Origin: Brucella pseudogrignonensis
GTDB taxonomy: Bacteria; Pseudomonadota; Alphaproteobacteria; Rhizobiales; Rhizobiaceae
Reading direction: 5' to 3'
Length of the DNA: 64,000 nucleotides
NCBI RefSeq assembly: GCF_002252525.1
Contig: NZ_NNRM01000039.1
Coordinates: 266,151 to 330,150 of the forward strand
The position numbers and the translations under genes were made by a program. This document shows positions 1 through 64,000 of the stretch, in pieces (positions within the stretch are counted from its first letter, which is position 1; each line of letters begins with the position of its first letter). The notes beneath the pieces were generated by a model that saw only the letters and a list, made by a program, of their open reading frames with translations, did not search any database and was not told the origin of the DNA.

Positions 1-541
1 CGTCCAGAATGACCAAATCACAACGAGGCAGTGCGTCCATCACGAAAACCTCGCTGTTTGGAACCACATCCGCGCAATACACAACACGCTTTGATGGTGT
101 CGTAACCGAAAACCAGACCCCGCCCGCCACATGTCCCGAACGGCCGGATAGGATCTCGCTCTCACCCATCCGGATGGATTGCCCCGGCGTGAACAGTTTT
201 ATGCGCGCATCTTTTAATGGATGCGCCCGACGATGCGACGGATCAGCATATTGGTTCAGCATCGCTTCCGCGTCGTCATGCGTTTCACGCGTCATATAGA
301 AGGTACCTTGAAACCCGCATGCGCGAAGCCAATACAAACCTCCGATATGATCTTCATGGGCGTGCGAGATAAACACCGCATCTAGCGTCGCCACATCGCG
401 TTCAGCAATGGCCGGATAATAGTCCCGTCCTTTTGCGCCCACCTTGATGCCCACATCGAACAGAAGGCGGCGATCACTGTGGATGCCGACGCTGGTTCGA
501 CCCTTTTCGCCAAAACCGCCATAGAGTTCAATCATCATCAT
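1..541 (-). CDS. MBL-fold metallohydrolase, C-terminus beyond the window edge
   Basis: The visible N-terminal ~180 residues are those of a metallo-beta-lactamase-fold hydrolase. The zinc-binding motif HAHEDH (in SHAHEDHIGG) lies near residue 60, preceded by a typical Gly-rich first strand. The start overlaps the stop of the upstream ABC ATPase gene in an ATGA arrangement at 538-541, which implies translational coupling and membership of the same operon. Three consecutive ATG codons (541, 538, 535) could serve as start. The substrate is unknown. The operon context suggests it hydrolyses the compound imported by the transporter, for example a phosphodiester, but that is inference. The gene runs off the left edge. 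Confidence 0.85.
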   Translation of the reverse strand, partial: MMMIELYGGFGEKGRTSVGIHSDRRLLFDVGIKVGAKGRDYYPAIAERDVATLDAVFISHAHEDHIGGLYWLRACGFQGTFYMTRETHDDAEAMLNQYADPSHRRAHPLKDARIKLFTPGQSIRMGESEILSGRSGHVAGGVWFSVTTPSKRVVYCADVVPNSEVFVMDALPRCDLVILD

Positions 542-1611
542 CGCGACGCTCCATCCGGAATGACCCAGCCGGAATTGATAGCGATATGGATCGTTTCGCC
601 TTGCTGGCCACCCAAGCCATCGGCAAGGTCAAACGTGAGTTCCGTGCTGGGATGATTGACCGGACAGGCTTCAATCCGCGCGCCGCCACCCCGATAGATG
701 CGGCGCCTGACCGAAAGCGCGATGCCCGTATCGTCGCACAGCTCAATATTCTGCGATCGAATACAGATTTTTGCGTCAGCCTGCACCGCCTGCCCCGGCA
801 CGCAGCGCATGACCGCCTTCTGTCCCAACACCTCAACTGCACATTGGCCATCTTTTTCCGCACCGATGACTTGCGCAGGAAGCACCATGCCATGGGCTAT
901 GAACGAAGCCACCATCTCGCTCTGAGGTCGCTCATAAAGCTCCCGCGGCGTTGCGAATTGGATAAGCTTTCCCCTGTCCATCACCGCAATTCGGTCCGCC
1001 AGGGCCATGGCTTCTGCCTGATCATGGGTGATGTAGACAATTGTTGTGCCTGTGCGCTTGTGGAAAGATGCAAACTCATCCTCCATCGAAGCGCGCAGGT
1101 GCACATCCAAATTGGCGAGAGGTTCATCAAACAAGACCAGCGAAGGCGCAGCTACCAGACATCGCGCAAGTGCCACGCGCTGACGCTGGCCGCCAGACAG
1201 ACTGGCGGGGCGCCGATCACCAAGGCCCGTGAGATCAACCAATGTGAGTGCTTCCGTCACGCGGCGTTCCAGTTCTGGCTTTGCAACGCGTGCCACGCGA
1301 AGGCTGTAACCGACGTTTTCTGCAACCGTCATATGCGGCCATAATGCATAGTTCTGAAACACGATGCCGACCCTGCGGTTTTCTGGCTCGACATGCCTGT
1401 CGGCGGCTGACATGACATTGTCACCCACCTGGATTGCCCCACTGGTGATCTTTTCAAAGCCCGCGATCGCACGCAATAAGGTGGTTTTCCCGCAGCCTGA
1501 CGGTCCAAGAACCGCTACAAATTCACCATTTTTAATGTCCAGTGTCACATCCGAAAGCGCATCGAAGTTTCCGAAGCTTTTGGTGACATTGTTAATTTTC
1601 AATCCCGCCAT
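538..1611 (-). CDS. ABC transporter ATP-binding protein, FbpC/PotA type
   Basis: ATPase subunit (357 aa) of an importer for iron(III), polyamine, thiamine or phosphonate-like substrates. Walker A GPSGCGKT is at residues 36-43, the signature LSGGQRQR near 137, Walker B LVLFDEP near 160, and the switch His follows in YITHDQ. The C-terminal ~110 residues are a TOBE-type regulatory domain. Its start overlaps the end of the permease gene by 13 nt and its stop overlaps the MBL gene, so the four genes form one minus-strand operon. Family assignment is firm; the substrate cannot be read from the sequence. Confidence 0.93.
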   Translation of the reverse strand: MAGLKINNVTKSFGNFDALSDVTLDIKNGEFVAVLGPSGCGKTTLLRAIAGFEKITSGAIQVGDNVMSAADRHVEPENRRVGIVFQNYALWPHMTVAENVGYSLRVARVAKPELERRVTEALTLVDLTGLGDRRPASLSGGQRQRVALARCLVAAPSLVLFDEPLANLDVHLRASMEDEFASFHKRTGTTIVYITHDQAEAMALADRIAVMDRGKLIQFATPRELYERPQSEMVASFIAHGMVLPAQVIGAEKDGQCAVEVLGQKAVMRCVPGQAVQADAKICIRSQNIELCDDTGIALSVRRRIYRGGGARIEACPVNHPSTELTFDLADGLGGQQGETIHIAINSGWVIPDGASR

Positions 1612-3305
1612 GGCAGCACTCCATCAGGCAGACGCCGCGCGAACAGGTTCGTCGACAGCATGAGAAAGATTGTGACCACGATCGTTACAATCGACGTGGC
1701 AGCGGCATAGGTGGAATCGCCACCCTGTTCGAAGGAGAAAATGACGACACCGATCGTTTCAGAACCTGACGCCCACAAGAGTGCAGATACTGTCAGCTCA
1801 CTGAACGCAGTCAGAAAGATGAGAACCCCACCGGCAAGCGTCGCCGGCGCAACAAGGGGAAAGATGATCGTCCGCAAGCGCATGAACAATGATGCGCCCG
1901 CCACCTGGGCTGCCTCTTCCAGCGACCTGTCAATCTGGTGAAGCCCGCTCACGGTCGGTCGCAGGGCAAGGACAAAGAAGCGCGCAAGATAGGCGTAGAG
2001 AATGATCCAGATCGTGTTGTAGATATGAAAGCCCAACAGCGGTAGCGGCTTTAGAAACAGCAGCAGCGACGCAATCGCCATAACAACACCCGGCAATGCG
2101 TAGGGCAGCTCAGCAGTCAGATTGAACAGTCTGGTCCACCAGCGCTTACGCCAGGTTGTGATATAGGCCAGAGGTACAGCGATCAGCACTGCGAAGAATG
2201 CTGCCGCAAGCGACAGTCCAAAACTGTTGAGGAATGCGCGTTTGGTTGCGGCATGTTCGAACAGGATGAAGGAGTAGTTCGAGAATGTCAGGGTTTCCCA
2301 TCTCAACGGCGTGCCATAGGCATTGACGAGAGAAGTCAGAACAAGGCCAAAAATCGGCAATAGAAGCACCGCCACGACAATCAGCATCATCACGATCTCG
2401 GTCCATATCCTGTAACCTCCCAGTTCAAACGGACTGGCCGGAAGCGATGTGGAGGCGATCCGGTAATCGCGCCAGCGGGAAACATAATCCTGTGCGACAA
2501 TCCCCGCGATCGCGATAACGCCGATCAAAGTCGACAATGTTGCGACATCGCTGAGAACAGCAGGTCCACCACCGCTCAATCGCTGGTAAATCAAGGTTGG
2601 CAGCACGAGATAGTTGGCGGGAATCCCCAGAAAGGCCGGAATACCAAAATTACCAACACAGGACACGAAAGTCAGGGCGGTCGCACCGATGATCGACGGC
2701 GCCATTAGGGGGACAATGATCGTTCGCAATACAGTCAGTTTGTTTGCGCCACTGCTCAACGCAGCTTCGATCAGTTCACGGGGGAGCTTACGCAGTCCCG
2801 CTCTGACGATTAGAAACACCAGCGGCCCGTACTGAACACCAAGAAGCGCAATGATGCCGGTGGATGAATAGAGCGGGTTGCGCGATCCGAGTGGCGGGGC
2901 CATTCCGATCATTTTGAGGAAGGGACTTGCCGGACCAAACAATTGCAGCCAGGCAAGCGCTGTCACCTGCGGGGCGATCAGCAGCGGAGTGACATACAGA
3001 AAGATGAAAATCGCCCGCCCGCGAATATCGGTCAGGCTGACGAGCAGAGCAACACTGGTCCCCAGCACCACCGCAAAAAGGGTTCCAAAAATCCCGACAT
3101 AGATCGAATTCCAGGTTGCCGCCCAGGTCGCAGACGAGGAAAAGACCCGGCTCATTGCTTCGAGCGCCGTGCCTTGGGCCGGGAACACAACCTCGACAAG
3201 CAGGCGCCCCATCGGCAAAAGCGAAAGCAGCGACACGACAATAATCGTCACGGCGATCAGAGCCCTGTCCCGGCCCTGACCGCTGGTTACAGCGATTTTT
3301 TCCAT
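1599..3305 (-). CDS. ABC transporter permease, fused two-domain FbpB type
   Basis: Inner-membrane permease of 568 aa, about twice the length of a single-domain permease. It carries two binding-protein-dependent transport domains in tandem, with about 12 hydrophobic segments. Each half contains an EAA-like loop (RELIEAALSSGANKL in the first half, DRSLEEAAQVAGAS in the second). This arrangement is usual for iron(III), thiamine and 2-aminoethylphosphonate importers. It lies 12 nt downstream of the binding-protein gene and overlaps the ATPase gene, so subunit stoichiometry would be one fused permease with an ATPase dimer. Confidence 0.93.
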   Translation of the reverse strand: MEKIAVTSGQGRDRALIAVTIIVVSLLSLLPMGRLLVEVVFPAQGTALEAMSRVFSSSATWAATWNSIYVGIFGTLFAVVLGTSVALLVSLTDIRGRAIFIFLYVTPLLIAPQVTALAWLQLFGPASPFLKMIGMAPPLGSRNPLYSSTGIIALLGVQYGPLVFLIVRAGLRKLPRELIEAALSSGANKLTVLRTIIVPLMAPSIIGATALTFVSCVGNFGIPAFLGIPANYLVLPTLIYQRLSGGGPAVLSDVATLSTLIGVIAIAGIVAQDYVSRWRDYRIASTSLPASPFELGGYRIWTEIVMMLIVVAVLLLPIFGLVLTSLVNAYGTPLRWETLTFSNYSFILFEHAATKRAFLNSFGLSLAAAFFAVLIAVPLAYITTWRKRWWTRLFNLTAELPYALPGVVMAIASLLLFLKPLPLLGFHIYNTIWIILYAYLARFFVLALRPTVSGLHQIDRSLEEAAQVAGASLFMRLRTIIFPLVAPATLAGGVLIFLTAFSELTVSALLWASGSETIGVVIFSFEQGGDSTYAAATSIVTIVVTIFLMLSTNLFARRLPDGVLPWRD

Positions 3306-3317
3306 CTGTCTCTGGTC

Positions 3318-4304
3318 CTAGCCGCCAAACATTCCCGTGAAGCGCGATTTGTCGGCATCCGTGTTCTTTAGAACCTTCTGCGTATCGATCGGCATGATCT
3401 TCACAGTCAAGCCGTCAGGAAGCCATGCGGGTTTTCCGACCGACGTCTTAGCCGGCAAATAGCCCTGCTTCAAAGCAAGTTGCTGGCCAGCATCGGAGAG
3501 GATGAAACGAATGAATTTCTTGGCATCCTCAGGATTTTTGCTTGATGAAAGAATGGCGACAGGTTCGGTGACCGCGGGAACCCCTTCTTCAGGAAAGACA
3601 AACTCGACCGGAGAGCCTTTCGCTTTGGCATTGAGCGCCATGAAATCAACCAGAATTCCATAGGGCTTTTCCCCGCTGGCGATTGATTTGAGCACCGCGC
3701 CATTTCCGCGAACGCTGACCACTTCATTCGCCTTGAGCGCCTCAAAAAACTTCCAGCCTAGATTGTCATTGGCGACAAATCCACTGAGCAGAAAAGCCGC
3801 CGCCCCCGAATAAAGTGGGCTCGGCATGACCACCATCCCCTTATATCCCGGCTTTTCCAAATCGGACCAATGTTGGGGCTTTTGATCGGCAGCTGAGTTA
3901 TAGGCGATGCCCGTGGTGATCAGCTTGCTGCCAAAGTAATATCTGTCAGGATCAAATGAACCGGCTTCAAATCCGTCGAGGCTCGCCTCGGAAAACTGCA
4001 ACAAACGCTTATCGGCTTTCAGGCTTTCCATACTCACCGCGTCGGCAATCAGAAGCACATCGGCTTGCGGAGCGCCGGCTGAAAACTCAGCAGCAAGCTT
4101 ACTCATAATATCGCTGGTCCCGGAACGGTACACCTGAACATCAATGTCGGGATTAAGCTTCTTGAATTCTTCAACTGTACGTGCAGCATCGGCATCGGGT
4201 TGCGATGTGTAAAGCGTCAGCGTTCCCGCGAAAGCGGTCCCGGTCATCATCAGACTGGCAAGCCCTGCCGTGAGGATTCTCATCCCCCAGATTCTTCTCT
4301 TCAT
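3318..4304 (-). CDS. ABC transporter periplasmic substrate-binding protein, FbpA-like
   Basis: Extracellular solute-binding protein of about 328 aa. A Sec signal peptide ends near TAFAG, followed by the family opening TLTLYTSQPDADAARTVEEF. I chose the ATG at 4304 because a clear AGGGAGG ribosome site precedes it by about 6 nt; an upstream in-frame ATG at 4331 lacks one. First gene of the operon with permease, ATPase and MBL hydrolase, and divergent from the SorC-type regulator. The FbpA-like family covers ferric iron, thiamine and phosphonates. I see no cluster of iron-ligand tyrosines that would decide the ligand. Confidence 0.88.
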   Translation of the reverse strand: MKRRIWGMRILTAGLASLMMTGTAFAGTLTLYTSQPDADAARTVEEFKKLNPDIDVQVYRSGTSDIMSKLAAEFSAGAPQADVLLIADAVSMESLKADKRLLQFSEASLDGFEAGSFDPDRYYFGSKLITTGIAYNSAADQKPQHWSDLEKPGYKGMVVMPSPLYSGAAAFLLSGFVANDNLGWKFFEALKANEVVSVRGNGAVLKSIASGEKPYGILVDFMALNAKAKGSPVEFVFPEEGVPAVTEPVAILSSSKNPEDAKKFIRFILSDAGQQLALKQGYLPAKTSVGKPAWLPDGLTVKIMPIDTQKVLKNTDADKSRFTGMFGG

Positions 4305-4391
4305 TGCTTCCTCCCTTAGAAACGACGTCAAACGGCGTTCCTGTTCCTCCCTGTAGCGGGACGTTAATCACGTCCTCAGCAATCATAATAG

Positions 4392-4425
4392 TGTTCATTT
4401 GTTCTTTGTCAAATACAATTGAACA
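4392..4425. promoter_or_regulatory. candidate operator between the ABC operon and sorC-type gene
   Basis: The inverted repeat TGTTCA (4392-4397) / TGAACA (4420-4425) sits centrally in the 192-bp divergent intergenic region, with a 22-nt spacer that is AT-rich. SorC/DeoR-type regulators commonly bind such spaced repeats in front of the operon they control. Position and symmetry support a role as operator, but no experimental motif for this subgroup was used. Confidence 0.35.
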
Positions 4426-4496
4426 GTTGACGACAGGGGGATGATTGTTGCTATAGATCGACTTGTAACGGAAAAACCGGGGAGCGAGCAGCAGGA

Positions 4497-5447
4497 ATGG
4501 CAGGCAATAACTGGCCGTTGAGATCCTCTGATCTCAAAGTTAAGACCGTCTGGCTCTACTATGTTGAGGGCATGACTCAGGAACAAATCGCCGAGCAGCT
4601 CGGTGTCAGTCGCGTCAAGATCATGCGCACACTTGCAGCTGCAACCTCGGAAGGGATCGTTGTCACGCGGATCAATGCCGCAACAGCCGAACAAGTCGAA
4701 CTGGAACGTCGGCTGGAGGAAAAATGGGGCCTCTCATCCGCCATAGTTGTACCCACGCCAGAGAATGGCGGCAATCTGGAAAAGGCTCTCGGCAACGCCG
4801 TCGCTTCCTATCTTGACCAGGAAATGCAGGATGGAATGACCCTGGCTATCGGCGGGGGTGCCACGCTCTACGCCTGCGTTCAATTTCTAGAGCAAAGAAA
4901 ACTTAACGACGCTTGCGTTGTCGCCTTGGTGGGAAGCCTTCCGCATTCACGCTGGATAAATCCGTCTGTTGTTGCGGCAAGAGTCGCCGAAGTCTACCAG
5001 GTCGACAGTTATCAGATCACCGCACCCGTTATTCTCGACGAACAGGGGCTTCGCAACTTGTTGTGGCGCCAGACAGAACTTCGAAGTTTAAAGGCGCTCG
5101 CGGCAAAAGCCGACATCGCGCTTCTGACGGTCGGTGAAATCTCGGAAAATGCCACAATTTTCCGCCATGGCATTGTTCCCTCCGACCTCATCAGCCCATT
5201 GCAGGCTTGCGGTGCCGTCGCCAATATTCTGTGTTACTTCGTCGACGAAAATGGACATCTCGTCGATCACGAAATCAACCAGCGGGTGATGTCGATCGAA
5301 CTGAGCACAGTTGCGGGCGTCGAAAGGGTCGTGCTCGCGGCGGGAGGTCCCACAAAGGTCACCGCGATGAAGGCCGCACTTAAAATTGTCAAAGCGAGCG
5401 TGCTCATCACCGACAGCCAGACGGCAGCCGCTCTTTTGCAAGATTGA
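4497..5447 (+). CDS. SorC-family sugar-binding transcriptional regulator
   Basis: Protein of 316 aa with an N-terminal helix-turn-helix (residues ~20-45, TQEQIAEQLGVSRVKIMRTL) and a C-terminal effector domain of the SorC/DeoR sugar-binding type (AIGGGATLYACVQFL, later VLAAGGPTKVTAMKAAL). Members respond to phosphorylated sugars or polyols and control adjacent uptake or catabolic genes. It is transcribed divergently from the ABC/MBL operon and is its probable regulator. A SorC partner argues for an organic, perhaps phosphorylated, substrate rather than free iron for that transporter. Confidence 0.9.
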   Translation: MAGNNWPLRSSDLKVKTVWLYYVEGMTQEQIAEQLGVSRVKIMRTLAAATSEGIVVTRINAATAEQVELERRLEEKWGLSSAIVVPTPENGGNLEKALGNAVASYLDQEMQDGMTLAIGGGATLYACVQFLEQRKLNDACVVALVGSLPHSRWINPSVVAARVAEVYQVDSYQITAPVILDEQGLRNLLWRQTELRSLKALAAKADIALLTVGEISENATIFRHGIVPSDLISPLQACGAVANILCYFVDENGHLVDHEINQRVMSIELSTVAGVERVVLAAGGPTKVTAMKAALKIVKASVLITDSQTAAALLQD

Positions 5448-5491
5448 CCGCACCTCGCTATCACCTTGATGAGTGCGATGCCGCCAGCGGT

Positions 5492-5854
5492 CTAGACTTT
5501 GCGACTACGCAGGAAATCGACAAGACCGACATGGGTGATGGCTTCGAACTCACGGGTTGCCTGATCGAACTGTTGTCGCTGGGCCAGCATCATCAGCAAT
5601 ACTGCCCGCATTTCCGAGGAAACGCCGAACCTTTCCCAACGCTTGGCGACGTGGGTGGGAATACCTGCCGCATCACAAAAATCGGCAATGCTACTGTATC
5701 CCAGTTCCAGCAAAGCCACGCGCAGATCAGACGCGGACATCCGCTCTTCGACGGCATGGTCGTGCAGTCGCTCAGCAAAAAGCTGGATATCTCGCGGTGA
5801 CGATTCCGCAATTTTTGTCAGAAATCCCCCGACTTCGTTCAGTAATCTTGACAT
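5492..5854 (-). CDS. hypothetical protein, possible N-terminal regulatory-type fold
   Basis: A 120-aa soluble, mostly helical protein with no signal peptide or membrane segment. AGGAGAG precedes the ATG at good spacing, supporting the start. The middle (ALLELGYSSIADFCDAAGIPTHVAKRWERFG) resembles a helix-turn-helix or an HTH-like adaptor, but I do not recognise the family. It converges on the SorC-type gene, with 44 bp between the two stops. Confidence 0.6.
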   Translation of the reverse strand: MSRLLNEVGGFLTKIAESSPRDIQLFAERLHDHAVEERMSASDLRVALLELGYSSIADFCDAAGIPTHVAKRWERFGVSSEMRAVLLMMLAQRQQFDQATREFEAITHVGLVDFLRSRKV

Positions 5855-6386
5855 TTTAATCTCTCCTCACATTCAAACGCTCCTGATCATTGAATAGGAG
5901 TATCAGGGGATAGCGGACAATAGTCTGACACGTGAACAAGCGCAATCGTAATCACTATGCAGGGGTCTGGGCTGCCGGTGGTCCGACAATGATAATGCTC
6001 GTCCGTCTATGCACGGGTCCCGCCAATTCTCCGTCGCATTCTGGCAAGATTTGATATCGACAACATCTCAAACCCACCATGGGTGACTGCGGTTCGAAAA
6101 CTGCATCAACTGCGAGAGGTGGATCGCGTGCGACAGCGGGCGTGCGATATTGTCCTGCACGGAATTTCGGGATTCCGTTGTGCAAGCCTGCCAAGCCGGT
6201 TGAAAGAATATGATCGCGATTTCAGTCAAAACCCGGTAACTGAAAATAGTCTTTCACGCTGCGATACGCATTCGCAATGAGCTAAGTGAAATTAATACGC
6301 TATCGATGATGGGAATCAATCCATACTGCCTCCAACGAAGTGTGACTGGTTTCCGCTGTTGATAGTTCTATACGGAAGGAAACCTG
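5855..6386. other. intergenic, nothing recognised
   Basis: 532 bp with only short overlapping frames of atypical composition on both strands. No conserved protein motif, tRNA or strong hairpin was seen. The last ~30 bp hold the GGAAGG ribosome site of the next small gene. Confidence 0.4.
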
Positions 6387-6647
6387 ATGAGCGTATTCAT
6401 CCAAACGGGCTTGGCACATTTAATCTGCAATGGAGTTAACGTGGGAGAAGTTGAATATAACGTGTCCCTCGCGTCTGATGGGCTTGAACACTCTATGCGC
6501 GGTCGTATCTGGGCGAACAAAGGGGTGATTGCCAAAGCGCTTGATGCCTCCGTGATAGGCCTTCTGTTAACGGATCAAACTTTGATTGGGCTTCAGGTCG
6601 AAGAACTGGATCGGGATGGGGCGGCGCTGGTAACTGCACGCATCTGA
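6387..6647 (+). CDS. small hypothetical protein (86 aa)
   Basis: An 86-aa protein preceded by GGAAGG about 7 nt before the ATG. It has the look of a small beta-rich domain (repeated short hydrophobic strands such as HLICNGVNVGEVEYNVSLAS) and ends ALVTARI. I do not recognise the family. Codon use agrees with the neighbours and the length is not forced by a composition artefact, so I consider it probably real. It is followed about 215 bp later by a strong hairpin. Confidence 0.55.
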   Translation: MSVFIQTGLAHLICNGVNVGEVEYNVSLASDGLEHSMRGRIWANKGVIAKALDASVIGLLLTDQTLIGLQVEELDRDGAALVTARI

Positions 6648-7266
6648 TACGGTCACTCACTCATGGCCAGCATCCGCCCCAACAATGACAGATGTCTGTG
6701 TCGCAGGTGAAAAGTCTACCCATAAAAGCGTCACGTTATTCAGCCGTTGTCTAACTCGCTGCCTATCGTTTTTTTATGCGAAAGACTTCTATCGCAGCCG
6801 GATTGGCGATAGGTTGCTTTTCGGTGTTGGTCCCATGCCCTAAGCCCTCTCCAACACCCCGACCCCAGCGGCGACAAACAACCGCTGGGGTTGTTGTCTG
6901 AGGATGAATATCAAGGAATGTCGACCCTGTTCTTGCCCGCTCTGGCCTTTTTTGTTCACCGAGTTTGGAACTGAAGAAACGAGTGGATCAACAACAGTAT
7001 AAAACATCGAGCCTTCGCACCAGAGATGTTTCTACTGTCCTATTCTCTCGCACAGAGATCAACAGTCTGGGAGCTGATAAAGACATATCTTTCCCCGCAT
7101 GCGAATAACGCCGGACTCTACGTCAGCCTTCCCTTGCTGTGCCCCTATCATCGGTTCCAATCGTCGAAAAAGCGCGGCATGATTAGAAATTGACGATGTT
7201 GACTTTCCAAAACTATCACAACTTACAATCGAAGTCCCGCGTGTCAAATCCGGACCCACGCATATC
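6648..7266. other. intergenic with one hairpin and otherwise nothing recognised
   Basis: 619 bp without a convincing gene. It contains the 10-bp hairpin at 6862-6891. The GC-rich stretch before the hairpin could encode a small RNA, but there is no supporting promoter motif I can defend. Confidence 0.4.
6862..6891 (+). terminator. strong hairpin, probable rho-independent terminator
   Basis: Perfect 10-bp stem: ACCCCAGCGG (6862-6871) pairs with CCGCTGGGGT (6882-6891) around a 10-nt loop, followed by TTGTTGTCTG. It lies about 215 bp after the small gene at 6387, so it may instead end an unannotated small RNA transcribed from within 6650-6860. Hairpin certain, role inferred. Confidence 0.6.
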
Positions 7267-7733
7267 GTGAAAACTATCCTGTTCCATTTTCTACTCATGC
7301 TGTTTGCCCTGCTTTCTCCGGCGAAGGCGAGCGATAGTATGAAGCTCAGCGCCTACCTTGAACGACTGAATGACGGCGCTGCCGCTCAGCGGCTGGCGAT
7401 CGAAGTGGCGGAGTTAATTCGGCTGAACGATAAAGCTTCGATGGCAAAGCTCGCAGAGGTGTTTGAGGGAAGGATGGAGAATTGCTCGACTATGTCAGCC
7501 GATTTGACGACAGCGCCGCGCACCGCTTCGCTCTGCCCCTGCAGCCGTGCCAATATGCCAGTATTTCTCTCAGAATGATCGTTATGAGGCTTCTCGATGG
7601 CGGGAAGCCACACTTGAGAAGCCGTAGCATCATGCTCGAGGGCACGGATATTGACGCGATTTTTGCCGAGCATATGTGGCGCTGCGAAACATTGTCAGGA
7701 TTAACTTATTTAACCACAATCGGGACGAGATGA
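7267..7733 (+). pseudogene. small exported hypothetical protein, probably frameshifted
   Basis: The first ~23 residues form a Sec signal peptide (hydrophobic core FHFLLMLFALLS, cleavage after AKA), followed by a helical stretch ending near MAKLAEVFEG (about nt 7470). The +1 frame from about 7482 then reads LDYVSRFDDSAAH onward to a stop at 7733. The pattern suggests one gene of ~150 aa broken by a single-base indel near 7470. The 103-aa product of the first frame ends in low-complexity Cys/Pro sequence, consistent with reading out of frame. No family recognised. Confidence 0.4.
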
Positions 7734-8210
7734 TCGATGACGGGCGAGAGTTGCCTTGACAACCAAGAGGGGAATTAGGACGCCGGCTACAATAACGCCA
7801 GTGACATAATGTTCAAACACTGTCGAATTGAAAGCAAAAGCAGTTGGACGCGTCGATAGGTGGGGCGCCACCGGAGCCGTTCTGGTGTGCACAAGGGTGC
7901 CAACATGTTGCCGGACGGGCTCTTCAGTGCAACTGTTGCACAGCAAGCGTAGCCATGCTTGCATCTTGATGATCCAACACTTTGATTGCGTCAGTGCAAC
8001 TGCAGGGCTTGTTTCAAAGATGAGATGGCACAGGTCGGCTTCCGTCCTGTCGCATCCGTCACACGGTCTGGCGCCTGGCACCCGGAAAGCTCGGCCTGCG
8101 CCTAAGCGCACTTAGCCTGGATGGCGTTATAGCTGCTTGTGCACTGCCGGCTTCGATAACATCCCCCGTCGAAACAAGCCATGTAACAGCTTTCGGAAGA
8201 AGATACAGCG
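7734..8210. other. intergenic, nothing recognised
   Basis: 477 bp. Overlapping frames of up to 133 aa exist on both strands but have biased, unconserved-looking sequence and no ribosome site. I see no RNA or repeat structure. Confidence 0.4.
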
Positions 8211-8510
8211 TCAATGCACAACCCGATATTTAGGCGAAGACCTCTGTGCGCTGTACGACGCAGGCGCTTCCGTTACAAGCAGATTGTGACGCTCAGAGAA
8301 CGCGGCAAAAAGACTACGAGCTGTCTCGGACTCGATTTCACCGCGGAGCGCTGCCACACAGGCCTGCAAAGTAATATGATGGGTTGAATCCCGCAATGAT
8401 GGCGGCAACTCTAAAAGATATTGATAGGCATGCTGCACGGTGTTGATCTCTATCGGAAAGCCAAGGCCCACGAGGATGGATAGGGGTTTGTTAAAAAGAT
8501 CACATGTCAT
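8211..8510 (-). CDS. DUF982 domain protein
   Basis: A 99-aa protein with the DUF982 pattern: an N-terminal FNKPLSILVGLGFPIEI segment, a central helix HAYQYLLELPPS, the conserved HHITLQACVAALRGE segment, then an Ala/Arg-rich C-terminal helix. DUF982 proteins are small proteins of unknown function, numerous in Rhizobiales. The start at 8510 is chosen for the AGGAGAA ribosome site directly upstream; a longer frame to 8627 lacks one and adds atypical sequence. Confidence 0.75.
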   Translation of the reverse strand: MTCDLFNKPLSILVGLGFPIEINTVQHAYQYLLELPPSLRDSTHHITLQACVAALRGEIESETARSLFAAFSERHNLLVTEAPASYSAQRSSPKYRVVH

Positions 8511-8641
8511 CGCATTCTCCTTTCTGTCCGATAAGCTCGATCTTCTGTCGTTCCTCAACAATGGGAGGCTCAGGCTCACTCTTCTCTGTCTTGTCGGGTG
8601 TGGCGATAAAATACCGAAATGGCGCATAAACTCTAAATAGA

Positions 8642-8860
8642 TTAATCCGCGTCTCGCTGATCAGCAGCTTCGAGAATATCAATAAGATCGGCGACTTTGC
8701 CGGAAGGCGGCCGCCGTCCCTCATTGACAAGGGCCTCGTCCGCATTCAGCCATGCCAAAGCCTCCGCGAGCTCGGCTGCCGACGCGCCTGTTGCGGTTAG
8801 CTCTGCGGCCAATACCTCGTCAGTTGACCCCAGAACCGCGATTATTTCCTGCATTTTCAT
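8642..8860 (-). CDS. small acidic hypothetical protein (72 aa)
   Basis: Acidic, Ala/Leu/Glu-rich helical protein of 72 aa. The start at 8860 (MKMQEII) is preferred over the ATG at 8878 because GGAGGA lies 7 nt before it and falls inside the longer frame. It lies 130 bp upstream of the DUF982 gene on the same strand and could be cotranscribed. No known domain recognised. Confidence 0.55.
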   Translation of the reverse strand: MKMQEIIAVLGSTDEVLAAELTATGASAAELAEALAWLNADEALVNEGRRPPSGKVADLIDILEAADQRDAD

Positions 8861-8878
8861 ACGAACGTCCTCCGTCAT

Positions 8879-9389
8879 ACTGTCGGATTAGCTCACCTAT
8901 AAACCGCTTAGGAAATAGTTCTCGGTCGCGGCATGACAAGGAGCGGGACGCTCATTTTTAATGTCGGCGTTTCTAATAGATCGGCCCGACAGGCACGCCG
9001 CGCGTTTAAGTCTTTTCAACACCCGCCGCCGCTCAAACTTAGCCAGCCGGACTTCCGAACTCTACGACAGTTGATGAATCTTTCATGAAGAGATGCAGAA
9101 GCGCTTGTGCGGAGGGGTGGTTAAATTCATTCAACTCCCGGCGATGAGAAGCTCAAACGCCAGCTATTGCGACCAAAAGAGAAGCGGAGGCTCCACCTCC
9201 CGCTGTTGAGCCTCGCAACATCGTCTCCCTAAATCGTTGCGCGCCTTATACCCTGGATGCTTCACACAAAGACTTGCTGTTTCTTAAAGCATTCAAGCTT
9301 CGATCCAAATCCAGAAATCCAGAAATCCAGAGACAACATTCAGCTCAAATTCCACACGTGAAAGGCGCGATTGAAAGACAGTCAAAGAT
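8879..9389. other. intergenic with a short tandem repeat
   Basis: About 510 bp between the small-gene pair and the GGDEF gene stop. Apart from the three-copy octamer repeat at 9307-9330 I see no gene, RNA or terminator-like hairpin. Confidence 0.4.
9307..9330. repeat. three-copy 8-bp tandem repeat
   Basis: AAATCCAG repeated three times without interruption (9307-9314, 9315-9322, 9323-9330), 60 bp past the stop of the GGDEF gene. Octamer repeats of this kind change copy number by slippage, so this is a possible strain-typing site. No regulatory role can be claimed. Confidence 0.8.
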
Positions 9390-10556
9390 CTACTCGCCCT
9401 CTCGTTTAACCGGTAAGGAATGAATTTGGCGCTGCTGCGCTCTGCTTCTTTTATCCGCATATAAATGGGAATCGGCCTTGTTGAGAAGGTCAGAGAGCGG
9501 CTCTCCCGGCTCCCATTCGGCAGCCCCCATACTCGCCGATAACGAAATCATTTGTCCTGCCAACTCAACCTCATTTTTTTCCAAGCTGCCTCTGATCTGG
9601 TTGACCAACTCCAACGCTTCAACTCGTTCTGCAGAAGGGAGAACTATGCCGAATTCGTCACCACCCAGGCGAGCGACAAGATCCCGAGGTCCGACCGTAT
9701 CCGCGACTAACCGCGAAAATTCGATCAGAACTCGGTCACCTTGTGCGTGCCCATAGGTGTCGTTGATTGCTTTGAACTGATCGAGATCGGTAACTATAAC
9801 CGAGAACGTCGTGTTCGAGGCGAGCGCCCTCTGTTCCTCAAGCGTCAACAATCGATAGAATGCTCTTCGATTTGCCACGCCTGTCAACTCGTCCGTTTCA
9901 GACAAGCGGCTCAGTCCATTCTGAAGCTTTTCGACCATCATTATAGCGAAGCCTAGGTTCCAGACACTGCTGCAAAATATCGTGCAAAGCAAAGCGAAAG
10001 ACGCCAGCTGATAAAAAAGGGAAAACGATATAATATTTGCAATCACACAAATATTGCCGATAATTACTAGTATTTGTCCCAAAGAGGCGCCCACAAAGGC
10101 TGCTGAGGAAACTTTTGCGCCCACCTCCCCATGCCAATTGATAAACAGGTAATATGCACAGCTGGCCATGACGGTTGTCTGTCCTGTTGCATAGATAATA
10201 CTTCTGATACGATCGTGGTCCTTGAAGATGACCATGCAAAAAAAAGCGCAGAGCGAGAACCCAATTGCTACAATTCGCCCGCCCGCACAGTCATTGAAGC
10301 GCCGCAACCCAATAAGGTAGTGGCAGAATGCAAACACAATGATCGTATTACCGAATACGGCGGGCCAGAACCGGCCCTGGGCACCCTGGGAAATGAGGAC
10401 TGCCCCTCCGAGCAATGACAACAAATTGGCCTGGAACCAATTCAGAGCGGCACTATCGGTGCGGTATTTAAGCGCGAAAGCGCACCAAACAATTGATATT
10501 GTTGTGCCTTTTAGGAAAATGACCGCATAAAGAGTTACAAAGTCGAGGTGAAACAT
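9390..10556 (-). CDS. membrane-anchored GGDEF diguanylate cyclase
   Basis: A 388-aa protein. Residues ~1-200 contain about six hydrophobic segments, a MASE-like membrane sensor region. Residues ~220-380 form a GGDEF domain with the intact active-site motif RLGGDEF, plus the upstream TDELTGVANRRAF entry motif and VTDLDQFKAINDTYGHAQGD. It should make cyclic di-GMP. The inhibitory site normally reads RxxD before the active site; here the equivalent residues are GPRD, so the first arginine is missing and product inhibition may be weak. Monocistronic, with an EAL-type gene 4 kb away. Confidence 0.93.
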   Translation of the reverse strand: MFHLDFVTLYAVIFLKGTTISIVWCAFALKYRTDSAALNWFQANLLSLLGGAVLISQGAQGRFWPAVFGNTIIVFAFCHYLIGLRRFNDCAGGRIVAIGFSLCAFFCMVIFKDHDRIRSIIYATGQTTVMASCAYYLFINWHGEVGAKVSSAAFVGASLGQILVIIGNICVIANIISFSLFYQLASFALLCTIFCSSVWNLGFAIMMVEKLQNGLSRLSETDELTGVANRRAFYRLLTLEEQRALASNTTFSVIVTDLDQFKAINDTYGHAQGDRVLIEFSRLVADTVGPRDLVARLGGDEFGIVLPSAERVEALELVNQIRGSLEKNEVELAGQMISLSASMGAAEWEPGEPLSDLLNKADSHLYADKRSRAQQRQIHSLPVKREGE

Positions 10557-11179
10557 TGGCGACTTATTCTGTTGATCCGCATTTTACTTATTAATTAATG
10601 TGAATGAACTCAATCAGTATTGTACGCCATCGATGACCACACCCCGTTGATGTCGTTAAACATCGTCGCTTGCCGCACCGATCTATGTTTTCCGGGTGGT
10701 CGAAAGCGGACAATGCACCTGTCCACTCTGCTCTTGGTCGTACCGAGTACATTACCAAAAGTAACCCAAGCAGCATTGTTTTGCGTTTCTCTAATCGTTA
10801 TGCGGTCTGGAAAGGCCATCCCCTCTGAAACGCCTGAAGATGTCCTCACCAAGGAAGCTGCTGGGGAAGTATTTTCTGTAGATACGTACGGCAATCCTCA
10901 AGTTGGCAGAGCGTCCTGCACTTCTTGCGGAGATCAACAAGCAAAATCGACAGGTTCCGACGGGACTCAATTCTCTCGAAATCCGCAGCGGTCGGACGAA
11001 CCAGCAATCGTTCCCTTGCATCAATTTGTTAGATTGGACGAACTGAATTTTCAAACACCTAGAAAAATCACGCTTCGAATATGGTAGTGGTTGAAGCCGT
11101 GTAGAGACATACTCTCGGGTGACACATTTGGGAGGATAAAAAAGTTTTGTCTCAGGCTTGAAACCTCTTTTAGCCTAAT
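10557..11179. other. intergenic, no supportable gene
   Basis: About 620 bp before the hsp20 leader. A 155-codon plus frame (10620-11087) and an overlapping minus frame exist, but neither has a ribosome site, recognisable domain or natural-looking composition. AT-rich ends on both sides probably hold the promoters of the flanking genes. Confidence 0.4.
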
Positions 11180-11210
11180 TAAATTTCTTCTGTCGGCTGC
11201 TCAATGAGGG

Positions 11211-11270
11211 CTGATGCTGAACGCGAGGCTTTCAGCTGTTTAACCATGTTGCTTTAAGGAGAATGTGGCT
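11211..11270 (+). promoter_or_regulatory. ROSE-like RNA thermometer in the hsp20 leader
   Basis: The leader holds a hairpin GCTGAA (11216-11221) / TTCAGC (11231-11236). The start-proximal helix follows: 11244-11254 can fold against 11258-11268. This brings the TTGCT motif at 11249-11253 opposite the AAGGAG ribosome site (11256-11261) with the weak G-G and U-G pairs expected of ROSE elements. ROSE thermometers control small heat-shock genes of rhizobia and relatives by melting on temperature upshift. The fold was drawn by hand; family membership is inferred from the motif, geometry and gene. Confidence 0.68.
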
Positions 11271-11735
11271 ATGACAACAACACATGATTACTCACCGCTG
11301 TTTCGCTCCAGCGTGGGCTTTGACCGAATTTTTAGTCGACTGGAAAATGCTCAGCGCGGGAGAACCATTAGTGACTGGCCGCCTTACGATATAACGAAAA
11401 ACGGCGAAGACAGTTATTCTATCACAATAGCTGTTGCGGGATTCGCTGATAATGATCTCGATATCACCTATCAGTCAAATCTCGTCACCGTAACAGGCAA
11501 GAAGCAAGAGGCCGATGATGCAGAATACTTGTATCGTGGGATTGCAGGACGTTCTTTTGAACACCGCTTTCAGCTCGCTGATCACGTCAGGGTTGCAGGC
11601 GCAGATTTGAACAAAGGCCTGCTGACGATCAATCTTGTACAGGAAATTCCTGAAGAGATGAAGCCGCGAAAGATCGAGATTGGCAAAATCTCAGCACTTG
11701 AGGATAAGTCAATCAACGCAAAGCATGCCGCATAA
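11271..11735 (+). CDS. Hsp20/alpha-crystallin small heat-shock protein
   Basis: A 154-aa ATP-independent holdase chaperone of the IbpA type. N-terminus resembles the class (SPLFRSSVGFDRIFSRLE); the alpha-crystallin domain spans ~35-130, beginning PPYDITKNGEDSYSITIAVAGF and ending with the GLLTINLVQEIPEEMKPRKIEI strand. I choose the ATG at 11271, 9 nt after AAGGAG, over the in-frame GTG at 11265. Translation is probably controlled by the ROSE-like leader, and a strong terminator follows the stop, so the gene is monocistronic. Confidence 0.95.
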   Translation: MTTTHDYSPLFRSSVGFDRIFSRLENAQRGRTISDWPPYDITKNGEDSYSITIAVAGFADNDLDITYQSNLVTVTGKKQEADDAEYLYRGIAGRSFEHRFQLADHVRVAGADLNKGLLTINLVQEIPEEMKPRKIEIGKISALEDKSINAKHAA

Positions 11736-11756
11736 ACTATCACAGACGATCGGCAG

Positions 11757-11790
11757 GGTTGCTCCGCAGCAATGCGGAGCAACCTTCTCT
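11757..11790 (+). terminator. rho-independent terminator of hsp20
   Basis: Perfect 12-bp stem 11757-11768 / 11773-11784 closed by a GCAA tetraloop and followed by TTCTCT. It starts 21 bp after the hsp20 stop. One of the most stable hairpins in the window. Confidence 0.88.
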
Positions 11791-12439
11791 GAGGACCATT
11801 GCTTTGGTCAATTGGCACGTGCGATTTTGCCTAACAGGGCCTTGGTAGGAGATGGCGAAGGACAAAAGACGCAGAAACCAATATTGTCAAATTCGCATAA
11901 GCGAAGTTAAGAACCAGCATTTGTAAAACATCTTCCAAAGAGACTTCAGCATACCGGAAGCTTTTCACATTCTTATCGCAATCATCGTACATTCAACGAG
12001 GGCGGTTACCGACAGTTTGAAACGCTGTCCCGTACAGCCGAAATCAATTCCCATGCATCGTTGGAGTATGCCTTCCGTTGTACAATGGGTGGCAAAATCC
12101 CAGCACATCAACTCCGAAGGCCAAATCTTAAACGAGGTACCTCGGCGTTGTCTCGATCCAGAATACGCCGGATTGAATTCATGAAGCGAACCCACAATAA
12201 AGACGTATGGCCCGCCCCGTTGCAAGAGGATTTTACGCTGTTCTGATCAGTCTACGTCAACATATACGGTCTCATGAGCAAGCTCATGACTAAGATGGAC
12301 ATCCGCACGCTTAGAGCCCCAGTAACAACTTCGGAAACAGGTGCCATTTTTTGCCCGGGCTTTCCAAACGCCGTTCTACTGTCAGGCCATCTTCACGATC
12401 CTTCTTGCAAACTTCGTTGGCTACGCGTTCCTTGTATGT
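11791..12439. other. intergenic, nothing recognised
   Basis: About 650 bp between the hsp20 terminator and the decayed IS110 remnant. Short frames only, with no conserved motif. The right part may belong to the outer sequence of the IS110 remnant, whose end I cannot place. Confidence 0.35.
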
Positions 12440-13292
12440 AGCCGATCCTATTACACAGCCACTGGGTAGCTGCGTTAAAGCCAAGTTCCTTGCGCAATGC
12501 AGCCCATGCTATCCGCGCCAACTTATTTGCTTACGCTACAACCACGGCGTTACGGTGTACGCTCGCGCTCGATCATGGACTTCAGCCAATGCCCCAGAGG
12601 CGTGTCAGTACTTGAAAGGGACGGAAACGCTGCGCGAGTTCCCTGAATGAGCAGAGTGCGTAAATAAGTGTTGCCACGTTTTGATATTCCAAGCAGCCGG
12701 GGGGTGCCGCCGGTGCTGTGCTGTTTAGGGACCAGTCCGAGCCAGGCACCCAGATCGCGCGCTTTCTTGAAGCTGCTTGCATCTCCCACTGTAGCCACCA
12801 GGGCCGTAGCATTGAGAAAACCTATGCTGGGGATACACGTCAGTCTACGCATGGCCGCATCATTGCGTGCAAGTTGGATAAATTCAGAATTCAAGGCTTC
12901 GATCTTCGTATCGAGGCCCTTCCATTCCACACGCAAATCGCCAACCAGCTGACGCATACGTGGAGATAATATTTCGTTGCTCTCTGCGAGCAGAGCATCC
13001 ATGCCGATCTCGAACTCTTTCCGTCCGACCGGGAAGATGATCCCACGTTCCAACAGAATTGCGCGAAGCTGAATGATTAGATTCCTTCGCTCTGCAACAA
13101 GGCGACTATGCACCCGATGCAGTGTCTGGATATCCAATTGCTCTTGGCTCTTAAGATCGATAAACGCATGGTATAATCAATTAGGGTCTAACGACGCATC
13201 GTCCTGCGAGTAACTACCGCGCCAGTTGCATCAACACCCACGACGCTACAAGATGTCTTGCCCAGATCAACTCCGAGGATCACAATAGTCAT
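12440..13292 (-). pseudogene. decayed IS110-family transposase
   Basis: The minus strand begins ATG at 13292 with the DEDD-domain opening ILGVDLGKTSCSVVG and meets a stop after about 29 codons. About 60-80 residues of the central domain are deleted. The gene resumes near 13165 with FIDLKSQEQLDIQTLHRV in a shifted frame, continues through the C-terminal transposase domain (GLVPKQHSTGGTPRLLG), then shifts frame again near 12550. The residual VVVA-ANKLARIAW region carries an in-frame stop. At least three inactivating lesions, so it is dead. Left limit approximate; element ends not identified. Confidence 0.85.
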
Positions 13293-13562
13293 TGGCTCGT
13301 TCCTTTCTTCTTCGCACACGACAGCATCTTAACAGACGCTGGGGAAAGGGCCGGGCCATTCCATAATAACTGGGTTTTGTGGCAAGCGTTAGCAACTCTA
13401 ATGAGCTTCAGTCACTTACTCCACCGAAAACTCTTGGGCGAGAGGGCACAAAAGGCCTTTCTGACGCTTGTAATTGAGAGTCGAGAGTTTCGCAGCTAGC
13501 CTGTCGGAACTAAAATAAGCCTCATACTATTTGGCTTCTGTCAGAGTAACAGGAGTTTAATC

Positions 13563-14115
13563 GTGACTGGCGGGCCAGCGGCCGTCGTCATCCTGAGTGA
13601 GCGGGATAAGAACTTCCTTGATTCGCAGGTGCGTAAGTATAAAGCGCCGCGTTCCTTGTCAGATCGTTGCCTGATGATTTTACTGTGCGCTCAGGGTTTG
13701 CACATCAATTACGTTGCCGAACGTCTGAGTATTCACGAACATACCGTTGGTAAGTGGCGCCGCCCGTTTTGCTCAGGATGGTATTGAAGGTTTAAAAGAA
13801 GAGTATCGTGCAGGTCGACCGCGAAGGGTTTACAACGCGCAGGTTGCTCAGGTTGTTGAACGCACGTTTAACACTATACCCAGAGATGCACGCGCTGGTC
13901 CATTCATTCGACAGCGGCCCATAGTGGGCTTTCGCACACAGCTATCCGGCGGATGGCGCACACCGTTCATCTGCAGAACTCGAAACCGACATTAACGACT
14001 TTATAAAAGCCCATAACGAAAACCCTGCACCCTATAAATGGGCTAAGTCTGCCGATCAAATTCCCGCGTTCGCCAAGCGTTTCTGCCAGAAAAGAATGAG
14101 CCGAACTTTAGATTC
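13563..14115 (+). pseudogene. decayed IS630-family transposase
   Basis: Starts with an N-terminal helix-turn-helix region (ILSERDKNFLDSQVRKYK, then LHINYVAERLSIHEHTVGKW). An extra C near 13765 shifts the frame into RFAQDGIEGLKEEYRAGRPRR. After ~RTFNTIPRDA the catalytic core is missing. The C-terminus reappears at ~13965 with LETDINDFIKAHNENPAPYKW to a stop near 14110. A frameshift plus a large internal deletion make it inactive. Terminal repeats not found. Confidence 0.8.
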
Positions 14116-14783
14116 TGGTGATTGGAGACCGCCCGCATTTGTCAGATAAAGGATCTTGAGGCTGTTGCTCTTTCGGGCAGCCCCAATTTAGGCGGCGTCT
14201 TAACGCTCGGAAAAGCATATGGGCCCAATAGTACTAACGTGGCAATATCACGTTAGTGATTGATGCGGTTGAAGAAGTTCTGGTCGAGATTTCTCTGGCA
14301 ATGTTTCCATGGCACTCAGTAAATACGTTCCGCAGGTTAGATTTGGGGGAATGTTGGGCAAGATTTACCTTACTGTGCTATCCTCCGGATCGCCTACGTA
14401 TCATAACCTTTGTCCTCAAGTAGCGTGGGCCCGATTAACGCACTCCACCGAGACCTCTACGTTCGAGTAGTCACCAACCTGATCACCCGTGATTAAAGAA
14501 TGATCAGGCGGCCCTCTGCATCAACATTTCGAGGATTATGCCCGAGAGGCCGCTCCAGAACGCCGCAGGGCTATCACCGGCATCTCTTTTTCCTGTTGCT
14601 CGGGGCAGATGAAGACGAGCATAAGTCCTAGCATTTGCCACGATACTAGAGTTACAGTCTGGTAGACCTACACGAGCAGTTGATCCCAGTCACCAGCACG
14701 TTGCCAACTACCCGTTGTGATAGATCGTTTCTTTATGACAGTTCAGAGTGTGAGCGCTAACATAGTCGATTGCAATAAGTTGA
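14116..14783. other. intergenic, decayed-looking sequence with one palindrome
   Basis: About 670 bp with no open frame worth calling, multiple stops on all frames and no recognisable protein motif. It includes the 9-bp inverted repeat at 14233-14257. It probably consists of mobile-element debris adjoining the IS630 remnant. Confidence 0.4.
14233..14257. repeat. 9-bp perfect inverted repeat
   Basis: ACTAACGTG (14233-14241) and CACGTTAGT (14249-14257) are separated by GCAATAT. It lies in gene-free debris, so it could be an orphan operator, an element end or chance. No T-tract, so it is unlikely to be a terminator. Confidence 0.6.
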
Positions 14784-15581
14784 TTATTTGCAACGCGTTC
14801 CGTCAAAACTCGCTCTAAAGTCACTCACCATTGCATTTAACAAGGTTGGTTGTGACAAATAGTATCCCTGAGTATGAGTCGCCCCAGCGATCATAGCGTC
14901 AATAAGATGAGTCCGGGTTTCCACACCTTCTACTACCACTATTGGAGCGACGCATTTTGCGAAACCAATTAAAAAATCCAGACTGTTTCCGCCAGAAATG
15001 TTCTCTTTTATTTCACGCACAAATCCTCCATCGATTTTAATAATATCGACCTTCATTCTTAAAAGCTGCCACGGCGTCACCTGACCGCGGCCGAAATCGT
15101 CGATGGCAACCAGACATCCCAGTTGACGTGCGGATGATAAAAATTCATTTGCAGTAAATACGTCGCCGAAAGCATGAGTTTCAGTAATCTCCAAGATCAA
15201 GCGATCAGCTAAGTGTGAACGCGCGAGAAGCTGATTGTAGATTAAATTCCAGCTTGACTTATTCCGAAGGCTATCCGTCGATATATTGCAGCCTAAAACC
15301 GCGCGCTGATCTGCTTCTAATTCATCCAGAATGAGCTTAATCATATGTCTGTCAAGGACGGGCGTTTTTCTAAGAAGTTCGAGAGAAGGAATAAAATCTC
15401 CAGCATTTAATACGGTATTATTCTCCGAAACCAAACGAGCTAGACACTCACCATAAAACAGACAATCTCTGTTAGCTGTCGAATGAATTCCTTGGACCGC
15501 GATATGAATACGATTTTCTGTGATCGCATTCAATGCTTTTGAAGCGATCCTCTCGTCTTCTATTCCTACTTCACTGCACAT
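14784..15581 (-). CDS. stand-alone EAL-domain cyclic di-GMP phosphodiesterase
   Basis: A 265-aa protein that is almost entirely an EAL domain. The signature reads ECL in YGECLARL. Other catalytic or metal-binding elements are kept: CNIS, LEITET, IDDFGRG (both Asp), IKIDGGF (Lys and Asp), VVEGVET and TQGYYLSQP. The canonical set of acidic residues is therefore present and hydrolysis of cyclic di-GMP is plausible. GAGGTGG lies 4 nt before the start. No sensor or membrane domain. It may counteract the GGDEF protein 4 kb away, and it precedes two large surface autotransporters, a typical output of cyclic di-GMP control. Confidence 0.9.
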   Translation of the reverse strand: MCSEVGIEDERIASKALNAITENRIHIAVQGIHSTANRDCLFYGECLARLVSENNTVLNAGDFIPSLELLRKTPVLDRHMIKLILDELEADQRAVLGCNISTDSLRNKSSWNLIYNQLLARSHLADRLILEITETHAFGDVFTANEFLSSARQLGCLVAIDDFGRGQVTPWQLLRMKVDIIKIDGGFVREIKENISGGNSLDFLIGFAKCVAPIVVVEGVETRTHLIDAMIAGATHTQGYYLSQPTLLNAMVSDFRASFDGTRCK

Positions 15582-15661
15582 CAGCCACCTCTAGAAAGGT
15601 TAGGTATTACCTATCATAAGATCAATATAAGTGAGATTATCATGGGTATATAAATTCAAGC

Positions 15662-15682
15662 CGCCGATATGGGAAATCGGCG
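15662..15682 (-). terminator. hairpin after the first autotransporter gene
   Basis: CGCCGAT (15662-15668) pairs with ATCGGCG (15676-15682), 7 bp with a 7-nt loop, 11 bp past the autotransporter stop. The downstream minus-strand sequence is AT-rich rather than a clean T run, so termination is probable but not textbook. Confidence 0.55.
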
Positions 15683-15693
15683 ACTTTTATTTA

Positions 15694-18600
15694 TCAGAAC
15701 TTCATATTCAAAGTTGCATTGAACCCATTCTGCTTGGCTCCGCTGCCAAACTGACCGACATAACTCAAACCAAACTTCGCACTATCCGTAAGAGCCATAT
15801 CAAATCCCGCTTCAACCAAAGCAGCATCCCTGGCAATGGCTACACCTTCAACGGTGAAAGGATTGCTTCCCGCAAAGAGATGGGTGGATTCAGGTGTTAT
15901 ATCACCGTAGGAGCGACGCCATCCCAACGTACCTTTAAGGCTCGCGTTGGCACCATCGAGTGGAAGTGGTGCCGATGCATGCATACCAAGCGTGGTGAAT
16001 GTTGTGTTTGTATTGTTGCCATCGACAGTAAGTGCAGCCGCTCCACCCCTCTCTGTGACGCCATCAGTGTGAAGGCGTACATGTGAGAAATTCGCAAAAG
16101 GCTCAAAGGCAGCGACAGTTGTATCTATACGATATCCCAGTTCGCCGAATGCCTGCAGCGTTCTAGCATGATAATCTGCACCGAGGCTGTCACTGAAGCC
16201 ACTGTAAGAGACCGAACGAGAAGAGTCTATGCTGTGCCAGGTATGAACAAGACCAGCACGAAGACCGATTGGTCCCCACTGATTGCCCCCATAAATGCCC
16301 AGATGCCAGTTGTCACTGTCTGCGGAAGCATTGCGGCCCTTCCCATTTAGGTCCGTTTGGCTATAGCCACCAACAACACCCAAACGCCAGCCAGAGTTAA
16401 GGCCAACATCGACACCTGAAAGGAAACCACCAGTGATTGTCTTAAGTCCACCAGCTTTAGAATTTCCGTCATGGTTTACCCAGGAACCAAAACCGGAGGC
16501 CCATACACCGTAGTCCAGAGACGCCGGTTTAACTGCGTCAAAAGGCTTTGGAGCACGGCCATTTGGTGACTGAGCAAAATTCAGAACCGGCACGTTTTGT
16601 GAACCAACACCGTCAAACGCGGAACGAAGACGATTGTTAATCGCGTCTGCAGTCAGGTTTGCTGTATCAATTAAACCAGTATTGACGGAGTCATGTACAT
16701 CGCCCGAAAGCTGATTGAAAGCATCGCGTGCTTCAGCCTCATCTGTAAGGAACAGAATGGAATTATAAAGCTCTAAAGCGGAACCCTCTTGAGCAAGGCT
16801 ATGAAGAGCGCGGGCTGTTGAAATTTCATTGTTCGATTTTGCCACTTTTTCGAAGACGACATCATCAATGGGATCGGCGACCAAACCTATTTTCAAATCG
16901 ACCTTGTTGACCTGATGGTCCAAAGAAGTCGTCAAAAATATTGATTTAGATATGGCTTCGGAGAATGTTCCCTCAATACCATTTACGGCAGTCAGGATCG
17001 TGTATGTCTGACCATCCTGATAGCTGACCTTGTTGTCCAAAGCGAAGACGTCAAGGCGCCCCCCCTCAAGGCTTGCCTTACCAGTTGCGTCAATGCGGTC
17101 ACTTGCTCCATTTCCTGCTACCTCGACTTCATAAACTGAGTCAGCACCGAATGTCACATCGCCACCAACGGTGACAGTTCCGATCGAATTGCCCGGGCGA
17201 AGTGTGCCTTGAGCAGTCAAATCGCCACCGATATCCCAGTTGCCTCCCATAAAAGAGGTTTGATCGACAAGAACATTCCCGGAAACTGTGATCGGGGTAT
17301 CCGTTGTTCCACCACCAGTTGATGATCCGGAATACAGCTCTACGTTTCCTGCAATCAATGCACCAGTCGAATGGAAGGAATACGTACTACCTGTCGCAAC
17401 GATATTCCCGCCGATTGACGTGCCTTCAGCGAAAGACATTTGAGTACCAGATTCAGTTTTAAGGTCCTGGATACCCGAAATCTTTCCGTTGAACTTTGCA
17501 TTCTCTTCGACATTAACGTGCGTCTGACCTGAGCCTTTTTGGTCCGTATCGACGATATCTCCGCTTGCTTCAGATCCAGCCTTTAAGGTGATGTTCATGT
17601 TGGCGTCTGAACCGCCTTCATAGCGGGCAACGTTCACTAACATTCCATTGTTATCGACAGCAACAGTACCGGCTCCAAATGTAACATTCGCGATCTCTTC
17701 TGCTGAAGAAAAAGTAACGAAAATCGTGGGCCCTTGCGCGCTCTTAAGAACAGTACCTTCAATATTTAAGGTGCCGGATCCGTTTATTTCGAGTGCAGCT
17801 GCATCGAGACCGCTGGCCGCAACAGTGCCACCTATAAGGGATACTGTTCCGCCATCCCTTACAGAAACGCCTGATGCAGCCTTACCAGTGGTCTTGATGA
17901 CTGTATCGGTTACAAAAATGACGCCAGCAGTGCCGGATACATCATTATTTGCAATTATCCCGTAGCCTTTCGCACCAGAGGTTTCGATAACAGAGTTTGA
18001 TAGATTGATGGTTGAGAACGTTTCCGCAAATACACCGAAACCATTAATTCCTGATGTTGTGACGTTAACGGTTCCGTCGATTTTACCGCCATCAATGGCA
18101 TGCAGACCAAAAGCATCATTACCTGTAGTCGTAACTTTGGCAGCATTCTTAAGCGTGATAACTGATTGATCTAAGCCGTGTGGCGTGCTGCCGTTCAAAC
18201 CCGCCTGAATACCATGAGCCTTTGACCCTTTTGTAGAAACATCCGCATCAGAAATGATCATCGATTTTTTGCCTGCTAGCAAACCAAATGAGCGATCGCC
18301 TTCCGTAGTGACACTTCCACCATTCAGCTTAATGTGACCGCCATTATCTGCAAAAGCACCATAAGACCAATCCTTATTAGTTTGAACTTTTACATCAGTG
18401 GCGACCACTTTACCGCCAGTCGTTTTACGATCATCGTTGGCTATTAAGCCATGGCCGTATCCGCCATCCGTGGTTACTGAACCACCAGTTTGATTGATGG
18501 TTGATGCCGATTCAGCAAAAATACCGAAACCATTCTTTCCGGATGTCTTAATATCAGCGGAGCTATTAATGGTTCCGCCGTCGATGGCATGAAGTGCAAA

Positions 18601-19509
18601 AGCGTCACTGCCCGCAGTTGACACAGTTGAACCTGCATTCAAATTAACGACAGACTTATCTGAACCATCACCTGTTGACCCGTTTGCGCCAGCCTGAACA
18701 GCGTGTGATTTATCATTTATCGTGAATACTGCGGCTTGGCCGCTAACAGTTGAGTTCTTGGCGGCCAAGATACCGAAAGCTCGTGAGCCTTCAGTTGTTA
18801 TTTTCGCTCCGTCAAGGAAGATAGCTCCGCCATTGTCCGCGAATGCACCGTGCGCCCAATCTCCACCTGTTTCGATAACCGTACCAATGGCCGTAACTTT
18901 TCCAGCTTCAGCATTCGCAATATCATTATTAGCGATCAGCGCATGACCATAGTAACCAGTGGTTACAATATTTCCCCCGTCCTGAGTAATTTTCGAATAG
19001 GATTCAGCAAAGATACCGAAGCCATTCATGCCGGATGTCTCAATATCAGCGGAGCTGTTAATGGTTCCACCGTCGATTGCATGAAGACCAACTGAATGTG
19101 AACCGGTCGTCACTACCTTGATATTGTCAGCCAAACTGATTTCAGATTTGTCCTGGCCGTTAGCATTCGAGCCTTTTGCGCCAGCCTGAACGCCATGCGC
19201 TTTGCCGCCTTCGGTGGCAATACTGATAGGACCATTTTTACCCGAAATCTCGAGATGGCTAGCCGCACTCACCCCCTGAGATACCAAAACACCCCAGGCG
19301 CGCCTAGACGGTCCAGTCGTGCCAGCCTTAACTTTTGAAACTTCTTCAGAAGTGATAATTCTTGTGGTGCCGTCCCGGTGAATGACTGCGGCTTTGTCTG
19401 TTACAACTATTGAAATAGGATCTGCCTGAGCAGTTGAAGCCAAGCCGAAGACCAACAGCATAGCTGTTGAGGCCAAGGTTGATTTCTTATTTCTAGAAAA
19501 AATAGACAT
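15694..19509 (-). CDS. large classical autotransporter adhesin with repeated passenger
   Basis: About 1271 aa from the ATG at 19509, which follows GGGGGG at 5 nt spacing; an ATG at 19590 is possible. Signal peptide ends at QADPIS. The passenger (residues ~30-900) is a beta-helix-like region with repeats of ~163 residues (see the repeat entry). A hinge RALHSLAQEGSALELYNS leads to the C-terminal ~280-residue autotransporter barrel, which ends with an aromatic residue (NMKF). The passenger should be displayed at the outer membrane. Brucella has comparable monomeric autotransporters acting in adhesion; which one this corresponds to cannot be decided here. Confidence 0.93.
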   Translation of the reverse strand: MSIFSRNKKSTLASTAMLLVFGLASTAQADPISIVVTDKAAVIHRDGTTRIITSEEVSKVKAGTTGPSRRAWGVLVSQGVSAASHLEISGKNGPISIATEGGKAHGVQAGAKGSNANGQDKSEISLADNIKVVTTGSHSVGLHAIDGGTINSSADIETSGMNGFGIFAESYSKITQDGGNIVTTGYYGHALIANNDIANAEAGKVTAIGTVIETGGDWAHGAFADNGGAIFLDGAKITTEGSRAFGILAAKNSTVSGQAAVFTINDKSHAVQAGANGSTGDGSDKSVVNLNAGSTVSTAGSDAFALHAIDGGTINSSADIKTSGKNGFGIFAESASTINQTGGSVTTDGGYGHGLIANDDRKTTGGKVVATDVKVQTNKDWSYGAFADNGGHIKLNGGSVTTEGDRSFGLLAGKKSMIISDADVSTKGSKAHGIQAGLNGSTPHGLDQSVITLKNAAKVTTTGNDAFGLHAIDGGKIDGTVNVTTSGINGFGVFAETFSTINLSNSVIETSGAKGYGIIANNDVSGTAGVIFVTDTVIKTTGKAASGVSVRDGGTVSLIGGTVAASGLDAAALEINGSGTLNIEGTVLKSAQGPTIFVTFSSAEEIANVTFGAGTVAVDNNGMLVNVARYEGGSDANMNITLKAGSEASGDIVDTDQKGSGQTHVNVEENAKFNGKISGIQDLKTESGTQMSFAEGTSIGGNIVATGSTYSFHSTGALIAGNVELYSGSSTGGGTTDTPITVSGNVLVDQTSFMGGNWDIGGDLTAQGTLRPGNSIGTVTVGGDVTFGADSVYEVEVAGNGASDRIDATGKASLEGGRLDVFALDNKVSYQDGQTYTILTAVNGIEGTFSEAISKSIFLTTSLDHQVNKVDLKIGLVADPIDDVVFEKVAKSNNEISTARALHSLAQEGSALELYNSILFLTDEAEARDAFNQLSGDVHDSVNTGLIDTANLTADAINNRLRSAFDGVGSQNVPVLNFAQSPNGRAPKPFDAVKPASLDYGVWASGFGSWVNHDGNSKAGGLKTITGGFLSGVDVGLNSGWRLGVVGGYSQTDLNGKGRNASADSDNWHLGIYGGNQWGPIGLRAGLVHTWHSIDSSRSVSYSGFSDSLGADYHARTLQAFGELGYRIDTTVAAFEPFANFSHVRLHTDGVTERGGAAALTVDGNNTNTTFTTLGMHASAPLPLDGANASLKGTLGWRRSYGDITPESTHLFAGSNPFTVEGVAIARDAALVEAGFDMALTDSAKFGLSYVGQFGSGAKQNGFNATLNMKF
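18000..19250. repeat. ~490-bp in-frame repeats inside the autotransporter passenger
   Basis: A block around the codons for IDGGTINSSADI recurs at about 19070, 18580 and 18090, a period of about 490 bp (163 codons). Copies 1 and 2 are nearly identical over long runs; copy 3 is more diverged. Each unit runs through VGLHAIDGG, GFGIFAES, GHALIAN and GAFADNGG-type motifs. High DNA identity makes it a hot spot for repeat-number change, which would alter passenger length without breaking the frame. Confidence 0.85.
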
Positions 19510-19590
19510 ATGTGCCCCCCAGGCTCCATTGAAAATTTTCGGGGGCGGAACGGTCAACGCCTTATAGGAATCCCGGTTACTAAACCCCAA

Positions 19591-19974
19591 CTAATAGGGA
19601 GTAGTAGACAAAATTAATTGTTTATCTAATAAAAAAAATCTGCATTTGCGTCTTTCTTGCCGGCGTTGCGCTTAAGCAACAACTCTACTGCGCTTCTCTA
19701 GTCCGTCATACTGAAAAAATTTCTAACAAGCTTTAATATCTTTGTATTTCAATATGTTATAAAAATCCGAGATCATAATGAAATGGATTCTGTTATTCAA
19801 CGACCGTAAACTATTGAGCGAGCAACGAATGCCACTCGCTTAAATCGTAGTCCGTTAAGAAATATCTTGGCAAGAGAACCGGAAACGACCAACGACAAAG
19901 CGTCTAGAACAGTGTTCTGCCTTCGATAAGAGTTTTACTGCAACGGTATATTCGGTGGCTCTAGCAATGGGGTT
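19591..19974. other. intergenic, AT-rich promoter region
   Basis: 384 bp, distinctly AT-rich from 19600 to 19790, lying upstream of the first autotransporter and downstream of the ialB-like gene. No gene or long hairpin. It probably holds the autotransporter promoter and regulator sites. Confidence 0.4.
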
Positions 19975-20499
19975 CTACTTGATACTCTCAAAAGCTTCTG
20001 CAAAACCTTTCAAAGAGACTTCCATTGTTTTCTCTCTTCGATCGGACGCACCTTCAAACCCCACGGAAATCCTGCTCGCTTTCTTAAGGGCATCTACTGC
20101 CTGAGGACCAAATTCAAGGGGTACGATGCAACCGGCAGGTATGCATGTTTTAAATGGGATGCGCGGTGCATTTTCTGGAGTTTTATCGAGGCCCAAAGAG
20201 ACGCCCTTGCTCACATTAATTCCGAAAGGCAATATCATACTTCCCGTTGCAGAATCTCCTGAACGTATGATTTCTACGGCGATTAGGCGCTGCTTGGTGT
20301 TAGGTTGGCCCTCAATCTGCCCGGCCACCTGCTGAACAGCCGCGCAAAGCCGTTTTCCGCTCGCTTCCTTACAAACAACCTGCCAGTCGTCATATGTTTG
20401 GGTTACGGCATTTGCATCGTCAGATGCTGCAAGAGCAGGAAAGCTGATAGCGAAGACGATGACGCAACTTGCCCCGGCAGATTTCATCAGATTGAACAT
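19975..20499 (-). CDS. invasion-associated locus B (IalB) family periplasmic protein
   Basis: A 174-aa exported protein with signal peptide ending at PALAAS. The IalB domain follows: TYDDWQVVCKEASGKRLCAA, then the two-cysteine signature KTCIPAGCIVPLEF, with a conserved spacing of four cysteines. The start at 20499 is chosen for GAGGGG upstream; in-frame ATGs further out exist. IalB proteins of Bartonella and Brucella are envelope proteins linked to host-cell entry, with unknown biochemistry. It is placed between two autotransporter genes on the same strand, which suggests a surface/virulence cluster. Confidence 0.9.
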   Translation of the reverse strand: MFNLMKSAGASCVIVFAISFPALAASDDANAVTQTYDDWQVVCKEASGKRLCAAVQQVAGQIEGQPNTKQRLIAVEIIRSGDSATGSMILPFGINVSKGVSLGLDKTPENAPRIPFKTCIPAGCIVPLEFGPQAVDALKKASRISVGFEGASDRREKTMEVSLKGFAEAFESIK

Positions 20500-20618
20500 G
20501 CGACCCCTCGTATATGACAGCGCATCGCGAAAAAGTAAAACTGTTTTCGTGATGCGCGTTAAGAACAAATGACTAGAGCGCTGATCTGGCCCAATAAGAT
20601 CGGAAGCGCTCTAGAAGT

Positions 20619-20641
20619 GCCGGAGAATAGCATTCTCCGGC
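20619..20641 (-). terminator. perfect hairpin after the second autotransporter gene
   Basis: GCCGGAGAAT (20619-20628) and ATTCTCCGGC (20632-20641) form a 10-bp perfect stem with a 3-nt loop, 24 bp past the autotransporter stop. Outer AGAA/TTCT bases extend it. It separates the autotransporter transcript from ialB. Confidence 0.72.
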
Positions 20642-20664
20642 TTCTCTCTATAATGTATTACAGC

Positions 20665-23600
20665 TTAGAATTTCCACTGCAGCCGCGCCTTAGCGCCATT
20701 ATCCTGGGACCCCTTGCTAAACTGTCCAGAATACGAGACGCCGATGCTCAAACCATCGTTTAGTTTCCGATCAAGCCCGAACTCCAGCACTCCAACGTCT
20801 TGTGCAATCGGCACACCACCAGTCGAGAATGCATTTCCTCCTACCACAAAGCTTGTAGTAGCGGCAGGGTTGAGATCATTATAAGCATGCCGCCAACCGG
20901 CAGAACCATAGAATTTTGTTGCTCCATCCTCAGACACTGCGAAACTCGCACGTAAACCAAGGGTTGAGAAAACGGTACTGGAATTGCTGCTATCAGCCCT
21001 CAATGCAGCCGCGCCACCATCCTCTGTAAAGCTTCCGCTATTCAGATGCACATATGCCAAGTTTGCAAACGGCTCTGCCACGACACTCATGACATCGAAT
21101 TGATGCGATACTTCACCATAAACCTGCGTGACATGATTGCGATAACTGGCGGACAACGCATCGGTATAGCCTGTGAAGCTGATAGAACGTGAGGTATCAA
21201 TCTCCTGCCAGCTATAGGCAGCACCCAACTTCACATCGAGCATGCCGGCTTTACCGCCGCCATAGACACCTACGTGATAGCCAGCCGCCTCGCCACTTGA
21301 ATCCAACCATCGTGTATTGAAGTTTGAATGGCTATAGCCAGCAAGTGCGCCTATGCGCCAAGAATTGTTAAGCGCGGCGTCTACTCCTGCAAATCCTCCA
21401 CCAATGGTGCGGTCAAGATCAGACGCACCATTGTTTGTTGTGTTTTCAAACCGTCCGCCCGAGCCGAAACCATGGCTCCACCAAGAAACGCCATCGTCTT
21501 TAACCGCTTCTCCCGCTCCAATACCTCCCAAGCTGCTGCGCAAACGTCCAAAGGCTGCTTCACGAACGAAACGACTGTCTTCTATTGCAACAGCTTGACC
21601 AGAAGAATGTATCTCACCACCCAATTGTGTGAACGCACGTTTTGCCTCATTCTCGTCAGTCAAATAACCGATTGCCTGATACAGTGGATTGTGAATATCC
21701 AGGAACTGCAGAGCACCTGCAACAGCATTCTGATTTTTATTTAGCCCGCTGATTTGATCAAATGAACGGCTCTGAGACACGCGCAACACAACAGCGTTAG
21801 GATTGCTATAATCAGCGGTCAATCCATAGAATGTCGAGATATAAGTGTCACCAGTTAGCGTGTATGTGCCCGAAACACCGTTTTGTGCAGTAAGCACCTG
21901 GAATGAAGCATCCAGTGCATATCTTTCACCCGTCAGGTTTTCAACATTCAGAACGGAACCGTTCTCAATTGAGGCGCTTCCGCCGGCAATAAGGCTGTCA
22001 TTCACACCTGATTGTGCAACCTCGACCTGCCAGAGAGATCCGCTTTGCTGTTGAATGTTCCCAGTCACATTCAAAGTGCCAATGCTTTGGCCGGTAGCAA
22101 GCACAGAACCATTTTCAAGAGTTAGGTTGCCAACTCGTCCTGTTCCACGCAAAATTGCACCGTTGCCGATCTCAAAATTACTTTGACCTAATTGAGAGTT
22201 GGCAATCACGGCTCCCTCTTCGACATAAAATGTGCCGTTAAAATCGCCGTCGCCAGAAAGTGTTAGCGCTCCGGCTCCCGCTTTCACGAAGGAACCCGCG
22301 CCAGCAAGGACATTGCTCAGTTCGCCAGCCTGTTGCTGACCAAAAACAACAAGGCCGTTATTGCTAATCTTCCCCTTACCAAAGCTTGAGGCTGTTCCCA
22401 GAGCAACACTGCTGGCAACGTTCGTGCTGCCTTCATATTGGTTGTTGTTTCCAAGCTGGGTTACTCCACCTCCTGTAAGGACAAAGGAGCCAGTGCCCGA
22501 GATATCACCCGTAAAATCAACTCTGTCCGATCGGTTAAGAACAAGCGTACCATTATTGGCAACGTCACCAATAATCGATCCACCGGTAGCGCCATTGCCG
22601 ACAACGAGTGCTCCACCCTCGATTGTTGTGCCACCGGTGTAACTATTGGCATTGGTCAGTGTGACGGTACCGCTTCCGGTCTTGGTCAGCTCTGCTGCGC
22701 CATTCAGCACGCCATCAACTTGTCCTGCACTGACAGAAATCGCGTCCGTTGCATTGATCACCGCAGTGCTCGCAAGTGTGCCGCCTGAAAGCGTATAATC
22801 GTCAACATTTACAGTGCCGTTCTGGACAGTGCCCGACGACTGAACCAGTGCCTGCTGCGTCTGCGACGTACCGCCGAGTTCCAGCGTGCCGCCATTGATG
22901 GTGGTCGTGCCACTTTCAGCACCCAGTGTCCCATTGCCGGAAACAGCCAGCGTGCCGCTCGTCACGGTTGTGCCACCGGTATGTGTGTTTTTACCCGTAA
23001 GAATAACTGTGCCGTCTCCGCCCGAGGAACTGTCAGCAAACGTTATTTTGCCGGCTTGCGCTGAATTGGCATCCGAGAATTCGCCCGTAAAGGTGTTATT
23101 GTTACCATTTGCGTCGAGCGTGTTGGTTGCTGAAGAATCAAGCGTAAAGTCATTTGAGTATGTCTTATCATTCTCGTTTGCAACTAACGTCCCGCCAGTA
23201 AAAACAGGATTTACACTGTCTCCCAATTTACTGGCATCATATTCCGTTCCCGCACCCGCAATATCTGTTGCTGTTCCTGGAACGATAATCCCGCCATCAG
23301 CTGTTATAGTGAACTTTCCCTGGCTGATCGCAGACCCTGCCGGCGTCCAGTTCGCAGAAAGACCAGAGGTCGATGCGTATCCAAATGTGTAAGTTCCTGG
23401 TTGAAGATCGAGGAATTCGGCATACTGAAAATTATAAACGCCGCTCGGATGCGGTGTATCTGTCAAGGTCTGTCCATCAGAACTTGCGTAAAAATAATTC
23501 TGCCCGAGGATAAGGCCTTCCGGCATGTTACCGTTGGTATAAGGTCCGGGGTACATCACAAAATTCTGGGTTCCGACTTCACTTTCATCTTTGGAAAGTT

Positions 23601-23931
23601 TCGCAGCGCCTTCTGCCGCGATTGTACCGGTGTGCCAACTGCCATAGACAATTCGGGCAGTATAGAGACCATCTGAGCTACCGGGGGAAAGTATATATCC
23701 CAGAGAATCGGTGTGTGCATGCGCGGCCATTGGCGCAGCCATTACACCCAGAGTTACCAATCCAACCTTGTTGAAATACCTGTATTGCTGATTAAAACTT
23801 GCAACAGAGGCGAGAATATTGATTGAAACAGAGGCGAGCAAACTCGTCCTGCGTCGTTTCGCTCCACTCAGGTCCTCGCCACAAGCGATTGCATCCCGAC
23901 CAATCAGGAAATTTTCGATATTTGAAGACAT
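20665..23931 (-). CDS. autotransporter with PATR-type beta-strand repeats
   Basis: A 1088-aa protein. An extended N-terminus (residues 1-~72) ends in a signal-peptide core and AAPMAAHAHT. A distinct ~140-residue N-terminal domain (HTDSLGYILSPGSSDGLYT onward) precedes passenger-associated repeats (GGTTVTSGTL, GGTTIEGGAL, STNVASSVAL, FYVEEGAVIA). The last ~280 residues are the autotransporter barrel ending in an aromatic residue (LQWKF). GTGGGG precedes the start. The barrel is similar in layout to that of the first autotransporter, including the WWSHGFGSGG/WASGFGSW entry motif, so the two are probably related in their barrel only. Confidence 0.93.
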   Translation of the reverse strand: MSSNIENFLIGRDAIACGEDLSGAKRRRTSLLASVSINILASVASFNQQYRYFNKVGLVTLGVMAAPMAAHAHTDSLGYILSPGSSDGLYTARIVYGSWHTGTIAAEGAAKLSKDESEVGTQNFVMYPGPYTNGNMPEGLILGQNYFYASSDGQTLTDTPHPSGVYNFQYAEFLDLQPGTYTFGYASTSGLSANWTPAGSAISQGKFTITADGGIIVPGTATDIAGAGTEYDASKLGDSVNPVFTGGTLVANENDKTYSNDFTLDSSATNTLDANGNNNTFTGEFSDANSAQAGKITFADSSSGGDGTVILTGKNTHTGGTTVTSGTLAVSGNGTLGAESGTTTINGGTLELGGTSQTQQALVQSSGTVQNGTVNVDDYTLSGGTLASTAVINATDAISVSAGQVDGVLNGAAELTKTGSGTVTLTNANSYTGGTTIEGGALVVGNGATGGSIIGDVANNGTLVLNRSDRVDFTGDISGTGSFVLTGGGVTQLGNNNQYEGSTNVASSVALGTASSFGKGKISNNGLVVFGQQQAGELSNVLAGAGSFVKAGAGALTLSGDGDFNGTFYVEEGAVIANSQLGQSNFEIGNGAILRGTGRVGNLTLENGSVLATGQSIGTLNVTGNIQQQSGSLWQVEVAQSGVNDSLIAGGSASIENGSVLNVENLTGERYALDASFQVLTAQNGVSGTYTLTGDTYISTFYGLTADYSNPNAVVLRVSQSRSFDQISGLNKNQNAVAGALQFLDIHNPLYQAIGYLTDENEAKRAFTQLGGEIHSSGQAVAIEDSRFVREAAFGRLRSSLGGIGAGEAVKDDGVSWWSHGFGSGGRFENTTNNGASDLDRTIGGGFAGVDAALNNSWRIGALAGYSHSNFNTRWLDSSGEAAGYHVGVYGGGKAGMLDVKLGAAYSWQEIDTSRSISFTGYTDALSASYRNHVTQVYGEVSHQFDVMSVVAEPFANLAYVHLNSGSFTEDGGAAALRADSSNSSTVFSTLGLRASFAVSEDGATKFYGSAGWRHAYNDLNPAATTSFVVGGNAFSTGGVPIAQDVGVLEFGLDRKLNDGLSIGVSYSGQFSKGSQDNGAKARLQWKF

Positions 23932-24095
23932 TTTTTCCCCACCGCCGCACAGAAGAATGCTAGCTAAAAATTACTGTAACTTCTCGTGTAGCGGGCTGTT
24001 ACCAAGGGAACAATACTTGCGAATGTAACGAAAGTTGCTCAATGTAACGAAATGCAACGAATAGTGTAGGATTCTGGTTACACGTCACTTAGAAT

Positions 24096-26192
24096 CTAAC
24101 TATTTAGCCTTCGTGGGATAAGCATTCGAATTTGAGTTCCGTGAGATGGAGCGCTTTCTGACTCGATGGTCCCGCGATGTATGGCCACAATTTTCGACAC
24201 AAGGTATAACCCCAAGCCAGAACCTTCAACTGTATCCGCGTTACTGCCTCTGGTAAATTTGTTAAATATATCAGGCAGTTCATCAGTAAGAATACCTTTT
24301 CCCTCATCTGAAACTTCGATCACCACGTCCTGTTCTCGTGAGAACACTGATAGCTGGATCACTGGCACTTCACCCGTGACGCTATATTTAACAGAATTAT
24401 CGACTAAATTGGTCAAAGCGAGGTCAAGCATGCCTGGGTCTGCTGTAATTTCAGCATCCCCAAGTTCTTCGCTTATAATCAAATGGATCTCCACACCGTG
24501 CATATCAGCAACGCGTCGATGAGATTTTCGAATAAACTCGCCAACGTGAATAATTCTCATTTTTGGCTTGTAAGATGGTCCCTGAATCCGACTCCGAACT
24601 AAATTTGCTTCTAGTAAGTCGATCAGTCTGACAATTGAGCGTCGAATGCGGGATATGCGTGTGCGGTTCTCCACGTCGTTTACTGGCAATGCCAATTCAA
24701 TACTGTCTACGCTTGAACGAATTGCGGCGAGCGGTGTTCTGTATTGATGTGAAACCACTTCCAAAAATCTTATCTGAGATGTTTGAGACTGAATTTCGGC
24801 GCGCAATGCATTCTCCGCAGTGGTTCGCGCTTCCACAAGCTCTTTCGTTCTTTCCTCGACAAGCATCCCGGCCAACCGCTCTGCTGATCTCGCCTGCCTC
24901 AGGGCGTCTTTGTGCATTTTGTGGTTCTTAATTTCCAAATCACGCAATCTGACGGCGAGTGAACCCGTGAGCAAAAGTGTCTGGACGAGAATGGCCGCTC
25001 CATAGGCATGTAAAGTCCAGTTTGGAAGCCCTTGTATACCGAGCCTTTGAAGCATTGTGAGAGTAGCACCAACTCCCATGCTGCAGAACGCAGCGGTTCG
25101 CATTTTACTAGCAGTTCCCTCTTTATTAACTAAATATAAACTGCACAAAACAGTTACAAATACACCGCTAATACTCAAAATCGATCCGAAGGGACCAAAC
25201 ACAACAGTATTGCCGGTTAGAGCAAAGCCAACACCAACAAGGCCACAAAAAGCGGTAAACAAGTAGAAAAAGCGTACTTTCGGTGCGTAACGCCTGAGGT
25301 TAAGTATTTTCATATATGCGAGAGCGCTTGCTGCTAGTCCCGCCCACGCACTAAACCCTATAAATGCATCATTGCCTGCACCCCATCGACTGAATAAATA
25401 TATATGACTTAAACCGAGATTACCGAAGTAAATCATTATGACGCCCAGAGTGCTAAGCGCGAGCAGTGGATATTCCGACTTACGTGAAAAGAAATAAAAA
25501 ACAAGCTGCGTAAGCAGCAAGATAAACATTCCTCCAAACCATGTCCCATATACAAGTCCCCGTGTCGCAGAATACTGACTACTTTTCTCTAGAAGTCCCA
25601 GATTCAGGCTTAACTGAGTGGCGGAGTTCAGATTAACGACATGAACATAAACGGTAGTGATTTTTCCCGGAGCATGCGATACTGCAACGGCAGGATCAAT
25701 GCCGGATATGCCATTATTCAGCAAGGGGCGATGATCACCTGTTTCAAATTTAACAAAGTCGGAAACGTCTTGGTCAAACCCAGGCCTCGCCACATAAACA
25801 TCGACAAAATCGAGGTAATTCGGCGAAATCGATAAAACGCCCTCGCCCTGCGTTACGCTCGGAATAGACAATTTTAGCCATAGCGCAGCTTCTAAGAAGC
25901 CACTGTTAAACGTCGATCCGGCAATCGGCATAAACTCGCCGGCGAATTCGCCTCGAAGAATATCCTCGAATTGCACATTAAAACTTCTGTCAATCAGAAC
26001 AGAAACACTACCAGGTAGTTGAGGCTCTTTGTCCATTTCTTGTGCAGCGAGCTTGCTTGTACCAGTAAAGTGCACTAACAATAAAAGGAGAATAGAACCT
26101 AAAAGACTCCTAAGAGAAGCAACCGGCATCATAATTTTGGTCTTATTAACGTTCAGTTGTTGATCTCTAATGCTCCCCATTGCCTTGCCCAT
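24096..26192 (-). CDS. 7TMR-DISM sensor histidine kinase
   Basis: A 698-aa kinase. After an N-terminal signal/anchor a periplasmic DISMED2-like beta domain spans ~55-190, then a 7-helix DISM membrane region ~200-400, a short coiled coil (LRDLEIKNHKMHKD), the HisKA box SHQYRTPLAAI (His near residue 479), and a HATPase domain with N box LTNLVDNSVKYS, G1 DEGKGI and G2 GSGLGLYLV. All catalytic motifs are intact. DISM domains are thought to bind carbohydrate-like ligands. It is divergent from the response regulator with 54 bp between them, and lies next to two autotransporter genes, which are candidate targets. Confidence 0.93.
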   Translation of the reverse strand: MGKAMGSIRDQQLNVNKTKIMMPVASLRSLLGSILLLLLVHFTGTSKLAAQEMDKEPQLPGSVSVLIDRSFNVQFEDILRGEFAGEFMPIAGSTFNSGFLEAALWLKLSIPSVTQGEGVLSISPNYLDFVDVYVARPGFDQDVSDFVKFETGDHRPLLNNGISGIDPAVAVSHAPGKITTVYVHVVNLNSATQLSLNLGLLEKSSQYSATRGLVYGTWFGGMFILLLTQLVFYFFSRKSEYPLLALSTLGVIMIYFGNLGLSHIYLFSRWGAGNDAFIGFSAWAGLAASALAYMKILNLRRYAPKVRFFYLFTAFCGLVGVGFALTGNTVVFGPFGSILSISGVFVTVLCSLYLVNKEGTASKMRTAAFCSMGVGATLTMLQRLGIQGLPNWTLHAYGAAILVQTLLLTGSLAVRLRDLEIKNHKMHKDALRQARSAERLAGMLVEERTKELVEARTTAENALRAEIQSQTSQIRFLEVVSHQYRTPLAAIRSSVDSIELALPVNDVENRTRISRIRRSIVRLIDLLEANLVRSRIQGPSYKPKMRIIHVGEFIRKSHRRVADMHGVEIHLIISEELGDAEITADPGMLDLALTNLVDNSVKYSVTGEVPVIQLSVFSREQDVVIEVSDEGKGILTDELPDIFNKFTRGSNADTVEGSGLGLYLVSKIVAIHRGTIESESAPSHGTQIRMLIPRRLNS

Positions 26193-26246
26193 CGAAGCTC
26201 CCGAACTTTCATCTGAAAAATTAAATCGTCAAACTGATACACGCGA

Positions 26247-26963
26247 ATGAACCTATCCGCACCAGATAAACCACCCCTTCAAATTATTCTCGTAGAGGAT
26301 GACTTCGATTTGAGGCAAAGTCTCGCAGATTATCTGAGGCTACGGGAAATGATCGTGACAGAAGCAGCCTCGGGACTGGAGTTTTACAAAGAACTAAACA
26401 AAGGAACCTTTGATGTGGCGGTTGTCGACATTAATCTTCCCGACACCACCGGATACGAAATAGTCCGAGAGCTTTCATCGCTCAATTCCATTGGAATCAT
26501 TATGTTGACAGCCCGTACCGCACGCCAGGATCGAGTGGATGGGTATAGTACGGGCGCTGACTTGTACATGACTAAGCCCGTCGATGGCGAGGAACTAGGA
26601 CTGGCTATTACTAATCTGGCAAAGAGAACTCGCGCAAACAAAAAGATTGTTAGCACAAATAAAGACGATACACTCCGGTTTAATCGTCATGAGCGAGCTG
26701 TTTACAATTCGGACAACCAAAAGGTACTACTTTCAGTCAGAGAATCGTTGATCTTTGATTATCTAACATTGAACTCCGGGAGGACGGTTAAAAGAGATGA
26801 GATCAGTAAACTATTATTCGATGACACTATAAAGCCGGAGAGCAGAAGCCTCGATGCAGCATTAGCACGTCTACGTTTTAAATTTAAGAATTCAGGAATT
26901 CGCTTTCCCATTCAAATTGTACATGGTTTGGGAATAAAGATAGACAAAACTGTCATTTTTTAG
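26247..26963 (+). CDS. OmpR-type response regulator
   Basis: A 238-aa two-domain regulator. The receiver domain has the acidic pair in LVEDDFD, phospho-acceptor Asp61 in VVDINLPD, Thr in MLTART and Lys in MTKPVDG. The C-terminal winged helix (residues ~140-236) includes LSVRESLIFDYL and RSLDAALARLRFKF. It is partner of the adjacent DISM kinase by divergent pairing. Targets are inferred to include the neighbouring surface-protein genes. No strong ribosome site is visible before the ATG. Confidence 0.93.
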   Translation: MNLSAPDKPPLQIILVEDDFDLRQSLADYLRLREMIVTEAASGLEFYKELNKGTFDVAVVDINLPDTTGYEIVRELSSLNSIGIIMLTARTARQDRVDGYSTGADLYMTKPVDGEELGLAITNLAKRTRANKKIVSTNKDDTLRFNRHERAVYNSDNQKVLLSVRESLIFDYLTLNSGRTVKRDEISKLLFDDTIKPESRSLDAALARLRFKFKNSGIRFPIQIVHGLGIKIDKTVIF

Positions 26964-27247
26964 ATCAGGACTATTACTCAATTTGCTCCTCTCGACGTGC
27001 TCCCGTTAATTAGGCCATTCAGAACTGGAATTCCAGTTATGTTGAGGTGCACCCCGAATTTGTACCACGGAGAGCTGGAATTTTCCGGGTTTAAGGCTCA
27101 AAGCGGCGGGGATGCCGTTGAGCCATTCATAAGCGAAATCGGCACCTTATTGCCAATGGCGCTATGTGGCCGGAATTCGTTATAGATCCTATGCAAGCTC
27201 GCCGCGGAGCTTGATAATTTGCCTCCGCTTTTCCATGGAGGATGATC

Positions 27248-28396
27248 ATGAGCGCTGAACGTGTCAACGATTGTTATGTCGCCCTCGAACTCAGCCAACG
27301 CACATGGCTGATCGGCTTTCTTTTGCCCGGCACGGATAAGGTTCAGATAATGACGGTTGCCGGTGGTGACGCCGAAGCTCTTCTGTCGGCGCTCGGAAGG
27401 ATTGAAAGCCTGGCAGGAACTCGGTTGGCTGCAGAATGCACCATGGTGTCGATGCGGGTCTGCTACGAGGCCGGTTATGACGGCTTCTGGCTTGCCCGTT
27501 ATCTTATCGATCGCGGCATCGATACCACAATCCTGGACCCATCCAGCTTTCTGGTTTCGCGACGAGGCCGACGTGTGAAGACAGATCGCATCGATGTCGA
27601 AGCGATGGTGTTTACGCTGAAGGCGTATTTGCTCGGAGACAGGTCAGTTTGTCGACCAGTTCGGCTGCCCTCAGTCGCGGAAGAAGACGCGAAGCGTCTT
27701 TCTCGGGAACGCACGCAATTGAAGAGGGAGCGCACGCGGCACGTCAATCGCATCCGCGCCTTGCTCGTGCTTCACGGTATCCGCTCTGTTCCTGGTCTTT
27801 GGGGAGGACGCTGGAAGGAGGCACTTTCGAATATCCGGACCGGTGATGGCAGGGAATTAGGGCGGTTCATCTTCCGTGAGCTTTGCCGCCAGTTTGAACG
27901 GCTCGATCTCGTGCACTCGCAGCTCAAGAGCTTAGAGAAGGAGCGCATTCAGGCTTGCGAGACCGAAGGAGCCATCAACGACAGCGGGAAGATCAGGGTG
28001 CTGAAGCAGCTTGACGGCATCGGTGAAGTGGGTGCCACACAGTTGGTCGCCGAAGTGTACCATCGAACATTCAAAAACCGAAAGCATCTGGCCTCTTACC
28101 TAGGACTGTCACCCAGCCCCTATTCCAGTGGCGAGGTCCATCGGGATCAAGGCATCAGCAAAGCCGGAAACAAACAGGCTCGAGTGATGCTCGTCGAACT
28201 GGCGTGGTGCTGGCTTAAATACCAGCCACAGAGCGAACTGACGCGATGGTATCGCGCCCGCTTCTCGGGGCATGGAAGTCGGTCCGGGAAGGTCGGAATA
28301 GTCGCCTTGGCCCGCAAACTCGCAATAGCGTTCTGGCGGTTTATCGAAGATGGCGTAGTCCCTGAAGGGGCTACACTAGCAGTCGCCACCAAGTAA
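27248..28396 (+). CDS. IS110-family transposase (copy 1)
   Basis: A 382-aa DEDD-type recombinase. The start at 27248 is set by GGAGG six nt upstream. The RuvC-like domain shows an acidic residue in ALELS (Glu where most members have Asp), Glu in AAECTMVSM and the acidic pair in KTDRIDVEAM. The coiled-coil linker is followed by the C-terminal Tnp domain with GIGEVGATQLVAEV and the serine-bearing SPYSSGE motif. Such proteins use a bridge RNA to join target and donor DNA. The gene appears complete and the element recently mobile. Confidence 0.93.
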   Translation: MSAERVNDCYVALELSQRTWLIGFLLPGTDKVQIMTVAGGDAEALLSALGRIESLAGTRLAAECTMVSMRVCYEAGYDGFWLARYLIDRGIDTTILDPSSFLVSRRGRRVKTDRIDVEAMVFTLKAYLLGDRSVCRPVRLPSVAEEDAKRLSRERTQLKRERTRHVNRIRALLVLHGIRSVPGLWGGRWKEALSNIRTGDGRELGRFIFRELCRQFERLDLVHSQLKSLEKERIQACETEGAINDSGKIRVLKQLDGIGEVGATQLVAEVYHRTFKNRKHLASYLGLSPSPYSSGEVHRDQGISKAGNKQARVMLVELAWCWLKYQPQSELTRWYRARFSGHGSRSGKVGIVALARKLAIAFWRFIEDGVVPEGATLAVATK

Positions 28397-28399
28397 GGT

Positions 28400-28600
28400 T
28401 TGACTGCCGACGGGCAGTTGAAGGGGAAGCGCGGCTACCGTGCGTAGAGATGGACATCAGACGCCGAGTTGTAGTTTGGTAACGCGCTTCAAGCAGACGC
28501 CTGGCCACCATGAATCGGGATTATGGTCGGGAGCAATGGCTCCAGCCGAATACAAGTCGAGGCACCAGTGTGCCAGATCGCCAGACGACTGCGAATAACT
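28400..28600 (+). ncRNA. predicted bridge RNA (seekRNA) of IS110 copy 1
   Basis: First structured loop: stem GAAGCGCG..TACC (28426-28439) / GGTA.CGCGCTTC (28478-28490). Inside, GCGTAGAGA (28442-28450) is the exact complement of the target to the right of the core, and GTTGTAG (28468-28474) copies the left target GTTATAG with one wobble. Second structured loop: stem 28501-28508 / 28568-28576 with inner hairpin 28530-28543. It contains ATACAAG (28550-28556), identical to the element's right end plus core, and GGGAT (28517-28521), complementary with one wobble to the element's left end. RNA limits are approximate. Confidence 0.82.
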
Positions 28601-28821
28601 GGAGGAAAGCAATTTTGGGCAAGATGGAAGAAGGATTGACAAACACCGCTTCATACAAGTCTCTACGCCAATCCTCCATCTTAATGCGGGCGTCGTCAAG
28701 ACTCATGAACCAGTGGGCGTTCAGGCACTCGGCTCTGAACTTGCCATTGATGGGGGAGACGGTCCCGCTCCAACCCGGTTCGTCGTATGATGAATAGCCA
28801 ACTCAACCAGGAGCCATTGAT

Positions 28822-29850
28822 ATGATTGCCAGCACAATCGGCCTTGATCTGGCCAAGCATAACTTTCACGTCCATGCGGTGGATGCCGCGGGTTTAGTGA
28901 TTAAAACCGCTGCGCTCCGGCGAAGCGAGATGATCAAGTTCTTTCAGAGTGCTAAGCCATGCCTTGTTGGCATGGAAGCTTGCGCTACCGCACACTACTG
29001 GGCCCGCGAACTGACGAAGCTTGGCCACGAAGTCAAATTGATCCCGCCTTCGTACGTTAAGCCGTTTGTACGGCGCGGCGCTAAGAATGATGCTGCGGAC
29101 GCTGCAGCCATCTGCGAAGCCGTCCGTCGACCTGATATGCGTTTCGTTGCGATCAAATCGGAAGCCAACCAGGGCTTCCTGATGTTACATCGAGCTCGAG
29201 GTCTGCTGGTGAGACAACGGACCATGGCAGTATGTGCGATCCGCGCTCACCTTGCTGAGTTTGGAATTATCTTCGGTCAAGGTCGACAACGCATCGAGAC
29301 CATAATCCCTTCGATAGAGGAAGTCGCAGCGTCGTTACCAGAACATGCCCGGTTCGCATTGAACAGTCTTATGCGAACGGTCGGCGAGTTGAACACGCAG
29401 ATAGAGGGAATTGAGACGAAGCTGGCGGAAGTGGGCCGATCAGATCCAGTCTCCAATCTGCTATCTTCGATCCCAGGTGTCGGCCCAATCACGTCTACGG
29501 CTATCGCTGCGACCGTTCCGAACGCGAGAATGTTTCGCTCTGGTCGAGAGTTTGCCGCCTGGCTGGGCTTGACCCCACGTCAAAACTCCAGCGGTGGCAC
29601 AACTCGATTAGGAGGCATAACGAAGCAAGGAGATGCGTACCTGCGTCATCTGCTTGTGATCGGTGCCAGAAACATCGTTCGGTATCCAAAAGCGCGAGCG
29701 AAAGTCGGCGGAGCTTGGATCGACGCTTTGCTGCAACGACGGCGTCCTATGATTGTGGCCGTCGCCGTGGCCAACAAGCTTGCCCGGATCATCTGGGCGA
29801 TGATGACGAATGGAGAAATGTTCAGAGAGGCACACGTTAAGGCCGCATAA
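28822..29850 (+). CDS. IS110-family transposase (copy 2)
   Basis: A 342-aa complete recombinase. Catalytic residues of the RuvC-like domain are in GLDLAKHNF, GMEACATAHYW and the KNDAADAAA pair; the C-terminal domain has SIPGVGPITSTAIAA and the serine motif RQNSSGGTTRLGG. It ends with the conserved AVANKLARIIWAMM helix. Preceded by AGGAG about 9 nt before the ATG. Sequence class is the same as copy 3 and different from copy 1. Confidence 0.94.
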   Translation: MIASTIGLDLAKHNFHVHAVDAAGLVIKTAALRRSEMIKFFQSAKPCLVGMEACATAHYWARELTKLGHEVKLIPPSYVKPFVRRGAKNDAADAAAICEAVRRPDMRFVAIKSEANQGFLMLHRARGLLVRQRTMAVCAIRAHLAEFGIIFGQGRQRIETIIPSIEEVAASLPEHARFALNSLMRTVGELNTQIEGIETKLAEVGRSDPVSNLLSSIPGVGPITSTAIAATVPNARMFRSGREFAAWLGLTPRQNSSGGTTRLGGITKQGDAYLRHLLVIGARNIVRYPKARAKVGGAWIDALLQRRRPMIVAVAVANKLARIIWAMMTNGEMFREAHVKAA

Positions 29851-29899
29851 GGCCGCAACCCAATCCAGTTGGTGTAAGGTGCAGAAGCAACAGATGGTC

Positions 29900-30060
29900 A
29901 TCCAGCGGAGCTGAGGATCGAGCAAACCCGGAGAGCTTTAGGCGCCATTCAAGCGCGACCCGTTGATGAGGCCTCGATCCGCGTACTCCATCAGGGCCAG
30001 CGACCATTGTATCGGTCGCAGTTAAAGGCCGAATACATGAACGCACCCGAATGATGACCT
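29900..30060 (+). ncRNA. predicted bridge RNA (seekRNA) of IS110 copy 2
   Basis: A stem GGATCGAG (29915-29922) / CTCGATCC (29973-29980) encloses GAGAGCTT (29931-29938), the exact complement of the target right of the core, and GCCATT (29944-29949), identical to the left target. The next loop has CTCCATCA (29986-29993), complementary with one wobble to the element's left end including the core. It also has an inner hairpin GCGACC/GGTCGC (30000-30019) and ATACATGA (30033-30040), identical to the element's right end with core. Four matches in the same order as in copies 1 and 3. Confidence 0.85.
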
Positions 30061-30499
30061 GAACTTGCAGAAAGCCTCTTGCGCCCGCGGGGCCGTCTAT
30101 ACATGAAGCTCTCGATGTAGCTGTTATCTGTCGGCTTGCCGGGCCGGGAGAAGTCGAGCACCACCCCCTTATGGTAAGCCCATAGATCCAGGTCACGAGA
30201 GATAAATTCGCTGCCATTATCCACACGAATAACCGCAGGATAACCGACCTGACGACATATCCGTTCGAGGGTCTGCACCACATCCTCACCACGATAACTG
30301 AAGCGGGCATCAACTGCTGGCGAGAAGCGTGAGAATGTATCAACCACCGTCAGGATGCGGATCTTCCGTCCTGTCGCCAATTGATCATGGACAAAATCCA
30401 TTGCCCAAACATGGTTGGAATGGGTCGCATCTGTGCGATCAGCGCGAGGCTTCGCCTTCACCGCCGTAACGTGTTGCTACGATCAAGAAGTATGCCGAT

Positions 30500-32062
30500 G
30501 CAAAATCACCAGAACGTCCGTTCTGGCCCATGACCATCGTGCGAAGCCCGAAAGGCTGGCGGGTCCCAAAACAGTCGACGGTCAAATTGTAGAGAACTAC
30601 TGGCGCTCGCATCAGGTGCCTGTTGCTAACTGCCGGAAAACAGTGGACACAGACAAATCCTCGAAGACTGGCTGAAAAGCTACGTTCCGGAGGATCTATT
30701 TAACGAGAACGGTTCATTGAAACCCGAATTGCGTGAGCTCGCTCCAAAGGGCAAGTTACGTATGGCTGCCAACCCACATACCAATGGTGGATTGCTGCGC
30801 ACCGAACTTTACACACCCGATATCCGTGGTTATGCTGTGGCTGTGGATCAACCCGGCCTGATCAAGGCCCAATCAACCAAAATTCTTGGTGAATATCTCC
30901 GCGACGTTTTAAAGCTGAACGAACGGGAAAAGAACTTTCGCATCTTTGGCCCAGATGAAACAGCTTCCAACCGTCTAAGTGCTGTTTTCGACGTAAGCGA
31001 CCGTGTTTGGATGGCGGAAACGTTTGATACCGATGATCATCTGTCCTCAGACGGGCGAGTAATGGAAATACTGAGCGAGAACTTATGCCAAGGTTGGCTC
31101 GAAGGCTATTTGCTGACTGGAAGGCACGGCTTTTTCTCTTGCTATGAGGCTTTTGTTCACATCGTTGATGCGATATTCAATCAGCATGCCAAATGGTTGC
31201 AGGTTGCGCAAAATTCGAATGGCGAGAGCCAATATCATCGCTCAACTATCTCCTGACATCCCACGTATGGCGTCAGTATCATAACGGCTTTTCCCATCAG
31301 GACCCAGGTTTTGTTGATCTTGTTGCGAACAAAAGTGCAGACGTGGTTCGAGTATATTTTCCACCGGACGCCAACACGTTGCTGTGGATTGGCGATCATT
31401 GCCTGAAAACCTGGGACCGCGTCAATGTGATCGTGGCGGGCAAGCAACCCGAACCACAATGGCTTGCAATGGAGAACGCCATACGCCATTGCGAAGCGGG
31501 TCTGGGCATATGGGATTGGGCCGGCGCTGAAGACGGTCTGGAACCAGACATTCTGATAGCTTGCGCGGGCCATGTCCCGACAATGGAAACCCTCGCTGCT
31601 GTTGATCTACTGCGTCACTCTCTACCGCATCTGCGCACCCGCGTCGTCAACGTCGTGGACCTGATGATTTTACAGTCACCTCAGCATCATCCTCACGGCA
31701 TTTCTGATGAAGATTTTGATCAGATTCTCACAACCCACCGTCCGGTCATCTTCGCATATCACGGCTATCCTTATCTCATTCATAGGCTCATTTATAACCG
31801 GGCCAACCACCCAAACTTCCATGTGCGAGGCTTCATCGAAAAGGGAACAACAACAACGCCTTTCGATATAGCGGTTCTCAACGAACTGGATCGCTTTCAT
31901 CTAGCGATTGAGGCGATAAGACGTCTGCCACTAGGTAACGAGATTGCGTTCCCTCTGATTGCCGGTTTAGAAGAAAAACTGGCCTTGCATAAGAAATATG
32001 TTTGCGAGCACGGAGAGGACATGCCCGAAATCAGGGATTGGAAATGGCCTTACACGAGATGA
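30500..32062 (+). pseudogene. truncated and frameshifted phosphoketolase
   Basis: The C-terminal ~500 of the usual ~790 residues of a xylulose-5-phosphate/fructose-6-phosphate phosphoketolase. Recognisable blocks are [84 protein letters not shown] and [10 protein letters not shown]. Frame changes occur near 30560, 30630 and 31210. The N-terminal third is absent at the junction with the IS3 remnant (~30470), so an IS-mediated deletion probably removed it. The enzyme would have made acetyl phosphate from pentose phosphates; here it is dead. Confidence 0.9.
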
Positions 32063-32268
32063 GCATTCTGAACCGGATCAGACCTACTTGTCATTTTTGG
32101 CTAGGACTAATTGTGATGAACTCGGAGGTCTCCGAGCAGGAGCGACAACCGGCCTCCTATTATTGCTATATGCGCGAGCATTAACTCTCAGCTGACTGCA
32201 GTCTTTTTCAGCGCTCGGAAGACCTGCGCTGACAAAATGAAACTATGGTTCCGTTACGACAAAAACTG

Positions 32269-32769
32269 CTAATCTAGTGGTTCTTTTGGCCAGCGGCGCT
32301 TAACGAACCCTGCCGGAACAATCGTGGAAGGATGAGAACAACTCCGTCGTTGCCAAGTTTTGTCATGTATGATCATTCCGACCAGCATTGCGATGACGAA
32401 GAGAACAGTTTGAGGAAGCCCCATCGACAATGCCGCGAGGGCGGGACCGGGACAGAAGCCGCCAATGCCCCATCCCAGACCGAACAGCGCCGAGCCAATG
32501 ATAAGAGGGGCATCGATCCGTCGGCGCGTTGGCACATGAAAACTGTCGTCGAATATTGGATGCTGCATCCGCTTCGTTATATGAACACCAATGAAGGCCA
32601 TGACAACCGCGCCACCAAGAACAAAAGCAAGACTTGGGTCCCATACGCCGAAAATGTCTAGAAAGCCTTGTACACGAACGGGATTGAGCATTCCAGACAT
32701 AGACAGTCCAAAACCAAAAACGGCACCGGATGCAAGAGCGCTGCAGAATTGATAAAACTTTAAGTTCAT
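32269..32769 (-). CDS. YeeE/YedE-type membrane protein, second half (DUF6691-like)
   Basis: A 166-aa protein with about four membrane segments. It has the family motif GGFCPGPALAAL late and GLSMSGMLNPVRVQGFLD early, the region carrying the conserved cysteine of thiosulfate/sulfur-transport proteins. The start at 32769 overlaps the upstream gene in an ATGA arrangement; the longer frame upstream is a shadow. With the preceding gene it forms a split two-part transporter, found next to BigR/Blh in Rhizobiales and Xylella, proposed to export or move sulfur compounds. Confidence 0.88.
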   Translation of the reverse strand: MNLKFYQFCSALASGAVFGFGLSMSGMLNPVRVQGFLDIFGVWDPSLAFVLGGAVVMAFIGVHITKRMQHPIFDDSFHVPTRRRIDAPLIIGSALFGLGWGIGGFCPGPALAALSMGLPQTVLFVIAMLVGMIIHDKTWQRRSCSHPSTIVPAGFVKRRWPKEPLD

Positions 32770-33176
32770 AGCCCCAGACCTCGCAGCACAGTAACAGCAA
32801 TCACTCCTGTTCCCAGAAAGGTAACAACCGCTGCAATTGATCGCGGTGAGAGACGAGCCAGCCCTAACACACCGTGCCCGCTCGTGCAGCCTGACCCCAT
32901 GCGCGCACCGAAGCCGACAAGAAGTCCGGCGACGATGATCAGTGGCCATCCAGTAGTAATTTGCACAGCGGGCCAGGTGCCGAAAACGGTCAGATAACTA
33001 ATTGGCCCGATTACCAATCCCACGACGAACGCAAGGTTTGTTAACGACGCGCTTCTCTGTAAAAGTCGCCCGACGATTCCACTTACTCCAGCAATCCTGC
33101 CGTTAAGGATCAGGAGCATCGCTGCTGAAACCCCGATTAACATCCCGCCGATAAGTGAGGATAGATAAGTGATCAT
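32766..33176 (-). CDS. YeeE/YedE family membrane protein, first half
   Basis: A 136-aa protein with four or five hydrophobic segments, and the family cysteine motif GSGCTSGHGVLGLARLSPRS. The start at 33176 follows GGAGGG and overlaps the stop of the regulator gene by ATGA. Together with the downstream half it forms the membrane part of the sulfide/thiosulfate operon. Confidence 0.9.
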   Translation of the reverse strand: MITYLSSLIGGMLIGVSAAMLLILNGRIAGVSGIVGRLLQRSASLTNLAFVVGLVIGPISYLTVFGTWPAVQITTGWPLIIVAGLLVGFGARMGSGCTSGHGVLGLARLSPRSIAAVVTFLGTGVIAVTVLRGLGL

Positions 33177-33520
33177 TCTACACCCTCCACGCAAAAGATG
33201 TCATAAAGGGCAGCGACCAATTGAGCCGCCTTGTCTTCTGTGAGACGATAGAAAATCTGTTTTCCATCTCGTCGCGTCTCGACTATTCTGGAGCTGCGCA
33301 ATACGGTTAGGTGCTGCGACAGGTGTGGTTGACCAACCCCGATTTTTTCTTCAAGTTCACCTACGGAGTATTCGCTCTCCACCAGGCAGCATACGATCAT
33401 CAGACGCGCTGGATGGGACAGTGTCTTGAGCAGGTCTGCCACTTCGCCCGCGCGCAGAGATAGTTCAATGGAAGATAGCCCCGCTTTCATTATTGCCATC
33501 CTGTCTACGGTCATTCCCAT
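33173..33520 (-). CDS. bigR: BigR-like ArsR-family redox/sulfide-responsive repressor
   Basis: A 115-aa winged-helix repressor. The DNA-recognition region is VGQPHLSQHLTVLRSSRIVETRRDGKQIFYRL. Two cysteines at the positions used for disulfide or persulfide sensing are present: one in the LMIVCCLVE helix and one near the C-terminus in DIFCVEG. This is the BigR/SqrR type that releases its operator upon reaction with sulfane sulfur. It overlaps the Blh gene upstream by 10 nt and the transporter gene downstream, so the operon is autoregulated in relatives. Symbol given from family and context. Confidence 0.88.
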   Translation of the reverse strand: MGMTVDRMAIMKAGLSSIELSLRAGEVADLLKTLSHPARLMIVCCLVESEYSVGELEEKIGVGQPHLSQHLTVLRSSRIVETRRDGKQIFYRLTEDKAAQLVAALYDIFCVEGVE

Positions 33521-34809
33521 GCAGCCCCTTCCAATGCATCCAGTGGAAACTTCAGATAACGCTTACCGTCGGCTTCTGGCTCAGGTAGACGTCCACCACT
33601 TATGTTCACCTGCAAAGCATGCAGGATGAGCCTTGGCATTGGCAGCGTTTTGTCGCGCTCTTTCCGCAATGCAACGAATGTTTCTTCCAACTCGCCAGCA
33701 ATGTGCGAATTGAAGTTTCTCTGGTTCGCTACAGTGCTCTCCCAACGCGGCGTACGGCCACCAGGCTGGTAATCATGTCCGGTGGATAGCCGCGTCTCAT
33801 CAGGAAGTGCTATGATATTCTGGATTGACTCCCACAATGCTCGCGCATCGCCGCCGGGAAAATCGGCCCGCGCCGTACCGCTATCTGGCATAAAAACTGT
33901 CTCATGCACAAAGGCGGCATCGCCAACCACGTAAGTGATGGAGGCGAGCGTATGCCCCGGCGAGAACAGAACCCTGGCATCAATGGAACCGATGTTGAAC
34001 GTCTCGCCATCGGCAAACAGCCGATCCCATTGTGAGCCATCGGTGGCAAGCTCGGGCCAGTTGTAGATCTCCTTCCACAGCTTCTGGACTCTGATTACAT
34101 GCTCGCCTATCGCCGTCTTTGCGCCCGTTTTCTCCTTAAGGTACTGAGCTGCGGAAAAGTGGTCGGCGTGTGGATGGGTGTCGAGAATCCATTCGACTGT
34201 CAGTCCACTATCACGGACGTATTCGAGAATTGTGTCTGCATTGATCTCCGCCGTTGACCCCGACTTTTCATCAAAGTCGAGAACGGGATCTACAATTGCG
34301 CACATACCGGTCGTCGGATCGGACACCACTTCCTGAACACTGGAGGTTCGCCTATCGAAAAAGCCTTTTACCTGCGGGCGACGGTCAGCGAAGCGTTGAA
34401 GCCACGATGCTGCGACACTGGTATCAAAGCCGAGCTGCTGTCCGAATGGTACGACGTCTTCAACAGATATGCGTCCGTCCAACACCTCACCGATCAGATG
34501 AAGGCTGAGCGAACGCGTACCTGTTTTGCAATGCGCAAGCACGGGGCCATCGGATTTTCTGACCACCGCCTGAAACGCACGCACATCAGCTTCAGTGATC
34601 GTATTCATTGCGACCGGAATATACGCATAAGAGAGATCGCATTGGTGGGCTGCATCGCATTCAGCCTGGTTTCCAGGTTGGTCTGCATCCTCACCGTCGG
34701 GACGGTTGTTGACCAGCGTTCTGAAGCCACTTCGATCTAGTACCCTGAGCTCTTCCGGGCCTGGCTGCGAAGATACCGACAGCCTCTCGGATATTCTGGT
34801 GACGGGCAT
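33511..34809 (-). CDS. blh: Blh: bifunctional sulfur transferase/persulfide dioxygenase
   Basis: About 432 aa from the ATG at 34809, which follows GGAGGG. The N-terminal DUF442 domain (residues ~1-110) has the phosphatase-like loop HCKTGTRS with its cysteine, acting as sulfur transferase. The C-terminal metallo-beta-lactamase dioxygenase domain carries THPHADH, SPGHT and TGHDY metal ligands. In BigR operons this enzyme oxidises glutathione persulfide, detoxifying hydrogen sulfide. Start is not the most upstream in-frame codon; the upstream stretch is AT-rich promoter. First gene of a four-gene minus-strand operon. Confidence 0.9.
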   Translation of the reverse strand: MPVTRISERLSVSSQPGPEELRVLDRSGFRTLVNNRPDGEDADQPGNQAECDAAHQCDLSYAYIPVAMNTITEADVRAFQAVVRKSDGPVLAHCKTGTRSLSLHLIGEVLDGRISVEDVVPFGQQLGFDTSVAASWLQRFADRRPQVKGFFDRRTSSVQEVVSDPTTGMCAIVDPVLDFDEKSGSTAEINADTILEYVRDSGLTVEWILDTHPHADHFSAAQYLKEKTGAKTAIGEHVIRVQKLWKEIYNWPELATDGSQWDRLFADGETFNIGSIDARVLFSPGHTLASITYVVGDAAFVHETVFMPDSGTARADFPGGDARALWESIQNIIALPDETRLSTGHDYQPGGRTPRWESTVANQRNFNSHIAGELEETFVALRKERDKTLPMPRLILHALQVNISGGRLPEPEADGKRYLKFPLDALEGAAWE

Positions 34810-34827
34810 CTTACCCTCCGATAATAA

Positions 34828-34849
34828 CATTATATAATATACTATAATG
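34828..34849. promoter_or_regulatory. candidate BigR operator upstream of blh
   Basis: The AT-rich palindrome CATTATA (34828-34834) / TATAATG (34843-34849) with an 8-nt spacer lies 19 bp upstream of the blh start, overlapping a TATAAT-like -10 box. BigR is known to bind an AT-rich palindrome in front of its own operon, so this is the natural candidate. Palindrome seen directly; binding inferred. Confidence 0.6.
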
Positions 34850-35024
34850 TATAATATTTTGGTTTTCAAGCCCCCCTCGAAAATGCAGATTTTCACAACC
34901 TGCGCAGAAGCTCTAACGAAAAAGATCGCCGGAGAAGAACGCTATACCTTTAAATTTTTAGGCCACTGGCAAAGGGTCTCGATAGAGGTATGATGATATG
35001 CATCCAATGTCCGGAGGTACCTCA

Positions 35025-35720
35025 ATGGGCCGATTGCATACAGAAAAACACCTCGTATACCGGATCGGATGGCTTCGTGCAGCGGTACTCGGCGCCAATG
35101 ATGGTATTGTCTCAACGGCAAGCCTCATTTTGGGCGTCGCATCTGCTTCAACGGGAACGACGCAGATAGTAGTCGCTGGCATCGCGGGCCTTGTCGCAGG
35201 CGCGATGTCTATGGCGGCGGGTGAGTATGTTTCTGTCAGCTCTCAATCCGATACGGAGTTGGCAGATCTTGCCAGAGAACGCAAGGAACTCGAAACTCAG
35301 CCCGGAGCAGAGCTCAATGAATTGATGCAAGCCTATATTGATCGCGGCCTAACCCCGGAATTGGCCCGGCAGGTGGCAATACAGCTGACCTCACGCAATG
35401 CTCTGGAAGCGCATGCCCGTGACGAACTGGGAATTGTCGAACACATGGAAGCACGGCCTGTGCAAGCAGCGCTGACCTCAGCGGTCACGTTCTCGATCGG
35501 GGCCGTCCTACCCTTACTGATGGCGGTCATCGCGCCTGCCTCCATCTTGCTTTACGCGGTTGCTATCTCTTCCTTGTTGTTTCTGGCGTTTCTAGGCGCC
35601 ATCGGCGCCAAGGCGGGAGGAGCTAATATACTTAAGGCAACCGTTCGCGTCACCTTTTGGGGCGCATTGGCGATGGCAATCACGGCTGGTATTGGGGCCC
35701 TGGTCGGCACAGCGGTCTGA
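35025..35720 (+). CDS. VIT1/CCC1-family metal transporter
   Basis: A 231-aa membrane protein with the family start LHTEKHLVYRIGWLRAAVLGANDG, the membrane motif GAMSMAAGEYVSVSSQSD with metal-binding residues, a cytosolic three-helix insert rich in Glu (ARERKELETQ), and two C-terminal membrane helices. Family members move Fe(II) or Mn(II) out of the cytosol. Start 35025 is preferred because GGAGG lies 8 nt upstream and homologues begin here; 34998 is the alternative. It is followed on the same strand, 107 bp later, by a P1B-type ATPase. Confidence 0.9.
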   Translation: MGRLHTEKHLVYRIGWLRAAVLGANDGIVSTASLILGVASASTGTTQIVVAGIAGLVAGAMSMAAGEYVSVSSQSDTELADLARERKELETQPGAELNELMQAYIDRGLTPELARQVAIQLTSRNALEAHARDELGIVEHMEARPVQAALTSAVTFSIGAVLPLLMAVIAPASILLYAVAISSLLFLAFLGAIGAKAGGANILKATVRVTFWGALAMAITAGIGALVGTAV

Positions 35721-35827
35721 CCGTCGATCTGAGTTTTTAGGGAATACATATGTAAAGAAAAATTAAAGTAGTCGGTGAGAGGCATGGCTCTAGAATTTGC
35801 TCATTCTATAGGTCGGGGAGACTGAAG

Positions 35828-37672
35828 ATGCGGTTCTCGGTTGAAGATCGATCAAAAACAATCCTGCTGATTTTTGCCTTGTGTGGACTTGTGATGGGGC
35901 TCGGCCTTCACTTTTCCGGCTATTCATCGGGAGCACGGATAATCTGGGCAATTGCCACTTTGCCTGTGCTGGCAACTTTGTTTGTCGAGATTTTCAGGAG
36001 TTTATGGCGAACAGAGTTCGGGTTGGATATTGTCGCGGCGTTGTCAATGTCGGCCGCACTGGCATTTGGGGAAATGCTGGCGGCTTCGATTGTCGCCCTC
36101 ATGTACACCGGCGGAGCCTTCCTTGAAAGCTTCGCCGAAGGACGAGCACGTCGTGAGATTCACGCTTTGCTGTCCCGTGCACCGCGAACAACAATGCGTT
36201 ATATCGACGACAATCTCGAAGAGATTGCCGTTGATACTGTTCGTCCGGGTGACCGCCTGCTAATTCGTCAGGGGGATGTCATCCCTGTCGACGGAAGTAT
36301 TGCGTCTGCAAAGGCCTTTGTGAACACGTCTGCGCTGACGGGAGAATCCCTTCCGGTCTCGCTTGCGGCCGGAGCCGATGTATTGAGCGGATCAATGAAT
36401 GCTGGTAATGCATTCGATATCGTTGCCAGACACGAAGCGAAAGACAGTACCTACGCTGGCATTGTTCGCCTCGTTGAAGAGGCCCAGCATTCGAAGGCTC
36501 CAATGTCGAGACTGGCGGATCGGTGGTCTGTCGGTTTTCTGATCGTGACAGTCGTGATTGCCTTCGGTGCATGGTGGTTCACGGCAGACCCGATAAGGTC
36601 GGTTGCCGTCCTCGTCGTGGCGACGCCATGTCCTCTCATCCTGGCGGTACCTGTCGCTCTTGTTGCCGGTCTATCGCGCACCGCTCATTTCGGCGTGCTG
36701 GTGAAGGGTGCTGGTCCCTTGGAAAACATGGCTCGTATCAACACGTTGGTGCTGGACAAGACTGGAACACTGACAGATGGTCGCCCACAAATTACTTCGA
36801 TCCACCCGCAGCCTGGATTGAGCGAAAATGATCTACTGCGTTTCGCCGCCTCCCTTGACCAGGTGTCCAAACATCCGATGGCGCAGGCTCTTGTACTAGC
36901 CGCTCAGCGGCGCGGTATAAATCTTGTATTGCCGACCGATGTGAGCGAACTGGCAGGAGATGGAGTGGCGGGCTGGGTCGATGGCAAAAGCGTCGTTGTC
37001 GGCGGACACAGCTTCGTTGAGAGGCAGGTCAACGCAATACTGAGTGAAATCCCCCATACAGAAGCTGGAGCGGCCCTGGTTGCAGTCGCGATAGACGGTA
37101 GCATCACGGGTTATATCATTATGGCCGATCCCTTGCGCGGCGAAGTGGTCGATACGTTACGGGGCTTACGCAAAGATGGCGTCAAGCGAATAGTGCTGGC
37201 GACAGGTGATCGTGCTGCAGTGGCCAAACGCATCACTAAGGGTTTGGGATTTGATGCCATCTACTCCGAACTTTCACCCGATCAAAAGGTGCTGACCGTG
37301 CTCAGCGAGCGTAAGAACGGCCCCGTGATGATGGTCGGAGATGGGGTCAACGACGCGCCCGCACTTGCAGCGGCTGATGTTGGCGTTGCCATGGGTGCGA
37401 GGGGAGCGGCGGCTTCGGCAGAGGCGGCCGATGTCGTTCTTCTCGTAGATAGAATAGACAGACTTCGCACCGGGATAGAAATTGCCAAGCGATCAAGACG
37501 CATTGCTGTCGAAAGTGTTGTGGTTGGGATTGGTCTTTCAGTTATCGCCATGATCGCAGCAGCGTTGGGTTATCTGCTGCCTGTCCGGGGCGCATTGCTC
37601 CAGGAAGCGATTGATGTCACCGTCATTGTTAATGCGCTGCGAGTGTTGAGAATCTCACCAACCGCCAGCTGA
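35828..37672 (+). CDS. P1B-type heavy-metal translocating ATPase with CPL-type motif
   Basis: A 614-aa P-type ATPase with no N-terminal metal-binding (HMA) domain. Phosphorylation site DKTGTLT is near residue 311, the TGE loop reads LTGES, HP motif is in SKHPMAQAL, and the hinge is GDGVNDAPAL near 504. The ion-binding membrane motif is TPCPL (residues ~265-269), not the CPC of copper and zinc pumps, so the metal specificity differs from the best known classes. GGGGAG precedes the start. It is adjacent to a VIT1/CCC1 gene, suggesting shared handling of a divalent metal such as Fe, Mn or Co. Confidence 0.9.
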   Translation: MRFSVEDRSKTILLIFALCGLVMGLGLHFSGYSSGARIIWAIATLPVLATLFVEIFRSLWRTEFGLDIVAALSMSAALAFGEMLAASIVALMYTGGAFLESFAEGRARREIHALLSRAPRTTMRYIDDNLEEIAVDTVRPGDRLLIRQGDVIPVDGSIASAKAFVNTSALTGESLPVSLAAGADVLSGSMNAGNAFDIVARHEAKDSTYAGIVRLVEEAQHSKAPMSRLADRWSVGFLIVTVVIAFGAWWFTADPIRSVAVLVVATPCPLILAVPVALVAGLSRTAHFGVLVKGAGPLENMARINTLVLDKTGTLTDGRPQITSIHPQPGLSENDLLRFAASLDQVSKHPMAQALVLAAQRRGINLVLPTDVSELAGDGVAGWVDGKSVVVGGHSFVERQVNAILSEIPHTEAGAALVAVAIDGSITGYIIMADPLRGEVVDTLRGLRKDGVKRIVLATGDRAAVAKRITKGLGFDAIYSELSPDQKVLTVLSERKNGPVMMVGDGVNDAPALAAADVGVAMGARGAAASAEAADVVLLVDRIDRLRTGIEIAKRSRRIAVESVVVGIGLSVIAMIAAALGYLLPVRGALLQEAIDVTVIVNALRVLRISPTAS

Positions 37673-38233
37673 TGGTCGCGGTGGTTTTGTTGCGCCACAG
37701 CTCACCCTTTGACGCATACAGTTTTCTATCGCCAAAACGCGATTTTCGGTCGGTTCCGCCGCTTCAAAAGCCACTGAATGAAATGATTGTCAGTCAGGTT
37801 TTTGAAGCCGCTCTCTGTTTCTTTTTCCGCAGCCTAAGTGCTGGTGTTTATCGGCGATTATGAGGGCACCACCCGTCACCACTACCTGGGCCCTTCAGGA
37901 CTAGGCCCCGACAATGGCATCGTGACGCTCAACAGCCCGTTGTGTTTGTAACCCGGCAGCTAAGTTAGCAGATAGTAGATTTAGTGTGCCAGTCAGAGAC
38001 ATTGGTTCCTTTAAAGCGGGCATAAACTGGTAGCACGAACTGATCCGTTATGTGTGTTTTCCGGAAGATTTTTACGTAGAGTCAAGAACACCCAGTGTGT
38101 CTCAGGCGGTTTTGGCCTGTTGTGTGCTTTTGTTCGAAGTCGCAAGTAATGATCTTTAGAGTGAGCAAACCGAATCGTGTTGATTTTGGCATCATTTGGT
38201 GATACTTGTGACGCCTCTGCAGGGAGTCGAATT
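37673..38233. other. intergenic, possible gene debris
   Basis: 560 bp. Short frames include a plus-strand tail TRHHYLGPSGLGPDNG ending near 37950 that resembles the end of a protein, but I cannot place it. AT-rich before the vapB start. Confidence 0.35.
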
Positions 38234-38434
38234 ATGCGCTCAACCATCAATCTTGATGACAAGCTTTTAGAAAAAGCCAGATTGTTGACCGGAACGAAAG
38301 AGACAGCCGCTTTAGTCCGACAAGCGCTAGAAACACTTGTGCGACTAGAGACTGGTAAACGCCTTATTGCTCTTGGAGGCACGATGCCGGACGTTGAAGC
38401 AGCTCCTCGCCGTCGGAGCTCAGAGAAGAAGTGA
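38234..38434 (+). CDS. vapB: VapB-type antitoxin
   Basis: A 66-aa protein with the ribbon-helix-helix opening MRSTINLDDKLLEKARLLTG and the second helix TAALVRQALETLVRLE. AGGGAG lies 7 nt before the ATG. It overlaps the downstream PIN-domain gene by 4 nt (GTGA), the usual antitoxin-toxin coupling. It neutralises the toxin and should repress the operon. Confidence 0.88.
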   Translation: MRSTINLDDKLLEKARLLTGTKETAALVRQALETLVRLETGKRLIALGGTMPDVEAAPRRRSSEKK

Positions 38435-38808
38435 TTTTGGCAGACACTTCAATTTGGATTGACCATTTCCGCAGCGGCGATAATGAGCTTATTAAGATTA
38501 TCGCTGATGACCTTTTGCTTTGCCATCCAGCGATTATAGGCGAACTTGCGTTGGGCAGTCTCCGAGACAGGACGAGTGTATTGGCTTTTTTGAATGTGCA
38601 GCGTGAAGCTGAAGTCGCAACACATGACGAAGTCATGACCATGATTGAAAAGCACTGCATTTTTAGCATGGGCATTGGCTATACTGATGCCCAACTGCTG
38701 GCATCAGTTCTTCTCGACCGGCGAACTTCACTGTGGACCCGAGACAAGCGCTTAAAGGTTACGGCTGAAAAAGCCGGTGCACGGCTTTACGAGCGGCTGC
38801 ACAATTAA
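38431..38808 (+). CDS. vapC: VapC-type PIN-domain toxin ribonuclease
   Basis: A 125-aa PIN-domain nuclease starting at GTG 38431. The acidic quartet is present: Asp in ADTSIWIDHF, Glu in IIGELALGS, Asp in GYTDAQLLAS and Asp in LWTRDKRL. Such toxins cleave tRNA or rRNA when released from VapB. Intact by every motif, so the locus should be functional. Confidence 0.93.
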   Translation: MILADTSIWIDHFRSGDNELIKIIADDLLLCHPAIIGELALGSLRDRTSVLAFLNVQREAEVATHDEVMTMIEKHCIFSMGIGYTDAQLLASVLLDRRTSLWTRDKRLKVTAEKAGARLYERLHN

Positions 38809-39246
38809 TAATGAAATGACATTATCCATTTCACGGCTTGTTTTGAGGAAGAATATTGCGATCAACATTTAAAATGATCAATCCAATCATCTGATTGCCG
38901 GCCAAGATTCTTGCCAGCTATCTCCCATCAAAAGCAATATGGCCCCTAAATACCTTGAAGGGAAATGAACCCGCGATCTGAGCCTTTGGTCTTTCCAAGC
39001 TATTGATAGAGTTGCGCAATGAGCTGAAAGCACTCATCAGTCCGAAGCAGCCCGCGAGAATTGCAGACATTGCAATAAAGTCTGAAGCAATAATCACCAC
39101 GTCATTCCGCAAAGGTGGCCAGTTAGTATCGCCCACGCGCTGATCCCAACATCAATCAGGATATTTTTCTCCTGCTTGCTTTTGCAATCGATATTGCGGA
39201 GGCTGTTGCCGGGCTCCCATCCGGGAGAGCTCTTGGGAGGAAAGAC
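38809..39246. other. intergenic with a Bru-RS-like repeat
   Basis: 438 bp between vapC and the gamma-glutamyltransferase gene. 38885-38975 matches the repeat family described under findings. The last bases hold the GGGAGG ribosome site of ggt. No other gene seen. Confidence 0.4.
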
Positions 39247-40986
39247 ATGCAGCATTACAGACTGAAATCGCTTTCCCTTGCCGCAGTCATTGCCGTTGCA
39301 GGTCATCTGCCTTCGGCTCAAGCGGCATCGCCAGCTCCGGCAGAAGGCCGGAATGGTATGGTGGTTACAGCCCAGCATCTTGCCTCGCAGGTCGGTATCG
39401 ATGTGCTGAAGAACGGCGGCAACGCCGTCGATGCTGCGGTTGCGGTCGGCTACGCGCTGGCGGTTGTCTATCCAACGGCCGGTAATCTCGGCGGCGGCGG
39501 CTTCATGACGATCCGCTTCAAGGACGGCAAGAGCACCTTTCTGGATTTTCGCGAGCGCGCGCCGCTTGCCGCCACTAAGACCATGTATCTGGACAAGGAT
39601 GGCAAGCCGATCAATGGCGCCAGCACTGAAACCTATCTGGCCATCGGTGTACCAGGAACGGTGGCTGGCCTTGAGGAAGCACGCGAAAAATATGGCACCC
39701 GCAAGCGCGAGGAGTTGATCGACCCGGCGCTGAAACTCGCCAAAAACGGTTTCACACTTGAACTTGGCGATATTCTCTCCTTAGCCGATGGCAACGAAAG
39801 ACTGGCGAAAGACCCGGCAGCGGCGAGAATCTTCCTGAAAGACGGCAAGCCGCTTCCTCTGGGTGAAAAGCTTGTCCAGCCCGATTTGGCAAAGTCGCTT
39901 TCGGCCATTTCGGAAAAGGGTCCGGCAGCCTTCTATCAGGGCGATATCGCCGATCTGATCGTCAAGTCGAGCAAGGAATATGGCGGCATTCTCGCCAAGG
40001 CCGATTTCGAGCAGTACAAGGTTCGAGAGCTGGAACCGGTGAAGTGCAGCTATCGCGGCTATGACATCGTCTCATCGCCGCCGCCTTCTTCGGGCGGACT
40101 GATCATCTGTGAAATCCTGAACGTGCTTGAAGGCTACCCGATTTCTTATCTCGGCTATGGCTCGGCGGAAACCACGCGTTTGATGGTGGAAGCGATGCGC
40201 CATGCCTATGTCGACCGCAACGCGGCATTGGGCGACCCTGATTTCGTCGATAATCCAATCGAGAAGCTCACCAGCAAGGCCTATGCCGCAGAAATCCGCA
40301 GTCGCATTGATCCTTATCGCGCCGGTGTCAGCGAGGCGCTGAAACCAGCCGAGTTCAAGGAGTCCACAGAAACCACGCATTATTCCATTGTGGATAAGGA
40401 CGGCAATGCTGTCGCCGTGACCTATACGCTTAATGGATCGTTCGGCACGGCCAAGGTGGCCGAGGGCACCGGCATTCTTCTCAACAACGAGATGGACGAC
40501 TTCACCATCAAGCCGGGCGTAGCCAATCTCTATGGCCTCATACAAGGCGAAGCCAACGCCATCGAACCACGGAAGTCACCGCTGTCCTCAATGAGCCCTA
40601 CCATCGTATCGAAGGATGGCAAGCCGTTCATGGTCATCGGTAGCCCCGGCGGTTCGCGCATCATCACGATCACGCTCGAGGCAATCATGAATATCATCGA
40701 TCATGGTATGGACATTCAGGAGGCAATTGACGCCCCGCGCATCCACCACCAGTGGCTGCCCGACCAGGTCTATATGGAAGCAAACGCGCTTTCGCCGGAT
40801 ACGATCCGGCTACTGACGCGTATGGGCTATACGGTTGGAGTAGACGCTGACTGGCCGGTCTGGGGTGAGGCAGCCGGCATACTTGTCGGTGGCAAGGATA
40901 TGGCGGCCATCGAAAAGGGCGGCAATAGCCGCTATTACGGTGCTATTGACAGTCGTGCAGTCGGTGGTGCCGCCATAGGATATTAG
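39247..40986 (+). CDS. ggt: gamma-glutamyltransferase
   Basis: A 579-aa periplasmic enzyme with signal peptide ending SAQAAS, start preceded by GGGAGGAAAG. It hydrolyses or transfers the gamma-glutamyl group of glutathione. The precursor self-cleaves at Thr376 in ETTHYSIVD, the small-subunit nucleophile. Other active-site motifs are present: GGNAVDAAVAVGYAL, NLGGGGFM, DFRERAP and GSPGGSRIITI. Full length for the family. Its GC-rich codon use differs visibly from the AT-richer neighbours. Confidence 0.95.
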   Translation: MQHYRLKSLSLAAVIAVAGHLPSAQAASPAPAEGRNGMVVTAQHLASQVGIDVLKNGGNAVDAAVAVGYALAVVYPTAGNLGGGGFMTIRFKDGKSTFLDFRERAPLAATKTMYLDKDGKPINGASTETYLAIGVPGTVAGLEEAREKYGTRKREELIDPALKLAKNGFTLELGDILSLADGNERLAKDPAAARIFLKDGKPLPLGEKLVQPDLAKSLSAISEKGPAAFYQGDIADLIVKSSKEYGGILAKADFEQYKVRELEPVKCSYRGYDIVSSPPPSSGGLIICEILNVLEGYPISYLGYGSAETTRLMVEAMRHAYVDRNAALGDPDFVDNPIEKLTSKAYAAEIRSRIDPYRAGVSEALKPAEFKESTETTHYSIVDKDGNAVAVTYTLNGSFGTAKVAEGTGILLNNEMDDFTIKPGVANLYGLIQGEANAIEPRKSPLSSMSPTIVSKDGKPFMVIGSPGGSRIITITLEAIMNIIDHGMDIQEAIDAPRIHHQWLPDQVYMEANALSPDTIRLLTRMGYTVGVDADWPVWGEAAGILVGGKDMAAIEKGGNSRYYGAIDSRAVGGAAIGY

Positions 40987-41152
40987 AGCACAAATCTCAT
41001 CGACTGCCTTGACTGCCAGTTAAAATTCTCAGGTGCTAACGACCGGAATGGGGCCGTCTCCGGAAGATCCGCTTTGGGCCTGAACAAGCCGAAAGCGGAC
41101 ACTCCTGTTACGCACCAGTGCCTTTGATTCTTATCCGCACCCATTCCCCCCT

Positions 41153-42193
41153 TCATTTTCTCCCCTCTTTTACGAGCAGCGAGATAAAGTAGATGCCACC
41201 AATGCTCACCGTCATGATGCCGACGGGGAGTTGTGTTTGGAAGGCGTGCTGGGCTGCGTAATCAGCGGCTGCAAGCAGACTGCTGCCTGTAAGGGCTGAT
41301 GCAATGAGGGTGACGCCTGCAGAACGAGTGATCCGCCGTGCAATCTGTGGAGCTGCAAGCGCAATGAAGGTGATGGGGCCTGCCGCAGCCGTGACGGTTG
41401 CGGTGAGTGCTACACCAAGGATCATTACTGACACCCGCGTAATATTGGCATTAACGCCTGAGGCTCGTGCCGCATCATCACCCATTTCGAGCTGCCGCAT
41501 GGGTCTTGCAAGCAGGATGGTGAAAGGCATGATGATGATAAGAACAATTACAACCGGTATGAGCTGATCAAAACTGAGACCATTGAGAGAACCCGCTCCC
41601 CAGATAGCCGCCGACATCGCAACATTGAGATCAGCCACCTTGATCATCCAGCCATTGAAGGCGGATAACATCGCCGAGATGCCGATGCCGACAATGATCA
41701 ACCGGAAGCCCTGCATGCCATTGCGCCAGGCAAGTCCATAAACTGCTAAAGCTGTGAGAATACCACCTATGAGCGCGCCAGCGGCGATCTCATAATAGCC
41801 GCCCGACAAAAGCAGAATGACAAACAGTGCACCTGTATATGATCCTGCTGCAAAACCGATAATGTCGGGACTGCCTAACGGATTGCGCGTGAGCGACTGG
41901 AAGATCGCACCACTCATGCCAAGTGCTGCACCTAACAAAATGGCGAGAAGCACTCGCGGCAGCCGCCATTCGACAACAATCATCCGCACCATATCATCGC
42001 CATGACCACGCAAGGCATCAAGCACATTGAGGACCGGAATCTGGTAACTGCCAGAAGTGAGCGATGCCAATATTATGAGCAGGATCAGCACGATGAGGAT
42101 CACGCCAGTCAGCAGGCTACGACGATGCAGGCGCAAGGAGAGCTGATCACCAAACAGGCGGAGCGTGGCTGTATATCCGTGTTTGTCGGTCAT
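41153..42193 (-). CDS. FecCD-family iron-siderophore ABC permease (second)
   Basis: A 346-aa permease with about nine membrane segments and the family motifs RLPRVLLAILLGAALGMSGAIFQSLTRNPLGSPDIIG and GPITFIALAAPQIARR. Overlaps the preceding permease gene by 4 nt. Last gene of the siderophore operon; no ATPase gene follows it, as only an intergenic region and ggt lie beyond. Confidence 0.93.
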   Translation of the reverse strand: MTDKHGYTATLRLFGDQLSLRLHRRSLLTGVILIVLILLIILASLTSGSYQIPVLNVLDALRGHGDDMVRMIVVEWRLPRVLLAILLGAALGMSGAIFQSLTRNPLGSPDIIGFAAGSYTGALFVILLLSGGYYEIAAGALIGGILTALAVYGLAWRNGMQGFRLIIVGIGISAMLSAFNGWMIKVADLNVAMSAAIWGAGSLNGLSFDQLIPVVIVLIIIMPFTILLARPMRQLEMGDDAARASGVNANITRVSVMILGVALTATVTAAAGPITFIALAAPQIARRITRSAGVTLIASALTGSSLLAAADYAAQHAFQTQLPVGIMTVSIGGIYFISLLVKEGRK

Positions 42194-43287
42194 AATCCGC
42201 TGACCTTTCTGCGGCGTGCCAGCGCGATAAGAACGGGTGCACCAATGAAGGCTGTCACGATTCCGGCTTCAAGCTCTCCGGGATAAAGCACCAGACGTCC
42301 TGCAATATCCGCACTCAACAGAAGGACCGGTGAGAAGATCAGCGTGAAGGCAATAATCCGTCGCTGATCGGGGCCAGTAAACCATCGCACCATATGCGGC
42401 ACAATCAGTCCGACAAAGCCAATCGGACCGCAAGCAGCAGTCCCTGCCCCCGCAAGCAGTGTGACAGCAATCACCACAAGAATGCGCGCTTTGAGAATAT
42501 CTGAACCCAAAGCACGAGCCAGATCATCCCCAAGTGCGACAGCATTTAGCGATCGGGCTGCCAGCAGTGCAATGACCAGCCCTGCCAGAATAAACGGCGC
42601 AACCAGTGTCACCACATGCATGTCACGACCGGCGATAGAGCCAATCGACCACATACGTAGCGCATCAAAGGTCTGAGGATTGAGTAATGTCATGGCGGAG
42701 CCAATGCCGCTCAGGACAGCAGACAAAGCCACCCCTGCCAGAACCAGCCTGACGGGTGTTGCACCTTCGCGACCTGTTGCACCCAATGCATAGACAATCA
42801 GCGTGATGACAATAGCCCCGGCAAAGGCCGCCCAGATATATGTACCAATCGACTGCCAGCCCAGAAGGCCGACGGCCAGTGTGACAAAGAAGGCAGACCC
42901 AGCATTCACACCCAAAATTCCCGGATCTGCCAGAGGGTTTCTCGTCGCAGCCTGTATCAGCGCACCCGAAACGCCAAAGGCTGCACCGCATAACAGCCCA
43001 AGCAGGGTGCGAGGCAGCCGATAATCAAGCAAAATGATCTGCTCAGCCGATCTTCTGTCCTGGCCTGACAAGGCTTGAAGCAGAACATCAGGCGACAGCA
43101 TCCGCGTCCCCAAAAGAAGGCTTAAAAGGCTCAGCGCAATCAGCAAGCCAAAGCCGCACAGCATCCACACAAGGCTCAGCTGCATTGCTGGCGCAGAGAT
43201 ATTGATGCGACCTTCAGCTTTCACTGACAAGGCTGCTGTAGCCAAACCAGCTGCCTCTCGCCCTGTCGTATCTTCAATCCTCTTCAC
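42190..43287 (-). CDS. FecCD-family iron-siderophore ABC permease (first)
   Basis: A 365-aa permease with an ~50-residue N-terminal extension before the first membrane helix. Motifs: RLPRTLLGLLCGAAFGVSGALIQAATRNPLADPG and GPIGFVGLIVPHMVRW. It pairs with the downstream permease to form the membrane heterodimer. Seven bp from the siderophore-interacting-protein gene. Confidence 0.93.
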   Translation of the reverse strand: MKRIEDTTGREAAGLATAALSVKAEGRINISAPAMQLSLVWMLCGFGLLIALSLLSLLLGTRMLSPDVLLQALSGQDRRSAEQIILLDYRLPRTLLGLLCGAAFGVSGALIQAATRNPLADPGILGVNAGSAFFVTLAVGLLGWQSIGTYIWAAFAGAIVITLIVYALGATGREGATPVRLVLAGVALSAVLSGIGSAMTLLNPQTFDALRMWSIGSIAGRDMHVVTLVAPFILAGLVIALLAARSLNAVALGDDLARALGSDILKARILVVIAVTLLAGAGTAACGPIGFVGLIVPHMVRWFTGPDQRRIIAFTLIFSPVLLLSADIAGRLVLYPGELEAGIVTAFIGAPVLIALARRRKVSGL

Positions 43288-43294
43288 TTAAGCC

Positions 43295-44167
43295 CTAAAC
43301 CCGCGCCTGTCCTTCGATCCAGTAACCGATTGCATCAATGCACCTTTTTTCAAAGCCAAGGGTATCGCGGAAATGTTTGCGACACTGCGAAACGGCAAGT
43401 GCTTCACCGGCAATGTAGATATAGCCCGGACCTTCTGGCAGCTGATCGATGCTCTCGGCAATCCGCGGCAGCTCTGTATAGCCAGGGCGATCTGGCTTCA
43501 AACCATGACAGACATGCCAGTGAATGCTGGCATCTGCTTTTGTCGCAATCTCTTGCTGGTCCTCATCGAGCGGAACTTCCACATGCACAATCGCCTGAAA
43601 CCGATCGGGCAGTTCTTCCAAAACACGACCAACAGCGGGCAGGCCGGTAATATCCGTGAGCATCAAAATCCATGTGCTGCCCTTCGGGATCCATAGCCGG
43701 CCTTCCGGATTACAAATGCCCACAACATCGCCAACTTTGGCAGACATCGCCCAGCCTGTAGCAACTCCACCCTCATGCACGACGATATCTATCGTCATCT
43801 CGCAGCGTGATGCATCCCAGCGACGGACCGTATAGGGACGGTTTGGACAATGTTGAGAACCATCTGGTCTGCCCCATTTGCCATTCTCCATCAGAACCGG
43901 CAGCGTCACGGCCGTGTCAGGGTCAGGCCGCAACGCAAGCCGCACCCATTCATCCGCATGACCGGATGGGAGCAGCCGTTCTCCGCCAACAACCTTCAGA
44001 ACAACCCGGATGAGAGATGGAGAGAGTTGTTCAATATCAATCGTCTCTCCTAAGAAATAGTCCTCCACATAAGGATCGTGATGATGACCATAATCCTCAT
44101 CGTGGGCGTGATTATGGTCATGTGAGTGGGTTTCGTGACTATGCGTATCGTCGTGCATCTGTATCAT
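43295..44167 (-). CDS. siderophore-interacting protein (flavin-type ferric reductase)
   Basis: A 290-aa SIP-family protein. Following a His/Asp-rich N-terminal tail (HSHDHNHAHDEDYGHHHD), it has the FAD-binding RRWDASRCEMTIDIVVHEGG region and the NAD(P)H-binding C-terminal half ending CRKHFRDTLGFEKRCIDAIGYW. Such cytoplasmic proteins release iron by reducing the ferric siderophore. The His-rich tail may bind a metal ion. ATGA overlap with the binding-protein gene. Confidence 0.9.
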   Translation of the reverse strand: MIQMHDDTHSHETHSHDHNHAHDEDYGHHHDPYVEDYFLGETIDIEQLSPSLIRVVLKVVGGERLLPSGHADEWVRLALRPDPDTAVTLPVLMENGKWGRPDGSQHCPNRPYTVRRWDASRCEMTIDIVVHEGGVATGWAMSAKVGDVVGICNPEGRLWIPKGSTWILMLTDITGLPAVGRVLEELPDRFQAIVHVEVPLDEDQQEIATKADASIHWHVCHGLKPDRPGYTELPRIAESIDQLPEGPGYIYIAGEALAVSQCRKHFRDTLGFEKRCIDAIGYWIEGQARV

Positions 44168-45147
44168 GGATGCTGCTCCGCTTTGCGTGCGGCGTCAGCC
44201 AGACGCGGGACAAACTTCGGAAAACCATAGGGAATAGAGAGAACGCTCAAAGCCGATGTCGACCAGACCGACACCGGATCATCGAGCGCTACGTATGATC
44301 CTCGCTTCACGGCATCAAGCGCCGCAAACAAGGGCTGCGCCTCCGCTGCTGACCGTGCACCCTCCCCGTACCACATGATCAGAATATCAGCGTCAATGCT
44401 CCCAATATTCTCAAGGCTTACTGAGGTGGATGTCTCATCAGGGTCTAAGGTGGCGAGTGCCTCGACGCCTGAAGACACTTTCAAGCCCATTTTTGTCAGT
44501 GCCTGAACACGTGGGTCGGAAGGAAGATAAACAATAATTCCTGAACTGCCGGGGATATAAGAGCCGAACGTAAATGTTTTACCCTGAAGTTCGGGGTGTT
44601 CTTTGCCAAACTCCTCCAAAAGAGCTTCTGTTTTGGTGATCAGAGTTTTGGCTTCTTTGGGCTTGCCCAGAGCCTCACCGATGATTTTAGTTTGCTCTCG
44701 CCAATCTGCCTGCCACGGTCCAGAACGATAGACAACTGTCGGCGCAATTGCTGAAAGCCTCTTGTAAGCAACTGCGTCAATACCGGAATAGATACCAAGA
44801 ATAAGATCGGGATTTAAAGCCGCTATAGCCTCGTAGTTAAGATCACCACTTAGCAAAAGTGGCGTTTCTCCATCCAGCTTCGCTTCATCCCATGGAAACA
44901 TTCCACTCGGAAATGAACCATAGCGGGTCATCGCTATTGGTACTGTTCCCAGAGCGAGTACAACGTCTTCACCGCTCCATCCGAGCGTGATGATGCGCTT
45001 TGGCTCGGATGGGATTTCGGTTTTCCCAAGTGCATGCGAAACCCTCACAATAGCAGTTGCATCCTCGCTCTGGGCTAAAGTCACAGGATGAACAAGCAGC
45101 AGGGTAATGAAAATCCAGCGGATGATCCGAATATAGTGCTTCAGCAT
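44164..45147 (-). CDS. iron-siderophore ABC transporter binding protein
   Basis: A 327-aa periplasmic binding protein of the FecB/FepB type. Start at 45147 (MLKHYIRI) gives a classical signal peptide ending LAQSED; an in-frame ATG at 45192 overlaps the hairpin. It contains RIITLGWSGEDVVLALG and EAIAALNPDLILGIYSGI, both family-typical. It delivers the ferric siderophore from the TonB receptor to the permease pair. Confidence 0.9.
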   Translation of the reverse strand: MLKHYIRIIRWIFITLLLVHPVTLAQSEDATAIVRVSHALGKTEIPSEPKRIITLGWSGEDVVLALGTVPIAMTRYGSFPSGMFPWDEAKLDGETPLLLSGDLNYEAIAALNPDLILGIYSGIDAVAYKRLSAIAPTVVYRSGPWQADWREQTKIIGEALGKPKEAKTLITKTEALLEEFGKEHPELQGKTFTFGSYIPGSSGIIVYLPSDPRVQALTKMGLKVSSGVEALATLDPDETSTSVSLENIGSIDADILIMWYGEGARSAAEAQPLFAALDAVKRGSYVALDDPVSVWSTSALSVLSIPYGFPKFVPRLADAARKAEQHP

Positions 45148-45181
45148 AGTTATGCCTCTAATCCAAAGTAAAAAGCCTTTG

Positions 45182-45199
45182 GGAGCGCTCACGCGCTCC
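45182..45199 (-). terminator. hairpin between the TonB receptor and binding-protein genes
   Basis: GGAGCGC (45182-45188) / GCGCTCC (45193-45199), 7 bp with a 4-nt loop, just 9 bp past the receptor stop. The minus strand continues with a second small hairpin that contains a TTTTT stretch. It is probably a partial terminator giving more receptor than transporter mRNA, a usual arrangement. Confidence 0.6.
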
Positions 45200-45207
45200 G
45201 GAAAACT

Positions 45208-47655
45208 CTAGAATTTATAAGTGCCCGTTACAGTGAAGCTTCGTGGCGCTCCGATCAGATTAGCGTTGTCCGTATAGCCGACACCTTTGTAATAATATTT
45301 ATCAAACACATTATAGACATTGAGTCTGAAGTCCGTGTTTTCGGTCGGGCTGTAAGCAACCATCAAATCCAGAAGGCCAAATGCATCCTGCTTTGCGTTA
45401 ACGTAACCGTTCACGTTGCCTTCGATTGCGCTCTGAAAGCGACCAGACGCCCCCACTCGCCAACCGTTTAAATCTCCAGGAAGCGTGTATACGGTTGATA
45501 GTGTAAGCAGATGCTGAGGCTTATCTCGCCCATATCGGTCGCCCGCTTTACCGCCTGTCGAATTTTCAAGATACTTTGCATTGATGTAGGTGTATCCCGC
45601 GAAAACGCGCCAGTCTTCAGTGATCAGACCCGATACTTCGGCCTCAAATCCACGGCTGCGAACCTTACCCGCCGCTGAATAACACTCAATACCTCCGTCA
45701 CAGGGAGGCAGTTGATCCGGTAGATTTTTCTGGTCGATCTGAAACGCTGCAAGACTTGCATTAAGCCTGCCACCAAGAAACTCACCTTTGATACCGGCTT
45801 CATAATTCGTGCCGGTCACCGGATTAAGCAATGCGCCATTACTCCCGGTATAATTCTGCGGTTTAAAGATAGAGGTTACACTGCCGTAAACAGTGAAAAC
45901 GTCGTTGAGATCATAAGTGGCCGCGACGTAGGGTGTAAACTCATGCTCAGCATCGAACGCGGTAGCTTCAGTATAAGTACCACTACGGAAGAATGTATTC
46001 GTTTCATACCAGCTCAGACGACCGCCAACGAACACATTAAGAGGATCAGTCACGTTAAGCTTGGCTGTTCCATAAAGACCGTAATTAATTTCTTTAGACT
46101 GCCGCTCCCACATGTAGTTGAACTCAGGCATGGGAACGTCAACGGACTGCTGCCAATTGAAGGGATCGAATTGATATGGAAACTCTGAAGGCCAGCCACC
46201 GGGGCCATCATCGTTGATATTACGTCTGTAGTTTCCGCCAATGGAAAGTTCATGGGTACGTCCGAGCAGGTCAAATTTACCCTGAGCATTCACATCAAAA
46301 GCGGTCTGCTTATGATGATAATCGTACTTGCCAATATTATATTGCAACTCATCGCTTGCGGGATCCAAACGATACAGTGAAGCGCCTAGCATATCCATCT
46401 TAGCGTCAAGATAGCTGCCTTTGACCTTAATCACCCAATCATTATCAAGTTCATGCTTAATCTCACCAAAGACATTGGTGTTTGCCTTATTCCAGTATGT
46501 CCATGACGGACTCGAGCGCACAGAACGATCGAAATCGTAAAAGCTGCCATCGGGACGAGTTGGCAATCCGTTCCAGTCCGCTCCGGGGCTTTTCTCGCGA
46601 TTATAATATCCGCCCAATGTCAGCATCGTATCTTCGGTCAGATCTGCTTCAAGAATCCCGTAATATAACTGACGCTGTCGTTCATAATCCTGCGTGAAAG
46701 TATCCGAATCCTGGAGCGATGTAACCATGCGCCCGCGCAACGTACCTGCAGCATTTAAGGAGCCGCCAGCATCAAGCGTTCCCATGTAATTATTCCAGCT
46801 GCCTGCCGTTCCAGTTACGATGATCTGGCGTTCAGCCGTTGGGCGTTTCCGCACCAGATTAATGGACGCTGATGGATTTCCGGCACCTTCGAGCAAGCCG
46901 GCAGCCCCTCTTACGACTTCAACCCGATCATACATTGCAAGGGTCGATGAGCCGACAACATCTGAATCCTGACTGATGGTTAGGCCATCGACCATAATAT
47001 TGTCGACCTGAAATCCCCGTGCGAAATAATTGCTTCGCTCGCCACCCGTTGCACCAACCGTAATGCCTGTCGTATTCGCTAAGGCATCTTCAACTGTGAC
47101 CATCCCCGCGTCTCGCATCCGCGCATTTGTCACAACGCTAACAGATTGAGGAGTTTCGCGAATTGAAAGGTTTAATCCCGTTGCAGTGGACATTTCACCA
47201 GTCGTGTAAGAGCCGGAACCTTCCGTAACTGATCCCTGACCCACAACCGTAATCGTATTAAGCACAGTTGTGCCATCCGGTGCGGCCACAACACCTGATG
47301 ATGCCGAGGATGGATCCGCAATTGTAACTGTAGTTGGATTTGTAAATCGCCAATTCAAGCCAGTCCCGACCAAAGCTGTGCCGATTGCCTGAGAAGTAGA
47401 CATCGATCCTCTGACCGCTTTGGCGACCTTAGATGCAGAGGCCGTCTCAACGAACACCACAGCGACACCAGAAAGGCGACCGATATCGTTCAATGTCTGA
47501 CGAACCGATTTCGACGGAATATTGAAATCATGAATTTTCTCGGCGGGTGCCTGAGCATATGCTGCCGTAAGCAACAGGGACGCACTTGTCGTCACTGATA
47601 ATATTGTCGTCGCAAGCAGCAACGCAAATCTGCGTGTCCCAGCACTGGAATTCAT
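45208..47655 (-). CDS. TonB-dependent siderophore receptor with signalling domain
   Basis: An 815-aa outer-membrane receptor. Signal peptide ends AYAQA; the N-terminal STN signalling domain (residues ~45-95, FNIPSKSVRQTLNDIGRLSGV) contacts FecR. The plug has DALANTTGITVGATGGERSNYFARGF, followed by a 22-stranded barrel ending with RSFTVTGTYKF. The STN domain with fecI and fecR upstream indicates surface signalling: ligand binding activates the sigma factor. Ferrichrome, ferrioxamine or hydroxamate-type receptors look similar; the ligand is not determined. Confidence 0.94.
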   Translation of the reverse strand: MNSSAGTRRFALLLATTILSVTTSASLLLTAAYAQAPAEKIHDFNIPSKSVRQTLNDIGRLSGVAVVFVETASASKVAKAVRGSMSTSQAIGTALVGTGLNWRFTNPTTVTIADPSSASSGVVAAPDGTTVLNTITVVGQGSVTEGSGSYTTGEMSTATGLNLSIRETPQSVSVVTNARMRDAGMVTVEDALANTTGITVGATGGERSNYFARGFQVDNIMVDGLTISQDSDVVGSSTLAMYDRVEVVRGAAGLLEGAGNPSASINLVRKRPTAERQIIVTGTAGSWNNYMGTLDAGGSLNAAGTLRGRMVTSLQDSDTFTQDYERQRQLYYGILEADLTEDTMLTLGGYYNREKSPGADWNGLPTRPDGSFYDFDRSVRSSPSWTYWNKANTNVFGEIKHELDNDWVIKVKGSYLDAKMDMLGASLYRLDPASDELQYNIGKYDYHHKQTAFDVNAQGKFDLLGRTHELSIGGNYRRNINDDGPGGWPSEFPYQFDPFNWQQSVDVPMPEFNYMWERQSKEINYGLYGTAKLNVTDPLNVFVGGRLSWYETNTFFRSGTYTEATAFDAEHEFTPYVAATYDLNDVFTVYGSVTSIFKPQNYTGSNGALLNPVTGTNYEAGIKGEFLGGRLNASLAAFQIDQKNLPDQLPPCDGGIECYSAAGKVRSRGFEAEVSGLITEDWRVFAGYTYINAKYLENSTGGKAGDRYGRDKPQHLLTLSTVYTLPGDLNGWRVGASGRFQSAIEGNVNGYVNAKQDAFGLLDLMVAYSPTENTDFRLNVYNVFDKYYYKGVGYTDNANLIGAPRSFTVTGTYKF

Positions 47656-47789
47656 GATTAATTCTTTCCCGTATCCATAATGGTGCGGACGCGAGAATAC
47701 CGCGCCCCTCTCATTGGACTTAACGCTCGGGAAGACAATGCACCCTCATAAAAAGGTGAATTATTTTATCCTGTTTATGAAAACGGCCT

Positions 47790-48803
47790 TCATGGCCTGA
47801 TCACAACAAGGCGCTCGCTTAGCTTATTCATCTTGAATCCGACAGAACTCTGCAATGAAGACAGCGCCGCATTGGTATCATTGAGCGAAAAACTGCCACT
47901 TATCCGGCGCGCGCCCAAAGCGGACCCGACGATAATAATCCGGCCATCGCGATAGCGTTCGATCCGTTGTAAAACATCCTGCAAGCTTGCATTGTTAAAT
48001 ACAAAGCGTCCGTCATGCCATGCCAAGGCATCATCCAATTCAATATCGTGCGGCGTGGAAAGACCGTCATTGCTATACGCCACGGCTTCGCCCGGCTTCA
48101 GCACGACCTGATCTGAAGAATTGCCAAGCTCGACGCGCAAACTGCCATGCTCAAGCGTGACTTCAACGCCCTCGTTATCCAGAGCAACATCAAAAGCCGT
48201 ACCCAGAACACGTGAGCTTCCATTGGCGGCCTCTACGATGAAAGGCACACTCGATGGTTTAACCTCAAAAAATGCTGTGCCGCGCAGGAGTTTTACCTGA
48301 CGAAAATCGTCATTCAAGCGAACGTCAATTGCAGTATCAGCATCAAGCAAAACCGACGAACCGTCATCAAGTAAAATCTGACGCGTTTCGCCTCGTGCAG
48401 ACACATAGTCTGCGCTCATATCCTGCCAGAAATTCGGTTTCTCAAGCCATATCCAGCCGCTTCCCAGCAAAAAGATCATTGCCAGTGTGCCTGCACCCGC
48501 CTTGCTGCCAGTCTTTTTGCGCTTACGTAATTCTCTGATACGGCTGAGATGACCAGAAAGAGATGACGCCTCTTCACGCGCTATTTCTGTTCCGGGCGCA
48601 ACACTTGATGACCAAAGAGCACTGATCGACCGATAGGCATCTTCATTACCGATATTTAGCCGCTGCCACGCACGAAAATTCTGCTTATCTTCACGCGACG
48701 GCTTTCCGTTCATACGCGTAAACCAAGCTATAGCCTCCTTTTCGGCCTTAGCGCGATCAGAAATTTCAACGTTATGCTCTTCCATTTGCACCGAGTATAT
48801 CAA
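47790..48803 (-). CDS. FecR-family transmembrane sigma regulator
   Basis: A 337-aa inner-membrane regulator. A cytoplasmic N-terminal domain (EAIAWFTRMNGKPSREDKQNFRAW) binds the sigma factor, a single membrane helix lies near residues 98-116, and the periplasmic FecR domain has the signature RGETRQILLDDGSSVLLDADTAID. The periplasmic C-terminus would sense the receptor STN domain. The start is uncertain; MEEHNVEI at 48785 is an alternative. Confidence 0.9.
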   Translation of the reverse strand: MIYSVQMEEHNVEISDRAKAEKEAIAWFTRMNGKPSREDKQNFRAWQRLNIGNEDAYRSISALWSSSVAPGTEIAREEASSLSGHLSRIRELRKRKKTGSKAGAGTLAMIFLLGSGWIWLEKPNFWQDMSADYVSARGETRQILLDDGSSVLLDADTAIDVRLNDDFRQVKLLRGTAFFEVKPSSVPFIVEAANGSSRVLGTAFDVALDNEGVEVTLEHGSLRVELGNSSDQVVLKPGEAVAYSNDGLSTPHDIELDDALAWHDGRFVFNNASLQDVLQRIERYRDGRIIIVGSALGARRISGSFSLNDTNAALSSLQSSVGFKMNKLSERLVVIRP

Positions 48804-48878
48804 AAATTTACAGCAGCAGCGCCTCGCTTGCCGTCTCGTTAATATAACGATTATTCTGCAACCTACCCCTCAGTCTTT

Positions 48879-49382
48879 TTACTCAGCGGCGTTTTTACAG
48901 GAAAGAATGGCTTTTGCCATATCTCGTTCTACCGTGCTGTATGAAATATCGAGCGCTTCAGCAATTTCATCATAAGAGCAGCCGTGAATGCGGTTAAGAA
49001 GGAAAATATGCCTAGCGCGCTCGGGAAGCGAGCGGATTGCCTCATCGATCCTGCGAACATCGTTGATCGCAATGACAATCTGCTCAGGAGTTGGGACAGG
49101 GACAGCATATTGCTCTTCCGTCAACATTTCTGGCAGTTTTTTATGTCGGTTTTCAACTCGTATCAAGTCGATGACCGCATTACGAACACAGCGCCTAAGA
49201 TATGCAGGCGTCAGAATAATATGCTCTCTGGTCTTTCCCCAAAGTCGAACAAACACATCCTGAACAACATCAGACGCATTCGGCGCACCTATTTTTCGAA
49301 CGACCATACGTTCAAGACGCTGCCGCTCAGCCCTGTAAAGAGCATCTATCTCGTCAGACTTTGCGTCCATTCGAAGCCACAA
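48879..49382 (-). CDS. FecI-type ECF sigma factor
   Basis: A 167-aa sigma factor. Region 2 contains NASDVVQDVFVRLWGK and region 4 contains RHIFLLNRIHGCSYDEIAEALDISYSTVERDM. First gene of the siderophore operon, directing transcription of the receptor gene after signal transfer via FecR. The start could be MDAKSDEI at 49370. It lies 76 bp ahead of fecR. Confidence 0.92.
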   Translation of the reverse strand: MWLRMDAKSDEIDALYRAERQRLERMVVRKIGAPNASDVVQDVFVRLWGKTREHIILTPAYLRRCVRNAVIDLIRVENRHKKLPEMLTEEQYAVPVPTPEQIVIAINDVRRIDEAIRSLPERARHIFLLNRIHGCSYDEIAEALDISYSTVERDMAKAILSCKNAAE

Positions 49383-49878
49383 TCAGTTATGGGCAACACT
49401 GCCATCAAGCTATATCTTTGCTCATACAAAACATGACTGAAATATACAAGAATAGAATATAAGTGGATTGCGGAAACCGGTTGCAATTTACAAACTTCCA
49501 GGCCGAGATGGCCGGTTATTAATTGCTTGGAAGTATTGCTCGTGCAAATATGGAATTTAGCACCCAGAAATCATTATTGCTTTGATTGCCAGTCAGATAC
49601 CTTGGGCTGCGTCTCTCCCCGATGTTGTAAGTGGACTATTGCATGTAAAAAACGTCCTGCATGCTGAAACGGATCGAACAGTTTCGATAGGTTTCAGCTT
49701 CGCTAAGCAAGATACTGCAAGCCGCCAGACGCACCTATGGAATAGCTGCTCTCGCCCAGTTGCGCTAGTCCGATGAGCCGATTGCCCTTGTTAGGGAATC
49801 TGCGAGATCAATTGGATCAATTTCCTAGCGCCGAGTCGGTCGCGTGTATTTTTCTTGGGATAGGAGAGGTGATTGGTA
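49383..49878. other. intergenic, promoter of fecI and repeat-like segment
   Basis: 496 bp. AT-rich near fecI. A segment near 49583 (ATTGCCAGTCAGATACC) resembles the start of the repeat family in the findings. No gene recognised. I looked for Fur/RirA/Irr-type boxes and saw none that I would defend. Confidence 0.4.
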
Positions 49879-50568
49879 TCAAAATGCCGGCACAGGAGCA
49901 TCAAGGCGTTCTGTCGTGTTCGCATTCTGCGGCCAACGAACAAGCGCAGCTCGACCAGCCTCGGTCAGTTCATAAATCCCACGATCAAGCCTGGCGAACC
50001 AACCATACACGTTCGACTGTAGAATTTTGGCTGCCTCGGGGACAGTCGTCTTTAGGTGCCGCAGCCGTTGCGGACCGGCCTCCAACGCCGAGGCACAACC
50101 TAACGCTTGTTGACGGTACGCTGTCATCATCGGCATTCTCGTGCTGCCGCCGACGACCGGATCGCCCTTTCGTTTCCGGTGTTCACTGACAAGCCGAGAC
50201 CTTCTCTTCGTGTTAGTTCGCGGCATTGGGGAGACGGCGCTGACGAGAACTGAAACTTCACCGCTTTCCCACACTCCCAACATGCCGATGCCGAGCCGGC
50301 GGCAAAGGTCACGGTAACGCTTGTCATTTTCTCTCCCCTTTCGGCGAGACATCCGCGCGGCGATCCACACCTCATCAGAGACCGCGGCCCTATCGACAGC
50401 TTGCAGGATCAGTTCTAGATTGAACGCGAGCTTCAACTCACATACGACCACGACTGGTGGAGCGTCATCGCTCAAACCGACGAGATCACAACCACTAATC
50501 TCACCCTTGACGATTAGGCCCGCCTTCTCGAGGAAGGATTTCACGGGAAGGTAGAGCGCAGTTTCCAT
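49879..50568 (-). CDS. DUF2161 family PD-(D/E)XK-like protein
   Basis: A 229-aa protein. The N-terminal half has a nuclease-like fold pattern: ETALYLPVKSFLEKAG, an acidic residue in GCDLVGLSD and the ExK pair in VVCELKLAFN, matching the DUF2161/PD-(D/E)XK core. The C-terminal half (residues ~150-229) looks like a winged helix (EAAKILQSNVYGWFARLDRGIYELTEAGR). Function unknown; proposed nucleases or phosphodiesterases. Its neighbours are TA systems and repeats. Confidence 0.75.
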   Translation of the reverse strand: METALYLPVKSFLEKAGLIVKGEISGCDLVGLSDDAPPVVVVCELKLAFNLELILQAVDRAAVSDEVWIAARMSRRKGRENDKRYRDLCRRLGIGMLGVWESGEVSVLVSAVSPMPRTNTKRRSRLVSEHRKRKGDPVVGGSTRMPMMTAYRQQALGCASALEAGPQRLRHLKTTVPEAAKILQSNVYGWFARLDRGIYELTEAGRAALVRWPQNANTTERLDAPVPAF

Positions 50569-51006
50569 GTCTGAGAATTAAACGGTTCGGCGTTGCGTAG
50601 CAAGCCCGGAGAGCAACAGAACGTTCGTATCCAACCGGCCTGACATCGAAACCTCAACATTGAGCCTAAATAATTAGTTCGGATACCAGTAATCTTATCT
50701 AACCTATCATCGGACTGGAGGTTGGCTGCTCCCAAAGTGGTCGGAAGCGCTCATCATTTACTTTCATACTAACACCATCGAGTCCGTCCAATTGAGCTCC
50801 CAGTTGTCGGGCCGAAACTCCAAGCAAAGCTCACCTGATAGACGTTGTTGATGTCCGGACAGGCGCCCGCCGTCCGCGTGTAAGCAGGGCAGATTTGTCG
50901 GCATTTCGATGTTTCTGATACCAAGTCAAGAACCGGATCGCTCCATTCCCAGCAAACGCGCTCGGCTCTCTTTCAAAATAACCGACCAAGAACGATGATC
51001 ACGACT
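50569..51006. other. intergenic, nothing recognised
   Basis: 438 bp between the DUF2161 gene and the ParE-type toxin gene. No frame of note. Partly similar in base composition to repeat-rich intergenic DNA. Confidence 0.35.
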
Positions 51007-51315
51007 TCAATGTTCAGATAAGGCTTCCTGCCAATTTTGGCCGCCATAAAAGAAGCCCAACACAACAACTTCTTGATCAGTGACATTGAAGGCGATCGTG
51101 ACTCTACGTTCAAAGCCAACGGTTCTCAGTCCTTCGCGTATATCGTTACGCAAGGTGCCTCGTTCAGAAGCGTATTCGAAGCCGCGAATATAATTTTCAA
51201 GCCTATCGATGTATCCGAGCGCTGTCTGAGGCGAAGCTCTTTCGGCTATCCAGTCATAAAGAGCCAGAAGATCTGCCTCCGCTTCCGGTGATAAGATAAC
51301 CCTCCTGCCGATCAC
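51007..51315 (-). CDS. ParE/RelE-family toxin
   Basis: A 102-aa RelE/ParE-superfamily protein (VILSPEAEADLLALYDWIAERASP, then YERRVTIAFN-type strands and VVVLGFFYGGQ). ParE proteins poison gyrase; RelE proteins cleave mRNA. The lack of obvious RelE catalytic basic residues favours ParE. It overlaps the antitoxin gene by 4 nt. Confidence 0.88.
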   Translation of the reverse strand: MIGRRVILSPEAEADLLALYDWIAERASPQTALGYIDRLENYIRGFEYASERGTLRNDIREGLRTVGFERRVTIAFNVTDQEVVVLGFFYGGQNWQEALSEH

Positions 51316-51593
51316 TTTCGAACTTTCATGCGTTCAGCATGTCGAGTGCGAACTGACGCAAAAGCAGAATCGACACTTACCGCCCGTGAAGGGTCGGATT
51401 TCATTCCGTCATACGATGCAGCAATTTCATTATGTAGCCAGCGCTCAATCACTTCATCCCGCTCTCTTAATGCACGGATGCCAGCACGAACAACCTCACT
51501 AACTGAGGCGTAATCCCCACTTCTGACTTTGGATTCGATGAAGGCTGCTTGCTCACTAGGCAGGCTAATCGTACGTTTTTCGTTATTGGCCAT
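51312..51593 (-). CDS. ParD-type antitoxin
   Basis: A 93-aa ribbon-helix-helix antitoxin (RTISLPSEQAAFIESKVRSGDYASVSEVVRAGIRALRERDE). The start at MANNEK (51593) matches family starts; an ATG at 51623 is possible but abuts the operator palindrome. The C-terminal tail would wrap the ParE partner. Confidence 0.88.
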   Translation of the reverse strand: MANNEKRTISLPSEQAAFIESKVRSGDYASVSEVVRAGIRALRERDEVIERWLHNEIAASYDGMKSDPSRAVSVDSAFASVRTRHAERMKVRK

Positions 51594-51624
51594 TCTACTT
51601 TTCTTTTCGATGACATCAAGCATG

Positions 51625-51641
51625 GTATGAATAATTCATAC
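51625..51641. promoter_or_regulatory. palindromic operator of the parDE-type locus
   Basis: GTATGAA (51625-51631), TAA, TTCATAC (51635-51641): a perfect 7-bp inverted repeat about 30 bp upstream of the antitoxin start. ParD-type RHH proteins repress by binding such palindromes. Sequence fact clear, binding inferred. Confidence 0.6.
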
Positions 51642-51880
51642 AATTAATTGAGCTTCATGAAAAGGGCATATCTATTAAATGCAGAAAGCCAAAAATGGCA
51701 ATTTCGAACATATGCTACCCCAAACAGCTATTCTAGAGGTCGGAACATCCAGACGCCGCACATTTCCAGATTACCAGTCAAGATTCTTGATGATTGCCCC
51801 TCCTCAACGGCAATATCGCCCGTCTATCTTGGAGAGAAGCGGATTGGTGCCCCGTTGATCCCATAAATAAAGTTTGAAGC

Positions 51881-52174
51881 TTAGCTGGTAGGAATCATGT
51901 CTGGCCATTCCCGTGCGCCATGAAGTACGCGGAGGATACGAACAGCCGATTGTGTTACAGCATAAGCCGCGACGTATGGGGTGCCGTTTATCACCAGCTC
52001 CCGCGTCCCGGCAATTCTGCCAACCCGACCACTCGCAGGAAAATCAACTAGGCGACGAGCAGCCGCGACTATTCGTTCGTCGACCATGATTGCAGATGAG
52101 GGATTCTCCGCCTCAATGAAAGTGAAGATGGCGTCTCGATCTGATAACGCAAATGCAGACCAGTTGAGCTTCAC
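51881..52174 (-). CDS. RelE/ParE-family toxin (second locus)
   Basis: A 97-aa toxin (NWSAFALSDRDAIFTFIEAENPSSAIMVDERI; the C-terminal VRILRVLHGAREWP strand-helix is typical of RelE/ParE). Overlaps its antitoxin by 4 nt. Different from the toxin at 51007, so two independent loci lie side by side. Confidence 0.88.
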   Translation of the reverse strand: MKLNWSAFALSDRDAIFTFIEAENPSSAIMVDERIVAAARRLVDFPASGRVGRIAGTRELVINGTPYVAAYAVTQSAVRILRVLHGAREWPDMIPTS

Positions 52175-52479
52175 GACTTGAGCGCCGCTGCTTTAAGGCG
52201 CGCTGCCGCCCGTCGTCTTTCGAAATGAGCTGTGACTTCATCATCCGGCACGTCGGGTCGCGTGTCGTGAAGCGCTTCAAGAACCTTGCTGCGAAACCAA
52301 GCATCGTGCGCTTCGCTGCCTGATATAAGTTCTAGCGGTAGTGCCCCCTCGTTCGCCGTCCGTGTGAGTAAGATACGAACTACGTCCGACACCGTAAGAC
52401 CCATACTTTCCAGAACCGCAGAGGCACGATCTCTAACTTCTGCATCAATGCGAGTTTGAACGAGTGCGTTAGAAGCCAT
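52171..52479 (-). CDS. RelB/DinJ-type antitoxin
   Basis: A 102-aa antitoxin with the DinJ-like segment VQTRIDAEVRDRASAVLESMGLTVSDVVRILLTRTANEGALPLEL. The start at 52479 follows GGAG at good spacing; an earlier frame to 52554 lacks a site. It is basic at its C-terminus. Confidence 0.88.
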   Translation of the reverse strand: MASNALVQTRIDAEVRDRASAVLESMGLTVSDVVRILLTRTANEGALPLELISGSEAHDAWFRSKVLEALHDTRPDVPDDEVTAHFERRRAAARLKAAALKS

Positions 52480-52504
52480 AAGTTTCTCCAACTTAAAGCT
52501 TAGT

Positions 52505-52524
52505 TGTAATGCATATGAATTACA
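52505..52524. promoter_or_regulatory. palindromic operator of the relBE-type locus
   Basis: TGTAAT-G-CATATG-A-ATTACA (52505-52524) is symmetrical except for the two bases flanking the CATATG centre. It is located 26 bp upstream of the antitoxin start, where RelB/DinJ-type repressors bind. Confidence 0.55.
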
Positions 52525-52724
52525 CAGTCTATAGAAAATTTCTGTGTTCGCCAAGTCACTTCATTTTCCGCCTTGGAGCGATACGATCCACTCGTCCCAA
52601 TCATTGGCCGACGTACCGATTTCCAGTCAAGAATATTGGCGCCAACCCTTTCCAACTGGAATAGTCCCCTAATTGGCCGGACAGTTTCTGCCACTTAAAT
52701 AAGTGATAGGACACTGTTCACATT

Positions 52725-53010
52725 ATGACTGGTAATAGCATTAAGATGGAAATTCTTTCCGGCCCTGAGCGGCGTCGACGCTGGAGTACAGCGGAGAAGC
52801 TTGCGATTGTCCACGAAACCTACGAGACGGACGCGACGGTCAGTCTGGTCGCCGGTCGCCATGGCATTGCGCCTAACCAGCTGTTCGCGTGGCGCAAACT
52901 TGCCTCACAGGGTGCATTGGTTGCAACGGCAACCGAAGAGTAGGTTGTCCCTGCCTCGGAATACCGGGCGTTTCAGGCTCAGGTGAAGGAGTTACAGCGG
53001 CCTATGCCCA
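52725..53010 (+). pseudogene. IS3/IS66-type orfA remnant
   Basis: A 72-codon frame encodes an HTH protein (GPERRRRWSTAEKLAIVHETYE, then VSLVAGRHGIAPNQLFAWRKL). An in-frame TAG at 52941 interrupts the expected continuation VVPASEYRAFQAQVKELQR, which is readable past the stop. After ~53005 unrelated sequence begins. No orfB. Nonsense mutation plus truncation make it dead. Confidence 0.8.
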
Positions 53011-53119
53011 AGCCGAATGGCTCGGTGTGTCAATACTCGGAGCGGGATTTAGCTTCGTTGCCTTACTGGTATGGGGAACCACGCTTCACTTAGCGATCAA
53101 GGCGATAAAGTCAGAATGA
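53006..53119 (+). pseudogene. C-terminal fragment of a membrane protein
   Basis: Directly after the orfA junction a frame ends in one hydrophobic helix and a basic tail (SILGAGFSFVALLVWGTTLHL, IKAIKSE) and a stop at 53119. It reads like the last helix of a membrane protein whose upstream part was removed by the IS. Family not recognised. Confidence 0.45.
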
Positions 53120-53557
53120 TATACGCCTGCCACTTTTGGCTCCCCATCCGTGGCGTCCTAGCGTAATCTTGAACTTCAATCTGAGATCGGATGGGGTCAC
53201 GTTCGCCAGCGATGACGATCCCGCTCTCGTTACGCTTTTGTTTTTAAAGTCAGATACTCACTGCCTTTATGTATGCGTTAGCCTTCCGTCCTCCTTCACA
53301 TTACGCAAATCCGTTGTCATCTGGAACCATGATTTTGGCCGGCTTTACAATCTTTCCTGTATCCAAATTCTGTGTTTTCGCATTGCGGTACGCGTTGATC
53401 TGAGAGAGTGAAACTAACGACCGCGTAAAAAGCTGACAATTAGATCTGACCCAGATGTTGAGACCAATCGTTCGACTTTTGACGAGAGCTAAGAATGCAC
53501 GAACCGTCAAAAAGGTCCGTGCATCAACTTGAGGGTATTTATTTTGGTGAGTGGAAT
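53120..53557. other. intergenic with one hairpin
   Basis: 438 bp without a convincing gene, apart from the hairpin at 53495-53524 that probably ends the peptidase gene. Confidence 0.4.
53495..53524 (-). terminator. hairpin after the C69 peptidase gene
   Basis: ATGCACG (53495-53501) / CGTGCAT (53518-53524), extended by ACC/GGT with one mismatch. 34 bp past the stop. No clean T run, so moderate confidence. Confidence 0.5.
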
Positions 53558-55075
53558 TTACTTTTTACGGCATGGCATGTCAGTCCCCTCGGCATTGATC
53601 GCTGTGCCTTCAGCGGTTTCAATGCCGTAGAGGAGTTTCGAACGCGCTTCGATTGACGCAAGCAGGGCTTCACCAAGGCCTAATGCTCGTTCTGACTGAC
53701 GCACGCTGTAATCCGTCAGATATCTGGAAGCCAGCTCCGGCTTTTCGGCCTTGTAAAGGATGTCAGCTGTCGCCTGAACTTCAGGAATGTCATCGATCTG
53801 TTTAGCTTCGAAGGCTTCAAGGGCTTGTGTAATTTCAGGCATGAATGTTTCTGGGTTTGCGCACGCATGGTACATAATTCGCTTAAACAAACGTCCCGCA
53901 AACTGTGTCGCTTCCTGCGACTGATATTCAGCATTTAGGAAGGTGGAGCCTGCATCACGGAAAAGGTATCTGTGAATGCCATACTCAGGGATGACCTTAT
54001 CGATCCCAATATGATAGGGCACAAACGGCGCGGTAACAGAACCTGTTGGTGCAACCCATAGCAGATTCAAACCTGAATGCGATGTATCACGCAGCTGAGC
54101 GACTTCACCGTAACCGGAACGCTCAGTTGATACACGCGGATCACGGACCAGTTTCATCATTTTTTTCAGTGTGACCGGCGCCATATCGTGGAGTTCTTTT
54201 TCCACGGTTTCAATTGTCCAGTGCTTTTGACCGGTTCGCATCGGGCGGTCTTGTTCGCTATAGACGGCATGCACGTTAAACGGTTTATCGCCATCACGTT
54301 TCCACCAACCCTGCTCGATGGCGAAATCATAAAAATTCGGGGAAGCCAGGTAGTCGTTGTTGCCAGTGATGTCGGCTGGAATATCGCCAATATAGCCAGG
54401 ATATGAAACGCGCACATCATCTGGACCTAAGCGTTCAGCGACCCATAAGCCTTTGCCGCCTGCGAATTGCAGTACTACCCAACCTTCATTCTTATCGGCA
54501 ATCAGATGCGAGTTACCGCCGTAGGTGGTATAACCATGCTTATTGATAAGATCGCCGATAATCTCGACGGCTTCACGCGCCGTTTTAGCACGCTCCAAAG
54601 CAATACGGGCCAGATCGCTGTATTGTGGACCCGTTTGCGGGTTTGGTGTCATTTCAACCAGTTCGTCGCGTGAGTTCGACCAGATATCCCGTAACGCCAC
54701 GCCGTGCTCGTTCAAACCGCCATTGGTCAGCGGTGCGGGAAAGCCTTCGAAATCGCTATAATTCATGTTTATGTATTTGAAAGTCTCAGGAACCTGAGGG
54801 ATTTCAATGAGTTTGCCTGGCATATAGGCCTTGTCAGTTGCTCCTACCGATATTGTCGCACCTTCGGGATGCTTTTTAGCTGGCACAACAGTCAACCAAT
54901 GCCCCGAAACTTCCTCACCTGTACCACCTATCAATACAGATCCGTCTTCAGTCAGATTTTTTCCAACATAAAAGCCATAGCTCGCAAATGCATTCGAGTA
55001 TAATGACGATAATATCAATACATTCAAAGATATAATTTTACCAAATTTACCTGTTTTCATCATTTCAACTTTCAT
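53558..55075 (-). CDS. exported C69-family dipeptidase-like protein with altered nucleophile
   Basis: A 505-aa protein with an N-terminal signal peptide (ISLNVLILSSLYSNAFA). The mature start reads SYGFYVGKNLTEDGS; typical members carry Cys at the first position after cleavage as Ntn nucleophile, here Ser (codon AGC). Other family features are intact: GGTGEEVSGHWLTVVPAKKHP, GGLNEHGVALRDIWSN and HGYTTYGGNSHLIADKNEGWVV. It should hydrolyse dipeptides in the periplasm if Ser suffices. Monocistronic; AT-rich upstream. Confidence 0.87.
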   Translation of the reverse strand: MKVEMMKTGKFGKIISLNVLILSSLYSNAFASYGFYVGKNLTEDGSVLIGGTGEEVSGHWLTVVPAKKHPEGATISVGATDKAYMPGKLIEIPQVPETFKYINMNYSDFEGFPAPLTNGGLNEHGVALRDIWSNSRDELVEMTPNPQTGPQYSDLARIALERAKTAREAVEIIGDLINKHGYTTYGGNSHLIADKNEGWVVLQFAGGKGLWVAERLGPDDVRVSYPGYIGDIPADITGNNDYLASPNFYDFAIEQGWWKRDGDKPFNVHAVYSEQDRPMRTGQKHWTIETVEKELHDMAPVTLKKMMKLVRDPRVSTERSGYGEVAQLRDTSHSGLNLLWVAPTGSVTAPFVPYHIGIDKVIPEYGIHRYLFRDAGSTFLNAEYQSQEATQFAGRLFKRIMYHACANPETFMPEITQALEAFEAKQIDDIPEVQATADILYKAEKPELASRYLTDYSVRQSERALGLGEALLASIEARSKLLYGIETAEGTAINAEGTDMPCRKK

Positions 55076-55372
55076 TTATCATTTCATTTTGCACATTGAT
55101 TAAAAACGGTCAGACATTTATGTGCTCGTCACGAGATTATTTATATCGAAATAATTGTGATTATTAAATATTTAATCGACAAAGATCATATGTAACTTAT
55201 TGAAGCGTTGTCCGGTCTGACTGAGGTGGCTTCTGATTCCGAGAGCAATTACGCGATTTGCCAGTTTTGATTTTTTGTCATGCTGCACACGACAGATGCG
55301 CACCGATAACAGTGCCGCCTAGAGCACCATCCAATCGGCGCATGGCCATTAATAAGGATGATACATGAAAAT
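55076..55372. other. intergenic, AT-rich
   Basis: 297 bp that hold the AT-rich promoter of the peptidase gene and the end of the mscS-like gene. No gene or hairpin of note. Confidence 0.4.
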
Positions 55373-56216
55373 CTAATTTTGAGCTTTCATATGATAGGTC
55401 ACCTGCTGATACGGTATTTTTATTCCGGCTGCATCAAAGGACGTTTTCACTGATCTGGTCGTGTTGCGAACCACATCCCAATAATTGTTGCTGTCAACCC
55501 AATAGCGATAGCACAAAATAATTGCACTATCGCCGAGCTCATCGACGAAAAATGCCGCTTTAGGATCCGCCCGAACGCCCACTTGTGACGAAACAATGTT
55601 CTCAATTATTTTGAAAGCGTCATCGATGCTGTCATCGTATCCTATGCTAACCTTGAAGTCGTGCATCCGCGCTTTAAGGCGACTGTAATTGGTAACAGAG
55701 GTGTTCCAAAGAGTAGAATTTGGAACCATAATGTATAGGCCGTCGTAAGATAAGCTCGGTCGTAAACAGGCCTATCTCTTCAACAGTACCCACCACACTG
55801 CCTGCGCTTATAAACTCTCCAACTCGAAACGGCCGAAGAACCAGAAGCATAATGCCAGCTGCAATATTCTGAAGCGTTCCTTGCAAGGCGAGGCCAATGG
55901 CGAGACCGATTGCTCCCACTGCCGCAAGTATTGAGGCGGTCTGGACGCCGAACTGGCCCAGAACCATCACAAGAACAATAGCAAGTATTCCATAGCGGAT
56001 CACTCCGCCAAAAAATTTTGAGATTGTTTTATCAAGCCCACGGATGTTTGATAGTGACGTTACTGCCCAGCGTTGAAGTGTTCCAGCTAATATCCATCCT
56101 GCGCAAAGGATCAAAATTGCACCGAGTGTCGATTGAGAATAGCGCAAAAGCAGATCTGATGTCTGGAACAGAAATTGATTAGTATTTTCAAAGATTTCGG
56201 TCGCTTTTTGTTCCAT
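55373..56216 (-). pseudogene. MscS-type mechanosensitive channel, frameshifted
   Basis: First frame from ATG 56216: three membrane helices, the pore helix GLALQGTLQNIAAGIMLLVLRPFRVGEFI and the strand GTVEEIGLFTTELI, then nonsense residues. The next frame starts with DGLYIMVPNSTLWNTSVTNYSR and finishes the beta and C-terminal domains to the stop at 55373. A single-base indel near 55748 would join them into a normal ~280-aa channel. Either a real inactivating mutation or a sequencing error. It lies next to the BCCT transporter, both osmotic functions. Confidence 0.85.
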
Positions 56217-56262
56217 TATTCCTATCTCAATTGCGAGCATTTTGAATTTGGTGGGCCGATCA

Positions 56263-58257
56263 TCACATGTCGGCTGAATGCTCCGGTGCGCTATGGACCA
56301 ATTGCGTTTCTGGTGTGTGAACCAATGCCAGATAACGCTCAAACTGGACCAGTACATCCGAGATCAATTGTTCTTTCGTCATGCCCATGACATCATAGCC
56401 CCGACCGCCGCTTGAAAAATACGTTCTGGCTTCAAAGCGAAATTCCGGTTTTCCCACGGCCATAGTCGAGAAAGCCGGAATCTGGTGTGAGGCGGGCATT
56501 ATTCCGTAAATGAAGTCACGAACACCCTCTGCAGAGGAGCGCAGCGCTATCGAACCGTTGTCTTCCGACACCACAACCGTGTCGCGTCCACGATTGTTGA
56601 GTTCTGACGCAACTTCGGAAAGTGCCTTCATCGCCGGACCTTCGACAAACGTTAGCACTTCACGTTCGGAAGGCGCATGCAGCATTAACCCCAATCTGCG
56701 CTGCCAGGTCAGACCTGCTGCTGGCTGTGCCGTTGGCGCATTTGGAATTCCCGCATGTGCGACTTGCTGGGCAAGATCGGCTCGCATGCCTTTGAAAAGT
56801 GACCAAACAAGAACGAGTATGACGATGGAAAACGGAAGTGCACTTGCGATTGTCACCGATTGAAGGGCACCCAATCCACCGGCAACAAGCAGACTGGCAG
56901 CCACGATACCTTCAAGCGCGCACCAGAAAACCCGTTGAGCGGTGGTCGTTTCAGTCTCGCCCCCCGCAGCAATAGAATCCACAACCAACGACCCTGAGTC
57001 GGAAGATGTAATAAAGAAAATCGCTACCAGGAGGACGGCAAGCGTTGAGGTCAATGTCGTCCAGGGCAGGTATTCAAAGAAATGGAACAGACCAACCGAC
57101 ACGTCAGCAGCTATCTCGGCTCCCAACTTCCCATTGGCGATAGTTGTGTCAATCAGGATCGCAGAGTTTCCAAAAACCGTCATCCAGAAAAATGTGAAGC
57201 CAGCTGGAATAAACAAAACAGCTGTAACAAATTCACGTACGGTGCGACCTCTCGAAATACGAGCGATGAACATGCCGACAAAAGGTGACCAGGAAATCCA
57301 CCAAGCCCAATAGAAAAGTGTCCAGTCATCAATCCATGGTGTGGGCTGGTAGGCATATATATTGAACGTTCTCAGTACTAAGGAATCCAGATAAAGACCG
57401 ATATTCTGAACAAAATCGCGAAAAAGCTGTGCTGTTGGTCCCACAACGAGGACAAACAGCATAAGCAAAATTGCTATCAAAAGGTTCACTTCTGATAAAA
57501 TGCGAACGCCTTTATCAAGTCCTGTGACGACGGATATGGTCGCAAGGCCGGTGATAACCAATATCAGCGGAAGCTGAACCTCTAACCCAATGGGAACTCC
57601 GGTGAGATAATTCAGCCCGGCATTAATTTGTGAGACGCCAAGTCCAAGAGAGGTTGCAATACCGAACATTGTTCCGACAATCGCAAAAATATCAACAGCG
57701 TGACCAACAGGGCCGTTAATCCGTTCCTTCAACAGAGGATAAAGGCCTGATCGGATCGTTAGAGGAAGATTGTAGCGATAGCCAAAATACGCAAGTGACA
57801 GACCCACAACCGCATAGATCGCCCACGCGTGAATCCCCCAATGAAAAAAAGTCACAGCCATTGCTTGTCGTGTCGCTTCAATCGAGCGCGGTTCAGCTGT
57901 TGGCGGGGCCATGAAATGGGACACTGGCTCGCCAACAGCATAATACATCAATCCGATGCCCATACCGGCAGCAAACAGCATCGCGATCCACGACATAAAG
58001 CTAAAGTCTGGAGTAGAGTCATCAGGTCCTAATTTAAGGCGACCATATCGCCCCAAACTAAGCAGCAAAACGCTGGCAAGAAAAATTCCTACGACCAAAA
58101 GGTAGAACCAACCAAAATTCAAAAGAATACTGGTTTGCAACGCAGCAAAAATTTCAGCGGCTTGATCTGGAACGATTACACCGACTGCCAAGAATAATCC
58201 TATTATAATTATCGAACCAAAAAAAACAGGCGGATTGATAATAAATTTGGCTAGCAT
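56263..58257 (-). CDS. BCCT-family betaine/choline transporter
   Basis: A 664-aa transporter with 12 membrane segments. BCCT motifs are present: [58 protein letters not shown] and [28 protein letters not shown]. The ~150-residue C-terminal cytoplasmic extension resembles the osmo-sensing tail of BetT. It imports betaine, choline or a related solute with Na+ or H+. Confidence 0.94.
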
Positions 58258-58652
58258 TGTCTCTCGCAGAACTGGGACACAGAAGGGGTAAATGTCAACC
58301 TAGGATCGGACACAATTTTGTCAATATTATTAGAAAAATTTATAATTATCTATAAATCATACTATCAATTATAATGAAAATAATACCGAAATAAGAAAAA
58401 AATGTTAAAGAGCCAATATTTAATAATAATATTCTTTATATTCGTTGCGTTATTCATCTTTATGGCTATTTAAAATAAATTCCGCCATACGCGCATTATC
58501 ACAATTCTTTTCTCTTTCCCGCCCCTTAGTGCATTTACTAAGCATAATCTTTCTATGTTCATGGTTTTTGGTGTAATGCTCAACGGGAACTGGTCTAGTA
58601 ACGAAATAGGCGTTCAGACGACTCATTATCCCCAATAGCACGGTCAGAGCTT
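58258..58652. other. intergenic, very AT-rich
   Basis: 395 bp. 58310-58450 is extremely AT-rich and is probably the promoter of the BCCT gene. A minus frame (58450-58641) has a C-terminal part vaguely like conjugal entry-exclusion lipoproteins, but no lipobox and no ribosome site, so I leave it uncalled. Confidence 0.4.
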
Positions 58653-58830
58653 TTGGTGATCAAAGGCATAGGGCACAAATCTGAGTATGTGGCACGTGAT
58701 CTTGTGACCTCAGCCATTGAGAAGCTTGCGGGGCGAGACATAGATTTGAGTTCTGTAGCGAGGCAAGTGGAGCGTCAGATTATAGATAAGGCAAAAAAAG
58801 AAAAAGGGCCGATTTGGAACCGGCCCCATT
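58653..58830 (+). CDS. possible small helical protein or gene remnant
   Basis: A plus-strand frame with natural-looking, charged, helical sequence (SEYVARDLVTSAIEKLAG, then LSSVARQVERQIIDKAKKEKG), starting at GTG or TTG. The frame then runs into the terminator and antisense to the DUF4394 gene, so the true end is unclear. No ribosome site; it may be the tail of an older gene. Family not recognised. Confidence 0.3.
58806..58826 (-). terminator. rho-independent terminator of the DUF4394 gene
   Basis: GGGCCG (58806-58811) / CGGCCC (58821-58826), 9-nt loop, followed on the minus strand by TTTTTC and a run of seven T. It starts 12 bp after the stop. Textbook intrinsic terminator. Confidence 0.9.
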
Positions 58831-58837
58831 CCGGAAA

Positions 58838-59632
58838 CTATGACGCTGGCAAAATAGCCACATCGCGCATATTGCTTTCCAGTTTCTCAACGGTGCCGAT
58901 TTTGGTGGCAGCGCCAGTTTCAAGATTTACCGTGTAAACCGTGTTGTCTGCAACGAGATGGGCCGTGTTTTTGCCTTCCGCCATTCCATGAATATCGAAC
59001 GCGTAAGTCTCCGGGCTCCCCTCGATTTCAAGATTGCCGATTGTTTTCAGCGTTCCGTCATTTGGCTTCGTTTGCTGCACAAGTGTTTTATTGCCAGCAT
59101 CGATATTAAACATAGCTGTCTTTTCAGGCTTACCGATTGAATTGGTGTAAGCAGCGGCGACAATTTTGCTTTCAGCGCCCTCACCTGTATCACCCTTTTC
59201 ATATGCCAGCTTACCATCTACCGTGACTTCACCCGTATCCGGATGCACACGATGATTTGTCGTGCCCGTCATAAAACGAAGCCGATCAGCCATTGGATTA
59301 AAATCAACAACGACAGCCTGCCCTTCAGCCATTGGCAACATCGTATTCATTTTGGCGATTTCTGTTATCGCTCCACTATCGATATTGATTGCGACGATCC
59401 GATGATCCCCGGTAACGCCGACAACAGTCTTATCGACAGGTCGAAAATCAATACCAACCAGATTGTCAACGCCATCGACTTCCATCGTCTTTGTGACTTT
59501 GCCGTCATCTGTGTCAAACATCACCAGCGTCTTGTCACCGACAAGGCCAAGCGCAGGTGCGGCTATGCCATGAATAATCGAAACGCCAAAAATTGTGGAT
59601 GTAGCCAGTACCAGCTGAATAATATGCATCAT
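58838..59632 (-). CDS. DUF4394 domain exported protein
   Basis: A 264-aa exported protein (signal peptide MMHIIQLVLATSTIFGVSII, cleavage near GIAA). It is made of repeated beta-propeller-like units: VGIDFRPVDKTVVGVTGDHRIVAIN, VVVDFNPMADRLRFMTGTTNHRVHPDTG and HLVADNTVYTVNLETG. DUF4394 proteins have unknown function. GGAGGA precedes the start. Divergent from an ECF sigma/anti-sigma pair, with a shared -35-like motif, so it may be their target. Confidence 0.88.
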   Translation of the reverse strand: MMHIIQLVLATSTIFGVSIIHGIAAPALGLVGDKTLVMFDTDDGKVTKTMEVDGVDNLVGIDFRPVDKTVVGVTGDHRIVAINIDSGAITEIAKMNTMLPMAEGQAVVVDFNPMADRLRFMTGTTNHRVHPDTGEVTVDGKLAYEKGDTGEGAESKIVAAAYTNSIGKPEKTAMFNIDAGNKTLVQQTKPNDGTLKTIGNLEIEGSPETYAFDIHGMAEGKNTAHLVADNTVYTVNLETGAATKIGTVEKLESNMRDVAILPAS

Positions 59633-59721
59633 TGTCCTCCATTGTTTCGTTGTTCGAAGCTGCCGTTAGGGTCGTAGATTTCGGCGCCTCTGATTATCAG
59701 ACACATGCGACCACCAGTTTG

Positions 59722-59778
59722 GATGCAGTGGAGAAAAATAAAATTCCAATGCATCTGTTTGCCTGTTTCCTGCGTATA
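59722..59778. promoter_or_regulatory. candidate ECF-type promoters in the divergent region
   Basis: On the plus strand TGCATC (59750-59755) is followed after 17 nt by CGTATA (59773-59778), 43 bp before the sigma gene. On the minus strand the same TGCATC occurs (complement of 59722-59727), pointing toward the DUF4394 gene. Sharing of a -35-like hexamer suggests autoregulation and co-regulation, as in SigK-type systems. Motif match by eye only. Confidence 0.4.
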
Positions 59779-59821
59779 GAAATCAAGGTTAAATTAGCTG
59801 ACGGATGAGGAGATGAGTGGA

Positions 59822-60367
59822 ATGGGCGGGCAAACGGATGAGCTAGCAAAGGCTATTGCTGCCTGCGTGCGGCGTGATCGGTCAGGACTCCGAGCTATCT
59901 TTGATCAGGAATCGGGACGATTGCTGGCCGTTGCCCACCGCATTCTGCGCCGCCGCGAACTTGCGGAAGAGGTTTTGCAGGAAGCGCTCATTCGCATCTG
60001 GACCCATGCCCATCAATATGCGCCCGATCAGGGCTCTGCCAAAGGGTGGATTTATGCGATTGTGCGTAATCGCGCTTTGAATGTGTTGCGCGACGGAAAA
60101 CGTGAGCAGACAGTGGATGATGTCGACGCTTTAAGCGAAGCCGAACACTCAAATGACATTTTGACAGCTTGGCATCAACTTGATCAAACAAGCCAGCTAA
60201 GAGAATGTCTTGATGCTCTAGACAAAGACAAGCGAGATGGCATTCTTATGGCTTACGTCGGTGGCTACACGCATGGTGAAATTGCTGGGCGATTACAAAT
60301 ACCTTTGGGCACCGCAAAATCCTGGGTAAGACGAGGTCTGAGCGCATTGCGGGCATGTATGACATGA
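59822..60367 (+). CDS. ECF sigma factor, RskA-paired (SigK-like)
   Basis: A 181-aa sigma factor from ATG 59822, 9 nt after GAGGAG (59813 is an in-frame alternative). Region 2 shows LRRRELAEEVLQEALIRIWTHAHQY and GSAKGWIYAIVRNRALNVLR; region 4 shows DGILMAYVGGYTHGEIAGRLQIPLGTAKSWVRRGL. Overlaps the anti-sigma gene downstream, indicating that the two are co-produced. Confidence 0.93.
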   Translation: MGGQTDELAKAIAACVRRDRSGLRAIFDQESGRLLAVAHRILRRRELAEEVLQEALIRIWTHAHQYAPDQGSAKGWIYAIVRNRALNVLRDGKREQTVDDVDALSEAEHSNDILTAWHQLDQTSQLRECLDALDKDKRDGILMAYVGGYTHGEIAGRLQIPLGTAKSWVRRGLSALRACMT

Positions 60368-61071
60368 TAAAATCATTTGATAATACGCCGGAACTTGCTG
60401 ACGAATATGTGCTCGGTCTGCTTAATCCGGACGAAGTCCTTCAGCTCGAAGCCGAAATTATCCGCAATGACGAGCTGAGGCAGGACGTTGCCCGCAGCCG
60501 TGAGCGATTTTTGGCGCTCGATTCATCCGCTACGCCGATGCGCGTCGATGAACACGTCTGGGAAACTGTTGAAAATCAGCTTTCGGATAGGCCTGCCCCG
60601 GCAATAACACCTGTCAAAAATGCCAACGATAACAAGCCTGGTGTTAATGGATGGCGACTTGCAGCACTCTCGGCATCGGCTGCATCAATCCTTCTTGCTA
60701 TTGGTCTTGGATGGTCGCTTACAAGAACCATTGAACCGGTTGTGATCGCTGTTTTGCTGGATGATACTGGAAACGTTCAGGCTATCGTTGAAGATTTCGG
60801 CAATGAAAATGCGCGCGTCCGCCTGTTAAACGATGTCGAAATTCCATCGGGCAAAACCATTCAGGTCTGGACGCTTCCTTCTCAAGACATGGGGCCTGTC
60901 TCAATGGGTCTTCTTGAAGGCGCGCATTCAGCTCAGTTGAAGGGGCCAGATTTGCCTCTGCCGCGTGGTGAGCAGCTTTATGAGCTTACATTAGAGCCTG
61001 CGGGTGGTTCGCCTACGGGACGTCCGACAGGACCAGTTCTGTCAAAAGGTTACGCAAAAACACCGTTGTAA
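60355..61071 (+). CDS. RskA-type anti-sigma factor
   Basis: A 238-aa membrane anti-sigma factor. The N-terminal domain starts ELADEYVLGLLNPDEVLQLEAEI, followed by a membrane helix (LAALSASAASILLAIGLGW near residues 101-119). The periplasmic RskA domain has TIQVWTLPSQDMGPVSMGLLEG and YELTLEPAGGSPTGRPTGPVLSKG. An ATG at 60364 forming an ATGA overlap with the sigma stop is the alternative start. It would release the sigma factor upon a periplasmic signal. Confidence 0.92.
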   Translation: MYDMIKSFDNTPELADEYVLGLLNPDEVLQLEAEIIRNDELRQDVARSRERFLALDSSATPMRVDEHVWETVENQLSDRPAPAITPVKNANDNKPGVNGWRLAALSASAASILLAIGLGWSLTRTIEPVVIAVLLDDTGNVQAIVEDFGNENARVRLLNDVEIPSGKTIQVWTLPSQDMGPVSMGLLEGAHSAQLKGPDLPLPRGEQLYELTLEPAGGSPTGRPTGPVLSKGYAKTPL

Positions 61072-61661
61072 ACGCAATCGCATTATTAGTAATTCGTTCA
61101 ACCACCTGCAAAAGAATGTAATGCTCACCTTTGATGGATATCACGCATTTATCCAGACGCCATTTGTCGCCAAGGCGTAAGGTACGGCGACGTAGGTGTT
61201 AGCATGGGCCTGCCCGAAAATCGCAGTCCATTGGTAAACTGTCTTATTTTTGATGAAGATATCGCGATAAGCCAGCCCATCTTCGACGATGCGAAAACTC
61301 AGTGGAAAGCGGTATACAACCACACCGCTTCTACAATTATCGCGATGGATAACAATAGCGACGCTAAATCCAAGAGCGAGGCTGAGGCAGCACACGTTAT
61401 CGTTTCTGATGTTTACACTTAGGTTAGCCCAAAAGCCCCGTCCAAAAGGCCCTAGATAAACATCCACCAAGACGATTTTGAATAAAGATCAAGGTCATGC
61501 TTTCAAGACCGCTCAGCCTTCTCCTCTACACGGCTGGAGAACCAATTTGCCAGCAAAGCACCGGAAATATTATGCCAGACACTGAAAATAGCGGGTGGGT
61601 TCTAGTTTGAAGTGCGACTTGCAAATGATAACAATGAGTTATCCAATGCAAGGAACCCGTC
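61072..61661. other. intergenic, nothing supportable
   Basis: 590 bp. Overlapping frames of 72 and 109 codons on opposite strands (61141-61470) have no ribosome site or recognisable domain. The right part is the left end of the IS30-family element, whose terminal repeat I could not define. Confidence 0.35.
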
Positions 61662-62277
61662 ATGGACCGCACCTATTCGCATATTGATCTGGATGAACGT
61701 CGCAGAATAGCACGCTGGCGCACTGCAAAGCTTTCCGTTGACGTTATTGCTGAGAAGCTTGGAAGGCATCGCTCGACGATTTTTCGTGAACTGAAACGCA
61801 ATCAGTTTAATGATGATGAGATTAAGGATTTAAACGGCTATTACTGTACGATTGCTGAGCAGAAATGCCGCGAGCGGCGTTCGAAGCAACGCAAGCTCAT
61901 TCGGTATGATGAGCTACGGCAGTCCGTGATAGATCACATCAGCGATGGATGGTCGCCGCAACAGATTGCTGGGAGAATGCGGTTGGAGCAACATCCCATA
62001 TCTGTCAGTCACGAAACAATCTATCAGTTTGTGTATTCCACCGACGGTCGAAAAGAAGAGCTTTGGAAATATCTGCCGGAACGTCGTGCCCGACGCCGCC
62101 CACGTCATGCCCGGCGTCATCATGGACGCCGCTTTCCACCAGAACTGAGCATCCTTTATCATCCAGACATGGTTGCCAGGCGCAAGCAGTTCGGACACTG
62201 ATGGTGTGGATACCCCTTCCCCGATCGTAGGAAGATCAGGCATACTGCGGGTGCGGGGTTAATCTGGCACAGGAGAC

Positions 62278-63309
62278 GTGTTCATGGAAGGCGCCGCAAT
62301 AATTGGTATTGATCTCGCTAAGTCTGTATTCCAACTGCATGGAGCAGACGTCACTGGCAAACCTCTGTTTCGGAAAAAGCTGACGAGAGATCAGTTAAGT
62401 GTCTTTCTGGCAAGCCAGTCGCCGACAGTAGTCGCAATGGAGGCTTGTGGTTCTGCGCATTATTGGGGGCGCGAGATTGGTGCCCTTGGCCATGACGTCA
62501 GGCTCATTCCACCTATCTACGTTAAGCCCTTTGTTAAAAGACATAAGAATGATGCCGCCGACGCGGAAGCCATTAGTGAAGCCGCTATCCGACCAACCAT
62601 GCGGTTCGTTCCGGTTAAGTCTGCTGAACAGCAGTCAAGGGCCATGGTCTTTAAGACACGAGATCTTTTGGTTCGTCAAAGGAACCAAATCGTCAATGCT
62701 CTGCGCGGACACTTGATGGAATACGGGATTGTTGTACCTGCGGGCCTTACTTTTGTGCGCAAACTTGAACGGGAGATAGAAGATCCCGATACACCGTTGC
62801 CTTTGCTGGTAGTGGAGCTCGGACATCTACTTATGGATCAGCTCCAGAGCTGCAATACGAAGATTGCTGTTGTCGAGCGGCAGATGAAGGAAGAAGCGAA
62901 GCGTGACCCAGAGGCGCTACTCCTGCAAACAGCTCCGGGCATTGGCCCTGTCAGCGCTATGGCTATCAAAGCTTTTGGGCCGGATATGAACAGCTTTCGT
63001 CGCGGCCGTGATTTTGCGGCGTGGCTTGGCCTTGTACCCTTGCAGAAGTCGACTGGCGGCAAACAAAAACTTGGTCGTACTTCGAAAATGGGACAACGCG
63101 ACATCCGCCGCCTACTAATCATTGGGGCAATGACCCGCATTCGATGGGCGATCAAGAATGGAGTCCCTGAAGGCTCGTGGCTTCAGAAAATGCTGCAACG
63201 TAAACCACGATTGCTCATCGCTATCGCCTTAGCAAATAAGACTGCGCGAGCGATCTGGGCAATGATGACAAAAGGTGAAGAATATCGGGGAGAACCTGTT
63301 TCGGCTTAA
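62278..63309 (+). CDS. IS110-family transposase (copy 3)
   Basis: A 343-aa complete recombinase; the ATG at 62284 (MEGAAII) is an alternative start. RuvC-like residues lie in GIDLAKSVF, AMEACGSAHYW and the KNDAADAEA pair; the C-terminal domain has TAPGIGPVSAMAIKA and the serine motif LQKSTGGKQKLG. Same group as copy 2 but clearly diverged from it. Confidence 0.94.
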   Translation: MFMEGAAIIGIDLAKSVFQLHGADVTGKPLFRKKLTRDQLSVFLASQSPTVVAMEACGSAHYWGREIGALGHDVRLIPPIYVKPFVKRHKNDAADAEAISEAAIRPTMRFVPVKSAEQQSRAMVFKTRDLLVRQRNQIVNALRGHLMEYGIVVPAGLTFVRKLEREIEDPDTPLPLLVVELGHLLMDQLQSCNTKIAVVERQMKEEAKRDPEALLLQTAPGIGPVSAMAIKAFGPDMNSFRRGRDFAAWLGLVPLQKSTGGKQKLGRTSKMGQRDIRRLLIIGAMTRIRWAIKNGVPEGSWLQKMLQRKPRLLIAIALANKTARAIWAMMTKGEEYRGEPVSA

Positions 63310-63369
63310 TACCGAAACGGAAATCTCCGATTATGTGAGGAGGACGTTGGAAAGTAAGGGCAAACAGAT

Positions 63370-63520
63370 CGGCAAGATCGAGATCAGGAAAACCAGGCAT
63401 TCCCAAAGGGCTTCGCGCCCGCGCCACTGACATGGACCTGACCTTCGCATCGCCATACCGGCCCGCGGCATAAATGGCCGCTTCAACAGAGGCCTGACAC
63501 ATGACCGTAACCGATCTCAC
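63370..63520 (+). ncRNA. predicted bridge RNA (seekRNA) of IS110 copy 3
   Basis: First loop: stem TCAGG (63384-63388) with CCA, paired to TGG and CCTGA (63437-63441). It holds GCATTCCCA (63397-63405), the exact complement of the target right of the insertion plus core, and GCCACTG (63423-63429), which copies the left target GACACTG with one mismatch. Second loop: GCCAT (63452-63456), complementary with one wobble to the element's left end, an inner hairpin CGGCC/GGCCG, and ACACATG, identical to the element's right end plus core. Weakest of the three at the left-target match. Confidence 0.75.
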
Positions 63521-64000
63521 GTTCGAGCAATCCAAAAATAATCCTTGCATTACCGGGGGTATCCACACATGGGAATGCGACCTCATCCAGTTTCGCAAGA
63601 GGTTCGGCAAGGCCAATGTGACGTCTCTGGTCGAGCGGGTGAGCCGCTTTACTGTGTTGCTACGTAACAATGATCGTCAGTCACGGCCGGTGATGGATGG
63701 CGTGATTAGGGTACTCCAACCCCTGCCCCAAATGGCCCGCCGATCAATCACGTTTGATCGTGGCACTGAGTTTACAGAGTGGTCGTATCTACAGAATGGA
63801 ATAGGGTCGCAAATATGGTTCTGCGATCCGCAATCACCCTGGCAGAAAGGCACCGTTGAAAACACCAACAGACGCACAAGACGTTGGCTCCCCCGAGACC
63901 TTGATCCGCTCACCCTCAGTGATCGAGACCTCGCATTCATCTGTCATCGGCTCAACAATACGCCGCGCAAATGTTTGGGGTACAAAACGCCCGCAGAAGT

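Follow-up and report, generated by a model that had tools for sequence, protein, structure and literature searches.

Within a 64,000-nucleotide stretch of Brucella pseudogrignonensis DNA (the window, whose numbering is used below), an IS3 transposase gene is interrupted by an element of the IS110 family, here called copy 1, and the locus raises the question of what directs such an element to its site. We put the probability at about 0.93 that the right end of copy 1 encodes a bridge (seek) RNA guiding its IS110-family recombinase. This putative role is supported by what comparison showed, namely guide-target agreement, left-donor agreement, fold and position. The mechanism of the bridge RNA or seekRNA of IS110 and IS1111 elements is itself established in the available text of PMC11208160, PMC11208158 and PMC11187229.

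The element and its insertion site

Copy 1 occupies 27186-28659 of the forward strand, as delimited by the stretch retained in a copy elsewhere (L032) and by a natural empty site (L114), with the core dinucleotide AG marking the left border at 27184-27185 and the right border at 28658-28659. A left end of 56 nt (27186-27241), holding the right-donor sequence ATCCTATG, is followed on the same strand by a gene for a predicted RNA-guided recombinase of 384 amino acids (27242-28396) and by a non-coding right end (28397-28659); from stop codon to end the latter measures 263 nt, correcting the 261 nt given in an earlier note on this DNA. Fragments of an IS3 orfB gene lie on the reverse strand to the left (27043-27185) and right (28660-28750), the target codons reading WRKDYNEFRPH in a Rhizobium copy.

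That the interrupted IS3 gene would yield the pre-insertion target, as the earlier note held, was borne out by locating an empty site, the natural uninterrupted IS3 copy L114 on a plasmid of Rhizobium sp. SU303. Window 27043-27185 aligned with L114 1140-1282 and window 28658-28750 with 1281-1373; both flanks overlap on L114 by exactly two bases, the core AG, and the alignment showed insertion without duplication beyond this shared core. Within the genome of copy 1 itself, the search for such a site returned only a second IS3 left part, which carries a relic of a copy-1-like element (L132, on contig C38). The relic is 82% identical over window 27044-28031 and has the same left junction in another IS3 copy, and its right part was not found on searching; apart from this relic, copy 1 is the single full copy in its genome. 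Brucella tritici carries a copy nearly identical to it.

Inspection of 14 related loci extended the IS3 association. Neither end could be mapped in L091, and one or two junctions were readable in the other 13, of which 11 had window-like IS3-site flanks, judged by flank letters and by alignments running into the flank rather than by annotation. The exceptions were L032 and L066, in whose left flanks no IS3 reading frame was found. The same IS3 gene of the window also holds a second IS110-family element, of IS1111 type, at 28751-30103 (recombinase 28822-29850), 90 bp from copy 1; its junctions fall at the codons of the SYIESFNGKF motif in the L114 alignment.

The candidate guide RNA

The guide matches described in the earlier note were found in the window as it had read them. 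The putative right target guide (RTG), GCGTAGAGA at 28442-28450, matches without exception the reverse complement of top-strand 28660-28668, directly right of the AG core. The putative left target guide (LTG), GTTGTAG at 28468-28474 including the core AG, equals the left flank GTTATAG (27179-27185) save for one base, which pairs with the bottom strand as a G.T wobble. Both lie inside one target-binding loop (28426-28490), closed by an 8+4 bp stem (28426-28433/28483-28490 and 28436-28439/28478-28481), with a short inner hairpin (28452-28453/28464-28465) parting one guide from the other. Further on, GGGAT (28517-28521), the candidate right donor guide (RDG), pairs with ATCCT at the start of the element (27186-27190), one of the pairs being a wobble, and ATACAAG (28550-28556), the candidate left donor guide (LDG), is identical to its last seven bases (28653-28659). 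A second hairpin (28525-28547) separates the two donor guides, and a third, at 28561-28574 (helix 6 of the fold test), follows toward the 3' end of the RNA. All of these features are on the forward strand.

These matches exceed chance. Both target guides, in order and within 45 nt, appeared in 0 of 20,000 dinucleotide shuffles of 28397-28649; taken singly, the exact 9-mer arose in 29 shuffles, the 9-mer with wobble in 565 and the left guide with wobble in 923.

The fold was evaluated over 65 distinct sequences, in which two-sided changes occurred at 24 of 27 pairs. In an alignment that was fitted to the structure, two-sided-change cells numbered 369 as against 107.5 in shuffles, and 91.7% of the cells were paired as against 69.3% in shuffles and 31-47% in slid versions; sliding the partner by a single base brought pairing down to 36-47%. 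The stem of the target loop was also recovered in an alignment-free swap of halves among 16 elements, own halves averaging -19.1 kcal and swapped halves -15.0 kcal, with 0 of 20,000 permutations as low, the own partner being best in only 4 of the 16 rows. The donor-loop hairpin is supported by the fold test (helices 4 and 5) and did not appear in the swap test, where 16,513 of 20,000 permutations were as low and where the halves had been cut at a fixed place, a poor design. From 28 right ends in a plain MAFFT alignment, RNAalifold recovered almost no structure, probably because of the variable guides; the stem swap test and a covariance model with hand-read stems were used instead.

The covariance model, a check that the earlier note had named, was built from ten relatives with the window included. 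It placed the RNA at 28419-28584 (forward strand; E 4.7e-45, the window being part of the model) and nowhere else in the window, an interval that gives the extent of the model rather than true RNA ends. Matches were found in 69 of 99 sources, with 15 loci of the clade returning none, and in 0 of 15 controls (IS1111-type, IS621, ISEc45, ISSso6 and other IS110-type loci, and the empty IS3 site). At gathering thresholds Rfam gave no match within the window, nor did PADLOC. A long non-coding end with predicted target and donor guides, together with a predicted two-loop structure, is what copy 1 has in common with the bridge and seek RNAs. In a Novosphingobium metagenome-assembled genome (L043, 3642-5697), four guide-RNA copies, each with a recombinase 3' end, stand in tandem with a period of 629; this array is either an assembly artefact or real.

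How the RNA would be transcribed bears on whether the inserted copy is active. A -35-like box, TTGACA, lies at 28636-28641 on the forward strand, 18 nt from the right terminus. The form TTGAC[ACGT] was seen near the right end in 43 of 46 rows and at a distance of exactly 18 nt in 37 of these 46, counts to be read with the fact that the motif used to find right ends already included the box in a looser form. By analogy with other family members, for which a TTGAC-type box at the circle junction has been published, the box would sit at the circle junction and could serve as half of a promoter. A search of the left end for a -10 box gave weak candidates only, the best hexamers agreeing at 2-4 of 6 positions. 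It is conceivable, if rather unlikely, that the RNA is real and the inserted copy silent without a junction promoter, so that only relatives or the circle express it; the right-end TTGACA would indeed need the left end as its downstream half, and copy 1 has no full sister copy in its genome. Against this, of 58 measurable matches to the RNA, 50 start 22-57 nt downstream of the recombinase stop, so that read-through could make the RNA, and silence of the inserted copy does not compete with the guide reading itself.

The recombinase and its clade

The recombinase was assigned from profile matches to PF02371 (73.3 bits, cut-off 21.3), PF01548 (34.3, cut-off 29) and NF033542 (194.6, cut-off 140), from alignment with IS621 and from invariant columns in 30 rows. 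The catalytic positions are E16, E76, D115, D118, S296 and G297. At the first of these, 74 of 75 clade rows have E and the remaining one K, as compared with D in all 14 rows outside the clade (two of them the same gene); the other five positions agree across the clade. Instead of DEDD, then, the protein has E,E,D,D with Ser-Gly; this lowers its standing as a typical member and leaves the profile-based IS110-family assignment unaffected. For IS621, mutation of D11 is reported to have abolished recombination in the available text of PMC11208158.

It is improbable that copy 1 is an ordinary IS1111-group element with a right-end RNA and the top-strand guide first. Its short left end, long right end and guide order are those of IS1111, for which right-end RNA and reversed guide order are established in the available text of PMC11187229; the seekRNA elements treated there (ISEc11, ISPa11, ISKpn4 and ISPst6) likewise have the RNA downstream of the recombinase, a short left end and the top-strand match 5' of the bottom-strand match. 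The recombinase itself argues otherwise. In a tree of 38 recombinases the clade of the window (24 rows, ISRel9 included) and six IS1111-type rows (the second element of the window, IS4321, ISShdy1, ISShsp1 and two from the genome of the window) separate, each with support of 100/99, and IS621 has a long branch of unsure place, drawn beside IS1111 with 84/67. At 384 amino acids the protein is longer than the 330-350 given for IS1111 recombinases (PMC11187229, available text), and it has E where they have the first D. The subterminal inverted repeat is TATG only, 4 bp, and ranges over 3-9 bp in 46 rows, some reaching 7, as compared with 7-17 bp in IS1111 (PMC11208160, available text); in 18 rows the repeats averaged 6.0 for own ends and 4.3 for swapped ends. 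Nor does copy 1 have the left-end RNA and bottom-strand-first order of the IS621-like, narrow IS110 elements: its left end is 56 nt and its guide order is reversed. The tree, residue and repeat data therefore describe an IS110-family element that is bridge-RNA-like, shares RNA location and guide order with IS1111 and is not IS1111 by its recombinase; filing it under IS1111 was rejected on phylogeny.

The earlier note had presented guide RNA in the right end of an element of a different subgroup as novel, and the part that stands is right-end guides in a separate clade; right-end guide RNAs as such were already known for IS1111, and a downstream non-coding region is mentioned for some IS110-family members, in the available text of PMC11187229. 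What copy 1 adds is a large recombinase clade outside IS1111, one with the first catalytic D replaced by E, with short subterminal repeats and with an IS1111-like RNA position and guide order, and a donor loop that can be read, a difference from the IS1111 seekRNA elements. In the open-licence literature, figures and supplements aside, no guide reading was found for a right-end group other than IS1111, and open-licence papers yielded nothing on ISRel9 or on EEDD together with IS110.

Guides and targets across relatives

The guide reading was evaluated in relatives whose ends had been found by motif, without use of the target guides (left AT-N-C-Y-AT[GC]; right CAT...A[GA] behind TTGNY). From a start set of 82 loci (76 full-length and six added by hand), 47 rows were kept, the requirements being the presence of the three landmarks and 10 or more bases of right flank; loci without a recognisable end or anchor, or running off the contig, were dropped. 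Of these rows 44 are distinct, the same-locus pairs being L001/L002, L004/L040 and L011/L093. The search for the best pairing covered the whole RNA as far as 50 nt upstream of the donor-loop anchor. For the right flank it started at -97 to -107 from the anchor in 30 of 47 rows and elsewhere in 17, and for the left flank at -71 to -80 in 36 rows and elsewhere in 11. In several rows the fit of the right guide is incomplete, which counts against the guide reading. The targets differ among these relatives, e.g., GAAAG|CGGACAT (L052), TACAG|CCTGCAT (L014) and GGAAG|CGTTGCT (L060).

With the registers fixed after this 47-row scan, a permutation test was performed on 42 rows (40 distinct), four rows of unknown left flank and one duplicate having been dropped, by taking one row from each of 16 lumped target families. 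Own pairing was 99.0 of 112 for the right target, where the best of 100,000 permutations gave 90.0, and 97.5 for the left target, where the best gave 88.0; right, left or both together, 0 of 100,000 permutations matched it. The own RNA ranked first, ties included, in 11 of 16 families for the right target, 11 for the left and 14 for the two together, and with ties excluded in 11, 6 and 13, respectively.

A scan of all offsets, in which each of 18 targets was represented by a single row and from which L002, L032 and the four rows of unknown left flank were omitted, located the guides more closely. RTG pairing was 6.06 of 7 for own and 3.80 for swapped RNAs (2.26 above) at -101; LTG pairing without the core was 4.97 of 7 against 3.81 (1.17 above) at -79 to -74; and LDG pairing was 5.0 of 5 against 3.9 (1.10 above) at the anchor. 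These three peaks stand in this order and on strands as in bridge RNAs, and wrong-strand controls rose at most 0.48 above swapped. Near -29 the RDG gave 4.22 of 5 for own and 3.77 for swapped RNAs; because this peak of 0.45 is no larger than the largest wrong-strand peak, although its own wrong-strand control was 0.28, the RDG reading is only suggested. A plasmid locus of Rhizobium indigoferae (L113, RNA 2455-2610) has a 13-nt deletion that removes the RDG region of the donor loop from an otherwise conserved RNA.

Over five sequence types, all 42 rows have an LDG whose first six positions are those of the terminus, and in 36 rows the seventh agrees as well. This left-donor test is partly circular because the anchor is the LDG motif itself; the three positions left free are identical to the right terminus in every one of the 42 rows, the remaining ones being fixed by the search motifs. 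Position by position, with wobble counted as paired and the best register taken, pairing was 78-100% over the seven left bases, core included, and the first seven right bases, and beyond those seven bases on each side it was no better than swapped. A near relative, L034, has TG in its target where the window has TC, and T in its guide where the window has G. Relatives with other targets, multi-copy elements and structure covariation thus support the predicted guides.

It could be supposed instead that the matches are by-products, either captured pieces of target or chance likeness to IS3 codons, with protein-DNA contact picking the site, and guide and target are indeed hardly separable within the near relatives because nearly all of these use the same IS3 motif; this we consider very improbable, since distant relatives at unrelated targets have matching guides at the same places and on the same strands, and shuffles of the window's right end never produced the guide pair.

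Copies carrying the same guides

The expectation in the earlier note that guide loops would track their targets held across relatives and multi-copy elements and failed in part for L032, whose right side fits only partly. This copy is 99.3% identical to copy 1 with guides unchanged. Its left flank retains CGTTATAG, and its right flank has TCGCTTGTT where the guide calls for TCTCTACGC, pairing at 4 of the first 5 bases. As a same-guide copy at a differing site it counts in part against the guide reading, and we regard it as a partial exception that resembles some ISRel9-type copies.

The ISRel9-type set has nine copies, i.e., 8 of 61 records plus L125. With a common LTG, GCTTTAG, the left flank is GGCTTTAG in 9 of 9. 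The right flank begins CTT in 9 of 9 and CTTT in 7 of 9, the RTG being CTCAAAG in six (calling for CTTTGAG), CTCGAAG in two and CTCTAAG in one (L125). An identical right flank occurs in three copies, and the likeness of the left flanks extends past the guide, so that the sites may be related to each other and not all of them can be counted as independent. A sphingomonad group of nine rows, eight of them with an identical target loop, has the left flank GTAATAG in 7 of 9 and a right flank starting TC in 7 of 8 readable rows (L147 is without a readable right flank, and that of L045 is cut). From the constancy of left flanks and the variation of right flanks in same-guide copies, the left guide therefore looks strict and the right guide looser, a pattern with which L032 is consistent.

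Proposed mechanism and relation to known systems

By analogy we infer a circle intermediate, RNA binding, strand exchange and transcription for copy 1. Following the IS621 and IS1111 work, the recombinase would bind the right-end RNA. In the first loop the RTG would pair with the top strand right of the core, and the LTG with the core AG and the bases to its left on the bottom strand. The second loop would bind the excised circle at its RE-LE junction, the RDG pairing with the start of the left end and the LDG with the right-end terminus. The element would then recombine at AG, its target being a conserved site in the IS3 transposase gene (WRxDYNEFRPH codons).

In IS621, as described in the available text of PMC11208158, the guides run LTG-RTG and LDG-RDG; its first guide would pair with the half-site opposite the end that holds the RNA and its second with the half-site at the same end as the RNA, and in copy 1 the same relation would be mirrored. 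With target and donor turned through 180 degrees, the arrangements of IS621 and copy 1 would therefore be the same RNA-protein complex. If true, the reversed order would reflect the placement of gene and RNA on the element and need no new chemistry. We propose tentatively, with somewhat less than even confidence, that this abundant, mostly alphaproteobacterial EEDD lineage is a third RNA-guided branch beside IS1111 and the IS621-like elements, in which guide order follows the end that holds the RNA and not lineage. The clade makes testable whether guide order is set by RNA position or by recombinase lineage, and likewise the role of glutamate at the D11 position. It would also offer a natural set of RNA-guided recombinases with guides readable by eye, giving rules of target choice and candidate DNA-insertion tools straight from sequence.

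Among known elements, ISRel9 (from Rhizobium, named in plasmid records) shares the recombinase clade and RNA plan, with guides readable against its targets, and differs in a protein 40.6% identical and in its target, GGCTTTAG|CTT..., beside istB in some records. ISEc21, in the available text of PMC11187229, is likewise an IS110-family element targeting a conserved site inside IS3 transposase genes, but its RNA is upstream, its guide order is different and it uses another stretch of IS3 codons. IS621 (available text of PMC11208160 and PMC11208158) agrees with copy 1 in two internal loops for target and RE-LE donor, a core dinucleotide taking part in pairing, a catalytic Ser-Gly and the strand with which each guide pairs; it differs in an RNA located in the left end, in guide order (RTG-LTG and RDG-LDG in copy 1), and in having core CT and D11 where copy 1 has core AG and E16. 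Among 46 rows of relatives, seven (L033, L041, L042, L046, L055, L082 and L083, about five of them independent) have core AG on the left and AA on the right, the reverse arrangement being absent; such borders may come from an AA-core target resolved in one direction.
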